Of a stretch of 45,112 bases of DNA, positions 1 to 45,112 are shown in pieces. The position numbers were made by a program, and so were the translations under genes. The notes beneath the pieces were generated by a model. The model saw only the letters and a list, made by a program, of their open reading frames with translations. It searched no databases and was not told the DNA's origin. Source of the stretch: Streptomyces pseudogriseolus (lineage in GTDB: Bacteria > Actinomycetota > Actinomycetes > Streptomycetales > Streptomycetaceae); the NCBI GenBank assembly GCA_002154585.1, contig MUNG01000022.1, forward strand, positions 1 through 45,112, in the 5' to 3' direction. Each line of letters opens with the position of its first letter. Positions within the stretch are counted from its first letter, which is position 1.

Positions 1-43
1 CCTGACTCGAAGTGGCCGAGCAGCTCGGCCACTTCGAGTCAGG
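1..43. repeat. Perfect 20-bp inverted repeat at window edge
   Basis: Bases 1-20 and 24-43 are exact reverse complements around the trinucleotide CAG. The left arm puts an in-frame TGA (3-5) just before the GTG at 12. The centre contains a natural short palindrome (GCCGAG-CAG-CTCGGC). The structure could be a real hairpin, but its position at the extreme edge also fits a fold-back artefact at a contig end. Confidence 0.85.
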
Positions 44-923
44 GCTGGGCACGCTCATCGCGGAGGCGGTGCTGGGGTGGGGGGCCCGGCGCTACCTCGA
101 CTCGCGGCCGGGCCGCGCCGCGTCCGGACCGCGCTCAGGACGCACCGGCCGCCGCCGTCGCCACGGCGGACAGACCGGCACCCGGCACCGGCTGCTGTCC
201 CGGCTCCCGGTGCCCGACCGGCTCGCGATGGCCCTGCCCGACCCGGTGCGCTCCACCCGCACCCTGCTCACCGGCCTCGGCGCGGTGTCCGCGGGCGTGC
301 TGGTCAGCGTGCTCATCGCCGGCTCGTCCACCCCGGACGGCGGCACCGCCGATCCGACCGGCGCCACCGGCGCGGGCGGCCGGGCCGCCGTGCCGTCCGC
401 CTCCCCGCCGGGCGCGGCCGGCCTGCCCTCGGCGCCGGACCGCACCCGGCTGCGCAACATCTCCTCCGGCCTGTGCCTGGACACCCGCGACGAGCCCCAG
501 GACGGTTCCGGCGCCCGGCTGGCCCCGTGCTCCACGGCATGGACCCAGCAGTGGACGTACGAGGAGGACGGGCTGCTGCGCAGCGTCGCCGACCCCGGGC
601 TGTGCCTGGACTCCCACAAGGACGCCGGCGTGGTCGTGCTCGGCGCCTGCGCCGACTCCGGGGACCGGACCGCCGACGACGTGCGCTACGACCTCACGGT
701 GCAGGGCGAGCTGGTGCCGCGCTGGGACGTGCAGATGGCGCTCGCCCCGTCCACCCCTGACGCGAACGCCGACATCGTCGTCAAGGTGCGCGACCGTACC
801 GTGGAGCAGCGCTGGGCCGCCGAACCGGTCCGCTCGACCGACGCGTCCAGCGAGTCCCTCTCCGTCACCGGCCCGACGGCCCCCTCCGCCCGGTACGCCG
901 GCGTCGCCGCGCCGGTGAGCTGA
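12..923 (+). CDS. Membrane-anchored ricin-B-type (beta-trefoil) lectin-like protein, 5' end uncertain
   Basis: The 303-residue frame has an Arg-rich N-terminal part, one hydrophobic segment (about residues 85-106, LLTGLGAVSAGVLVSVLIAG), an Ala/Gly/Pro-rich linker, and a C-terminal domain with ricin-B-like features: CLDTRD, paired cysteines, QQWTY, then CLDSHKD. This suggests a carbohydrate-binding domain on the outer face of the membrane. The GTG at 12 is the first start after an in-frame TGA at 3-5, but both lie in the inverted repeat at the window edge, so the true protein may continue upstream, perhaps with a cytoplasmic N-terminal domain. Family assignment is moderate; the ligand is unknown. 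A GC-rich hairpin follows the stop. Confidence 0.6.
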   Translation: MAEQLGHFESGLGTLIAEAVLGWGARRYLDSRPGRAASGPRSGRTGRRRRHGGQTGTRHRLLSRLPVPDRLAMALPDPVRSTRTLLTGLGAVSAGVLVSVLIAGSSTPDGGTADPTGATGAGGRAAVPSASPPGAAGLPSAPDRTRLRNISSGLCLDTRDEPQDGSGARLAPCSTAWTQQWTYEEDGLLRSVADPGLCLDSHKDAGVVVLGACADSGDRTADDVRYDLTVQGELVPRWDVQMALAPSTPDANADIVVKVRDRTVEQRWAAEPVRSTDASSESLSVTGPTAPSARYAGVAAPVS

Positions 924-934
924 GCCGCGCGCCT

Positions 935-960
935 CCGGGGCGGCCACGGGGCCGCCCCGG
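935..960. terminator. Bidirectional hairpin terminator
   Basis: CCGGGGCGGCC and GGCCGCCCCGG form perfect 11-bp arms around ACGG. The hairpin lies between two convergent genes (stops at 923 and 968). Confidence 0.7.
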
Positions 961-967
961 ACGCGGG

Positions 968-2137
968 TCAGACCGCCGCCTCCGTGAGGTCGCCGGGCCC
1001 CACCGTGCCCGGCCCCGCGTGGCCCGACAGGGCGAGGGTCAGGTCCAGTTCGGCGAGCAGACAGCGGATCACGTGCTCCACGCCCGCCTGCCCGTCCAGG
1101 CCCAGCCCGTACACGTACGGACGGCCCACCAGCACCGCGCGGGCGCCCAGCGCGAGCGCCTTGAAGACGTCGTCACCGGTGCGCACCCCGCTGTCGAACA
1201 GCACCGTGAGCCGGTCGCCGACGGCCCGCACCACACCGGGCAGCGCGTCGGCCGCGGCGACCGCGCCCGCCACCTGCCGGCCGCCGTGGTTGGACACCAC
1301 CACGCCGTCCATGCCCGCGTCGGCCGCGAGCCGCGCGTCGTCGGGGTGGCACACGCCCTTCAGGACGATCGGGCCGTCCCAGTTCTCCCGCAGGAACGCC
1401 AGATCCGGCCAGGTCTTCGCCGGGTCGGCGAACATGCCGACGAAGTGCATCACCGCCGCGTTCGGGTCCTCGTGCACCGGCCTGGCGAGGCCTGCCTGGA
1501 ACGCCGGGTCGGTGAAGTAATTGGCGGTGCCCACGCCGTGCAGGAACGGCAGGTACGCCTGGTCGAGGTCGCGCGGACGCCAGGACAGCAGCGGCGTGTC
1601 CAGGGTGACGACCAGCGCGGTGTACCCGGCCGCCTTCGCCCGGCCGAGGAAGGACCGCGCGACCTCCACGTCCTTCGGCCAGTACAGCTGGAACCAGCGC
1701 TCCGCGTTCCCCATCGCCTCGGCGACCTGTTCCATCGGCGTGCTGGACGCGGACGACAGCACGAACGGCACGCCCTGCGCGGCCGCGGCGCGCGCGGCCG
1801 CCGGCTCGGCGTCCGGATGCATGATCGACAGCACCCCGACCGGCGCGAGGGCGAGCGGCGCCGGCAGCGGGCGGCCCAGCACCTCCACCGACAGGTCGCG
1901 CTCGTGGACGTCCCGCAGCATCCGCGGCACGATCCGGCGGCGGTCCAGGGCGGCCCGGTTGGCGCGCGCGGTGCTGCTGTCGCCCGCGCTGCCGGCGACG
2001 TACCCGACCGGGCCGGGGCCCAGGCGCCGCTCGGTCAGCTCCTCCAGCCGGGTCAGGTCGGTCGGCAGCCGCGGCACGGCACCCGTCATCCCGTTCAGGT
2101 AGATCTCGTACTGGAAGTCGGCCCAGTGCTTCGCCAT
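968..2137 (-). CDS. FMN-dependent alpha-hydroxy-acid oxidase, lactate 2-monooxygenase-like
   Basis: A 389-residue cytoplasmic flavoenzyme of the FMN-dependent alpha-hydroxy-acid dehydrogenase family (lactate 2-monooxygenase, lactate or glycolate oxidase), which oxidises L-2-hydroxy acids to 2-oxo acids or, in monooxygenases, to shorter acids. It shows the family active-site motif SNHGGRQ with the catalytic His, substrate-side YWPKD, and the phosphate-binding stretch DSGVRTGDDVFKALALGARAVLVGRPY. The N-terminal MAKHWADFQYEIYLNG resembles actinobacterial lactate 2-monooxygenase-type proteins. The ATG at 2137 is preferred over an upstream extension to 2308 because similarity starts there and GGGCGGGACGG precedes it. 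An inverted repeat 60-80 bp upstream (2197-2216) may be its operator. Substrate is not resolved. Confidence 0.88.
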   Translation of the reverse strand: MAKHWADFQYEIYLNGMTGAVPRLPTDLTRLEELTERRLGPGPVGYVAGSAGDSSTARANRAALDRRRIVPRMLRDVHERDLSVEVLGRPLPAPLALAPVGVLSIMHPDAEPAAARAAAAQGVPFVLSSASSTPMEQVAEAMGNAERWFQLYWPKDVEVARSFLGRAKAAGYTALVVTLDTPLLSWRPRDLDQAYLPFLHGVGTANYFTDPAFQAGLARPVHEDPNAAVMHFVGMFADPAKTWPDLAFLRENWDGPIVLKGVCHPDDARLAADAGMDGVVVSNHGGRQVAGAVAAADALPGVVRAVGDRLTVLFDSGVRTGDDVFKALALGARAVLVGRPYVYGLGLDGQAGVEHVIRCLLAELDLTLALSGHAGPGTVGPGDLTEAAV

Positions 2138-2196
2138 CCGTCCCGCCCTGTCTCGTGATGCCTCGTCGGTGCCTCGGGGCGCCCTCGCGGCCCCGA

Positions 2197-2216
2197 CGCA
2201 TACTGGCCGGTATGCG
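2197..2216. promoter_or_regulatory. Inverted repeat, possible operator of the hydroxy-acid oxidase gene
   Basis: CGCATAC-N6-GTATGCG, two perfect 7-bp arms, lies 60-80 bp upstream of the start at 2137. The size and symmetry suit a dimeric regulator; no regulator is identified. Confidence 0.4.
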
Positions 2217-2393
2217 CCGGTCCCGTCCAGCGTCCGGTGACAGGACGTTCCCTCCGCCCCGGGGGACGCGCGGGGTGTTCGGAGATGACCGCGAAGCGTC
2301 CCTTTCATGACCGCAAGGGGTTTCTATTCGCCCTGCGCACGACGGAATCGGAATGTTTCAGGCCGATTAACGGGCGGCGGTTATTCGGCCATC

Positions 2394-2460
2394 TGGCCAC
2401 TTCGCTTCCGCGCGTGCCGCCTGTTTACCGGGTCGACGCGCGTCCGTTTGGTCACTTCGC
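2394..2460 (+). promoter_or_regulatory. Two direct near-repeats upstream of ssi, AdpA-like
   Basis: TGGCCACTTCGC and TGGTCACTTCGC are 55 bp apart and upstream of the SSI gene. Each resembles, imperfectly, the AdpA consensus TGGCSNGWWY. AdpA control of an SSI-family gene is known in S. griseus; binding here is inference. Confidence 0.3.
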
Positions 2461-2605
2461 GCCACTGATTCAATACGCAATGTTACTGAAATGCATGGGG
2501 TCGAGGTGAGTTTCCGCCGGGGACTCGGCAGACTCCGGCACGCCGGTTCGGCACCACCGAGCACGGGCCGGCAACCGGAAGAAACGAAGCGGAAGGATGC
2601 ACACA

Positions 2606-3040
2606 ATGCGGAACACCGCGCGCTGGGCCATCACCCTCGGTCTCACGGCCACCGCCGTCTGCGCCCCCCTCTCCGGGGCCGCGCTCGCCGCCCCGGGAGA
2701 TGCCCCGTCCGCGCTCTACGCCCCCTCTGCCCTGGTGCTCACCGTCGGCAAGGGCGTCAGCGCGGCGACCGTCACCCCGGAGCGCGCGGTCACCCTGACC
2801 TGTGCACCGGGGCCCTCGGGCACCCACCCGGCCGCGGACTCCGCCTGCGCGGACCTGGCCGCCGTGGGCGGCGACCTCGATGCGCTGACCCGGAGCGAGG
2901 GCGTCATGTGCCCGATGATCTACGACCCGGTGCTGCTCACCGTGGACGGCGTCTGGCAGGGCGAGCGGGTCTCCTACGAGCGCGTCTTCTCCAACGAGTG
3001 CGAGATGAACGCGCACGGCTCGAGCGTCCTCGCCTTCTAG
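2606..3040 (+). CDS. ssi: Streptomyces subtilisin inhibitor (SSI) precursor
   Basis: A 144-residue secreted serine-protease inhibitor of the SSI family (MEROPS I16), which binds subtilisin-like proteases as a homodimer. The signal peptide (residues 1 to about 29, ending AALAA) precedes a mature domain starting near DAPSALYAP. Four cysteines (66, 81, 102, 132) match the two SSI disulfides. The reactive loop reads MCPM-IYDP with P1 Met104, as in the S. albogriseolus inhibitor, which the mature sequence strongly resembles from memory (P1' here is Ile). The ATG at 2606 is preferred over the one at 2597 because GGAAGG (2591-2596) sits 9 nt before 2606 but touches 2597. A strong hairpin follows. 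Confidence 0.96.
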
Positions 3041-3124
3041 GACCGGGATCGCACGTTCCCGTGACCGCGTGGCGGCCCGCGGACTGGGGAGTACGGGGCA
3101 CCGCGCGGACAGTGCGATCCCATG

Positions 3125-3163
3125 GGAGGCCGGCGGGCGGAGTGGGGCCGCCCGCCGGCCTCC
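3125..3163. terminator. Strong hairpin terminator after ssi
   Basis: Perfect 16-bp arms (3125-3140 and 3148-3163) around a 7-nt loop, 85 bp after the ssi stop and between convergent genes. It could serve both directions. Confidence 0.8.
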
Positions 3164-3177
3164 GAACGTTCACCCAC

Positions 3178-3210
3178 CGCGCCTGACGTCCTGCCGGACG
3201 GTCAGGCGCG
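3178..3210. terminator. Second hairpin overlapping the CDGSH gene end
   Basis: CGCGCCTGAC(GTCC) pairs with (GGAC)GGTCAGGCGCG with one bulged G. It overlaps the stop of the minus-strand CDGSH gene and probably ends the HDO-methyltransferase-CDGSH transcript. Confidence 0.55.
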
Positions 3211-3441
3211 GTCGCGGTGACTGGTGTCGCACCACGGATAGCGCCGGCTGCGCCGGCAGGTGCACAGGGCAACGCGGAAGCGGTCGGAGGACACCACCGT
3301 GCCGTCCTCCAGTTCCACCTCCACCGGACCCTCCACCAGCATGGGCCCCTTGCGCCGGAGACTGACCCGGCGCACGTCGCCGGACGCGGCCTGAGGTGCG
3401 CCTGACGCGGAACGCACGGGATCAGACGGGCCGTTCGGCAC
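3202..3441 (-). CDS. CDGSH-type iron-sulfur protein
   Basis: A 79-residue protein with the CDGSH (mitoNEET/zf-CDGSH) cluster motif C60-T-C62 ... P69-W-C71-D-T-S-H75, which gives the usual three-Cys one-His ligation of a [2Fe-2S] cluster; the family Gly after Asp is Thr. The N-terminal 25 residues are unstructured-looking. It is the last gene of an operon: its GTG start (3441) lies inside the end of the methyltransferase gene (20-bp overlap). A GTG at 3417 is an alternative. Such small proteins transfer electrons or clusters, so it may serve the diiron protein encoded two genes upstream; that link is inference. Confidence 0.85.
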   Translation of the reverse strand: MPNGPSDPVRSASGAPQAASGDVRRVSLRRKGPMLVEGPVEVELEDGTVVSSDRFRVALCTCRRSRRYPWCDTSHRDRA

Positions 3442-4108
3442 GGATCACCACCAGCTCTTCCTCGCTCTCGTCCGGGGACAGCAGCCCACGCTCCCGCAGC
3501 CACTCCACCCGGGTCCTCAGCACCGGCCCGAAGGCGATCCGCCGGCGCTGCGTGACCGCCGCCTTCAGCCCCGCCGACCGCAGACAGTCCACGGTCCGCC
3601 CGGGATCGCTGAGCGCCGACTGCACCAGCAGCAGCACCCCGCCGGGCCGCAGCATCCCCGGCGCCTCGTGGCAGATCCGGTCGAGCACGAGCCGCCCGTC
3701 ACCGCCCGCGTCCCACGCGCGGGCCGCCCCGCGAGGCGGCCGGTGCGCGCCAGGAGCCGGCACGTACGGCGGGTTGGCGAGGACCAGGTCGAACGACCGT
3801 CCCCGCACCGGTTCGAACAGGTTGCCGCGCAGGACCCGGACGGGGAGACCGGCCCGCAGGGCGTTCAGCCGGGCCGCGCACACGGCCCGCCGCGACACGT
3901 CGACCGCGGTCACCCGGGCGCCGCGCCGGGCGGCCGCCAGGGCCAGGGCACCGGAACCGGTGCCGACGTCGAGGACGGCCGCGCCCGGCGCCAGCGGCTC
4001 GTCGGCCAGGGCCGCGGACAGCAGCGCGGTGTCCTCTTGAGGGGCGTACACGCCCGGAGGTGCCAGACTGTTCACAGGCGGCCGAGTACCCCGTTGGTCA
4101 AGAGACAT
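3422..4108 (-). CDS. HemK2/MTQ2-like class I methyltransferase
   Basis: A 228-residue SAM-dependent methyltransferase. SAM-binding motif I is VLDVGTGSGALAL (residues 45-57), the acidic end of beta-2 is VTAVDVS (67-72), and NPPY (112-115) is the catalytic loop of amino/amide N-methyltransferases such as PrmC/HemK, which methylate Gln in release factors. YAPQEDT near the N terminus is also typical of the HemK2 group. The start overlaps the upstream diiron-protein gene by 11 bp and the end overlaps the CDGSH gene, so the three are co-translated. Release-factor methylation cannot be assumed; given its partners it may modify a small molecule or another protein. Confidence 0.85.
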   Translation of the reverse strand: MSLDQRGTRPPVNSLAPPGVYAPQEDTALLSAALADEPLAPGAAVLDVGTGSGALALAAARRGARVTAVDVSRRAVCAARLNALRAGLPVRVLRGNLFEPVRGRSFDLVLANPPYVPAPGAHRPPRGAARAWDAGGDGRLVLDRICHEAPGMLRPGGVLLLVQSALSDPGRTVDCLRSAGLKAAVTQRRRIAFGPVLRTRVEWLRERGLLSPDESEEELVVIRAERPV

Positions 4109-5111
4109 GGGTCGCCTCCTGCGGCAGGGGAGTACGCAGCGCGGAGCGGCCCTCGCTCCAGGCGGCCAGCAGCCGGTCGCCGAGCAGGTCCTCCGTGAAC
4201 ACGGTGGCCGCCACGCCGAACGCGACGTCCGGCGCGAGAGCCGGCTCGTCCTCCAGCAGACCGCCGATCACGTCCTTGCGGACCACCTGCTCGTGCACCG
4301 CGTCCGCCTCCACGTGCTCGTCGTAGAAGTGCTCGGCGGCGGGTCCCGCGCCCGTGCGGCGCATGGCCTCGGCGAGCCTCCGGGACCCCGGCGAGGACGT
4401 GATCTCGACCGTCGCGAAATGCCCCACCAGGGCGCCCCGCAGCGTGCGGTGCAGCCCGAACAGCGACATCAGGTTCACCGTGACCAGCACCTCCGCGGGT
4501 GCCGCGTCCAGATGGCGGCCGTAGGTGGTGTCCAGCCCGAGGTCCGTCATCAGGTCCGCCCACAGCCGGGCGTGCACCCGGTCGGCCCGCCCGCCGCCGA
4601 ACTCGTCGAACTCCACGGCCGCCATCGCCGCCTTGGCCCGGCCGCGCAGCCGCGGCAGCACCCAGGCGTGCGGGTCGGCCTCCTTCAGGTGGTAGAGGGA
4701 GCGCAGCGCCGCGTACTCGCGCAACTGCCACAGCTCGCCCCGGTCCCGCAGGAAGTGGCTGACGCCGGTGCCGTCCACCGGCTCGACCAGGATCCCGGCG
4801 AGCGCGTCGTCGACGCTGTCGTACCGCGGGGCGTCCTCGCGGAGCGCGGCGAGGAAGCGCCGCTCCATGGCGGCCCGGGTCCGCAGCAGGTCCGGGTCCC
4901 ACTCCAGGGTGGGCGCCACGTCCGCGAAGCCGCGGTAGTGCAGTTCGTAGCAGAGGTAGAGGGCGAGCTGAAGGTCCTCGCCGTACACCGGGGCGGCGGC
5001 GACCTCCGCGTCGGAGGGCAGCGCGCCGGCGCCTCGCAGATACCTGGTCACGGCACGGCTGAGCGGCCCGCGCGGCGCGGGCAGCAGAGGTTCGTCTCGG
5101 GGGTCGTCCAT
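4098..5111 (-). CDS. Haem-oxygenase-like diiron protein (HDO family, 'iron-containing redox enzyme')
   Basis: A 337-residue mostly helical protein resembling the haem-oxygenase-like diiron oxidase/oxygenase superfamily (Pfam Haem_oxygenas_2). Members such as UndA, BesC and SznF use a non-haem diiron centre for decarboxylation, C-C cleavage or N-oxygenation. Possible ligands lie in YELHYRG (E56, H58), REYAALRSLYHLKEADPH (E132-H148) and HFYDEHVEADAVHE (H261-E274). The ATG at 5111 is used; the upstream extension to 5480 runs antisense through the FMN reductase gene and is a shadow. It is the first gene of the operon with the methyltransferase and CDGSH protein. The substrate is unknown. Confidence 0.82.
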   Translation of the reverse strand: MDDPRDEPLLPAPRGPLSRAVTRYLRGAGALPSDAEVAAAPVYGEDLQLALYLCYELHYRGFADVAPTLEWDPDLLRTRAAMERRFLAALREDAPRYDSVDDALAGILVEPVDGTGVSHFLRDRGELWQLREYAALRSLYHLKEADPHAWVLPRLRGRAKAAMAAVEFDEFGGGRADRVHARLWADLMTDLGLDTTYGRHLDAAPAEVLVTVNLMSLFGLHRTLRGALVGHFATVEITSSPGSRRLAEAMRRTGAGPAAEHFYDEHVEADAVHEQVVRKDVIGGLLEDEPALAPDVAFGVAATVFTEDLLGDRLLAAWSEGRSALRTPLPQEATHVS

Positions 5112-5116
5112 GGTCC

Positions 5117-5182
5117 CCGGGTACCCGGACGGAGCATGGAAACGCCCGGTGGCGTGGCAGGGGCGGGCGTACCGGGTACCCC
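5117..5182. promoter_or_regulatory. Two GGTACC-centred palindromes in a divergent promoter region
   Basis: CCGGGTACCCGG (5117-5128, perfect 12-bp palindrome) and CCGGGTACCCC (5172-5182) sit at the two ends of the 79-bp gap between the diiron-protein operon and the FMN-reductase gene, with centres about 55 bp apart. They could be shared operators. Confidence 0.4.
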
Positions 5183-5190
5183 ATGACCTC

Positions 5191-5799
5191 ATGAAGGCAC
5201 TGGTGATCAACTGCACGCTCAAGAAGTCCCCGAAACCCTCCAACACCGAGGCGCTGTTCCGGACCGTCACCGAGCAGCTGGAGCGGGAGGGCGTCGAGGT
5301 CGACGTCGTCCGCGCCGTGGACCTGGACATCGCCCCCGGCGTGGTCAGCGAGGCCGTGCACGAGGGCGACGACTGGCCCGGGGTGCACGAAAAGCTGCTC
5401 GCGGCCGAGATCCTCGTCATCGCCTCCCCGACCTGGCTGGGCCAGCCGTCGTCGGTGGCCAAGCGCGTCCTGGAGCGCATGGAGGGGCTGATGTCCGAGA
5501 CCGACGACGACGGACGCCCGGTCGCCTACAACCGGGTCGCCGGCGTCGTCGTCACCGGCAACGAGGACGGGGCCCACCATGTGATCAGCGAGATCACCGG
5601 CGGGCTCCAGGACATCGGCTACACCATCCCCGGCCAGGCGTGGACCTACTGGAACCAGGGTCCGGGGCCGGGACCGAGCTTCCTGGAGGGCGGCAGCGGT
5701 CACGACTGGTCGCGCAGCACGGGCCGCGCGATGGCCGCCAACCTGCTGGGCGTCGCCCGCGCCCTCGCCGCCCGGCCCCTCGGGGCGCCGCCGAAGTAG
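5191..5799 (+). CDS. Flavodoxin-like NAD(P)H-dependent FMN reductase/oxidoreductase
   Basis: A 202-residue protein with the flavodoxin-like fold of NADPH-dependent FMN reductases. The phosphate-binding loop is NCTLKKSPKPSNTEAL (residues 6-21), followed by beta-strand VDVVRAVDLDI, then the flavin-contacting SPTWLGQPSSVAKRVLERMEG and VTGNEDGAHHVISEI. It probably binds FMN and reduces flavin or quinone-like acceptors in the cytoplasm. ATG 5191 was chosen because the fold starts there; upstream codons lie in the promoter gap. It is divergent from the diiron-protein operon, for which it could supply electrons (inference). Confidence 0.82.
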   Translation: MKALVINCTLKKSPKPSNTEALFRTVTEQLEREGVEVDVVRAVDLDIAPGVVSEAVHEGDDWPGVHEKLLAAEILVIASPTWLGQPSSVAKRVLERMEGLMSETDDDGRPVAYNRVAGVVVTGNEDGAHHVISEITGGLQDIGYTIPGQAWTYWNQGPGPGPSFLEGGSGHDWSRSTGRAMAANLLGVARALAARPLGAPPK

Positions 5800-5835
5800 C
5801 CGTGGCAGTGCCGTGGGAGTGATGAGGGCGCGCGG

Positions 5836-6033
5836 CTACTCGCCCTCCGCCTCCTCCTGCGCCCGCGTGTTGGTGGTGGTCGCGTCTCCCGCCTCGCCGT
5901 GGTGGCGGCGGTCCTCCTCGGTCTCCTGGGTGCGCCGCTCGGCCTCCTCGACCTCGCGCAGCACCTCCTCGAGGGCCGACTCGGACTGCTTCGGGGTGTC
6001 GTGGTGCTGGTCGTGCTCGTCGTGCTCGGACAA
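5836..6033 (-). CDS. Small acidic hypothetical protein
   Basis: A 65-residue, very hydrophilic protein: a His/Asp-rich start (SEHDEHDQHHD), then a predicted charged helix (SALEEVLREVEEAERRTQE), and an acidic tail. The TTG start at 6033 is supported by a good ribosome-binding site (GAGGAG, 6-7 nt upstream). It lies 70 bp after the Ppx/GppA gene on the same strand, so it may be co-transcribed with it. Function unknown; reality is supported by codon bias and the RBS only. Confidence 0.55.
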   Translation of the reverse strand: MSEHDEHDQHHDTPKQSESALEEVLREVEEAERRTQETEEDRRHHGEAGDATTTNTRAQEEAEGE

Positions 6034-6046
6034 GGGGATCTCCTCA

Positions 6047-6077
6047 GGTCGTGCCGGTCGGTCGGTCGTGCCGGTCG
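6047..6077. repeat. Short tandem direct repeat (17-bp period)
   Basis: GGTCGTGCCGGTCG occurs at 6047-6060 and again at 6064-6077, in the 70-bp gap between the Ppx/GppA gene and the small acidic gene. Confidence 0.6.
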
Positions 6078-6103
6078 TGTTCGTGCCGACCGTGGTCGTC
6101 CGG

Positions 6104-7114
6104 TCAGTGCCGGGCGGCGGCGATGTGCAGCGGCACCGGTTCGGCGCCGTCCGACTCCTTCTCGCTGCGCCGGGCGATCTCCGCCCACCAGGCCGGGCCG
6201 TCCTCCACATGGCGCAGCAGCACCCCCTCGCGCAGCGCCCAGGGGCAGATCGTCACCGTCGCAAGGCCGGTCAGCTTCATCGCGGTGTGCGCCACCACCG
6301 CGCCCGCCAGGCTCTGCGTCGCGCGGGGCGCGGAGATGCCGGGCAGCCGGGCGCGTTCGGCTGCGGGCAGGGCGGCCAGCCGGTCCACCGCCCCGCGCAG
6401 GTCGGCGGCGGACAGCACCCGCTCCTCGAACGGGCCGTGCCGTCCGGGCGCGGCCCCGCACAGCCGGCCCAGCTGCTGGAAGGTACGGGAGGTGGCGACC
6501 GCCGTGCGCGGGCCCTCCCAGCGGATCCGGGCCGCGGCGTCGCGCAGCTGGTGACGGACCCGCCGGCGCAGCGCGCGTACCCGGTCGGGCGCGGGCGGGT
6601 CCTCGTCCTCGAAGTACTCGTGCGTCAGCCGGGCCGCGCCCAGCGGCAGCGAGGCGGCGAAGTCGGGCAGCCGGCCGCGCCCGAAGGCGACCTCCAGGGA
6701 GCCGCCGCCGATGTCCAGCACGGCCAGCGGACCGCAGCGCCAGCCCATCCAGCGGCGAGCGGCGAGGAAGGTGAGCTCCGCCTCGACCTCGCCGGGGAGG
6801 GTGCACAGTTCGACGCCGGTGCGCTCCCGGACGGTGCGCAGCACCTCGTGCCGGTTCGGCGCGCCGCGCACCACGGCCGTGGCGAACGCGAGGGGACCGG
6901 CGGCGCCCCAGCGCGCGGCGGCCCGGTCCGCCGCCGCGACGGCGTCCACCAGGTCCTCCACGGCGCGCTCCGGGACCGGGCCGCCGGGGGTGACCTGCTC
7001 GGACAGGCGCAGCCGCCACTTGGCGGTGTTCACGGGCAGGGGGGCGCCGCCCTCCGTGTCCGACACGACGAGCCTGACGGTCTTCGACCCGACATCCACC
7101 ACGCTGGTCCGCAT
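6104..7114 (-). CDS. Ppx/GppA-family exopolyphosphatase / ppGpp-phosphohydrolase-like protein
   Basis: A 336-residue protein of the actin-like ATPase fold. It has the phosphate-1 motif VVDVGSKTVRLVV (residues 5-17), the second glycine-rich phosphate loop VLDIGGGSLEVAFG (about 137-150), and conserved ATAVVRGAPNR. Members hydrolyse polyphosphate or convert pppGpp to ppGpp in the stringent response; actinomycetes usually carry two short paralogues of about this length. Usual family acidic residues at the first loop appear as DVGS. ATG 7114 precedes the first motif; the longer frame to 7372 runs into intergenic repeats. It may be co-transcribed with the small acidic gene downstream. Confidence 0.88.
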   Translation of the reverse strand: MRTSVVDVGSKTVRLVVSDTEGGAPLPVNTAKWRLRLSEQVTPGGPVPERAVEDLVDAVAAADRAAARWGAAGPLAFATAVVRGAPNRHEVLRTVRERTGVELCTLPGEVEAELTFLAARRWMGWRCGPLAVLDIGGGSLEVAFGRGRLPDFAASLPLGAARLTHEYFEDEDPPAPDRVRALRRRVRHQLRDAAARIRWEGPRTAVATSRTFQQLGRLCGAAPGRHGPFEERVLSAADLRGAVDRLAALPAAERARLPGISAPRATQSLAGAVVAHTAMKLTGLATVTICPWALREGVLLRHVEDGPAWWAEIARRSEKESDGAEPVPLHIAAARH

Positions 7115-7560
7115 GGCCCGTGGGTACCCACTTCCCGCCCTGTCCAACGGGCGGCCCATACGGAGGGGCGGATACACGCCACGGCCGTGCCCCTCCGGGG
7201 GCGCGGGGAACTCCGTACCCGGCGGGCAAGAGTCCCCGGTACCCCGGTGGCCGCACGGGGTGGGGCGCGGGCCCGCTGGAGGGGTGCCGCCTGCGCCCAC
7301 CCTCCCCCACTCTCGGCTTCGCTCGAGCGGGAGGTACCCCCATCGCCTTGGGGGTACCTCCCAGGCCCTCAAGGCACTGGGGGAGGCACGACTGCCCGCA
7401 AGCGGCGGCGCCCTAAGGGGCGCGGGGAACTGCGCGACCGGCCCCGTGCGGCCTGCACCCGGCGTGCAACAGTCCCCGGCACCCCAGTGGCCGTACGGGG
7501 TGGGGCGCGGGCCCTTTATAGTCCTTGATTGGAATATAACTGCCGAGGAATATTGGAGCC
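7115..7560. repeat. Intergenic repeat cluster A
   Basis: This gap has no gene. It holds two copies of the Streptomyces GGGGCGCGGGGAACT repeat (starting 7197 and 7417), separated by a hairpin module. Bases 7261-7400 match 16727-16866 in the same orientation with only two mismatches, and similarity continues at the same offset (9466 bp) to about 7495. Confidence 0.9.
7301..7386. repeat. Nested inverted repeat inside cluster A
   Basis: Inner arms GGGAGGTACCCCCA (7329-7342) and TGGGGGTACCTCCC (7349-7362) are perfect 14-bp complements around TCGCCT. An outer pair, CCTCCCCCA (7301-7309) and TGGGGGAGG (7378-7386), encloses them. The same structure occurs in cluster B. Confidence 0.85.
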
Positions 7561-7902
7561 ATGCCCGACCCCGCCCTCTGGGCTGCCCTCGCCGACCCGC
7601 ACCGGCGGGCCGTCATCGCGCTGCTGCGCACCGGCCCCCACACCGTGGGCGAAATAGCGCAGGAATGCGAACTGAGCCAGCCCAGCGCCTCCAAGCACCT
7701 CAAGGTGCTGCGCGAGGCCGGCCTGGTCCGGGTCCGCCAGGAGGCGCAGCGTCGCGTGCACACCCTCGACCCCGCCCCGCTCGCCGCCCTCGACGACTGG
7801 CTGGCGCCGTACCGGAAGCTGTGGGGCGAGAGCCTCGACGCGCTGGGCCGCCGCCTGGACGCCCGGCCGGACACCACCGAACCGACGACCCCGAAGGACT
7901 GA
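7561..7902 (+). CDS. ArsR-family winged-helix transcriptional regulator
   Basis: A 113-residue regulator with the ArsR-type helix-turn-helix: ALADPHRRAVIALLRTGPHTVGEIAQECELSQPSASKHLKVLREAGLVRVRQEAQRRVHTL (residues 9-69). It has no obvious Cys metal site, so it belongs to the non-metal ArsR group often paired with an AHSA1/SRPBCC partner, as here. GGAG precedes the ATG. The region just upstream (7506-7557) is unusually AT-rich and contains two GGAATAT elements, a likely autoregulatory site. The next gene starts 5 bp after its stop, giving a two-gene operon. Confidence 0.88.
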   Translation: MPDPALWAALADPHRRAVIALLRTGPHTVGEIAQECELSQPSASKHLKVLREAGLVRVRQEAQRRVHTLDPAPLAALDDWLAPYRKLWGESLDALGRRLDARPDTTEPTTPKD

Positions 7903-7907
7903 TCGCC

Positions 7908-8438
7908 ATGGCCGCCGAGCTCACCGGCACCTTCCTCACCCTGGACGACGGCCGCCCCGCCGTCCGCTTCGTCCGCGAGTACGACCACCCCGTCGACCGG
8001 GTCTGGAGGTTCGTCACCGATGCCGACGAACTCGTCCACTGGTTCCCCTCGCGCGCGGAGATCGACCTGCGTCCCGGCGGCGCCGTCGTCTTCAGCGGCG
8101 ACCCCGCCCTGGAGGACTCCACCGGCCGGGTCGTCGCCGTCGACCCGCCCCGCCACCTGTCCTTCACCTGGGAGGAGGACGAGATCCACTTCGACCTGGA
8201 GGAGCTGGGGGAGAAGCGCACCCGCTTCACCCTCACCAACGTGCTGGGCGCCGAGAACACCGCCGCCCGCAACAGCGCCGGCTGGGACGTGTGCCTCTCC
8301 GCGCTGGACGCGTGGGCGCGCGGCGAGCGCTTCGAAGGGCCGCACGCCGGCCCGGACGCGCCCGCCCGGGAGCTGTACGAGGCCTACGTCGCGGCCGGGG
8401 TGCCCTCAGGGGCGCCGTACCCGGGCACGGACGACTGA
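7908..8438 (+). CDS. SRPBCC / AHSA1-like (START-superfamily) protein
   Basis: A 176-residue helix-grip protein of the SRPBCC/AHSA1 type. VRFVREYDHPVDRVWRFVTDADELVHWFPSRAEIDLRPGG (about residues 19-58) is the typical N-terminal signature, and GWDVCLSALDAWARGE is the C-terminal helix that closes a hydrophobic cavity. Such proteins are often partners of an ArsR regulator and may sense or bind a hydrophobic ligand. It starts five bases after the ArsR gene and is translationally linked to it. Ligand unknown. Confidence 0.85.
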   Translation: MAAELTGTFLTLDDGRPAVRFVREYDHPVDRVWRFVTDADELVHWFPSRAEIDLRPGGAVVFSGDPALEDSTGRVVAVDPPRHLSFTWEEDEIHFDLEELGEKRTRFTLTNVLGAENTAARNSAGWDVCLSALDAWARGERFEGPHAGPDAPARELYEAYVAAGVPSGAPYPGTDD

Positions 8439-8449
8439 CAGCCGGCCGC

Positions 8450-11275
8450 TCAGGCCAGCTGCCGCCGCACCAGCTCGTGCAGCCGCCCCCGCGTGTCGGC
8501 GAGCAGCTCAGCGGGGGTGCCCTGCTGGACCACCTTGCCGGCCTCCATCACCACCACCCGGTCCGCGTCCAGCACCGTCGACAGACGGTGGGCGATGACG
8601 ATGCGGGTCGCCCGCAGCGCCTTGGTGCTCTCGATGACCGTGCGCTGCGTCTCGTTGTCCAGGGCGCTGGTCGCCTCGTCGAAGAAGAGGATCCGGGGCC
8701 GGCGGATCAGCGCCTGGGCGATCATCAGCCGCTGCCGCTGACCACCGGAGACCGCGCCGCTGCCGGAGACGATGGTGTGCAGCCCCATCGGCATCCGGCG
8801 GATGTCCTCCGCCAGACCCGCCATCTCCGCCGCCGCCATCGCCTCCTCCGGCGTGTACGGCTCGCTCCCGCAGATCACGTCCATGATCGACCCGGTGAAC
8901 GGCTGCGCGTGCTGGAGCACCACACCGCACTGCCGCCGCACCGCCGACCGGTCGAGCGCGGCCAGGTCCTGGCCGTCGTACAGCACGCTGCCGGACAGCG
9001 GGCGGTCGAAGCCGATCAGCAGCCGCAGCAGCGTCGACTTGCCGCAGCCGCTCGGGCCGACGACCGCCACGAACTCGCCCGGCCGCGCCTCGAAGGACAC
9101 GTCGTCCAGCACCAGCGGGCCGTCGTCGGTGTAGCGGAAGGACACCCGCCGCGCCTCGATCGCGCCGGTCAGCGGCCCCGGACGGGTGCTCGCCACGCGG
9201 ACCTCGGGCGTCGCGTCCAGCACCGGCTTGATCTGTTCGAACAGCGGCAGTGCGGCGACCGCCGAGACGAACGAGCCGGTCAGCTGCGTGACCGAGGTCA
9301 GCACCATCGTCACCGACGTGTTGAAGGTGAGGAACTCCGCCGCCGTCATCGACCCGCGCGCCGGGCCCGCCAGCAGCATGAACATCCCCAGCGTGCACAG
9401 CGGCAGATAGACCGCGCCCAGCACCGCCGTCAGGTTCTTGATCCGCCCGGCCTTCTGCTGGAGCTCCCGGCTGCGCGCGAACTGCGACGCCCACGCCGCG
9501 TACGCGTAGTTCTCCGCCGCCGCCACCCGCAGCTTCGGCAGTCCGCGCAGCGTCTGGAACGCCTGGTTGTTCAGCTTGTTGGTGAGCACCACCAGCCGCC
9601 GCTGCCAGCGCACCTGCCACAGCCCCAGCCCCAGGAACACGCCCGCGATCACCACCAGCATGCCCATCGCGGCCAGCGCCATCGGCACGCTGAACCACAG
9701 CAGCAGCGCCAGGTTCACCGCCCCCACCGTCACCGACTGGGTCACCGTGGGGCCCACCCCGGCCAGCATCCGGCGGATCGCGCTGATGCCCATCGCCGCG
9801 CTCGCCAGCTCACCCGTGGACCGCTCCGTGAAGAACCGGGTCGGCAGCCTCAGCAGCCTGTCCCACACGGCCGGCTGGAGCGTGGCCTCCACCCGGCCCT
9901 CGAGCCGCAGCAGCGTGAGGTTCTGCAACAGCATGAACGCGGCCGCGACCACACTGCTCAGGATCACCGCCAGACACACCTGCACGATCAGGTCCGTCTG
10001 CGCCTTCGGCACGTACTCGCCGAGCACCCGGCCCGTCGCCAGAGGCACCAGCGCCCCCAGCACCACCGTCACCAGACCGCTCAGCACCAGCCCCGTCAGA
10101 TCGCCGCGGGTGCCGCCCATGCAGAACCGCACCAGCCGCAGCGGGCTCAGCCCCCGCTCGGGCAGCGGGCGGTAGAACATCACCGCACGCGGCTCGAACT
10201 CCTCGGCGTTCGCCTTCTCCACCGGGGTCTCCCGGCCGGTCGACGGATGCACGGCCACATAGCCGCCGCGCCGCCACAGCAGCGCCACCGGCGCCCCCGA
10301 CAGCGCGCGACGGCCCACCAGCGGACCCACGTCGTCGCGCCACCACCGGCCCTCCAGCCGCACCACCCGGGTACGCAGCCGCGAGGCCAGCGCCACCTGC
10401 TCCACCGGGTCCAGCCGGTCGGCCCCGGTCCCGGACTGCGCGGGCGGGGCCAGGGAGATCCCGGCCGCCCGCGCCACCAGCTCGCAAGCCGCGTACGTGG
10501 CGTCCGCGTCCGCGGCCGTCGTGCGCCGGTCCGACCTCTTCCCGATCGACGCGAGCAGCGTCCGGTCCGCCTGCGCCCGCACCGCCTCACCGGCCGCGAT
10601 GCCCTGCGCGGTACGCGTCTCGTGCGTCTCCTCCAGCTGCTCGATCCACCGGTCGAGCGTGGTCATCAGCCGGTACTGCTGGTCGACCATGGTCTGCCAC
10701 AGCGCCGGGTCCATCAGCAGGTCGGCCGCGGCCTCCGCGCCGTACAGGGAGCCGTACTGCACGCTGCCCGGCGGCACCTGCATCCAGAACACGTCGTCGT
10801 CGGCGGGCGCCGCCGCCCGCTCCGTCGCCATCGGCGCCTGGAACAGCACCGCGAGGCTCCGGCCCACGCCCAGCGCGAGCGCGTACTCCAGCGGACTCGT
10901 CGTCGGCGGCACGTACTGCGGGTTGCCGTACTCGTCGTACGACCAGGTCTGGGTGTGGGCCTCCTGGTACAGCTCGCGCAGCGCGATGCGGTGCACCACG
11001 CAGTCCCGCAGCGGCCGCGCCACCAGCGTGTGCGCCGGACCGGCCACCGGGCCGAGCACCAGCGAACCCGCCTCGAGACGGCCCAGGTGGTGCCAGTGCC
11101 CCTGCTGCTCCGCGTCCACCGCGAACAGGTCCACGGCCCCGGACGCGATCAGCCACAGCACCTGCGGCCCGTCCAGGTCCAGCTTCCCGAACCCGGAGCA
11201 GTCGATCGGGGTGCCCAGCGCGCCGAGCGCGCCCAGGACGACGTCGCCGCCCTGCCCCTCCTGCACGGCAGTCAT
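8450..11275 (-). CDS. NHLP-family bacteriocin export ABC transporter, permease/ATPase subunit
   Basis: A 941-residue protein. The N-terminal ~400 residues are a cytoplasmic domain characteristic of the second ABC protein of NHLP-type export systems, with a cyclic-nucleotide-binding-like start (DLFAVDAEQQGHWHHLGRLEAGSLVLGP). A six-helix ABC exporter domain follows (about 415-690), then an ATPase with Walker A GPSGCGKST, signature VSGGQRQR, Walker B ILFFDEATSALD and H-loop IAHRLS. It lacks the C39 peptidase domain, which its partner carries. The start lies 1 nt from the partner's stop, so the pair is co-translated and probably forms a heterodimeric exporter for a double-glycine leader peptide. 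Its end nearly meets the convergent SRPBCC gene. Confidence 0.93.
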   Translation of the reverse strand: MTAVQEGQGGDVVLGALGALGTPIDCSGFGKLDLDGPQVLWLIASGAVDLFAVDAEQQGHWHHLGRLEAGSLVLGPVAGPAHTLVARPLRDCVVHRIALRELYQEAHTQTWSYDEYGNPQYVPPTTSPLEYALALGVGRSLAVLFQAPMATERAAAPADDDVFWMQVPPGSVQYGSLYGAEAAADLLMDPALWQTMVDQQYRLMTTLDRWIEQLEETHETRTAQGIAAGEAVRAQADRTLLASIGKRSDRRTTAADADATYAACELVARAAGISLAPPAQSGTGADRLDPVEQVALASRLRTRVVRLEGRWWRDDVGPLVGRRALSGAPVALLWRRGGYVAVHPSTGRETPVEKANAEEFEPRAVMFYRPLPERGLSPLRLVRFCMGGTRGDLTGLVLSGLVTVVLGALVPLATGRVLGEYVPKAQTDLIVQVCLAVILSSVVAAAFMLLQNLTLLRLEGRVEATLQPAVWDRLLRLPTRFFTERSTGELASAAMGISAIRRMLAGVGPTVTQSVTVGAVNLALLLWFSVPMALAAMGMLVVIAGVFLGLGLWQVRWQRRLVVLTNKLNNQAFQTLRGLPKLRVAAAENYAYAAWASQFARSRELQQKAGRIKNLTAVLGAVYLPLCTLGMFMLLAGPARGSMTAAEFLTFNTSVTMVLTSVTQLTGSFVSAVAALPLFEQIKPVLDATPEVRVASTRPGPLTGAIEARRVSFRYTDDGPLVLDDVSFEARPGEFVAVVGPSGCGKSTLLRLLIGFDRPLSGSVLYDGQDLAALDRSAVRRQCGVVLQHAQPFTGSIMDVICGSEPYTPEEAMAAAEMAGLAEDIRRMPMGLHTIVSGSGAVSGGQRQRLMIAQALIRRPRILFFDEATSALDNETQRTVIESTKALRATRIVIAHRLSTVLDADRVVVMEAGKVVQQGTPAELLADTRGRLHELVRRQLA

Positions 11276-11276
11276 T

Positions 11277-13499
11277 TCATCGCTCCCTGACCAGCGCCGC
11301 GTACGCCCCGCCCCGCGCCACCAGCTCCTCGTGCCGTCCGCGCTCCACGACCGTGCCCTGGTCCAGGACGACGATCTCGTCGCTGTCGCGGACCGTGGAC
11401 AGCCGGTGCGCGATCACCACGCACGCGCAGCCGCGGCGGCGCAGGTTGTCCATCACCACCAGCTCCGTCTCGGCGTCCAGCGCGCTGGTCACCTCGTCGA
11501 GCACCAGGATGCTCGGCCGGCGCACCAGCGCCCGCGCGATCTCCAGACGCTGGCGCTGACCGCCGGAGAAGTTCCGGCCGTCCTGCTCGACCGGACTGTG
11601 GATGCCGCCAGGACGGCGCACGATCACCTCGTACAGCGCCGCGTCCTTCAGCGCCTCGACCACGGCCTCGTCCGGGATCGACGGGTCCCACAGCGCCACG
11701 TTGTCCCGCACCGTCCCCTCGAACAGGAACACGTCCTGGTCGACGAACGACACGGACGCGGCCAGCGCCCCGCGCGGGATGTCCTCGATGCGCTGCCCGT
11801 CGATCCGGATCACGCCCTCCCACGGGGTGTAGAGCCCCGAGATCAGCCGCGACACGGTCGACTTGCCGCTGCCCGAGCCACCCACCAGCGCCACCTGCCG
11901 GCCCGGACCCACCGTCAGGTCGAAGCCGGTCAGCAGCGGCTTGTCCAGCGGGTTGTAGCCGAAGGTGAGGTTCTGCAGCTCCACATGGCCGTGCAGCCGC
12001 CGGGTCGACTCGCCGGCGCCCGGACGGCCGTACAGCGGGTCCGCCCGGAAGTTCTCGACGTCCTTCAGCCGGGCCACGTCGGCGGCGAAGTCCTGGATGC
12101 GGCCCGCCACCCCGTTCAGCCGGGTCAGCGGCGCGGTGAACCGGGCGACCAGCGCCTGGAAGGCGACCAGCAGACCGACCGAGATGTGCCCCTCCACCGC
12201 CCGCATGCCGCCGATCCACAGGATCAGCGCGCTGTTGAGCGTGGCCAGCGTCGGCGCGACGACGCCGAGCCACGCGCTCGGCACCCCGAGCCGCTGCTGC
12301 TCCTCCAGCGTGGTGGCGTGCTGCCCCGCCCACTTGCGGAAGTAGCCGTCCTCACCGCCGGTCGCCTTCAGCGTCTCGATCAGCTGGAGCCCCGTGTACG
12401 CGGTGTTGGTGAGCCGCGCCGTGTCCGCGCGCAGCTTCGCCGTGCGGGTCGCGCGCAGCCGGATCACGATCCGCATCGCCAGGATGTTCAGCAGCGCCAC
12501 CCCGATCCCGACGAACGTGAGCTGCGGGTCGTACGTGTAGAGCAGCACCGCGTACAGCACCACCACCACGGCGTCGACGCCCGCCGCCGACAGGTCGCGG
12601 GCCAGTGTCTCGGCCACCGCGTCGTTGGACTGGAGCCGCTGCACCAGGTCGGCGGGGCTGCGCTGGGAGAAGAACGTCACCGGCAGCCGCAGCAGATGGC
12701 GCAGGAACCGCGCGCTGGACAGCGTGGACGAGATCAGCCGGCCGCGCAGCAGGTTCGCCTGCTGGAGCCACGTCAGCAGCAGTGTCAGCAGCACACAGGC
12801 GCCCATCGACGCGAACAGCACGTCCAGCATCGACGTCCGCTGCCCGATCAGGAACTCGTCGATGAAGGTGCGGCTGAGGCCCGGCACCGCCGCGCCCACC
12901 GCGACCAGCAGCAGACTGGTCAGCACCACGGCGGGCATGGTGCCCGCGGTGCCGCGCAGCCGGGCCGGCATCGCGCCCAGCACGCCCGGCCTGCGGCCGC
13001 CGCGGGTGAAGTCCTCGCCGGGCTCCATCACCAGCACCACGCCGGTGAAGCTGCCGTCGAACTCCTCCAGCGGCACGAACCGGCGGCCCTTCGCCGGGTC
13101 GTTGACGTACACCCCGCGGCGGCCGAAGCGGCGGCCCATGCCGTCGTAGACGACGTAGTGGTTGAACTCCCAGAACAGGATGGCCGGCGCCGTCACCTCG
13201 GCGAGGGCGGCCAGGTCCATCTGCATGCCCTTGGCGGTCAGCCCGTAACTGCGGGCCGCCTTCAGCAGGTTGCTTGCGCGCGAGCCGTCCCGTGAGACGC
13301 CGCACGCGATGCGCAGCTCCTCCAGCGGCACATGACGGCCGTGGTGGCCCAGCACCATCGCGAGCGAGGCGGCGCCGCACTCCACGGCCTCCATCTGGAG
13401 CACGGTGGGCGTACGGACCGTCTTCGCGCGGGACCTGGGCACCTTGCGGCGGGGCGGGGCGGCACGGCGTCTGCCGCGGGTCTCCTGTGCGGTGCTCAC
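11277..13499 (-). CDS. NHLP-family bacteriocin export ABC transporter with C39 peptidase domain
   Basis: A 740-residue peptidase/permease/ATPase. The N-terminal C39 (papain-like) domain cuts leaders after Gly-Gly: catalytic Cys41 in AVECGAASLAM, His114 in EFNHYVVYDG, Asp134 in VYVNDPAKG, all intact. The exporter helices and an ATPase follow, with GGSGSGKST, FSGGQRQRLEIARAL, LVLDEVTSALDAE and VIAHRLS. The GTG at 13499 is chosen because it overlaps the stop of the HlyD gene as GTGA and removes a 34-residue extension lying in that gene. The obvious substrate is the precursor at 14450-14665. Confidence 0.94.
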   Translation of the reverse strand: MSTAQETRGRRRAAPPRRKVPRSRAKTVRTPTVLQMEAVECGAASLAMVLGHHGRHVPLEELRIACGVSRDGSRASNLLKAARSYGLTAKGMQMDLAALAEVTAPAILFWEFNHYVVYDGMGRRFGRRGVYVNDPAKGRRFVPLEEFDGSFTGVVLVMEPGEDFTRGGRRPGVLGAMPARLRGTAGTMPAVVLTSLLLVAVGAAVPGLSRTFIDEFLIGQRTSMLDVLFASMGACVLLTLLLTWLQQANLLRGRLISSTLSSARFLRHLLRLPVTFFSQRSPADLVQRLQSNDAVAETLARDLSAAGVDAVVVVLYAVLLYTYDPQLTFVGIGVALLNILAMRIVIRLRATRTAKLRADTARLTNTAYTGLQLIETLKATGGEDGYFRKWAGQHATTLEEQQRLGVPSAWLGVVAPTLATLNSALILWIGGMRAVEGHISVGLLVAFQALVARFTAPLTRLNGVAGRIQDFAADVARLKDVENFRADPLYGRPGAGESTRRLHGHVELQNLTFGYNPLDKPLLTGFDLTVGPGRQVALVGGSGSGKSTVSRLISGLYTPWEGVIRIDGQRIEDIPRGALAASVSFVDQDVFLFEGTVRDNVALWDPSIPDEAVVEALKDAALYEVIVRRPGGIHSPVEQDGRNFSGGQRQRLEIARALVRRPSILVLDEVTSALDAETELVVMDNLRRRGCACVVIAHRLSTVRDSDEIVVLDQGTVVERGRHEELVARGGAYAALVRER

Positions 13500-14302
13500 G
13501 GCAGCAGCCAATCCACGGGACGCCGGTCGGCCAGCCGGATCGAACCGTCGGCCAGGGTCATCGACGTCAGCTCGAACGGCGGGCCCTGGGCCGAGGACCA
13601 CGCGTAGCCGCTCTCCGTGCTGTCGGAGCGCTTCAGCTTCACGGTGACCGCCACCGGCCTGCCGTCCCGGGTGAACTCCTCGCCCAGCTGGGTGTCGCCG
13701 AGGAACGCGGCGATCTGCCGCGGGGACTGGGCGGAGCGGTCCACCTCCGTCACCTCGCCGCGCAGCACGCCGTACTCCTGGCTCGGCACCGACTGCACCG
13801 TCAGGTCGACGAGGGCGTGCGCGGGAATGCCGGCGGCCTTCTGCGCGGGGACGTACACCGTCGCGTACAAGGGGGAGCCGGCGCCGCGCACCTTCTCCAC
13901 CGCGGCGACGTCCGCGCCGGTCGAGATGATCTGCCCGGCGCTCGCGGCGAGCGCGGTGACCCGGCCCGCCTGAAGGGTGCGCACGGTCTCGTCGCCGTCC
14001 GGTGTACGCACCTTGAGCACGGGGGAGTTCGCCGGCAGCCGCTCGCCCTCGCGCGCGAGCACGGCGACGACCTGACCGGCGACGGGACTCTGCAGGATGT
14101 AACTGCCCTGCCCGTACGTGAGGACGGCGGGCGCCTGGACCGTGGAGGTGACCGAGCCGGTCAGCGCCCAGACGGACGCGGCGGCCATCGCGATCACGGT
14201 GACGGACAGCACCAGCCAGCCCTGCGGGCGGGCGAAACGCACCGGCAGGTCGAGTTCCTCCGGCGACTGGAGCTTGGCGAGGGCCTGTTGACGGAATTGC
14301 AC
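13496..14302 (-). CDS. HlyD-family adaptor of the NHLP export system
   Basis: A 268-residue membrane-fusion-type protein with a short cytoplasmic N terminus, one membrane helix (about residues 29-48, WLVLSVTVIAMAAASVWAL), then a lipoyl/barrel-sandwich domain (APAVLTYGQGSYILQSPVAGQVVAVLAREGERL and AGRVTALAASAGQIISTG). It is typical of the secretion protein that accompanies NHLP ABC transporters. The GTG start at 14302 has GAGGGAAG upstream. It is first in the three-gene export operon, separated from the precursor gene by a strong hairpin. Confidence 0.9.
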   Translation of the reverse strand: MQFRQQALAKLQSPEELDLPVRFARPQGWLVLSVTVIAMAAASVWALTGSVTSTVQAPAVLTYGQGSYILQSPVAGQVVAVLAREGERLPANSPVLKVRTPDGDETVRTLQAGRVTALAASAGQIISTGADVAAVEKVRGAGSPLYATVYVPAQKAAGIPAHALVDLTVQSVPSQEYGVLRGEVTEVDRSAQSPRQIAAFLGDTQLGEEFTRDGRPVAVTVKLKRSDSTESGYAWSSAQGPPFELTSMTLADGSIRLADRRPVDWLLP

Positions 14303-14353
14303 GGGTCTTCCCTCACCTGGGTGAACTGTGCGACGTGACGGAAGGGACGCCTC

Positions 14354-14374
14354 GGTCCGCGGGGCCCGCGGACC
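14354..14374. promoter_or_regulatory. 21-bp palindrome upstream of the HlyD gene
   Basis: GGTCCGCGGG-G-CCCGCGGACC: 10-bp arms with a single central base, about 52 bp upstream of the GTG at 14302. It could be an operator or a second RNA stem between the precursor and export genes. Confidence 0.45.
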
Positions 14375-14398
14375 GGGTGGGGCTGTGGACGCACCACA

Positions 14399-14431
14399 GA
14401 GTCCCGGAGCCGGGGAACGGCTCCGGGACTC
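14399..14431 (-). terminator. Hairpin between precursor and export genes (attenuator-like)
   Basis: GAGTCCCGGAGCCG and CGGCTCCGGGACTC are perfect 14-bp arms around GGGAA. It starts about 19 bp after the precursor stop. Such partial terminators let a peptide gene be transcribed more than its exporter. Confidence 0.8.
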
Positions 14432-14449
14432 GGCGGAACAAGGGCGCGA

Positions 14450-14665
14450 TCAGAGACCGGCGACCAGGTTGGTGACCGGGGCCGTGTTCAGGCCGGTGAC
14501 ACCCTCGACGGTGCCGACGGCCGTGTCGACCAGGCCGGAAACCGGGGCGATGCTGTCCAGGGCACCGGTGAGGGTGTTCACGGCGTTCACGGACAGACCG
14601 CCGGAGACGGCGTCGAGCTCGGTGTCGGAGATCTCGACGGTCTCGACCTGGGGGGTGGAGTTCAT
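14450..14665 (-). CDS. Double-glycine leader peptide precursor, NHLP-exported, Cys-free core
   Basis: A 71-residue precursor. The leader (residues 1-23) contains VETVEISDTELDAVSGG, a classic Gly-Gly processing site for the C39 peptidase encoded just downstream. The predicted core (24-71) has no Cys, Lys, Arg, His or aromatic residue; its charged residues are D37, D47 and E54. It consists of two imperfect repeats (28-46 and 49-68): AVNTLTGA matches AVGTVEGV, and APVSGLV matches APVTNLV. ATG 14665 is preferred over the GTG at 14695 because GGGAAG lies 7 nt before it. Similar peptides are, to my recollection, auto-named 'type A2 lantipeptide', but without Cys no lanthionine can form and no Lan enzyme is present in the window. 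Confidence 0.87.
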   Translation of the reverse strand: MNSTPQVETVEISDTELDAVSGGLSVNAVNTLTGALDSIAPVSGLVDTAVGTVEGVTGLNTAPVTNLVAGL

Positions 14666-15242
14666 GATGGAACTTCCCTTCGTATGGACTTTCACAAGGG
14701 GGGAGCGGCCCCCCTCTGGGGACAGATGAAGGCCGCGACCGCGGGCGCTCCGAGCGCCCGTCGCCGGGAGCCCGGAACGGCCTTGCGGTGCGATGGATCA
14801 AAGCACGCGGCCACCGGCCGCTTCCAATCCCTCACCCGCCTCACCAGGCAACTTGCGTCCACAAGGCCCCCAAGCGTGCAGACGAGGGCACGGCTCGGGG
14901 GCGAGTTCTTCACATGGGCCACCGCATCGACGCATCCGGCCACTTGCGCCCCCCTGGCCGGAATCCGACACACCGGCCGCAAAGGCGTGTCCCGGATGGG
15001 CGCCCTGTGAACGGACGGCGGGTCAGGTGACCGGGTTGGGCAGTCGCTGTGCAGATTCGCCGAAGCCGGGATTCGGGCCGGGGCCGGGCACGGAGCGTGT
15101 GTGTTCCGTGGCGCACGGTGAGCACCGCGGACCGCGTTGAACACTCCTCAACTCCCTTGCGTACCAACGACCGTCCAGGCGCCCCGAACAGCCGCCGCCG
15201 GACGGCGGCACGACTCCGGTCCCCCACAGGAGGTCGAGAAGT
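14666..15242. other. 577-bp non-coding divergent promoter region
   Basis: This lies between the precursor gene and the S1 protease gene. It has a 19-bp palindrome (14742-14760: CGGGCGCTC-C-GAGCGCCCG) 77-95 bp upstream of the precursor start, and GTTGA-N7-TCAAC (15136-15152) about 90 bp upstream of the protease start in a locally AT-rich patch. No convincing further gene was found. Confidence 0.6.
14742..14760. promoter_or_regulatory. 19-bp palindrome upstream of the precursor gene
   Basis: CGGGCGCTC-C-GAGCGCCCG, perfect 9-bp arms, 77 bp upstream of the precursor ATG. Candidate operator; no regulator known. Confidence 0.4.
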
Positions 15243-16496
15243 TTGAGTCACAAGCGAATCCCGAAGCGCAAGGCCGCGATAGCGGTGGGCGGTGTGGTGG
15301 CCCTCGGCGCCGCCGCGATCCTGCTCCCCAGCGCCAACGCCTCCCAGGACGGCGCGCCGGACGACGCCGCGGCAGCGCCCAGGACCCTGAAGGCGGGCGA
15401 CGCCTCCGACCTCGCCGCCCGGCTCGCCGGCACGCTCGGTGACGCCTACGCGGGCGCCTGGTACGACGGCGAGGACAAGCGGCTCGTCGTCAACGTGGTG
15501 CGCGGCGAGGGCGACATGGCCCTGAAGGTCCGCAGCGCGGGCGCGGAGGTGCGCGAGGTCGACAACAGCATGGCCGAACTCCAGGCCGGTGCGGGCACGT
15601 TGAAGTCGGAGGCGACCATCCCCGGCACGTCCTGGGCGGTCGACCCGCGCACCAACAAGATCCTCGTCACCGCGGACAGCACGGTCACCGGCGACAAGTG
15701 GGACCGGCTGGAGTCCACCGTCGAGAGCCTCGGCTCCGGCATGGCCACCCTCAAGAAGTCCGAGGGCACCTTCCGCACCTTCGTGTCCGGCGGCGACGCC
15801 ATCTTCGCGGGCGGCGCCCGCTGTTCGCTCGGCTTCAACGTCACCGCGGGCGACGGCAGCCCGGCGTTCCTCACCGCCGGACACTGCGCCGCCGCCGGCG
15901 ACGCGTGGTCCGACCAGCAGGGCGGCGAGCCGATCGCCACGGTCGACCAGGCGCTGTTCCCCGGCGACGGCGACTTCGCGCTCGTCAGGTACGACGACCC
16001 GGCCACCGAAGCCCCGAGCGAGGTGAACGTCGGCGGGCAGACCGTCCCGATCGTCCAGGCCGCGGAGGCCACCGTCGGCCAGCAGGTGTTCCGCATGGGC
16101 AGCACCACCGGCCTCGCCGACGGGCAGGTGCTCGGCCTCGACGCCACGGTGAACTACCCCGAGGGCACGGTCACCGGACTCATCCAGACCGACGTGTGCG
16201 CCGAGCCCGGCGACAGCGGGGGCTCGCTGTTCACCCAGGACGGTCTGGCCATCGGCCTGACCTCCGGCGGCAGCGGCGACTGCACGGTGGGCGGCGAGAC
16301 GTTCTTCCAGCCTGTCACCACGGCGTTGGAGGCGGTCGGTGCGACGCTGGGTGACGGTGGCGGCGCGGCCGCCGGTGATCAGGCCGACGGCCAGGACGCC
16401 GGGGCCGAGCAGGACGGTGCGGGTGGCGACCAGGGCGTCCAGGAACAGTCGGACATGGGCTCCGACCGCCACTCGGGACTGACCCGGACGCACTGA
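15243..16496 (+). CDS. Secreted S1 (streptogrisin / alpha-lytic protease-type) serine protease
   Basis: A 417-residue preproprotease. A signal peptide (Arg/Lys-rich start then AAIAVGGVVALGAAAILLPSANA) is followed by a pro-domain of the alpha-lytic type (to about residue 180) and a chymotrypsin-fold domain. The triad is His214 (LTAGHC), Asp244 (GDFALVRY) and Ser325 (EPGDSGGSL), with the usual disulfide cysteines. A Gly/Asp/Gln-rich tail of ~60 residues follows and looks disordered. The TTG start has a perfect AGGAGGT at 15228-15234. It is transcribed away from the NHLP precursor; a role in processing that peptide is possible but unsupported. SSI, encoded in the same window, inhibits proteases of this general secretome. 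Confidence 0.92.
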   Translation: MSHKRIPKRKAAIAVGGVVALGAAAILLPSANASQDGAPDDAAAAPRTLKAGDASDLAARLAGTLGDAYAGAWYDGEDKRLVVNVVRGEGDMALKVRSAGAEVREVDNSMAELQAGAGTLKSEATIPGTSWAVDPRTNKILVTADSTVTGDKWDRLESTVESLGSGMATLKKSEGTFRTFVSGGDAIFAGGARCSLGFNVTAGDGSPAFLTAGHCAAAGDAWSDQQGGEPIATVDQALFPGDGDFALVRYDDPATEAPSEVNVGGQTVPIVQAAEATVGQQVFRMGSTTGLADGQVLGLDATVNYPEGTVTGLIQTDVCAEPGDSGGSLFTQDGLAIGLTSGGSGDCTVGGETFFQPVTTALEAVGATLGDGGGAAAGDQADGQDAGAEQDGAGGDQGVQEQSDMGSDRHSGLTRTH

Positions 16497-17064
16497 CCCT
16501 GCGCGGGTCAGGAACACCGCCCGTCCACGGCAGGCGCCTCAAGGGGCGCGGGGAACTGCGCGCCCGGCCCCGTACGGCCTGCACCCGGCGTGCGACAGTC
16601 ATCGGCACCTCGGTGGCCGTCCGGGCGCGGAGCGCCCTTCAGGGGCGCGGGGAACTGCGCGCCCAGCCACGAGGTGCCTGCACCCGGCGTGCAACAGTCC
16701 CCGGCACCTCGGTGGCCGTACGGGAGTGGGGCGCGGGCCCGCTGGAGGGGTGCCGCCTGCACCCACCCTCCCCCACTCTCGGCTTCGCTCGAGCGGGAGG
16801 TACCCCCATCGCCCTGGGGGTACCTCCCAGGCCCTCAAGGCACTGGGGGAGGCACGACTGCCCGCAGGCGGCAGGCGCCTCAGGGGCGCGGGGAACTGCG
16901 CGCCCGGCCCCGTACGGCCTGCACCCGGCGTGCAACAGTCCCCGGCACCTCGGTGGCCGTCCGGGCGCGGAGCGCCCTTAAGGGGCGCGGGGAACTGCGC
17001 GAGCGGCCGCGTGCCGGCCGCACCCGGGGTGCGACAGACCCCCGCACCCCGGTGCCCGTCCCCC
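16497..17064. repeat. Intergenic repeat cluster B
   Basis: This gap has no gene. It holds four copies of the GGGGCGCGGGGAACTGCGCG repeat, starting at 16543, 16642, 16883 and 16982. The first and last pairs are exactly 99 bp apart; between copies 2 and 3 a ~142-bp hairpin module is inserted. Each unit ends near a GGGCGCGGAGCGCCC-type palindrome or its variant. Bases 16727-16866 are 138/140 identical to 7261-7400. Confidence 0.92.
16795..16828. repeat. Inverted repeat inside cluster B
   Basis: GGGAGGTACCCCCA (16795-16808) and TGGGGGTACCTCCC (16815-16828), perfect 14-bp arms around TCGCCC. It is the same element as in cluster A and differs only in the loop. Confidence 0.85.
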
Positions 17065-19191
17065 TCAGCGCGCAGCTTTGAGCAACAGCACCGCCGTGTC
17101 GTCCAGCCGGTCCGCCGCGTGCGGGCCGTGGCGGACCAGCGCGTCCGCGAGGTCGTCCAGCGGCAGATCCCCCAGCTCGCCCAGCCGCCGGCACAGCTCG
17201 GCGAGCGCGTCCTCGAAGTCGACGCCCGGCGACTCCACCAGACCGTCGGTGTACAGCACCAGCAGCGATCCGGGCGGCAGCGCCACCTCCGTCGACGGGT
17301 AGGCCGCCGCGCCGTCGATGCCCAGCAGCGGCCCGCCCGCCAGGTCCAGCACCCGCACCCGGCCGTCGGGGCGGCGCAGCAGCGGGGGCGGATGCCCGGC
17401 CCGGGACATCACGGCCCGCCCCCGCGAAGGGTCGAGCCGCAGGTACAGGCAGCTCGCGAACAGCTCGGCGCCCAGGTCCAGCAGCAGCCGGTTGGTGCTG
17501 CGCATCACCTCGTCCGGGGCCTGCCCCACGGCCGTGTAGGCGTGTACCGCCGTGCGCACCTGCCCCATCAGCCCGGCCGCCGTCACGTTGTGCCCCTGCA
17601 CGTCCCCGATCACCGCCGCGGCCACCCCCTGCGTCGGCACCAGGTCGTAGAAGTCGCCGCCGATCTCCATGCCCCGGGTGGCGGGCAGGTACCGGGCGGC
17701 GGCCTCGATCCCGTCCAGCGCCGGCAGGGTGTGCGGCAGCAGGGCCTCCTGGAGCCCGTGCGCGAGCCGGTGCTTGACGTCGTAGAGCATCGCCCGCTCC
17801 AGCGCCTGGGCGATCAGCCCCGCCAGACTGGTCAGCACCGCCCGCTCCTCCGTCGCGAACCGGTGCGGCGCCCCGTACGACAGCACGCACGTCCCGACCG
17901 GGCGGCCCGAGGCGATCAGCGGCAAGTACGCCCACGCCGAGAACTCCGAGGGGTGTGTCTGCAGCGCCGGGTACAGCCGCTCCAGTTCCTCCCGCGACTC
18001 GAAGAAGGCGGGCACGCCGGTGCGCAGCACCTGGCCGCCCGGAGTCGGCTCGGACAGCGGCAGCCCGTCGAACCGCTCGACGACCTGCGGGTCCGCGTAC
18101 CCGCGGTGTCCGAGGACGCGCAGCCGGCCCGCGCGGGAGCCGAGGACCACCAGGCCCTGGCCGCCCACCGCCGGCACGATCTCGTCCGCGACCAGCTGCA
18201 CCACGTCCTGCACCCCGACCGCCTCGGTCAGCGCACCGGCGAGGCCCAGCACCTGGGTGATGGTCACCAGCCGGTCCCGGGCCGCACCCGGCGGGGGAGC
18301 CGCACGGTTCATCTCCGTCACCGCGCGCGCCCTGCTGATCCGCATGCTGAGGCCGGTGGTGCTCGGGTACAGCCGGAAGGACAGCCAGGTGTCGGGCGGC
18401 CGCAGCGCGACGAACGACGTGACGTGCTGGCTGAACAGCGCCGCCCGGTACCGGTCCTCGTACACCGGGTCGTTCAGCCACGGCACCGCCGCCCACAGGT
18501 GCCGGTCCAGCAGCCCGTCCGACGCGACGCCCAGCAGTTCGGACGCGGCGGCGTTGGCGAACGCGACCCGCCCGTGCAGATCGAGCGAGCACAGCCCGTA
18601 CGGCAGCCGGGCCACCATCCGGGCCGCCTCCACCGTGCCCAGCGACCCGGCCACCCCGCCCACCACCGGCGCGGCCAGCAGGTCCGGCTCGGGCGCGAGC
18701 GGCAGGCTGTGCTCGGCGGCCCGCTCGAGCCGCACCGCGAGCCGGTCGCAGACCGCGGTCAGGTGCTCGCGCTCCCAGTCGGACAGCTCCGGCGGGTGCG
18801 AGCCCGGCCAGGTCACGAAGACCGCGCCGTACGTCTTCGCCGGCGTCGCCACCGGCAGCGCGGCCAGGGCGAAGGGATAGGGGAGGACCATGGCGATCCG
18901 GGGGTAGCGGAGCGCCATCTCCTCCTCGCCGGCCACCCACACCAGCCGCCGTTCGCGCACCGCGGCGGAGACGGGGATCGGCGCGCTCAGCCCGATGCGC
19001 TCCCACGGCGCGGCGAAGGCGCGGGGCAGCCCGGCCATCACCGCCATCTCCAGGACGGGCTGGTCCGGGGAGAGGAGGTACACGGCGCCGGAGTGGGCGT
19101 GGACCTCGTCCATCAGCGCCGCGAGCGTCAGCGACAGCAGCGGACGGCCGACGGGGGCGCGCGTGCGCGCGGAGGCCTGTCCCTCGGACAT
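17065..19191 (-). CDS. GAF-PAS-GAF-SpoIIE-type PP2C protein phosphatase
   Basis: A 708-residue cytoplasmic sensor phosphatase. A GAF-like region (about 15-165) is followed by a PAS domain (GLCSLDLHGRVAFANAAASELLG, from about 200), a second GAF (about 315-470), and a SpoIIE/PP2C domain with the metal-binding signatures EIGGDFYDLV, IGDVQGHNVTAAGLMGQ, LYTDGLVESPGVDFEDAL and RLDDTAVLLL. Such proteins dephosphorylate anti-sigma-factor antagonists and so control alternative sigma factors. The ATG at 19191 has GAGGAGGT upstream. It is divergent from a similar protein that also has an ATPase domain; this one lacks it. Confidence 0.92.
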   Translation of the reverse strand: MSEGQASARTRAPVGRPLLSLTLAALMDEVHAHSGAVYLLSPDQPVLEMAVMAGLPRAFAAPWERIGLSAPIPVSAAVRERRLVWVAGEEEMALRYPRIAMVLPYPFALAALPVATPAKTYGAVFVTWPGSHPPELSDWEREHLTAVCDRLAVRLERAAEHSLPLAPEPDLLAAPVVGGVAGSLGTVEAARMVARLPYGLCSLDLHGRVAFANAAASELLGVASDGLLDRHLWAAVPWLNDPVYEDRYRAALFSQHVTSFVALRPPDTWLSFRLYPSTTGLSMRISRARAVTEMNRAAPPPGAARDRLVTITQVLGLAGALTEAVGVQDVVQLVADEIVPAVGGQGLVVLGSRAGRLRVLGHRGYADPQVVERFDGLPLSEPTPGGQVLRTGVPAFFESREELERLYPALQTHPSEFSAWAYLPLIASGRPVGTCVLSYGAPHRFATEERAVLTSLAGLIAQALERAMLYDVKHRLAHGLQEALLPHTLPALDGIEAAARYLPATRGMEIGGDFYDLVPTQGVAAAVIGDVQGHNVTAAGLMGQVRTAVHAYTAVGQAPDEVMRSTNRLLLDLGAELFASCLYLRLDPSRGRAVMSRAGHPPPLLRRPDGRVRVLDLAGGPLLGIDGAAAYPSTEVALPPGSLLVLYTDGLVESPGVDFEDALAELCRRLGELGDLPLDDLADALVRHGPHAADRLDDTAVLLLKAAR

Positions 19192-19447
19192 GCCGACCAC
19201 CTCCTCGCTCGGGCCGCACCCTGCACGTACCCCGATCCGCGGCCGTGAGGCTCGCCAGGCCCCGGCCCCGGCGGACCCCGCGACGTCCGGCGGGACCCGG
19301 TCACGCACCGTCGCGGGCAGGCACACCCGGCGCAGTCGCGGGCGCCCCGAACCGCGCGCCGGGCGCACACCCCGTGCGGACAGCGGCGCGCCCCGGCCGC
19401 GCGCCGTTCGCGCACAGGGGCTGCGCCCGTGTCCCTTTGGCGCTGTA

Positions 19448-21895
19448 ATGGCCAACGTGGTCGGTGAGGGCGCTGCGGGACGCAGCACGAGAACGCTGCG
19501 CGCCGAAGGCGCCCTGGGCGCGCTCGCGGCCGACCCCCAGGCGCCCGACCGGCTGCGCCGCATCCTGGAGCAGGCCCTGGTCTTCGCCGGGGCCGCCTTC
19601 GCCGGCTTCTACACCCTCGGCGAGGACGGCGAGCTGCTGTGCCTGGCGGAGTCCGCCGGGGTGCCGCGCACCCTGTGCGGGGTGCGCGACTGCTACTCCG
19701 CGGCCGGCCGCGGCCCGGTCGCCGAGGCGCACCGCGGGCGGGCGGTGTGGCTCGGCCCGAAGGACCTGGCCGCCCAGTCCCAGTCGCGGCGCACGCCCCG
19801 CCGCGAGTTCCACCTCGCCGCCCTGCCCGTGCGCCACGACGGCGGCGGCTGTCTGCTCGCGGTGAGCGAGCGGCCCGGCGGCTTCGACGCCGACGACCGG
19901 ACGTGCCTCGCCCTCGTCGCCGACGCCGTCGCCTTCCCCGCGCCGCCCGTCACCGCCGAGGGCGCGGACCTGCCGCCGGGCGGCTTCACCCTCGCCATGG
20001 ACACCGGCCGCCTCCGCGTGCACGACGACGTCCTGGACCTGTTCGGACTCGACCCGGACGACTTCGACGGGCGGGTGGAGACGCTGCTGGGCCTCGCCGT
20101 CCCGGAGGACCTGCCCTCGCTGATGTCCGTGGTGGAGGCCGACCACATGACCATCGGCGACCGCGAGCTGGAGTTCCGGGTGCTCCAGCCCGCCGGATCC
20201 CCCCGGTGGCTCCGGCTGCGCGGCCGGCTGGAGCACGGCGGCGAGGGACACCCGGCCCGCCTCGTCGGCACCGTCGCCGACGCCTCCTCGCTGCGCGCCG
20301 ACGTCACGGACGTGGCCCGGGTGCAGCGCCTGGCCGCCGCCCTGTCCACCGCCGTCACCGTGCGGGACGTCGGCAAGGCCGTGGTCGCCGCGCTGCGCCG
20401 CCCGCTGCGCGCCGACCGGATCGCGCTCGCCGAGCTGGAGAGCGACCGGCTGGTCGTCACCGTCCTCGACCCGCCCGAGCCGGAGGCCTGGCCGCAGGTG
20501 TGGCGGTCGGAGTGGCGCACCGAGTGGCCCGACGCCCCGGTGCGCACCATGCCGACGCTGGCCTCGGCGCTGCGCGAGGGCCGCCCCGCGACATGGCCGG
20601 CCGGCTCCCCGCTCGAACCGGCCCTCGCCGAGGTGGGCCCGGGCGGCCTGGCCGTGCTGCCGCTGCCCGCCGGCAACCGCATGGCCGGCGCCTGCCTCGT
20701 CGGCTGGGACGCCCCGCACGAGATCGGCGCGGACGAGCGCACCCTGCTCACCGCCGCCGCCAACCTGGCCGGGCAGGCCCTGACCCGGGCCCGCGCCTTC
20801 GACGCCGAGCACGAGCTGGTCGGCATGCTCCAGCGGCAGCTGCTGCCACGCCGGCTGCCCCGGCTGCCGGGCGCGGTCGCCGTCGCCCGCTATCTGCCCA
20901 GCACCGCGGGGCTGGAACTCGGCGGCGACTGGTACGACGTCATCCCGCTGCCCGACAACCACGTCGCCCTCGTCATCGGGGACGTGCAGGGCCACAGCGC
21001 CGGCGCCGCCACCCTCATGGGGCAGATGCGCACCGCCCTGCGCGCCTACGCGGTCGAGGGACATCCCCCGGACGTGGTGGTCTCCCACGCCAACCGGCTC
21101 CTCGTCGACCTGGAGACCGACCTCTTCGCCACCTGCGCCTACGTCGACGTCGACATGGAGGCGGGCGCCGCCTGGTGCGTGCGCGCCGGGCATCTGCCGC
21201 CGGTGCTGCGCCACCCGGACGGGCGCACCGAGATCGCGGAGGCGGAGGGCGGCCCGCCGCTCGGGGTGGTGCGGCAGTGCGACTTCCCCATGAGCCCGCT
21301 GCGCCTCCAGCCGGGCACGCTGGTCGCGCTCACCACGGACGGCCTGGTCGAGACGCCCGACTCGGACATCGACGCGGGCATGGAGCGGTTCGCCCGGCAG
21401 GTGGCCGCCTCCGACCCCGCCGACCTCGGGCCGGTCGCGGACGCCCTGCTCGGCAAGGCGCTCCGCAGCGACGACGTGGCGCTGCTGCTGATGCGCTACG
21501 ACGGCATGGACACCCGCCCGCTGCGGGAGAGCTGGACCGTGTGGCGGGTCCCGCAGGCGGTCGGCCACGCCCGCCGCTTCACCCGGCGCACCCTGCGCTC
21601 CTGGGGCGTCACCGAGGAGATCGACGCACCGCTGCTCGCCGTGTCCGAGCTGGTCACCAACGCCCTGGTGCACACCGACGGCAAGGTCCGCCTCGACCTC
21701 ACCCTGATCGGTGACCGGCTGCGCCTCGCCGTCGCGGACGCCTCGCCGCGCTCGCCGGTGCGGCCCACCAGCATCGGCTGGGAGGCCACCGGGGGCCGCG
21801 GCATCCTCCTCGTCGAGGCGGTGTCGGCGGCCTGGGGCACCCTGCCGGTCAGCGGCGGCAAACAGGTCTGGGCGGAGTTCACCGTACGGCGCTGA
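19448..21895 (+). CDS. GAF/PAS/SpoIIE phosphatase fused to HATPase_c (RsbW-like) domain
   Basis: An 815-residue protein. A first GAF-like domain (about 20-150), PAS-like region (about 175-280), second GAF (about 290-445), SpoIIE phosphatase (about 460-685; LELGGDWYDVI, IGDVQGHSAGAATLMGQM, TTDGLVETPDSDIDAG, SDDVALLLM), and a C-terminal anti-sigma-type ATPase (about 690-815) with the N-box VSELVTNALVHT and G-box ATGGRGILLV. It could thus dephosphorylate an antagonist and bind a sigma factor in one polypeptide. No clear ribosome-binding site precedes ATG 19448, so the start is the least certain point. A CBS protein follows 72 bp later. Confidence 0.9.
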   Translation: MANVVGEGAAGRSTRTLRAEGALGALAADPQAPDRLRRILEQALVFAGAAFAGFYTLGEDGELLCLAESAGVPRTLCGVRDCYSAAGRGPVAEAHRGRAVWLGPKDLAAQSQSRRTPRREFHLAALPVRHDGGGCLLAVSERPGGFDADDRTCLALVADAVAFPAPPVTAEGADLPPGGFTLAMDTGRLRVHDDVLDLFGLDPDDFDGRVETLLGLAVPEDLPSLMSVVEADHMTIGDRELEFRVLQPAGSPRWLRLRGRLEHGGEGHPARLVGTVADASSLRADVTDVARVQRLAAALSTAVTVRDVGKAVVAALRRPLRADRIALAELESDRLVVTVLDPPEPEAWPQVWRSEWRTEWPDAPVRTMPTLASALREGRPATWPAGSPLEPALAEVGPGGLAVLPLPAGNRMAGACLVGWDAPHEIGADERTLLTAAANLAGQALTRARAFDAEHELVGMLQRQLLPRRLPRLPGAVAVARYLPSTAGLELGGDWYDVIPLPDNHVALVIGDVQGHSAGAATLMGQMRTALRAYAVEGHPPDVVVSHANRLLVDLETDLFATCAYVDVDMEAGAAWCVRAGHLPPVLRHPDGRTEIAEAEGGPPLGVVRQCDFPMSPLRLQPGTLVALTTDGLVETPDSDIDAGMERFARQVAASDPADLGPVADALLGKALRSDDVALLLMRYDGMDTRPLRESWTVWRVPQAVGHARRFTRRTLRSWGVTEEIDAPLLAVSELVTNALVHTDGKVRLDLTLIGDRLRLAVADASPRSPVRPTSIGWEATGGRGILLVEAVSAAWGTLPVSGGKQVWAEFTVRR

Positions 21896-21967
21896 CGGGT
21901 GGCAGGGACCGCCCTCCGGCGGGTACCCGGTCGGCCACATCGAGACAGGCGAGGGAAGGGGTACGCC

Positions 21968-22387
21968 ATGACCCAGTACGTCCGCGACATCATGACCGCC
22001 GCGCCGGTGACCGTAGGACCGCAGACCTCCGTCGCGCAGGCCGCCCGCCTCATGCGGGACCACGACCTCGGCGCGGTGCTGGTGACCGACGACGGCCGGC
22101 TGCGGGGGCTGGTCACCGACCGGGACCTGGTGGTGCGTTCGGTCGCCGAGGGCGTCGACCCGGAGGAGACCACCGTCGTCCGCGCGTGCAGCGAGGACCT
22201 GGTGACCGTACGGCCCGACGACGAGCTGGACCTCGCGGTGCGGCTGATGCGGGAACACGCCGTGCGCCGCGTCCCGGTGGTCGACGGCGAACACGCCGTC
22301 GGCGTCCTGTCGTTGGGGGACGTGGCGATGGAGCGCGACCCGGACTCCGCCCTCGCCGACATCGCCGTCGCCCGCCCGCACACGTGA
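21968..22387 (+). CDS. Tandem CBS-domain protein
   Basis: A 139-residue protein made of two CBS motifs: VRDIMTAAPVTVGPQTSVAQAARLMRDHDLGAVLVTDDGRLRGLVTDRDLV (about 5-55), and CSEDLVTVRPDDELDLAVRLMREHAVRRVPVVDGEHAVGVLSLGDVA (about 75-120). Such stand-alone pairs bind adenine nucleotides and act as energy or stress sensors. A GAGGGAAGGGG ribosome-binding site precedes the ATG. It lies just after the SpoIIE-ATPase gene and may be co-transcribed with it. Target unknown. Confidence 0.9.
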   Translation: MTQYVRDIMTAAPVTVGPQTSVAQAARLMRDHDLGAVLVTDDGRLRGLVTDRDLVVRSVAEGVDPEETTVVRACSEDLVTVRPDDELDLAVRLMREHAVRRVPVVDGEHAVGVLSLGDVAMERDPDSALADIAVARPHT

Positions 22388-22495
22388 AGTGGCCTTGTCC
22401 TCAAGCGAGTCGTGCATCTTCCGCAGCGCGGGGTTTGACCGGCCCGGCGCCGGGGACCCGGCCCGCCGGTGACCGTGGAAGGAAGATGATGTGAC

Positions 22496-22675
22496 GTGAT
22501 CACGAAGAGCACCGACACCCCCCGGACCCGGCGTCCGGAGACCGGCTGGGCCCGCGCACGGCGACTGCGCGGCCAGGAGCCGCTGCGGACCTGCCTTCCG
22601 GCGGTCGGCCGGCCCACCACGCCGGCCGCCCCGGCCGCCTGGGCCGAGGAGAACATCGTGCGGGGCGAGGACTGA
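22496..22675 (+). CDS. Small hypothetical protein, 59 residues
   Basis: An open frame from GTG 22496, preceded by GGAAGGAAG (22477-22485), with very high G/C at codon third positions and an Arg/Pro/Ala-rich sequence starting MITKSTDTPRTRRPETGWAR and ending AWAEENIVRGED. Two ATG codons between the ribosome-binding site and the GTG (22486 and 22489) run at once into TGA, so GTG is the only useful start. No domain is recognised. Codon bias supports it; function unknown. Confidence 0.45.
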   Translation: MITKSTDTPRTRRPETGWARARRLRGQEPLRTCLPAVGRPTTPAAPAAWAEENIVRGED

Positions 22676-22776
22676 CCCCCGCGGGGGGCCACACCGCCCC
22701 GTCGCCGTCACCGGGCCCGCATTCCCAGGGTGCGCGGCCCGGCGGCGTGTACGCGCCCGTCACCGCACCCGGCGTC

Positions 22777-22782
22777 TAGGCT
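22777..22782 (+). promoter_or_regulatory. Leaderless-type -10 box of the metallophosphoesterase gene
   Basis: TAGGCT ends 6 nt before the GTG at 22789 and no ribosome-binding site is seen, as expected for a leaderless transcript. Confidence 0.45.
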
Positions 22783-22788
22783 CGAACC

Positions 22789-23289
22789 GTGCGTCTGCTT
22801 CTGATGTCCGACACCCATCTGCCGAAACGCGCCAAGCGGCTCCCCGGGCCGCTGCTGGAGGAGATCCCCCGCGCCGACGTCGTCGTGCACGCGGGGGACT
22901 GGGTCGACACCGACACCCTCGACCTGCTGGAGAGCCGCAGCCGCTCGCTCCTCGCCGTGTACGGCAACAACGACGGCCCCGCGCTGCGCGCCCGGCTGCC
23001 GGAGGTGGCCCGCGCGGAGCTCGGCGGGCTGCGCCTCGGGGTGATCCACGAGACGGGCCCGGCGCAGGGGCGGGAGAAGCGGTGCGCCGCTCGCTTCCCG
23101 GACCTGGACGTGCTCGTGTTCGGACACAGTCACATCCCGTGGGACACCACGGCTCCCACGGGACTTCGTCTGCTCAATCCGGGGTCCCCGACGGATCGCC
23201 GCCGGCAGCCCCACTGCACCTATATGACCGCCGCGATCACCGACGGCCGGCTCACGGAGGTGGCCCTCCACCGGCTGCCGCCGCGCTGA
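22789..23289 (+). CDS. YfcE/MJ0936-type metallophosphoesterase
   Basis: A 166-residue calcineurin-like phosphoesterase of the small YfcE/MJ0936 group. Metal ligands are visible in order: SDTHLP (residues 8-13), HAGDWVD, GNNDGP, then GHSHIPWD. The core is followed by NPGSPTDRRRQP. It hydrolyses phosphodiesters in vitro in known relatives; the natural substrate is unknown. The GTG start lacks a ribosome-binding site but has TAGGCT 6 nt upstream. It is convergent with the beta-propeller gene. Confidence 0.9.
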   Translation: MRLLLMSDTHLPKRAKRLPGPLLEEIPRADVVVHAGDWVDTDTLDLLESRSRSLLAVYGNNDGPALRARLPEVARAELGGLRLGVIHETGPAQGREKRCAARFPDLDVLVFGHSHIPWDTTAPTGLRLLNPGSPTDRRRQPHCTYMTAAITDGRLTEVALHRLPPR

Positions 23290-23293
23290 CGGT

Positions 23294-23326
23294 CCGGGCC
23301 GCTTCGCCTCGGTGGAAACGGCCCGG
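23294..23326. terminator. Possible terminator after the metallophosphoesterase gene
   Basis: CCGGGCCG (23294-23301) and CGGCCCGG (23319-23326) are 8-bp arms with a 17-nt loop, immediately after the stop at 23289. Confidence 0.45.
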
Positions 23327-23447
23327 GCGCTGCGAGTGGATGCGACTCTTCCACGGACCTCCTTCCAGCGATCGGAGGTGATACGTGGCGACTACCCGGA
23401 CCCGCGAGGCTCACACACCTCGTGCGGGATTTCTCTTCCCGGCGTTC

Positions 23448-23472
23448 CGGCGCCGGCGGGCCGCCGGCGCCG
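23448..23472 (-). terminator. 25-bp GC palindrome, terminator of the beta-propeller gene
   Basis: CGGCGCCGGCGG-G-CCGCCGGCGCCG, perfect 12-bp arms, 11 bp beyond the minus-strand stop at 23483. Confidence 0.7.
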
Positions 23473-23482
23473 CGGGGGCGGC

Positions 23483-24736
23483 TCAGCCGGCCGACGGGCC
23501 GGTCCAGCCCTCCTTCACGTGCCCGAGACGCACCCGCTGCGGGTGGTCGCCGACCGGGACGGACACGGTCTTCCCGCCGGTCGTGAAGTCGATCGCGGTG
23601 ACCCGGTCGGCGCCGCTCTCGGAGACCACGCAGGACTCCCCGTCGCCGCTGACGGTCGCCCAGTACGGCTTGGAGACGGGGACCAGCGGGCCGTGCTCGA
23701 AGGTGTCGCGGTCGACGACGGTCGCGTAGTCGTCCATGGTGCCCGCCACGCACAGCTTGGCGCCGTCGGGCTTCATGGTGATGCCGTGGTGGCGCGAGTC
23801 GTTGACCCAGGTGGTGCGGTCCTCGCTGGTGTCCGGGTTCTTCGGCAGGGTCTTGACGCGGCTGATCCGGTCGGTGGCGACGTCGTACTCGAAGAAGCCG
23901 TTGAAGAACGACACCTGGAAGTACAGCTTCGACTCGTCGGGGGAGAAGGCGGCGGGGCGGACCGCGTCGGAGTACTCCGCGAAGCCGGCCGCGTCCAGCC
24001 GCTCCCGCATGTCGATCACCTTGACCTGCCGGAACGTCCGGGCGTCGGTGACGGTGATCTTGCGGTCGCCCTTCGTCCAGTCCAGCCAGGGCGCGTCCAG
24101 GTCGGTGTTCACCTCGCCGATGGACATGTTCCAGATGTACCGGCCGTCGCGGCTGAACACGTTCTCGTGCGGCTTGTCGCCCGTGGTGAAGCGGCCGGCC
24201 TCCTCGCCGGTCTCGATGTCCAGGACGTGCACGGTGTTGGACGTCGAGGCGGAGACGGCGACGCGCGTGCCGTCGGGGGAGACCGCCATGTGGTCCGAGC
24301 GGTAACCGGACACCGGGAAGCGCCAGTTGACCCGTCCGGTGGCCAGGTCGAGGGAGACGACGTCCGCGAAGCTGGGCCGGGAGACCACCACCGAGGTGCC
24401 GTCCGGGGTGGAGTACATGTCGTCGACGAACTGGTCGTGGCCCTCGCCGACGGTGTTGCGGATGGCCATGAAGTAGATCCAGCGGATCGGGTTGGCGTTG
24501 ATCTCGGCCATCCGCCGGTCCTTGTCGGGGATCACGTCGATCCGGCCGATCCGCCCGAAGTCGCCGCCGGACTCGATGACGTCGGCGGTGCCGTCCCAGT
24601 TGTTGCCCACGAACAGCACCTCCCGCAGGTCCGCGGAGGGGGTCTGTCCGGCGGCGCCCGCGACGGCGCCGGGGGCGGTGAGGGTCAGGGCGACGGCGGC
24701 GGCGAGGGTGCACAGATGCCTGCTGCGGATCGGCAT
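23483..24736 (-). CDS. Secreted YncE-like beta-propeller protein
   Basis: A 417-residue exported protein. The signal peptide (about 1-29, LCTLAAAVALTLTAPGAVAGAAG) is followed by repeated propeller blades: VVSLDLATGRVNWRFPVSG, SPDGTRVAVSASTSNTVHVLDIETGEEAGRFTTG, SPDESKLYFQVSFFNGFFEYDVATDRISRV, MKPDGAKLCVAGTMDDYATVVDRDTFE and SGDGESCVVSESGADRVTAIDFTTGG. These match YncE/lactonase-type seven-bladed propellers. AGAGGAGA precedes ATG 24736. The divergent TetR gene is a plausible regulator. No enzymatic residues are recognisable; ligand unknown. Confidence 0.85.
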   Translation of the reverse strand: MPIRSRHLCTLAAAVALTLTAPGAVAGAAGQTPSADLREVLFVGNNWDGTADVIESGGDFGRIGRIDVIPDKDRRMAEINANPIRWIYFMAIRNTVGEGHDQFVDDMYSTPDGTSVVVSRPSFADVVSLDLATGRVNWRFPVSGYRSDHMAVSPDGTRVAVSASTSNTVHVLDIETGEEAGRFTTGDKPHENVFSRDGRYIWNMSIGEVNTDLDAPWLDWTKGDRKITVTDARTFRQVKVIDMRERLDAAGFAEYSDAVRPAAFSPDESKLYFQVSFFNGFFEYDVATDRISRVKTLPKNPDTSEDRTTWVNDSRHHGITMKPDGAKLCVAGTMDDYATVVDRDTFEHGPLVPVSKPYWATVSGDGESCVVSESGADRVTAIDFTTGGKTVSVPVGDHPQRVRLGHVKEGWTGPSAG

Positions 24737-24812
24737 GGCGGGGTCTCCTCTGCGGTGGGGCTCCATGATCGGGACATGCCAAACGAGGGGAGGGGAATCT
24801 GAACAGGCGTGC

Positions 24813-24834
24813 TTTCAGATTGAACTTACTGAAA
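24813..24834. promoter_or_regulatory. Inverted repeat in the TetR/beta-propeller divergent promoter
   Basis: TTTCAG-N10-CTGAAA in an AT-rich patch of the 172-bp gap. The dyad and position fit a TetR-family operator controlling both genes; binding is inferred. Confidence 0.5.
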
Positions 24835-24908
24835 AGTAGGGACGGTCGGGGGTTCTCCACAAGACCGCGGACACGACAAGATTGCCGGGCGCGGGGAGAG
24901 GAGAACCG

Positions 24909-25589
24909 GTGGCGGGCAGACTGAGCGCACCGAGCGGCCGGTACGCCGGGAAGTCCGCCGAGGAGCGGAAGGCCGAGCGGCGCCGGCGCTTCCTCGACGC
25001 AGCCCTCGAACTCTTCGGCGCGGGCCCCGGCTACCGCGCCACCACCGTCGCCGCCCTCAGCGAGGCCGCCGGGCTCTCCACCCGCCAGTTCTACGAGGAG
25101 TTCCGCACCCTGGAGGACGTCCTCGCCGCGCTGCACCTCCAGGTCAACGACTGGGCCGAGGCGGCCGTGCTCGCCGCCGCGGCCGAGACGGCGGACGCCC
25201 CGCTCGCCGAGCGCGCCACCGCGATCTTCCGCGCCTACGCCGCCGACGTCACCCGCGACCCGCGCCGCATCCGCATCGCGTTCGTCGAGATCATCGGGGT
25301 GAGCCCGCGCCTGGAGCAACAGCGGCTGGCCCGCCGCGCCCGCTGGGTCGACCTGATCTGCGCCGAGGCCGACGCCGCCGTCGCCCGCGGCGATGCCGCG
25401 CCCCGCGACCACCGCCTCGCCGCGACCGGCTTCATCGGCAGCGTCAACGGCCTGCTGCACGACTGGAACGCGGGGTGGGTCGAGGCCACCCTCGACGAGG
25501 TCGTGGACGAACTGGTCCGCCAGCTCCTGGCGATCCTCCGCCCTGCGGGGACGGCGGAGCGGCCGGGGACGCCGGAGCGGCCCGCCTGA
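24909..25589 (+). CDS. TetR-family transcriptional regulator
   Basis: A 226-residue regulator with a TetR-type DNA-binding region: RRRFLDAALELFGAGPGYRATTVAALSEAAGLSTRQFYEEFRTLEDVLAAL (about residues 26-76). The remainder is a helical ligand/dimerisation domain. GTG 24909 is used because GGGGAGAGGAG precedes it. Divergent from the secreted beta-propeller gene, with the TTTCAG/CTGAAA dyad between them, so that gene is a likely target along with itself. Ligand unknown. Confidence 0.9.
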   Translation: MAGRLSAPSGRYAGKSAEERKAERRRRFLDAALELFGAGPGYRATTVAALSEAAGLSTRQFYEEFRTLEDVLAALHLQVNDWAEAAVLAAAAETADAPLAERATAIFRAYAADVTRDPRRIRIAFVEIIGVSPRLEQQRLARRARWVDLICAEADAAVARGDAAPRDHRLAATGFIGSVNGLLHDWNAGWVEATLDEVVDELVRQLLAILRPAGTAERPGTPERPA

Positions 25590-25596
25590 CGGCGCG

Positions 25597-25971
25597 TCAG
25601 CCGGCCGGCGCGAGGTCCCCCGCGAAGACGATCATCTGGTCGATCAGCCCCCGCCGGAGATGGACGACATCCGTCCCGGCGAGCCGGGGACCACCACCCG
25701 GAGTGGTGAACACCCACCGGTACCGCGCCCACTCGTCGGGCATGTCCACCCCCGAGCAGCGCACCATCGTGCCCGGCCCGGCCGGATGCCGCCGGATGTC
25801 CAGCACGAACCGCTCGACCGCCTCAATGCCCTCACTGCGGCCGAGCGGTCCCCAGAGGACCACGTCCGAGGTGAGCGCCTGTGACAGCAGCGAGGTCACG
25901 TAGGCATCGTCGGAGGCGTTGAAGGCCGAGACGAACGTGTCGATGGCCGACCGGGCGGCGTCTGCATGCAT
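25597..25971 (-). CDS. SnoaL-like / NTF2-like protein
   Basis: A 124-residue protein of the NTF2-like (SnoaL) cone fold: ARSAIDTFVSAFNASDDAYVTSLLSQALTSDVVLWGPLGRSEGIEAVERFVLDIRR (about 6-61), then strands ending VVHLRRGLIDQMIVFAGDL. Family members include polyketide cyclases, isomerases and ligand-binding proteins. Stop lies 7 bp from the convergent TetR stop. Substrate unknown. Confidence 0.8.
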   Translation of the reverse strand: MHADAARSAIDTFVSAFNASDDAYVTSLLSQALTSDVVLWGPLGRSEGIEAVERFVLDIRRHPAGPGTMVRCSGVDMPDEWARYRWVFTTPGGGPRLAGTDVVHLRRGLIDQMIVFAGDLAPAG

Positions 25972-26086
25972 GCCCCAGTCATACCAGCCCGGCTCACGCC
26001 CCGGCCCGGGTCCGGGGGTGACCGGCCGGCGAGGACACGGTCGGGCTGCGCGCCCTCGCCGACGAACCGGTCGCCGGTCTGCGATG

Positions 26087-26452
26087 TCACTCGTCCCAGG
26101 CCTGGATCAGCACCTGCCCCGTGATCTTGCCGTCGCGCAGTGTCAGCATGGACTCCGAGAGCACCCGCATGCCGTCCGCGTAGCGGCAGCTCTCGCAGTA
26201 GGCGGCGTGATCGCCCTGCACCACGCACGCCTCCAGCGCGTGCGTCATGTCGCGGCTGTAGACGTCGTCCAGCATGGCGGCGATCTCGTCCTTGCCGTGC
26301 AGCACCTTCGGGTGGCTCGGCCCGCTGACGTGGTCCACGACGCGCAGCTCCGCGTCGTCCGCGTAGAGCGACTTCAGGATCTCCGGGGTGTCCGCCTCGA
26401 CGCCCCGGCGCAAGGTGTCGGTGCCGAACACGGGCTGTGCCGCGGTCGTCAT
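26087..26452 (-). CDS. SnoaL/SgcJ-like NTF2-fold protein
   Basis: A 121-residue NTF2-like protein with the SgcJ/ketosteroid-isomerase-like layout: TPEILKSLYADDAELRVVDHVSGPSHPKVLHGKDEIAAMLDDVYSRDMTHALEACVVQGDHAAYCESCRYADGMRVLSESMLTLRDGKITGQVLIQAW. GAGGAGGT precedes the ATG. It resembles the SnoaL-like protein 115 bp downstream only at fold level. Function not assignable. Confidence 0.82.
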   Translation of the reverse strand: MTTAAQPVFGTDTLRRGVEADTPEILKSLYADDAELRVVDHVSGPSHPKVLHGKDEIAAMLDDVYSRDMTHALEACVVQGDHAAYCESCRYADGMRVLSESMLTLRDGKITGQVLIQAWDE

Positions 26453-26587
26453 GATGACCCACCTCCTCGAAGGCCCCGGCCCACGGAACCGGGCCCTCGG
26501 GCCTCACCTACGAGCCTCCTCCCGAGGCCCGCCCGGGGCAAGCCCGACGCCCGGCCGGCGGGGGAGCGGCACCGCGCCCCGCCCCGC

Positions 26588-28342
26588 TCAGCCCGCCGTC
26601 GCCAGGAACTGCGTGGCCGCCAGCTCCGCGTACAACGGGTCGGCGGCGACCAGTTCCCGGTGCGTGCCGACCGCGCGGACCCGGCCCGCGTCCATCACCA
26701 CGATGCGGTCCGCCGCCGTCACCGTGGACAGGCGGTGGGCGACCACCAGCACCGTCGTGGTGCGGGCGACGTCCGCCACGGTGTCCCGCAGCGCCGCCTC
26801 GTTCACCGCGTCGAGCTGGGACGTCGCCTCGTCGAGCAGCAGCAGGCGCGGGCGGCGGAGCAGGGCGCGGGCGATGGCCACCCGCTGGCGCTCGCCGCCG
26901 GACAGCTTGGTGCCGCGATGGCCGACCAGGGTGTCGAGCCCGTCCGGCAGCCGGGCGACCAGACCGTCGAGCCGTGTCGTCTTCAGCACGCGCGTCAGCG
27001 TCCCCTCGTCCGCGTCCGGGTTGCCCAGCAGCAGGTTGTCCCGCAGGGAACCCGACAGCACGGGCGCGTCCTGCTCGACGTACCCGATCGCCGCCCGCAG
27101 CTCCGGCAGGTCCCAGTGCGCGAGGTCGCGGCCGTCGACCGTGATCACACCCGACTCGGGGTCGTAGAACCGCTCGATCAGGGAGAACACCGTGGTCTTG
27201 CCCGCGCCCGACGGGCCGACGAACGCCGTCAGCCCCTGCGCCGGCACGGTGAACGTCACCCCGTGGTGGACGTACGGCAGGTCGTCGGCGTAGCGGAACC
27301 GCACGTCCGCGAAGGCGACGGCCGCGGGCGCGGCGCCGGGCGACGGCAACGCGGCGGGCGGCGCCGCCGGTTCGGCGGGCAGCCGCAGCGCCTCCTGGAT
27401 CCGGGCGAGCGCGGCGCTGCCCGCCTGGTACTGCGTGACCGCGCCGACGACCTGCGAGATCGGCGACATCAGGTAGAACACGAACAGCAGGAACGCCACC
27501 AGCGTCCCGATGTCGACGGCGCCCGTCGCCACCCGCGCCCCGCCCACCGCCAGCACCGTGATGAACGCGAGCTGCATCGCGAGCCCCGCCGTGTTGCCCG
27601 CCGCGGCCGACCACTTGGCGGCCCGCACGCTCATCCGCCACGACTCGCGCGCCGCGTCGTGCAGCGCCCGCTCCTCCCGCGGCTCGGCCCCGGACGCCTT
27701 CACCGTGCGCAGCGCCCCCAGCACCCGCTCCAGCGACGCCCCCATCACGCCCACCGCGTCCTGCGCCTGCTTCGACGCCCGCCGGATCCGCGGCACGACC
27801 ACCCCGAGCAGCACCCCGGCCAGCGCCAGCACGCCCAGCGTGACCGCCAGCAGCACCGGCTCCACGTACCCCATCAGCGCCACGGTGGCGACCAGCGTCA
27901 GCCCGCCCGTGCCCAGCCCGATCAGCGAGTCGGTGGTCACCTCCCGCAGCAGCGTGGTGTCGGAGGTGACGCGGGCCATCAGATCACCCGGCTCGGTCCG
28001 GTCCACGGCGGCGATCCGCAGCCGCAGCAGATACGACGACAGCGTGCGCCGCGCCCCCAGCACCACCGACTCCGCCGCACGCCGCAACACGTACGAACCC
28101 ACCGCGCCCAGCACCGTGTTGCCGATCACCAGCGCCGACATCAGCAGCAGCGCCCCGGTGACGGCACGGTCGTGCGCGAGGTCGTCGATCAGCTGCCGGG
28201 CCACCAGCGGCAGCGCCAGCCCCGTAGCGCCGGTCGCCAGCGACAGCAGCGCGCCGCCCAGCAGCGCCCAGCGGTGCGGCCGTACGTACGACAGCAGCAG
28301 CCGCCAGGCGGGCGGGTCGGACCGGTCCTCGGTGATGCTCAC
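26588..28342 (-). CDS. ABC exporter (permease fused to ATPase)
   Basis: A 584-residue half-transporter of the MsbA/BmrA/LmrA type. Six membrane helices (about 25-320) include the coupling-region sequence [20 protein letters not shown] and [20 protein letters not shown]. The ATPase (about 345-575) has [20 protein letters not shown] (Q-loop), [32 protein letters not shown] and VVAHRLSTV. It probably works as a homodimer exporting a hydrophobic or toxic compound. It is divergent from mscR, and the gene downstream is the NTF2-like protein 135 bp away. Confidence 0.92.
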
Positions 28343-28484
28343 ATGCCCCCCTCGGCATCGGACGGATGTTCAGGCTACGTCGCCGGGGCGGACGCACCGC
28401 ACGGTGGGCGGCGGAGCCGATCATTCCCGCGTAGGGTCGGGGACGACGGGGGAGACGGACCCGGCCGACGAAGGAGTCAGCAGC

Positions 28485-29570
28485 ATGGCGCAGGAAGTAC
28501 GCGGCGTGATCGCACCCGGCAAGGACGAGCCGGTACGGATCGAGACGATCGTCGTACCCGACCCGGGACCCGGCGAGGCGGTCGTACGCGTCCAGGCCTG
28601 CGGGGTGTGCCACACGGACCTGCACTACAAACAGGGCGGCATCAACGACGACTTCCCCTTCCTCCTCGGCCACGAGGCCGCGGGCGTCGTCGAGTCGGTG
28701 GGCGACGACGTCACCGACGTGGCGCCCGGCGACTTCGTGATCCTCAACTGGCGTGCCGTGTGCGGCAATTGCCGCGCCTGTCTGCGCGGACGCCCCTGGT
28801 ACTGCTTCGCCACCCACAACGCGAAGCAGAAAATGACGTTGACCGACGGCACCGAGCTGTCCCCGGCGCTCGGCATCGGGGCCTTCGCGGAGAAGACCCT
28901 GGTGGCCGCCGGGCAGTGCACGAAGGTCGACCCGGCCGTCGCCCCGCAGGTCGCCGGACTGCTCGGCTGCGGCGTGATGGCCGGCATCGGCGCCGCGATC
29001 AACACCGGCAACGTGGGCCGGGGCGACTCGGTCGCCGTCATCGGCTGCGGCGGCGTCGGCGACGCGGCGATCGCCGGCTCCCGGCTGGCCGGCGCGGCGA
29101 GGATCATCGCCGTCGACATCGACGACCGCAAGCTGGAGACCGCCCGCTCCATGGGCGCCACCCACACCGTCAACTCCCGTACGACCGACCCGGTCGAGGC
29201 GATCCGGGAGCTCACCGGCGGCTTCGGCGCCGACGTCGTCATCGAGGCCGTCGGCCGCCCCGAGACGTACCGGCAGGCGTTCTACGCCCGCGACCTGGCC
29301 GGCACCGTCGTCCTGGTCGGCGTCCCCACCCCGGACATGAAGATCGAACTGCCGCTGCTCGACGTCTTCGGCCGCGGCGGCGCCCTCAAGTCCTCCTGGT
29401 ACGGCGACTGTCTGCCGTCCCGCGACTTCCCGATGCTGATCGACCTCCACCTCCAGGGCCGCCTGGACCTCGGCGCGTTCGTCACCGAGACCATCCAGCT
29501 GGACGAGGTGGAGAAGGCCTTCGAGCGGATGCACCAGGGCGACGTGCTGCGTTCGGTGGTGGTGCTCTGA
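28485..29570 (+). CDS. mscR: S-(hydroxymethyl)mycothiol dehydrogenase (mycothiol-dependent formaldehyde dehydrogenase)
   Basis: A 361-residue zinc-dependent medium-chain dehydrogenase. Catalytic zinc residues are seen in [10 protein letters not shown] and LLGHEAAG. The structural zinc loop is [15 protein letters not shown]. The nucleotide fold is [22 protein letters not shown] followed by acidic VDIDDRKL, which favours NAD. It matches the actinobacterial MscR/AdhE2 group, which oxidises the mycothiol-formaldehyde adduct. AAGGAG precedes the ATG. The MBL hydrolase starts on its last base, so the two work together in formaldehyde detoxification. Confidence 0.92.
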
Positions 29571-30199
29571 TGGCCGCCCGCATCGAACGCCTCGTCACCT
29601 CGGGCCAGTTCAGCCTCGACGGCGGCACCTGGGACGTCGACAACAACGTGTGGATCGTGGGCGACGACCACGAGGCCGTCGTCATCGACGCCGCCCACGA
29701 TGCCGACGCCATCGCCGAGGCGGTGGGCGACCGGCGTCTGACCGCCATCGTGTGCACCCACGCCCACAACGACCACATCGACGCCGCCCCCGCCCTCGCC
29801 GAGCGCACCGGCGCCACCATCTGGCTGCACCCCGACGACCTGGCGCTGTGGAAGCAGACCCACCCCGACCGGGACCCCGACGCCTGGCTGGCCGACGGGC
29901 AGGTCATCGAGGCCGGCGGCGCCGACCTCACCGTGCTGCACACCCCGGGCCACGCGCCGGGCGCGGTCTGCCTGTACGACCCCGGACTCGCGACCGTGTT
30001 CACCGGCGACACCCTCTTCCAGGGCGGCCCCGGCGCCACCGGCCGCTCCTTCTCGCACTTCCCGACGATCATCGACTCCATCCGGGACCGGCTGCTCACC
30101 TTGCCGCCGGAGACCAAGGTGCTCACCGGCCACGGCGACCCGACCACCATCGGCGCCGAGGCCCCGCACCTGGACGAGTGGATCGCCCGGGGCCACTGA
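29570..30199 (+). CDS. MBL-fold metallo-hydrolase paired with mscR
   Basis: A 209-residue metallo-beta-lactamase-fold hydrolase. The binuclear metal motif is H64-A-H66-N-D68-H69, followed by HTPGHAPGAVCLYD, GDTLFQGGPG and GHGDPTTIG, as in glyoxalase II-like enzymes. Its ATG overlaps the mscR stop (TGATG), showing translational coupling. The same pair occurs in mycobacteria (Rv2259-Rv2260, from memory). A role in hydrolysing S-formylmycothiol is a reasonable inference but is not proven by the sequence. Confidence 0.9.
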   Translation: MAARIERLVTSGQFSLDGGTWDVDNNVWIVGDDHEAVVIDAAHDADAIAEAVGDRRLTAIVCTHAHNDHIDAAPALAERTGATIWLHPDDLALWKQTHPDRDPDAWLADGQVIEAGGADLTVLHTPGHAPGAVCLYDPGLATVFTGDTLFQGGPGATGRSFSHFPTIIDSIRDRLLTLPPETKVLTGHGDPTTIGAEAPHLDEWIARGH

Positions 30200-30214
30200 G
30201 CGGAACCTCTCCAC

Positions 30215-30242
30215 GCGCCCGGACGCACCGGCGTCCGGGCGC
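30215..30242 (+). terminator. Hairpin terminator of the mscR operon
   Basis: GCGCCCGGACGC and GCGTCCGGGCGC, perfect 12-bp arms around ACCG, 15 bp after the MBL stop. A second small dyad (CCCGGGT-GA-ACCCGGG, 30244-30259) follows. Confidence 0.75.
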
Positions 30243-30314
30243 GCCCGGGTGAACCCGGGAACGTGCCGGATGATCTTCACGGAAAAGGCGACAGAGGATG
30301 TCCGGCTTACCCGA

Positions 30315-30324
30315 GAAGATCTTC
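30315..30324. promoter_or_regulatory. GAAGATCTTC palindrome upstream of the first SDR gene
   Basis: A perfect 10-bp palindrome 40 bp upstream of the ATG at 30364, in a patch that also contains GATGATCTTCACGG (30270-30283). Candidate operator only. Confidence 0.25.
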
Positions 30325-30363
30325 GTCGACGGACGGAAACACGTGCACGGAAGGCCGGAGAAC

Positions 30364-31278
30364 ATGACACAGCCGTTGCGGGACAAGGTCGCGCTGGTGG
30401 CCGGGGCGACCCGGGGAGCCGGACGGGGCATCGCCGTGGAACTCGGCGCGGCGGGCGCCACGGTGTACGTCACCGGCCGCAGCACCCGCGCCCGCCGCTC
30501 CGAGTACGACCGGCCCGAGACGATCGAGGACACCGCCGACCTGGTCACCGAGGCGGGCGGCCGGGGCATCGCCGTGCCCACCGACCACCTGGACCCGGCG
30601 CAGGTGAAGACGCTCGTCGACCGGATCGACGCCGAGCAGGGCCGCCTCGACGTCCTGGTCAACGACATCTGGGGCGGCGAGAAGCTCTTCGACTGGGAGG
30701 CGCCCGTCTGGGAGCACGACCTCGACAAGGGACTGCGGCTGCTGCGCCTGGCGGTGGAGACCCACGCGATCACCAGCCACCACGCACTGCCGCTGCTGCT
30801 GCGCCGCCCCGGCGGACTGGTCGTCGAGCTCACCGACGGCACCGCGGACTACAACCGCGACCACTACCGGGTCTCCTTCTTCTACGACCTCGCCAAGTCC
30901 TCGGTGCTGCGCATGGCGTTCGCCCTCGGCCAGGAGCTCGGCCCGCGCGGCGCCACGGCCGTCGCCCTCACCCCCGGCTGGATGCGGTCGGAGATCATGC
31001 TCGACGAGTTCGGGGTGCGGGAGGACAACTGGCGCGACGCGCTGGAGAAGGAGCCGCACTTCGCCATCTCCGAGACCCCGCGCTACGTGGGCCGCGCCGT
31101 CGCCGCGCTCGCCGCCGACCCCGGCGTGGCCCGCTTCAACGGCGCGTCCCTGTCCAGCGGGGGCGTCGCCCAGGAGTACGGCTTCACCGACCTCGACGGC
31201 AGCCGTCCCGACGCCTGGCGCTACATGGTCGAGGTGCAGGACGCGGGCCGCCCGGCCGACGTCACCGGCTACCGCTGA
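30364..31278 (+). CDS. SDR-family oxidoreductase (atypical)
   Basis: A 304-residue short-chain dehydrogenase. The NAD(P) motif is VAGATRGAGRGIAVEL (residues 12-27), and VLVNDIWGGEKLF replaces the usual NNAG. The active-site region is VELTDGTADYNRDHYRVSFFYDLAKSSVLRMAF, where Y-D-L-A-K fits the YxxxK pair. VALTPGWMRSEIM and GRAVAALAADPGVARFNG follow. It belongs to the longer 'SDR family' proteins seen in actinomycetes with an insertion in the nucleotide-end loop (TGRSTRARRSEYDRPETIEDTA). Start at ATG 30364 with GGAG upstream. Substrate unknown. Confidence 0.88.
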   Translation: MTQPLRDKVALVAGATRGAGRGIAVELGAAGATVYVTGRSTRARRSEYDRPETIEDTADLVTEAGGRGIAVPTDHLDPAQVKTLVDRIDAEQGRLDVLVNDIWGGEKLFDWEAPVWEHDLDKGLRLLRLAVETHAITSHHALPLLLRRPGGLVVELTDGTADYNRDHYRVSFFYDLAKSSVLRMAFALGQELGPRGATAVALTPGWMRSEIMLDEFGVREDNWRDALEKEPHFAISETPRYVGRAVAALAADPGVARFNGASLSSGGVAQEYGFTDLDGSRPDAWRYMVEVQDAGRPADVTGYR

Positions 31279-31361
31279 CCCACCGGGGCGCCGGCCGGAC
31301 TCGGCGCGGGCGGGGCGAAAAGCACTTGCCGTGGTGATCGTCGCGGCGGCACCGTCGCCCC

Positions 31362-32159
31362 ATGACGACGGACACAGGGCGATTCGCGGGGTACGGGGTT
31401 CTGATCACGGGGGCGGCGCGCGGCATCGGCGCCGCCACCGCGGCACGGTTCGCCGAGGAGGGCGCGGGCGTCCTGATCGCGGACGCCGACCCGGAGGCGG
31501 GGGAGCGCACGGCGGCGCGCCTGCGTGGGCGGGGACTCGCGGTGGAGGCCGTCGCCTGTGACGTGGCCGACCGGGCGTCGGTGGAGGCGGCGGTGGCCCA
31601 CGCCGTGCGCCGCTTCGGCTCGCTGGACGTGCTGGTGAACAACGCCGCGCACTGCACCCCGGACGCGCCCCGCTTCGAGGACGAGCCGGAGGAGGAGTGG
31701 GCGGCGGACCTGGACGTCACCCTCACCGGCGCCTACCGCTGCTGCCGCGCCGCCCTCGCGCACCTGGAGGCGTCCGGGCGGGGCGCGATCGTCACCGTCG
31801 GCTCGGTCAACGGGCTCCAGGACTTCGGCAACCACGCCTACAGCGCCGCCAAGGCGGGCCTGATCTCCCTCACCCGCACCCTCGCCGGGCACGCGGGCCC
31901 CCGGGGCGTCCGGGTCAACCTCGTCGCGCCCGGCACGGTCCGCACCCGCGCCTGGGACGGCCGCTCCGACGACCTGGCGGCGATCTCCGAGGTGTACCCC
32001 CTGCGCCGGGTCGGCGAGCCGGAGGACATCGCCGCGGCCGTGACCTTCCTCGCCTCCCGGGACGCCGCCTGGATCACCGGCGCCACCCTGGTCGTCGACG
32101 GCGGCATCACGGCCGTCAACAACGGCTTCCACCGGACCATGGACCACGACGGGCGGTGA
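31362..32159 (+). CDS. Classical SDR-family oxidoreductase
   Basis: A 265-residue classical short-chain dehydrogenase. It has TGAARGIG (residues 16-23), acidic IADADPEAG (NAD preference), CDVADRAS, VNNAAH, catalytic Ser in VGSVNG, and YSAAK with SDR Tyr/Lys. VAPGTVRT and the C-terminal VTFLASRDAAWITGATLVVDGGITA complete the fold. It is 83 bp downstream of the other SDR gene on the same strand; the two are not similar beyond the fold. Substrate unknown. Confidence 0.93.
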   Translation: MTTDTGRFAGYGVLITGAARGIGAATAARFAEEGAGVLIADADPEAGERTAARLRGRGLAVEAVACDVADRASVEAAVAHAVRRFGSLDVLVNNAAHCTPDAPRFEDEPEEEWAADLDVTLTGAYRCCRAALAHLEASGRGAIVTVGSVNGLQDFGNHAYSAAKAGLISLTRTLAGHAGPRGVRVNLVAPGTVRTRAWDGRSDDLAAISEVYPLRRVGEPEDIAAAVTFLASRDAAWITGATLVVDGGITAVNNGFHRTMDHDGR

Positions 32160-32245
32160 CCCGCCCCGCACCCCGGGTGGCGGCGCGTGACACGACTCAC
32201 GCCCGGGGTGCCCGCCGTGTCGGACATAACGGTCCGGTCGCGCGT

Positions 32246-32273
32246 ACAACCGATTTCCCCCGTTCGCCGTCTA
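32246..32273 (+). promoter_or_regulatory. SigE-like promoter of the L,D-transpeptidase gene
   Basis: ACAACC (32246-32251), 16-bp spacer, CGTCTA (32268-32273), about 53 bp before the ATG at 32327. The -10 matches the Streptomyces sigma-E consensus; the -35 keeps AACC of GGAACC. Cell-envelope stress control would suit the gene. Confidence 0.45.
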
Positions 32274-32326
32274 CCTGGCAGAGTGCGCGGGCCAGCGCAC
32301 GTTTCCGCGGGAAAGGCAGAACGACC

Positions 32327-33022
32327 ATGGGGGACATACGCAGACGGGGTGTCGTCGCCCTGGGGGTCACCGCTCTGGTGGCTCCGCTCACCCTCGCGCT
32401 CGGCGCGACGCCGGCGCAGGCCGCCAGTTGCACCACGTCGGCGGGGCCGTACCAGAAGAAGGTCGAGAAGTTCCTCGGCCGCCCGGTCGACAGCAAGCAG
32501 TCCGCCGCCGACTGCAAGGCCATCAGGGCCTTCCAGAACAAGCACGGCATCCGGCCCAACATCGGCTACGCCGGCCCTGTGACCTGGGGCGTGATGGACC
32601 TGATGAACAAGCAGAAGGCCGTCGGGAAGAACCCGAACAAGGCGGGCAAATGCCCCACCAACAAGGGGCGCATCGCCTGCGTCAACCTCACCCTCCAGCT
32701 GAGCTGGATCCAGGACGGCAAGAAGCTCGTCTACGGCCCTGTCCCGGTCCGCACCGGGCGCAACGGCTACGAGACCCGCACCGGCCTGAAGAAGATCTAC
32801 TGGCGCAACATCGACCACGTCTCGACCATCTACGACGTGCCGATGCCCTACAGCCAGTTCTTCGACGGCGGCCAGGCGTTCCACTCGGTGGGCGTCAGCA
32901 TGTGGAACCCGCCCGGCTCCCACGGCTGCGTCAACATGACGAAGACCGCCGCCAAGAAGTACTGGTCGCTGCTGAAGAAGGGCGACGACGTCTACGTGTA
33001 CGGCCGCAAGCCGGGCACCTGA
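32327..33022 (+). CDS. Secreted L,D-transpeptidase (YkuD) with N-terminal peptidoglycan-binding-like region
   Basis: A 231-residue exported enzyme. The signal peptide (about 1-33, LGVTALVAPLTLALGATPAQAA) is followed by a peptidoglycan-binding-like region (YQKKVEKFLGRPVDSKQSAADCKAIRAFQNKHGIRPNIGYAGPVTWGVMD) and a YkuD catalytic domain ending in HSVGVSMWNPPGSHGCVNMT, with His199 and catalytic Cys201. It would form 3-3 cross-links or attach proteins to peptidoglycan outside the membrane. A sigma-E-like promoter precedes it and a hairpin terminator follows, so it is monocistronic. Confidence 0.92.
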   Translation: MGDIRRRGVVALGVTALVAPLTLALGATPAQAASCTTSAGPYQKKVEKFLGRPVDSKQSAADCKAIRAFQNKHGIRPNIGYAGPVTWGVMDLMNKQKAVGKNPNKAGKCPTNKGRIACVNLTLQLSWIQDGKKLVYGPVPVRTGRNGYETRTGLKKIYWRNIDHVSTIYDVPMPYSQFFDGGQAFHSVGVSMWNPPGSHGCVNMTKTAAKKYWSLLKKGDDVYVYGRKPGT

Positions 33023-33029
33023 GCCCCCG

Positions 33030-33053
33030 GCGCCCGGCCCACGGGCCGGGCGC
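33030..33053 (+). terminator. Hairpin terminator of the L,D-transpeptidase gene
   Basis: GCGCCCGGCCC and GGGCCGGGCGC, perfect 11-bp arms separated by AC, 8 bp after the stop. A second dyad, CCCTCGGG-N5-CCCGAGGG (33072-33092), follows. Confidence 0.75.
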
Positions 33054-33209
33054 TCCCGCGTCCCCGCAAGGCCCTCGGGGGGTTCCCGAGGGGTTCCCTC
33101 AGGAGTGTGAACTCGCCCACGTTGTACGGCAGATGGACGTGATCAGCGACACTGTCCGAAATGCCCGATGAGCGTGCGATTACTCACAGCGTCTTCACGT
33201 CGGGGGACG

Positions 33210-33215
33210 TATGCT
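33210..33215 (+). promoter_or_regulatory. Leaderless-type -10 box of the 57-residue ORF
   Basis: TATGCT ends 7 nt before ATG 33223 and no suitably spaced ribosome-binding site serves that ATG. This supports 33223 rather than 33211 as the start. Confidence 0.4.
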
Positions 33216-33222
33216 TCACGGC

Positions 33223-33396
33223 ATGTCCACCAGTGTTGAACCCTCCTCCGAGCGATCGGCTGCCGAGGTCAACGAGGAGATCCGGGCCCTGTGGCTCCGG
33301 TCGGGCGGGACACTCAGCGTCGAACAGCGCGAGGAGTACCAGCGCCTGGTCCAGGAGTGGGCCTCGGCCCTCCCGCAGGCGGCCACGGCGGCCTGA
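33223..33396 (+). CDS. Small conserved-type hypothetical protein
   Basis: A 57-residue soluble protein, MSTSVEPSSERSAAEVNEEI..., with a predicted helical hairpin (AAEVNEEIRALW then VEQREEYQRLVQEWASAL). The first in-frame ATG (33211) overlaps a TATGCT -10 candidate, so 33223 is favoured. High third-position G/C supports coding. It is convergent with the membrane-tethered protease and shares a bidirectional terminator. Function unknown. Confidence 0.65.
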   Translation: MSTSVEPSSERSAAEVNEEIRALWLRSGGTLSVEQREEYQRLVQEWASALPQAATAA

Positions 33397-33419
33397 CGAC
33401 CGGCCTCGGCATCACGATC

Positions 33420-33445
33420 GGGCACCCGTGACCCCACGGGTGCCC
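33420..33445. terminator. Bidirectional hairpin terminator
   Basis: GGGCACCCGTG and CACGGGTGCCC, perfect 11-bp arms around ACCC, between convergent stops at 33396 and 33454. Confidence 0.8.
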
Positions 33446-33453
33446 TCACCGTC

Positions 33454-34839
33454 TCACCCCCAGGTCGCCGAGTACTGCCTGCGGTACGCCTTGCGGTCCT
33501 GCTCGGCCCTGATCCACCGCGACGCCACCAGCGCGACCAGGCTGCCGCCCATCACCAGCAGCCCCGGACCCACGTTCCGCGGGTCGGCCAGCCGCGACAC
33601 CAGCGTCGACGGGTCCGGCAGGATGCCCCGCACCGGCGTCGAGGACCCCGGCGTGGCCGCGTCCGGCGCCGTCACGCCCTGCGCCTGCGACGGCGCCGGG
33701 GAGGGGCTCCCGCCCCCGCCCTCCGCCCCGGGCGCCACGATCATCTTCAGGTCCAGGTCCGCCAGCGCCTTCGTCACCGGCTGGAAGTACGTGATGCCGC
33801 CCGAGCGGCAGTCGCCGCTGCCGCCGGAGGTGACGCCGAGCGCGATCCCCTCGGAGAACATCGGCCCGCCGCTGTCCCCGGGCTCCGCGCACACGTCCGA
33901 CTCGATCAGCCCGCCGACCGTGCCCTCCGGGTAGTTGACCGTCACGTCCAGCGCGGTCACCTCCCCGTCGCGCAGCCCGCTGGTGCTGCCGCTGCGGAAG
34001 ATCCGCTGCCCCACCGTCGGGTCGGCCACCCCGGTGATCCGCACGCCCTTGTTGCCGCCCACCGCGACCACCCCGGCGTTGTCACCCGCCTTGCCGCCGT
34101 CGTACGCGATCAGCGAGTAGTCGTCGCCCGGGAAGCTGCCTCCGACGGTGGTGCCGACCTTCTGCCGGGCCCCGCTGTCGGAGAACCACACCGACCCCTG
34201 CGGCCCGCAGTGCCCGGCGGTGAGGATGAACTCCCGCTCCCCGTCGGTGACGTTGAACCCGGCCGAGCAGCGGCCCGCCGTCGACAGCACGGGCAGCCCG
34301 CCGGCCAGGCGGGTGGTGAAGGCCCCCTCGACCCGCTCCATCCGCACGAAGTCGCCGATGCCGTCGGCCACGTCGGTGAGCGACGACCAGTCGTCCGCGG
34401 ACACCGTGCTGTCCCCGCGCACCACCACCTGGTTGGACCGGTAGTCCTTCAGCCAGGCCGTGCCGGGCACCCGCGGCGCCGAACTCAGCGTCCTCGTCGC
34501 GGAGTCGAAGTCGTCCATGCTGTGCCGCACCATCTTCGGCTCGGCGCCCGCGGCCCGCACCTCCTCGGCCGCCTCCTGGTCGGTGACCGCGACGACCGTC
34601 CGGCCGTCCTCGCCGACCCAGGTGCCCGCCGTGCGGGACGTGCCGAGCCGCTGCACCAGGGCGGCGCCCGGACCGGCCGCGGCCCCGTCCCCGGGGGAGG
34701 CGGTGGAGAAGGGGACGGCGTCGGGCGTGCCGGGCTCGCTCGCCACGGCGTGCGTGACCATCGTGCCGCCCAGCAGGAGTCCGCCGACGGCCGCCAGCCG
34801 TGTCACTCGCCGGACCACCCGTCGTCGTGCGTGCCTCAT
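33454..34839 (-). CDS. S1 serine protease with C-terminal membrane anchor
   Basis: A 461-residue streptogrisin/alpha-lytic-type preproprotease. Signal peptide ([28 protein letters not shown]), pro-region (to about 180), protease domain with His210 (LTAGHC), Asp240 (GDDYSLIAY) and Ser323 (EPGDSGGPM). A Pro/Ser/Ala-rich linker is followed by a hydrophobic helix near the C terminus ([20 protein letters not shown]) and a basic cytoplasmic tail ([14 protein letters not shown]), so the mature enzyme should be tethered to the outer face of the membrane. ATG 34839 follows GGAG; no sortase signal is seen. It is related to, but clearly distinct from, the secreted protease at 15243-16496. Confidence 0.92.
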
Positions 34840-34962
34840 GCATGGCTCCAGAACCTCGACAGCGCGGTGCGCGCACCGCGGGGGCCTCCCTCGAGCAGAG
34901 CGCCCCCTGTCCATACGGCCCCGGAGCCCGCCGTGTTCAGCGCGGACCGGACGCCGTTCGGC

Positions 34963-35940
34963 TCAGCGGGCCGCGCGCATCGAGGAGTTGGGCACGGACA
35001 GGCCCAGCGCCGGCGCCGTACGGCCGTCGCCCCACACCGACGCCGGGTCCACGTAGGGACGCAGCAGCGCCGTGAGCCCCGCGTCGCCGCTGCCGCGCAG
35101 CGCGTCACCGGCCGCCTTGCGCGCGATGCCGGCGAGGAAGTCCGCCAGCTGCACCCGCGGGTCGTCCCGCGCGACGACCAGCCGCACCTCCGCCAGCGCC
35201 ACCCCGGACCGGCGGGCGGTCTCCTCGATCCACGCGATGCGCTCGGGCGTCAGCAGGTTCTGCCGGTCGTGCACCAGCCGCACCGGCCGCCGCCCGGGCC
35301 CGCTCCAGTACGCCGCCGTGGCGACGATCGCCGGGAGCAGCGGGTTGAGGACCGGGATGCGCACCGCAGGGCCTTCCAACAGCCCCGCCCGGTAGGCCTC
35401 GGCCCGCCCGCGCCCCGCCGCCAGCCGCTCCAGCACCGGGCCCGCGTCCGTGCCGGCGTGCACCCGGCGCAGCTCGTCCAGGGTCGTGAAGAACAGCGGC
35501 ACCGAGGACCCCGGCTCCGCCCCGTTACGGGTGCGCAGCAGCCGGTTCGCCACGGCCAGGAACCGCTGCCCGTCGTCCGCGCCCAGCACGTCACGGACCG
35601 TGCGGTACAGCTCCGCCGCCGCGCCCCGGTCGTCGAGCAGCACGGCGGCCAGCCGGTCCACCACGAAGAACGACTTCTCGGTGAGATGCACGCGCGCCGC
35701 GCCGTGCAGCGGCCCGCCCGGCGCGAGGAACCACTCCAGCACCGCCCGGTGCTTCTCCCGCAGCAGATGGGTCGCCTTGTACTCGGTCGCCGGGGAGCGG
35801 ATCCGGTCCCGGATCTCCCGCAGCGCGCCCGCCGCGTCCGCCACGGGGACATGGACACCGGCGTGCGCGAACACGTCGGTGTTCCCGCCGGTCAGGTTCT
35901 CGCCGTCCGACCCCGACTCGTCGCAGGCGACCTCCCGCAC
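34963..35940 (-). CDS. DUF3800-like protein
   Basis: A 325-residue protein resembling the DUF3800 group. It begins [16 protein letters not shown] (the D-E-S-G acidic start typical of the family) and has [63 protein letters not shown] and, near the end, [22 protein letters not shown], the conserved QLADFLAG block. DUF3800 proteins are proposed RNase H-like or nuclease-like enzymes. GTG 35940 is used; GTG 35991 is possible but leaves only 24 bp to the divergent aminotransferase. Function uncertain. Confidence 0.72.
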
Positions 35941-36002
35941 CGCCCCGTCGCCGTCACCGGGCGGCGGCCCGAAATTCCGATGTGGGTCCACACCACGCCC
36001 CC

Positions 36003-36008
36003 TATCGT
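36003..36008 (+). promoter_or_regulatory. Leaderless-type -10 box of the aminotransferase gene
   Basis: TATCGT ends 7 nt before ATG 36016; no ribosome-binding site is visible. Confidence 0.4.
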
Positions 36009-36015
36009 GTGTTTC

Positions 36016-37215
36016 ATGACCAGGATCCCGCACGGTACGTCCGGTGAACCGAATCCGCTCGAGGCCTTTTCCCTGGATCAGCTGCGCCGCCGCACCAGCA
36101 TGAAGTGGCGTACGTACCCCGAGGACGTCCTCCCGGTGTGGGTGGCCGAGATGGACGTGGCGCCGCCCGGACCGGTCGTGCGGGCGGTCACCGAGGCGAT
36201 GGAGTCCGGCGACACCGGATACCCCGCCGGGACCGCCTACGCCGAGGCGCTGGCCGCCTTCGCCGACAAGCGGTGGGGCTGGTCCGGCCTCGCCGTGGAG
36301 CGCACCGCGATCGTGCCGGACGTGATGCTGGGCGTGGTCGAGATGCTCCGGCTGGTCACCGGGCCCGGCGACCCGGTCGTGGTCAACCCGCCGGTCTACC
36401 CGCCCTTCTACGACTTCACCCGTCACGCGGACCGCCGTGTCGTCGAAGCCCCGCTCGGCGCGGACGGACGGCTCGACCCGGACGTCCTGGAACGCGCCTT
36501 CCGCGAGGCGACCGCCGGCGGCGGGCGCGCCGCGTACCTGCTGTGCAGCCCGCACAACCCCACCGGCACCGTGCACACCGCCGACGAGCTGACGGCGGTC
36601 GCGGCGCTCGCCGAGCGGTACGGCGTACGGGTCGTCGCCGACGAGATCCACGCGCCGCTGGTGTACGACGGCACGCGCTTCGTGCCGTACCTGAGCGTGC
36701 CCGGCGGCGAGCGCGGCCTGTCGCTGATGTCGGCGTCGAAGGCGTGGAGCCTGGCCGGGCTGAAGGCGGCCCTCGCCGTCGCCGGGCCCGCCGCGGCCGA
36801 CGACCTGGCCCGCATGCCGGAGGTGGTCGGTCACGGTCCGAGCCACGTCGGCATCCTCGCCCACACCGCAGCCCTGCGCGACGCCACCGGCTGGCTGGAC
36901 GCCCTCCTCGACGGCCTCAACGCCAACCGCCGGCTGCTCACCGCGCTCCTCGCCGAGCAGCTGCCGGCCGTCCGGTACCGCCCGGGCGACGCCACCTACC
37001 TAGCCTGGCTGGACTGCCGGGACCTCGGCCTGGGCGACGACCCCGCCGAGGCGTTCCTCCGGCACGGACGGGTGGCGCTCACCGGCGGACCGCCCTTCGG
37101 CACCGGCGGCGCGGGCCACGCCCGGCTGAACCTCGCGACCTCGCCCGAGGTGCTCACCGAGGCGGTGCGGCGCATGGCTGCCGCCGTGCGCGCGGCGGGC
37201 GGCGCCCGTGCCTGA
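36016..37215 (+). CDS. MalY/PatB-family PLP-dependent aminotransferase / C-S lyase
   Basis: A 399-residue fold-type I PLP enzyme. The N-terminal [28 protein letters not shown] is the hallmark of the MalY/PatB group, whose members are cystathionine beta-lyases or C-S lyases. The cofactor region includes [24 protein letters not shown] and Schiff-base Lys242 in [19 protein letters not shown] carries the carboxylate-binding Arg. No Shine-Dalgarno is seen, but TATCGT lies 7 nt before the ATG. The methyltransferase gene overlaps its end by 8 bp, so they form one operon. Confidence 0.92.
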
Positions 37216-37933
37216 CGCCTGCTTCGCCCACCCCCGGCTCGCTGCCGTCTACGACCCGCTCGGCCCCGACCGCGGCGACCTCGACGCCTATCTGCGCACG
37301 GCGCGGGAGTTCGGCGCCCGCCGGGTGCTGGACATCGGCTGCGGCACGGGCGTGTTCGCGCTGCTCCTCGCGGACGAGGGCATCGGCGTCGTGGGCGCCG
37401 ACCCGGCCGCCGCGTCCCTCGACGTCGCCCGCGCCAAGCCGGGCGCCGGGCGGGTGCGCTGGATCGAGGGCGACGCGACGGACCTGCCGCCGCTCACCGC
37501 CGACCTGGCCACCATGACGGGGAACGTCGCCCAGGCGATCGCGGACCCCGCCGACTGGCACGCCACCCTGCGCGGGGCCCGCTCGGCCCTGCGTCCCGGC
37601 GGCCGCCTGGTCTTCGAGACCCGCGACCCGGCCCGGCGCGCCTGGGAGACCTGGACCCGCGAGCACTCGTACGTCCGCGCCGACGTGCCCGGCGCCGGCG
37701 TCGTGGAGAGCTGGCACGACGTGACCGCCGTGGACGGCCCGTTGGTGACGTTCCGTACGACGTACGTGTTCGCCTCGGACGGGGAGGTGCTGACCTCGGA
37801 CTCGACGTTGCGGTTCCGGCAGCGCCAGGAGGTCGAGGCGGACCTCGCCGACCACGGCTACGTGCTGGAGGACGTAAGGGACGCGCCCGACCGCCCCGGC
37901 CGGGAGTTCGTGTTCGTGGCCCGCCGCCCGTAG
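37208..37933 (+). CDS. Class I SAM-dependent methyltransferase
   Basis: A 241-residue methyltransferase with motif [20 protein letters not shown] (about residues 40-58), [43 protein letters not shown] and [14 protein letters not shown]. It starts with GTG inside the end of the aminotransferase gene (8-bp overlap), indicating coupled translation. The acceptor is unknown; methylation of a sulfur-containing product of the C-S lyase would be a hypothesis only. Confidence 0.88.
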
Positions 37934-37976
37934 AGCCGAGCCGGACGGCTCCCGGCGGACCGTGCCGCGGCGGGCC

Positions 37977-37982
37977 TAGACT
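37977..37982 (+). promoter_or_regulatory. Leaderless-type -10 box of the PPOX protein gene
   Basis: TAGACT ends 6 nt before ATG 37989; no ribosome-binding site is visible. Confidence 0.45.
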
Positions 37983-37988
37983 TCGGCC

Positions 37989-38369
37989 ATGGACGACGCG
38001 TTGCGGGACCGGCTCGGGGCGGGCACGTACCTGCTCCTCACCAGCTACCGGAAGAACGGCACGCCCGTGGCCACCCCGGTGTGGGTGGTGCGCGACGGCG
38101 ACGCACTGGGCGTGTGGACCGCCGCCGACTCGTGGAAGGTCAAGCGCGTCCGCGCCCGCGGGGACGTCCTCGTGGGCCCCTGCGACGTGCGCGGCAACCC
38201 GACCGGCGACCAGGTCCCGGCCACCGCCGAGATCTGCGACGCGGCCACGACCGCCCGCTACCGGCAGCTGATCGCCCGCAAGTACGGCCTGATGGGCCGC
38301 CTCACCCTGCTGGGCAGCCGGCTGCGCCGGGGCCTGGACGGCACGGTGGGCATCCGCGTCACCCTCTGA
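37989..38369 (+). CDS. PPOX-class F420-dependent oxidoreductase-like protein
   Basis: A 126-residue split-barrel protein of the pyridoxamine-5'-phosphate-oxidase-like (PPOX) superfamily: LTSYRKNGTPVATPVWVVRDGDALGVWTAADSWKVKRVRARGDVLVGPCDVRGNPTG (about 18-74) is the typical cofactor-barrel sequence of F420- or FMN-binding actinobacterial members. It probably acts as a dimer on an F420-dependent reduction. TAGACT just before the ATG suggests a leaderless transcript. Cofactor and substrate are not proven. Confidence 0.85.
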   Translation: MDDALRDRLGAGTYLLLTSYRKNGTPVATPVWVVRDGDALGVWTAADSWKVKRVRARGDVLVGPCDVRGNPTGDQVPATAEICDAATTARYRQLIARKYGLMGRLTLLGSRLRRGLDGTVGIRVTL

Positions 38370-38400
38370 ACCGGCGCTCCGGCGACGGGGGCCGGACCGG

Positions 38401-38826
38401 TCAGGTCCAGGCCCGCAGCGGCTCGTCCACCAGCTGGAACACCGGCTCGCCGCGCACCGGGTCCTCGGCCGTCGACAGCCGCACCCGGTCGCCGCTGTGG
38501 ATGCCGATCGGCGGGCCCATGACCCGGCCCCGCACCACGAACCCCTCCGCCATCTCTATCAGCGAAACGTTGCGCGCCGCCGGGGTGTTGCGGTGCAGCA
38601 CCGTCGAATGGCGCACCGTGCCCAGGCCCGCGCTGCGCTCCGTGCGCAGGTCGCTGCCCTGACAGACCGGGCACAGCAGCCGGTGGTACATCGCCGTGCC
38701 GCACCAGGTGCAACGCTGGAAGAGCATGGCCTCCTGGTCGCCGCTCCGCGCTCCGGGCCCCTGCGGTTCGAGCAGGCGCGTGGAGCCGGCTGCCTGCTGA
38801 GCGACGCTCCCTGAGAAGTGGTACAC
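38401..38826 (-). CDS. Zn-ribbon / OB-fold (DUF35-like) protein
   Basis: A 141-residue protein. A 35-residue N-terminal extension precedes a zinc ribbon, CTWCGTAMYHRLLCPVCQGSD (four Cys in two pairs), and an OB-fold typical of DUF35/acyl-CoA-associated proteins (TVRHSTVLHRNT ... FVVRGRVMGPPIGIHSGDRVRLS). Such proteins are usually subunits or partners of thiolases and other acyl-CoA enzymes. GTG 38826 is chosen for AAGGAG upstream; residues before the ribbon are then included. Two strong palindromes lie about 100 bp upstream. No thiolase gene is in the window. Confidence 0.85.
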   Translation of the reverse strand: MYHFSGSVAQQAAGSTRLLEPQGPGARSGDQEAMLFQRCTWCGTAMYHRLLCPVCQGSDLRTERSAGLGTVRHSTVLHRNTPAARNVSLIEMAEGFVVRGRVMGPPIGIHSGDRVRLSTAEDPVRGEPVFQLVDEPLRAWT

Positions 38827-38924
38827 GCTGGTCAACTCCTTGCACTCGGCCGGACGTCCACGTGCCCGGTCGCCCGGACACGCGCCTGCCCGGTGGCCGT
38901 GCCACCGCGCACGGCCACAGAGTA

Positions 38925-38960
38925 TGGCACTGAGTGCCACGCGTAAAGGCACTCAGTACC
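38925..38960. promoter_or_regulatory. Two phased operator-like palindromes
   Basis: TGGCACT-G-AGTGCCA (38925-38939, perfect 15-bp palindrome) and GGCACT-C-AGTACC (38948-38960, one mismatch). The centres (38932 and 38954) are 22 bp apart, two turns of the helix. On the minus strand they precede the Zn-ribbon gene, with TACTCT/CATACT as a candidate -10 next to the first. A TetR-type dimer is likely. Confidence 0.65.
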
Positions 38961-39079
38961 CCCTTCTGCGGGGCCGGGGCCCTTCCCCGGGGAACGCCGT
39001 CATGTGCACGGCACGTGACAGGTCTGCACACGCCAAGGACGGGCATACGGGCAACACCCCTAGGAAAAGGAGCCTGTTC

Positions 39080-39247
39080 ATGGTCGGCATAGTGGCGGCG
39101 GTGCTGTTCTTCATCGCCTTTCTGATCAACGCGGCGGACATCACGACCAACGACGTGTTCTCCTCGGTGAACGTGATGCTGCTGGGGCTGACCGCCCTGG
39201 CCCTGCACGTCGCCGGCATCGGCGCGGGACGGCCCCGCAGACGCTGA
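39080..39247 (+). CDS. Small two-helix membrane protein
   Basis: A 55-residue protein with two predicted membrane helices (VGIVAAVLFFIAFLINAA and SVNVMLLGLTALALHVAGIGAG) and a basic C-terminal tail (RPRRR). AAAAGGAG is well placed before the ATG. Nothing in it identifies a function; size and layout resemble small inner-membrane stress or accessory proteins. Confidence 0.72.
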   Translation: MVGIVAAVLFFIAFLINAADITTNDVFSSVNVMLLGLTALALHVAGIGAGRPRRR

Positions 39248-39387
39248 CAAGCCCCGGCCGGGGTGCGGAGAGGGCCGACCTGAGGAACGGTGGCGGGCAG
39301 AGCGATGAGCTGCGCACGGCGACGGGGTCTCCCCTGTGTGCCGGCCGCCACCGGGCCGGCCCCGCCGCACCCCCCGAGGAGAACCGC

Positions 39388-39963
39388 ATGACCGCCACCT
39401 ACACCTTCGACGTCTTCTCCAGCCTCGACGGCTACGGCGCCGCCGGCGGCGACTGGACCGGCTACTGGGGCAAACAGGGCCCGCAACTGCTCGACCACCG
39501 GCTCGCCCAGCACGCGGGGGAGCAGCGCATGGTCTTCGGCGCGAACACCTACCGGGCCTTCGCCCAGATGCTGGCCGACAGCACCGGCGAGTCGGACGTC
39601 CGCGACCCCTGGGTCACCCGCATGCGCAACCTGCCGGCGATCGTCGTCTCGAACACGCTCCAGGAGCCCCTGGACTGGCCGGACGCCACGGTCGTCAAGG
39701 GCGACGCGGTCGACGTCGTGGCGCGCCTGAAGGAGGAGTCCGACGTGCCGCTGCGCTCGCACGGCAGCCTGTCGATGAACCGCGCCCTGATGGCGGCCGG
39801 CCTGGTCGACCGCCTCCAGATCACGGTGTTCCCGGTCGTCACCGGCCGCACCGGCCTGGACCGCGTCTTCGAGGGCGCCGCCGACTTCGACCTCGAACTG
39901 CTCGAACACCGCACCCTGGACGACCGCATCCAGGAACTGGTCTACCGGCCCACGCTGCACTGA
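39388..39963 (+). CDS. Dihydrofolate-reductase-like (RibD C-terminal domain) oxidoreductase
   Basis: A 191-residue RibD_C/DHFR-fold protein: FDVFSSLDGYGAAGGDWTGYWGKQGPQLL (about 7-35), MVFGANTYRAFAQML, PAIVVSNTLQEPLDWPDATVVKG, LRSHGSLSMNRALMAAGLVDRLQITVFPVVTGRTG. This is the usual stand-alone 'dihydrofolate reductase family' protein, NADPH-dependent, with unknown substrate. GAGGAG precedes the ATG. It has its own gap on both sides. Confidence 0.9.
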   Translation: MTATYTFDVFSSLDGYGAAGGDWTGYWGKQGPQLLDHRLAQHAGEQRMVFGANTYRAFAQMLADSTGESDVRDPWVTRMRNLPAIVVSNTLQEPLDWPDATVVKGDAVDVVARLKEESDVPLRSHGSLSMNRALMAAGLVDRLQITVFPVVTGRTGLDRVFEGAADFDLELLEHRTLDDRIQELVYRPTLH

Positions 39964-40093
39964 GACCACCGCCCGGAGCAGCGGCCCCAGCGGGGCGGGA
40001 GGGAGCGTCGTACGGCCCGCGAGGCCCCCTGCTTCGGCGCGCGGCCCGGCGCTACAGTGGTCGTCACTGCCGGCGCGGGGAAGGGGACCTGTC

Positions 40094-40702
40094 GTGACCG
40101 GAACCGCACCCGCGACCCAGGCGGTCCTGCTCCGCCCCGGCCGGCTCACGCGCCCCGTACCGCGCACCGGCGTCACCCGGATCGGCGTCACCGGTCACCG
40201 CGCGATCCCGGCCGCCGTGGAACCCGTCGTACGGGCAGGGATGCGTGCGCTGTTCCACGGTGACGGACTGTCCCACGACGACGGAGGCGGCGGACCGTCC
40301 CACGGTGACGGCGACGGCGGACCGCTGGAGGCGCTCACCAGCCTCGCCGCCGGAGCCGACCAGATCTTCGCCGACATCGCCCTGGCCAACGGGGTGCCCG
40401 TGACGGCGGTGATCCCCGGCACGGACCACGAGGCCGGCCTGGGCGACGCCGCCACCCTGCGCGCCTACCGGCGCATCCTGCGTTCCTGCGCCAAGCAGGA
40501 GCGGCTGCCGCCCGAGCCGACGCGCGAGGCGGCGTACCTTGCGGCAGGCCGGTGGATCGTCGACCACGCCGACCATCTGGTCGCCGTCTGGGACGGCCTG
40601 CCCGCGCGCGGCGTCGGCGGCACCGGAGACGTGGTCGCGTACGCGCGCCGCACCGGGGTCCCGGTGACCGTTCTGTGGAGGCCGGGCGTCGTACGCGACT
40701 GA
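40094..40702 (+). CDS. SLOG-like nucleotide-sensor domain protein
   Basis: A 202-residue Rossmann-like protein. IGVTGHRAIP (about residues 30-39), LTSLAAGADQIFADIALANGVPVTAVIPG and the C-terminal AGRWIVDHADHLVAVWDGLPARGVGGTGDVVAYARRTGVPVTVLW fit the SLOG/LOG-DprA superfamily, proposed to bind nucleotide-derived signals in conflict systems. The loop between strands carries an HGDG/HDDGGGGPS/HGDGDGGP repeat (about 55-77). GTG start with AAGGGG upstream. It is convergent (18 bp between stops) with a DUF4231/SLATT two-TM gene, a pairing that supports the call. Confidence 0.75.
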   Translation: MTGTAPATQAVLLRPGRLTRPVPRTGVTRIGVTGHRAIPAAVEPVVRAGMRALFHGDGLSHDDGGGGPSHGDGDGGPLEALTSLAAGADQIFADIALANGVPVTAVIPGTDHEAGLGDAATLRAYRRILRSCAKQERLPPEPTREAAYLAAGRWIVDHADHLVAVWDGLPARGVGGTGDVVAYARRTGVPVTVLWRPGVVRD

Positions 40703-40720
40703 CGCCCGGCACCGGCGCGT

Positions 40721-41635
40721 TCACCGGCCGAAGGTGCCCAGCCAGTCCGAGTGCTGGGGGGAGACCAGCCGCTCCGCCTCGGCCACCGCGTCCGCCCAGC
40801 CGCTCTCCGCCACCGTCGTCGTCATCGCGACCCGCAGGGTGTCCAGGTCCTGTTCGACGAGGGAGTGCGCGTAGGTGAGCGGCCGGTGCCGGCGCAGCTC
40901 CTGCCACGCCACGCCCGCCGCCGCGGCCGTACTGAACAGACCGGTCAGATCCCAGCCTTCCAGCAGCCCGAGCGCCCGCAGCACGGCCGCCGTGAGGGCG
41001 AGCAGGGTCAGCAGCGCCGTGACCGACGACCACAGCGCCGCGGCCCGCCGGGCCTGGGAAGCACGCCTCTTGTACCAGAGCTGCTGCTCCAGCAGCCGGT
41101 CCCGGAGGTAGATGTCCCGGCGCACCTCGAACGGCTTGGACCGCACAGCCCGCATCGTCGGCGTGATCTGCCCCGCGCCCCGGGTGACGGGCCCGTTGCG
41201 GGGATCGACCCAGCCGACCTTGCGCAGCTCACGCAGCCGCGCCTCCAGCCGCTCCTCGAAGAGCGCTTCGGGGTGCGGCACCCGGGAGTGGAAGGGGCCG
41301 CCGTGCACCATGTACTGCCACGCCAGCGACTTCAGCAGCTCCGCCGCCGCCCGGTGCGCCTGCCAGTGCGTACGGGCACGGCGCCGGGCGATGTGCAGCC
41401 CCAGGGCGATGCTCCCGGCGTACAGGACCGCCGCGGCCACGGCGGGAGCGCGGCTGTCGAGACGTTCGGCCAGCATGGCGGCCGTGGTGGCGGCGAGCAG
41501 AACGAACAACTGGGTCCGCACGACGCGGAAGGACTCACTCTGACGGGCGATCGCCCATTGATCACTTGACTGGAACAGCGGCGGCAGGTCTCTGTCGCTG
41601 ACCACGGTGCTCGGCCCAGGAACAGCGGCGCTCAT
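40721..41635 (-). CDS. DUF4231 / SLATT-like two-TM protein
   Basis: A 304-residue protein. Two hydrophobic hairpins are seen: TQLFVLLAATTAAMLA...APAVAAAVLYAGSIALGLHIARRRARTHW (about 42-90) and AAALWSSVTALLTLLALTAAVLRALGL (about 205-235). Between them a charged domain contains AAELLKSLAWQYMVHGGPF, RDIYLRDRLLEQQLWYKRRASQARR. This matches the DUF4231/SLATT family, pore-like membrane effectors associated with SLOG sensors in predicted prokaryotic conflict systems. ATG 41635 with GGGGGTGG upstream. It is convergent with the SLOG-like gene and divergent from fxsA. Confidence 0.78.
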   Translation of the reverse strand: MSAAVPGPSTVVSDRDLPPLFQSSDQWAIARQSESFRVVRTQLFVLLAATTAAMLAERLDSRAPAVAAAVLYAGSIALGLHIARRRARTHWQAHRAAAELLKSLAWQYMVHGGPFHSRVPHPEALFEERLEARLRELRKVGWVDPRNGPVTRGAGQITPTMRAVRSKPFEVRRDIYLRDRLLEQQLWYKRRASQARRAAALWSSVTALLTLLALTAAVLRALGLLEGWDLTGLFSTAAAAGVAWQELRRHRPLTYAHSLVEQDLDTLRVAMTTTVAESGWADAVAEAERLVSPQHSDWLGTFGR

Positions 41636-41788
41636 CGACCACCCCCGAAGTCTTCGGCCGCGCCGAGGATTTACGAGTATGAATGCGAAGCGGTCCGGAT
41701 GGCCATCCTTCCGACATGCGGCTGAGGTAGGGTCCGCCTCGAACCGTGCTGTCCCCTCAGCTGTTGTCCGAGGACCAACCGTGGCACT

Positions 41789-41801
41789 GGACCTCAGGTC
41801 C
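41789..41801. promoter_or_regulatory. 13-bp palindrome upstream of fxsA
   Basis: GGACCT-C-AGGTCC, perfect 6-bp arms, about 50 bp before the fxsA start. Candidate operator. Confidence 0.35.
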
Positions 41802-41849
41802 CCCTGGACCGGGGACAAGCCGGTGCCCATGGAAGGAGACATCGGAACG

Positions 41850-42011
41850 ATGAACGAATCAATGATCGCCGAGCGCGGCCCCGCGTCCCGCCGACGCCTC
41901 ACCCCCCTGGCGGCGATCGACTCGCGCGCCGCCGCCAGGACGGCCGCACGGGTCGAGGGCGGTGGCGGCCGGCGCCGGACCAAGCCGGTGACGTTCAACT
42001 CCGGAGTCTGA
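41850..42011 (+). CDS. fxsA: FxsA: FxSxx-COOH cyclophane RiPP precursor
   Basis: A 53-residue precursor whose last five residues are Phe-Asn-Ser-Gly-Val, an exact match to the FxSxx-COOH signature of FxsA peptides. The leader has the family-typical LTPLAAIDSRAAARTAARVE, then a Gly/Arg-rich spacer. In the known systems FxsB links the aromatic ring of Phe to the beta-carbon of the residue two positions on (here Ser), making a three-residue cyclophane. ATG 41850 follows GGAAGGAG (41831-41838); an in-frame ATG at 41829 would add seven residues. The maturase gene starts 226 bp downstream. No protease or exporter specific to it is in the window. Confidence 0.9.
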   Translation: MNESMIAERGPASRRRLTPLAAIDSRAAARTAARVEGGGGRRRTKPVTFNSGV

Positions 42012-42065
42012 GCTCCGCTCGGATCCCGGACCGGACCACCGGAACACCGCCGTACGAGGTAGGTC

Positions 42066-42089
42066 CGCCCGGTTATTGTTCGCCGGGCG
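42066..42089 (+). terminator. Weak hairpin after fxsA
   Basis: CGCCCGG-N10-CCGGGCG, 7-bp arms, 55 bp beyond the fxsA stop. It may reduce read-through into fxsB. Confidence 0.35.
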
Positions 42090-42197
42090 CGGCCCCTTTC
42101 GAGATATCCGAGGTCTCCGGCCGAAAAACGTCCCGTCAGAACGCCGAAGTGCGGGTGAATTGACACATATTCCTGCGGTGGCGCGTAAGCACCGTTA

Positions 42198-42230
42198 GAA
42201 TGGCGCATTCCGCGTGGCGGGCCGTAGTCT
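42198..42230 (+). promoter_or_regulatory. Promoter region of fxsB with dyad and leaderless-type -10
   Basis: GAATG-GCG-CATTC (42198-42210) is followed by TAGTCT (42225-42230), which ends 7 nt before ATG 42238. No ribosome-binding site is present, so fxsB may have its own leaderless promoter. Confidence 0.45.
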
Positions 42231-42237
42231 GTCGTGA

Positions 42238-44385
42238 ATGAAGGCCCCCGCGGGCGCTCCGCTCCGCCAACTCGTGCTCAAGATTCACAGCCGCTGTGAT
42301 CTGGCCTGCGATCACTGCTACGTCTACGAGCACGCGGACCGCAGCTGGCAGGCGCGGCCCAAGGTGATGGCCGAGGAGACGGCCGCGCGGACCGCCCGCA
42401 GGCTCGCCGACTACGCGCGCTCGCACGAGCTCGATTCCGTCAGCGTCATCCTGCACGGCGGAGAGCCCCTCCTCGCGGGCCCGGCCCGCATCCGCGCCAT
42501 CTGCGCCGAGCTGCGCGCCACGGTGGGCGCGGTCACCGATCTGGACCTGGCCGTCCACACCAACGGCGTCCAGTTGAGCCGACGTCACCTGGACGTGTTC
42601 AAGGAGTTCGACGTCCGCGTCGGGATCTCGCTCGACGGCGACCGCGTCGCCAACGACCGGCACCGTCTCGACCGCCGGGGCCGCAGCAGCTACGACCGGG
42701 TCCTGCGCGCCGTCGCCCTGTTACGGACGCCCGAGTACCGCCATCTGTTCGGCGGGCTGCTCTGCACCGTCGACGTGGACAACGACCCCCTCGCCGTCCA
42801 CGAGGCGCTCACCGAGCTCGACCCGCCCCGCATCGACTACCTCCTGCCCCACTCCACCTGGGACACCCCGCCGCCCCGCGGCTCCTCCGGCTCTCCGACG
42901 CCCTACGCCGACTGGCTGCTCGCCGTCTTCGACCGCTGGCTGGAGCAGGGGCAGAAGGTGCCGGTCAGGACCTTCGACTCCGCGCTCAGCACCCTGCGCG
43001 GCGGGCCCAGCCTGACCGAGGCCATGGGTCTGGCGCCCACCGACCTGGCCGTGGTCGAGACGGATGGAGCGTTCGAGCAGGCCGACTCCCTCAAGGTCGC
43101 CTACGACGGCGCCCCGGCCACCGGGTACGACGTCTTCCGGCACGGCTTCGACGCATTCGTCCGGCACCCCGGTGTGCAGGCCCGGCGGCTCGGCATCGCG
43201 GGCGTCTCCGAGACGTGCCGGCGATGCCCCGTCGTGCAGTCCTGCGGCGGCGGCCTCTACGCCCACCGCTACAGCAGCGAGCGCCTGTTCGACAATCCGT
43301 CCGTCTTCTGCGCCGACCTGCGCGCCCTCGTCGACGGCATCGCGGAACGCATCACCGAGCGAGCCTACTTCCCGGGCCTCACCGACCCCGGCGAACTGCG
43401 TCTCGCCCTGCTCGAACGGGACCGGGAACTCCTCGCCCACCTCAACGACCGCCTCGCGGGAGACGCCGACTGGGACGAGACCTGGCAGAGCCTGCTCCAC
43501 CTGGACGCCGACGAACGCACCGCCGCTCACCTCGACCGGGTGCTCGCCCACAGCCACGTACGCGCCTCGCTGGCGCAAGCCCCGGTCGGCGTCGAGCTCA
43601 CCGCCCGCGTCGCGTCCGTCGCGGTGGCCGCCGCCGTCCAGGCCCGCTCGTCCCTGCGCCTGTCCTGGCTCCATCACGGCGGCGTGCTGCACCTGCCGAC
43701 GCTCGGCACGTTGAACCTGCCCTCCCCGGCACGCATTCAGGCGGAGGTGGACGGCGCACGGCTCACCGTCACCCTGCCGGACGGCCACCGGATCAAGGTC
43801 AAGGGCGATGCTCCCGCCCCCGGGTGGCGGCCGTCGGTCCGCGTGGACATGCCGGGAGGCGAGCAGGTGCTCGTCGACGACACCGACCCGTGGCGCGACC
43901 GCTTCCACGCCGAGGTGGCCGAGCCCTTGGAACTCTCCGCGCTGGCCGCCTTCGCGGAACAGCTGCGCACGGCCCACCGCACCCTGTCCGAGCAGGACCC
44001 CGGGTGGGCGGACGGACCCAACGCCCTGCGGGCCGACACCGTCACCCCGCTCGCCCCCGGCACCGGAGTACGGCTCGACACCGACGGAACCGGCGCCCTC
44101 GGTGTGGCACTCGACGCGACATCGGCCGACATCGCCGACGCCCTGCCCCGGCTGGGCCGTCTCGCCCGGCTGGCGAACCTCCGCCGGGCCACCGACCTCC
44201 ATGTGCCGGGCACCCGGGCCGGAAGCCTGCTCACCGACGCCGTCGAGGCACTGGCACAGGGCGACAGGGCGCGGGCGGAGTGCGCCCTCGAGGAACTGGC
44301 CGGGCCGGCGGCCCCGGACCTGACCGAGACCGGTGCCGCCCTGGTCGAGGAACTGCGAGCGGAGGCGGGGCCGGCCCGTGGCTGA
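42238..44385 (+). CDS. fxsB: FxsB-family radical SAM/SPASM cyclophane maturase
   Basis: A 715-residue peptide maturase. The radical-SAM cluster motif is C20-DLA-C24-DH-C27, followed by HGGEPLLAG and the SAM-region SLDGDRVANDRHR. A SPASM domain binds auxiliary clusters: C327-RR-C330-PVVQS-C336-GGG ... C358. Residues beyond about 480 resemble the HExxH-type peptide hydroxylase domain fused to some FxsB proteins (DPWRDRFH, PLAPGTG), but the place expected for HExxH reads ALPRLGRLARL, and no HExxH occurs anywhere. Codon 162 (42721-42723) is TTA, the only in-frame TTA noticed in the window. It is coupled by 8 bp to the AAC(3) gene. Confidence 0.92.
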   Translation: MKAPAGAPLRQLVLKIHSRCDLACDHCYVYEHADRSWQARPKVMAEETAARTARRLADYARSHELDSVSVILHGGEPLLAGPARIRAICAELRATVGAVTDLDLAVHTNGVQLSRRHLDVFKEFDVRVGISLDGDRVANDRHRLDRRGRSSYDRVLRAVALLRTPEYRHLFGGLLCTVDVDNDPLAVHEALTELDPPRIDYLLPHSTWDTPPPRGSSGSPTPYADWLLAVFDRWLEQGQKVPVRTFDSALSTLRGGPSLTEAMGLAPTDLAVVETDGAFEQADSLKVAYDGAPATGYDVFRHGFDAFVRHPGVQARRLGIAGVSETCRRCPVVQSCGGGLYAHRYSSERLFDNPSVFCADLRALVDGIAERITERAYFPGLTDPGELRLALLERDRELLAHLNDRLAGDADWDETWQSLLHLDADERTAAHLDRVLAHSHVRASLAQAPVGVELTARVASVAVAAAVQARSSLRLSWLHHGGVLHLPTLGTLNLPSPARIQAEVDGARLTVTLPDGHRIKVKGDAPAPGWRPSVRVDMPGGEQVLVDDTDPWRDRFHAEVAEPLELSALAAFAEQLRTAHRTLSEQDPGWADGPNALRADTVTPLAPGTGVRLDTDGTGALGVALDATSADIADALPRLGRLARLANLRRATDLHVPGTRAGSLLTDAVEALAQGDRARAECALEELAGPAAPDLTETGAALVEELRAEAGPARG
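42721..42723 (+). other. In-frame TTA leucine codon (bldA dependence)
   Basis: (42721-42238)/3 is exactly 161, so this is codon 162 of fxsB. In Streptomyces TTA is decoded by the developmentally regulated bldA tRNA, suggesting late or bldA-dependent production. Confidence 0.85.
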
Positions 44386-45112
44386 CCGGGCAGCTCTGCA
44401 AGCCTTGTTCGAACGGGCGGGCGTCCCCCGAGGCGGTGTGGTGATGGTGCACGCGTCCCTCAGCGGCACCGGCGCGGCCCCCGAGACGGTGCGCGACGCA
44501 CTGCTCGACGCCCTCGGTCCCGGCGGGACGCTCGTGGTGCCCGCCTTCACCCCGGAGAACTCCGACACCTCCCGCGCCCACCAGCAGCTCATCGAGGGCC
44601 TGGACGAACGGGCAGTGCGCGCGTTCCGTGCGACGATGCCACCCTACGACCCGGACACCACCCCCTGCCCGACGATGGGCGCCCTCGCCGAATGCGTACG
44701 GACCACACCCGGCGCCGTGCGCAGCGCCCACCCCCAGACCTCGCTCGCCGGACTCGGCCCGCGCGCGCCCGAGTTGCTCGACGGCCACCATCCCCACTGC
44801 CACCTCGGCGAGCGCTCCCCGCTGGCCCGGCTGTACGAGGCGGACGCCCGCATCCTCCTGCTGCGCGTCGGTTTCGAGGTGTGCAGCGCCCTCCACCTCG
44901 CCGAGTACCGGACGACCCCACCGCCTCCCCGCCGGACCTACCGGTGCGTGGTCGGCAAGCGGGGCAACTGGGTCGAGTACGAGGACGCGGCCCTGGACGA
45001 CAGCGACTTCGCGGCGGTCGGGGAGCGGCTGCCGAGTGATCTTCTGATGCGGCGGGAATGGTCGGGGCGACCGGTCACGCAGTTCCGCATGCGTCGCGTC
45101 GTCGACGACGCG
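44378..45112 (+). CDS. AAC(3)-family N-acetyltransferase, truncated by window end
   Basis: At least 245 residues with no stop before the window ends. The sequence follows the aminoglycoside 3-N-acetyltransferase (antibiotic_NAT) family: GGVVMVHASLSGTGAAPETVRDALLDALGPGGTLVVPAFTPENSD at the N terminus, CPTMGALAECVRTTPGAVRSAHPQTSLAGLG, ERSPLARLYEADARILLLRVGFEVCSALHLAEYR. These enzymes transfer acetyl from acetyl-CoA. The GTG start lies 8 bp inside the end of fxsB, so translation is coupled. In this context it may act on the cyclophane peptide (for example on an amine) rather than confer drug resistance; that is inference. Confidence 0.88.
   Translation, partial: MADRAALQALFERAGVPRGGVVMVHASLSGTGAAPETVRDALLDALGPGGTLVVPAFTPENSDTSRAHQQLIEGLDERAVRAFRATMPPYDPDTTPCPTMGALAECVRTTPGAVRSAHPQTSLAGLGPRAPELLDGHHPHCHLGERSPLARLYEADARILLLRVGFEVCSALHLAEYRTTPPPPRRTYRCVVGKRGNWVEYEDAALDDSDFAAVGERLPSDLLMRREWSGRPVTQFRMRRVVDDA

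Follow-up and report, generated by a model that had tools for sequence, protein, structure and literature searches.

The window, a 45,112-nucleotide stretch of Streptomyces pseudogriseolus DNA, contains a short precursor gene followed 3′, on the same strand, by genes for an HlyD-like protein and two ABC proteins (ABC1 and ABC2), with a hairpin between precursor and exporter and a bipartite promoter-like element before the precursor (Table 1). The precursor consists of the leader MNSTPQVETVEISDTELDAVSGG and the core LSVNAVNTLTGALDSIAPVSGLVDTAVGTVEGVTGLNTAPVTNLVAGL; the core lacks C, K, R, H, F, W and Y, and D37, D47 and E54 are the charged residues in it. An earlier note on this DNA had described a leader ending in SGG and a core of this residue content and charge, and translation of the open reading frame agrees with it. 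TIGR03796 and TIGR03797, the criterion for an NHLP-type export system, both score above their curated cut-offs in the window. By eye, a GTG near 13499 is the likelier start of ABC1.

Table 1. Features of the window: the precursor-exporter locus and other genes mentioned in the text
Feature	Position	Strand	Description
HlyD-like membrane fusion protein	13496..14302	-	TIGR03794 142.4 bits, just below the cut-off of 156.2; best family by far
ABC1, C39 peptidase / permease / ATPase	11277..13601	-	TIGR03796 1023.3 bits, cut-off 853.3
ABC2, permease / ATPase	8450..11275	-	TIGR03797 887.9 bits, cut-off 709.4
Precursor ORF	14450-14665	-	71 aa + stop
Leader peptide	14597..14665	-	23 aa; terminal SGG; double-glycine, C39 type
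Core peptide	14453..14596	-	48 aa; Cys-free, hydrophobic, GRAVY 0.88; unmodified monoisotopic mass 4560.45 (calculated)
14-bp perfect hairpin	14399..14431	-	between precursor and exporter genes
Bipartite element TTGG-N18-TGCTTTGATC	14796..14827	-	conserved before orthologues and satellites
S1-family protease with alpha-lytic prodomain	15243-16496	+	divergent from precursor
PAS/GAF-SpoIIE phosphatase gene	17065-19563	-	near main locus
Subtilisin inhibitor-like (SSI) protein	2597-3040	+	about 12 kb from precursor
FMN-dependent alpha-hydroxy acid dehydrogenase family	968-2308	-	resembles MftD and L-lactate dehydrogenases, under their cut-offs

Leader, core and hairpin

On sequence evidence, namely protein-level conservation and purifying selection, the precursor is a real gene. 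Among 80 distinct DNA sequences from close relatives, pN/pS was 0.43 for the leader and 0.42 for the core, and values of about 0.4 indicate only moderate constraint. None of the family models matched the precursor above its cut-off. The matches that fell below were weak, and the best of them were double-glycine leader models (PF04604, 15.0 bits, cut-off 21.7; NF038167, 15.8 bits, cut-off 32; NF033772, 15.1 bits, cut-off 85; TIGR01847, 13.5 bits, cut-off 15.7). A leader related to nitrile hydratase or Nif11 was not matched in the same family-model scan. The earlier note had spoken of an NHLP-exported precursor, which has to be corrected: the leader is of the short double-glycine type, without NHase or Nif11 similarity, and the exporter alone is of the NHLP-associated type. 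A double-glycine leader and an ABC exporter with a C39 peptidase, the two parts of the class II bacteriocin layout, are both present.

AlphaFold gave no confident fold (mean pLDDT 58.6), and the prediction was of too low a quality to base a fold search on. The amphipathicity of the window core was not significant, either as a helix (p=0.12) or as a strand (p=0.93), and the core contains a GxxxG stretch (GTVEG). Self-alignment of the core paired SVNAVNTLTGALDSIAPVSGLV best with AVGTVEGVTGLNTAPVTNLV, with a score of 30 against 19.5 +/- 4.0 in 500 shuffles (p=0.022). The two-repeat core proposed in the earlier note is therefore present in the window in a weak form. It is not a conserved trait: among 14 other family members, six gave p<=0.025 (L031, L053, L105, L117, L121 and L135), and eight gave p values from 0.085 to 0.815 (L112, L129, L138, L163, L164, L165, L170 and L198). 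Since the repeat is clear in only these six relatives, we regard repetition as a tendency in part of the family rather than as one of its defining features.

The hairpin between precursor and exporter is conserved: stems of at least 9 Watson-Crick pairs were found in 138 of 144 loci and in 2 of 144 simple (mononucleotide) shuffles, and the 138 hairpins have 77 different 5′ arms. Of 28 loci for which its position was listed, 19 have it beginning 12-25 nt from the first stop-codon base. No run of T follows it in the window, so we read it as a putative attenuator or mRNA stabiliser.

Distribution, composition and neighbourhood of the family

With the window protein as query (E<=1e-3), a precursor match was found in 248 of 392 Streptomyces genomes. 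We divided the same genomes by their exporter, using a split of our own on TIGR03797, into 286 with matches better than 1e-150 (282 of them above the curated cut-off) and 106 with weaker ones. All 248 precursor-positive genomes were exporter-positive, the 106 genomes with weaker exporter matches lacked both, and none of the 392 had a precursor without an exporter (Fisher 9e-64, a statistic that ignores kinship among the genomes). For the 38 genomes that were exporter-positive but had given no precursor match, we then read the exporter loci. In 32 of them HlyD is preceded by a diverged precursor that lacks Cys and has a leader of the same type, and tblastn recovered one more (L188); in three (G309, G120 and G320) the contig or stretch stops short of the precursor site, and G188 and G038 have a distant exporter type alone. 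A leader model, A2, was found in 218 of 221 exporter-positive genomes and in none of 74 exporter-negative ones, the exceptions being G038 and G188, which have only a distant SagB exporter locus, and G120, in which the contig with the exporter stops short of the place expected for the precursor. In a class-wide sample of 394 genomes the family alignment matched 30, all from Streptomyces (one of 137 genera); the secretion module is restricted to Streptomyces in the sample searched.

We collected 172 precursors, 137 of them distinct when the window's own is excluded, and checked linkage to HlyD or the exporter for the 80 close loci, 20 of 30 diverged loci and the set of 38. The family includes two clades so diverged that a search with one sequence missed one from the other, and the main core is alike across many species. 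The earlier note had asked whether the absence of Cys is conserved in homologues, and it is: 136 of the 137 distinct precursors are Cys-free (the window's own is not counted), L128 being the sole exception. The Cys that thioether rings of class II lanthipeptides need is accordingly absent from the window core and from 136 of 137 homologues. The 137 cores are 42-62 residues long; Trp occurs in none of them, Lys in 1, Phe and Tyr in 3 each, Arg in 11 and His in 21, and the net charge is -1 to -5 in 132 and 0 in 5. V, G, T, A and L make up 75% of core residues despite wide sequence divergence, Thr and Ser together 20%, and 116 of the 137 precursors end in AGL. Between the clades, composition rather than motif is retained.

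Gene order was examined in a close set, the best 80 of 252 loci, and in the 20 diverged loci. HlyD lies 3′ of the precursor in every locus of both sets (80/80 and 20/20). In the close set ABC1 is also present in 80 of 80 loci and ABC2 in 79, the missing one being on a 3.6-kb contig, and the order precursor-HlyD-ABC1-ABC2 holds in 19 of 20 diverged loci, L153 stopping after HlyD. Beyond precursor and exporter, nothing recurs in order in the 20 diverged loci. When likely ORFs of 56 loci were clustered, the most frequent extra genes were those for an MFS transporter, in 10 loci, for an AMP-binding enzyme, in 8, and for a P450, in 6 (inside the examined stretch), the others listed being in 5 or fewer. 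By ORF clustering and family scans, no modification gene recurred in more than 6 of the 56 loci, and LanM was found neither among the scanned neighbours in the window nor among the recurrent neighbour clusters of the 56. The absence of a consistently co-occurring linked modification gene, a second check that the earlier note had set, thus held in the diverged loci and in the clustering. No recurrent candidate for an immunity gene emerged, as no extra gene was present in more than 10 of the 56 loci and the commonest was the MFS transporter, and the neighbour clusters of these loci contained no recurrent receptor gene beside the module.

Three neighbours were considered and rejected as parts of the module. 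The divergent serine protease, a candidate maturing protease, is present in 78 of 80 close loci, but no locus among the 20 diverged ones has it as an adjacent gene, and homologues lie several kb away in three (L144, L146 and L156); we therefore read it as regional synteny. An exopolyphosphatase gene (57 of 80 close loci) and a haem-oxygenase-like downstream gene (47 of 80), both counts being limited by locus ends, occur in 0 of 20 diverged loci. PAS/GAF-SpoIIE phosphatase homologues lie in 6 of the 20 diverged stretches and near two satellites described below (L266, 3604-5748, plus strand; L267, 1310-2485, plus strand); such genes may simply be common in Streptomyces. In one locus (L199, genome G145), two leader-bearing precursors lie upstream of the exporter, and the ABC1 and ABC2 matches are about 2 kb apart.

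Relatives of this exporter that serve modified peptides show their enzymes, in contrast to the present family, in which none is visible. Four distant Streptomyces loci (L196, L197, L200 and L201) encode a homologous exporter, with 32-39% identity to the window's HlyD and 48-50% to its ABC1. All four carry a SagB-family dehydrogenase gene upstream of HlyD, and L196 and L197 also a gene for a YcaO/TOMM cyclodehydratase, at a place that the precursor alone occupies in the present family. L200 and L201 have a 117-aa ORF just downstream whose match to the NHLP leader is weak (24.1 and 27.3 bits; cut-off 50.9).

Satellite precursors and the promoter-like element

The leader occurs once in 125 and two to five times in 93 of the 221 exporter-positive genomes. 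We placed 15 of the extra copies; relative to the main gene, each is either on a different contig or over 0.5 Mb away. Reading of 20 such regions gave 21 unlinked satellite peptides, 13 found by a pattern in 12 regions, while the other 8 regions yielded one apiece to a looser pattern, a second frame in L275 being set aside. They are rich in Gly, Ala and Val, and their cores differ, forming at least five groups by eye. Four of the 21 (L258, L259, L268 and L274) have one Cys in otherwise Gly/Ala-rich cores and could form disulfide-linked dimers; lack of Cys is therefore not a uniform property of the satellites. The window's own genome has a satellite (G000:C79, L262, 2859-3086, minus strand) of 75 aa with the same leader and an unrelated 52-aa core, and TadE-like and type II secretion F-like genes lie upstream of it. 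In the 6-kb surroundings of 12 satellites, a neighbour gene was shared in three pairs alone (L264/L272, L266/L267 and L264/L259). Among 56 likely ORFs around these 12 loci there was no Pfam match at E<=1e-8 for LanM/LanC, LanB, YcaO or radical-SAM enzymes; a methyltransferase gene lies beside one satellite and an acyltransferase gene beside one. Going by the common leader, the satellites are very probably exported by the exporter of the main locus, with the reservation that co-occurrence of leader and exporter is no proof of this.

Main and satellite genes are preceded by the same 12-mer, CGTGCTTTGATC, often with TTGG 18 bases ahead of TGCTTTGATC; an exact copy stands before the L262 satellite. 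In the window the 12-mer is at 14796-14807, its start 142 nt from the precursor ATG, and a search for TTGG-N21-TTTGATC with at most one mismatch gave this element as the single match in the window, where 0.04 were expected. The element resembles an extended -10 promoter (TGnTTTGAT). Matches with 0-1 mismatch lie within 500 bp upstream of 104 of 109 close genes (some species being counted twice), 23 of 30 diverged, 14 of 33 clade-2 and 10 of 13 satellite genes. In the remaining three satellites even the best match has 2 to 4 mismatches. Many of the clade-2 members carry a related variant, for example CGTGCTTACATC. In a control, 10 of 390 random windows also had 0-1 mismatch, and some of these may overlap the true site on which the loci were centred; we therefore place weight on searches of whole genomes.

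In 19 genomes, the exact 12-mer occurred at 20 sites, all within 12 of 13 precursor-positive genomes (12 of the 13 being exporter-positive by TIGR03797, and G516 lying outside the exporter search), with none in 6 exporter-negative genomes and none for the reversed control. A leader peptide follows 19 of the 20 sites, 17 by an automatic pattern and two more (L279 and L287) by eye; the one site that none follows, G049:C1:373069, looks like chance. The bipartite form occurred once each in 65 of 150 genomes, comprising 65 of 110 exporter-positive and 0 of 40 exporter-negative ones, and all 30 of the 65 sites that were examined in context precede a peptide. One bipartite site outside these 30 (G078:C331) lies on a different contig from the exporter of that genome. 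The specificity of the element is as expected of the site of a dedicated regulator or sigma factor.

Interpretation and comparison with known systems

A counterpart of the precursor is on record for S. coelicolor: we identify SCO0753 as such by synteny and length, not by alignment. In its passages on this gene, PMC6629963 describes SCO0753 as a hydrophobic, conserved, Cys-free product encoded upstream of the exporter SCO0754-0756. It was the most induced gene in a dispersed SCO5282-D125G strain (log2 6.3), in which SCO0754-0756 were induced by log2 4.25-4.4, these genes being almost silent in the null mutant. The same passages call export of SCO0753 by SCO0754-0756 likely, propose an altered hyphal surface, report strong control by SCO5282/SCO5283 and state that this pair is present in all StrepDB Streptomyces. 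Elsewhere SCO0753 is listed as a bacteriocin gene (PMC5733086), as is SCO0756 (PMC6414726), and the counterpart is also classed as lanthipeptide-like. Labels of this kind on the S. coelicolor counterpart, which has no Cys and no linked lanthionine enzyme, misdirect searches for natural products. A separate paper, PMC13047742, mentions a ‘type A2 lantipeptide’ gene.

We propose, with a probability of roughly 0.6, that the family consists of leader-cleaved peptides without a dedicated maturase, one exporter serving main and satellite substrates, and that the products act at the cell surface. The earlier note had inferred an unmodified peptide, self-assembling or signalling, made by leader removal alone; its reading is supported in part, by the Cys and linked-gene results but not as regards a conserved two-repeat core. 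The precursor would be the main substrate of a Streptomyces peptide secretion module, in which the 23-residue leader would take the peptide to the C39-type ABC exporter with its HlyD partner and second ABC subunit. The C39 peptidase of ABC1 is predicted to cleave after Gly-Gly, and the 48-residue hydrophobic core would then leave the cell with no dedicated post-translational modification. Stand-alone satellite precursors, which have the leader and the promoter-like element in common with the main gene, would very probably be served in the same way, and as the element is common to them, precursor, exporter and satellites may be switched on together. The hairpin probably holds exporter transcripts below those of the precursor, which the unequal fold changes of SCO0753 and the exporter genes in S. 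coelicolor (PMC6629963) would fit. Outside the cell, the cores are most likely surface-active or assembling peptides on the hyphal surface. We favour such a role because composition is kept while sequence drifts, because no receptor or immunity gene recurs, and because of the surface-related phenotype of the published mutant; it is the weakest step of the scheme, based on composition and published expression data.

It is unlikely that the peptides are class II-type unmodified bacteriocins used against other bacteria, with the diversified satellite cores as an arsenal. A double-glycine leader joined to a C39 ABC exporter is how class II systems are classically built, the window core has its GxxxG stretch and the satellite cores differ among themselves, but the anionic main core is unlike most class II bacteriocins, its likeness in many species would be odd for a weapon in an arms race, and no recurrent extra gene of the 56 loci is fit for immunity, unless immunity resides within the module or elsewhere. 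Leaders of this kind were likened to those of TIGR01847 bacteriocins by Haft et al. (2010; PMC2887384). We consider it just as improbable that the product is a RiPP modified, for instance by Ser/Thr dehydration or epimerisation, by a maturase whose gene lies at some other place in the genome. The Thr/Ser-rich cores would suit such an enzyme, unlinked maturases are known for some RiPPs and related NHLP-type exporters adjoin SagB and YcaO; against this stand the conserved Cys-free state and the lack of a maturase gene found consistently with the module or at the 12 satellite loci scanned.

We give somewhat less credence still to a signalling peptide, a pheromone for which a two-component system, SCO5282/SCO5283 for example, would be the sensor. 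The strong control by this pair (PMC6629963) and the dedicated promoter-like element would be in keeping with signalling, but no receptor gene recurs beside the module, the core retains composition rather than a motif between clades, and a pair found in all StrepDB Streptomyces (PMC6629963) contrasts with a module that is absent from 106 of 392 genomes.

Taking unmodified, leader-cleaved peptides as the preferred reading, we tentatively extend it, at a little short of even odds, to a secretion regulon: one exporter, one leader, a private element with a near-exclusive regulator, and an expandable set of unlinked satellites with unrelated cores. Such a regulon would be a plug-in platform able to export any core placed behind its leader and promoter and to decorate or remodel the hyphal surface. 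A Cys-free exported peptide is already in print for S. coelicolor (PMC6629963); as far as searches of the open literature show, the genus-wide regulon is undescribed, and they returned no publication on the satellites or the element in open-access sources. If the regulon exists, knocking out one exporter and a single mass-spectrometry run could expose the whole set of secreted peptides. The element would also provide a handle on the regulator and on the link to pelleted versus dispersed growth reported for S. coelicolor.

Class II unmodified double-glycine bacteriocins and microcins have the same leader type and a C39 ABC exporter with an accessory protein. The present family differs from them in its anionic core, its additional ABC2, its confinement to Streptomyces in the sample and its lack of a recurrent immunity candidate in the loci clustered. 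NHLP/Nif11 (N11P) RiPP systems have several precursors with a common leader, as here. They also share with the module the exporter set TIGR03796/TIGR03797/TIGR03794, the last scoring just under its cut-off here, and double-glycine cleavage (PMC2887384); in contrast to those systems, the leader here is short and without a nitrile hydratase or Nif11 match, the cores are Cys-free and no TOMM or lanthionine enzyme is consistently linked. According to Haft et al. (2010, PMC2887384), some NHLP/N11P members are found in species that lack enzymes of this sort. SCO0753-SCO0756 is also among the close systems. The passages of PMC6629963 on SCO0753 report no satellites, promoter element or genus-wide co-occurrence; the arrangement they give is the same as in the window, with precursor, HlyD and two ABC genes followed by an exopolyphosphatase gene (SCO0757). 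The 77 aa given there for SCO0753 equal the length of several orthologues in our set if an in-frame MKGSSI extension is counted, and there, as here, the peptide is hydrophobic, Cys-free and kept in many Streptomyces.
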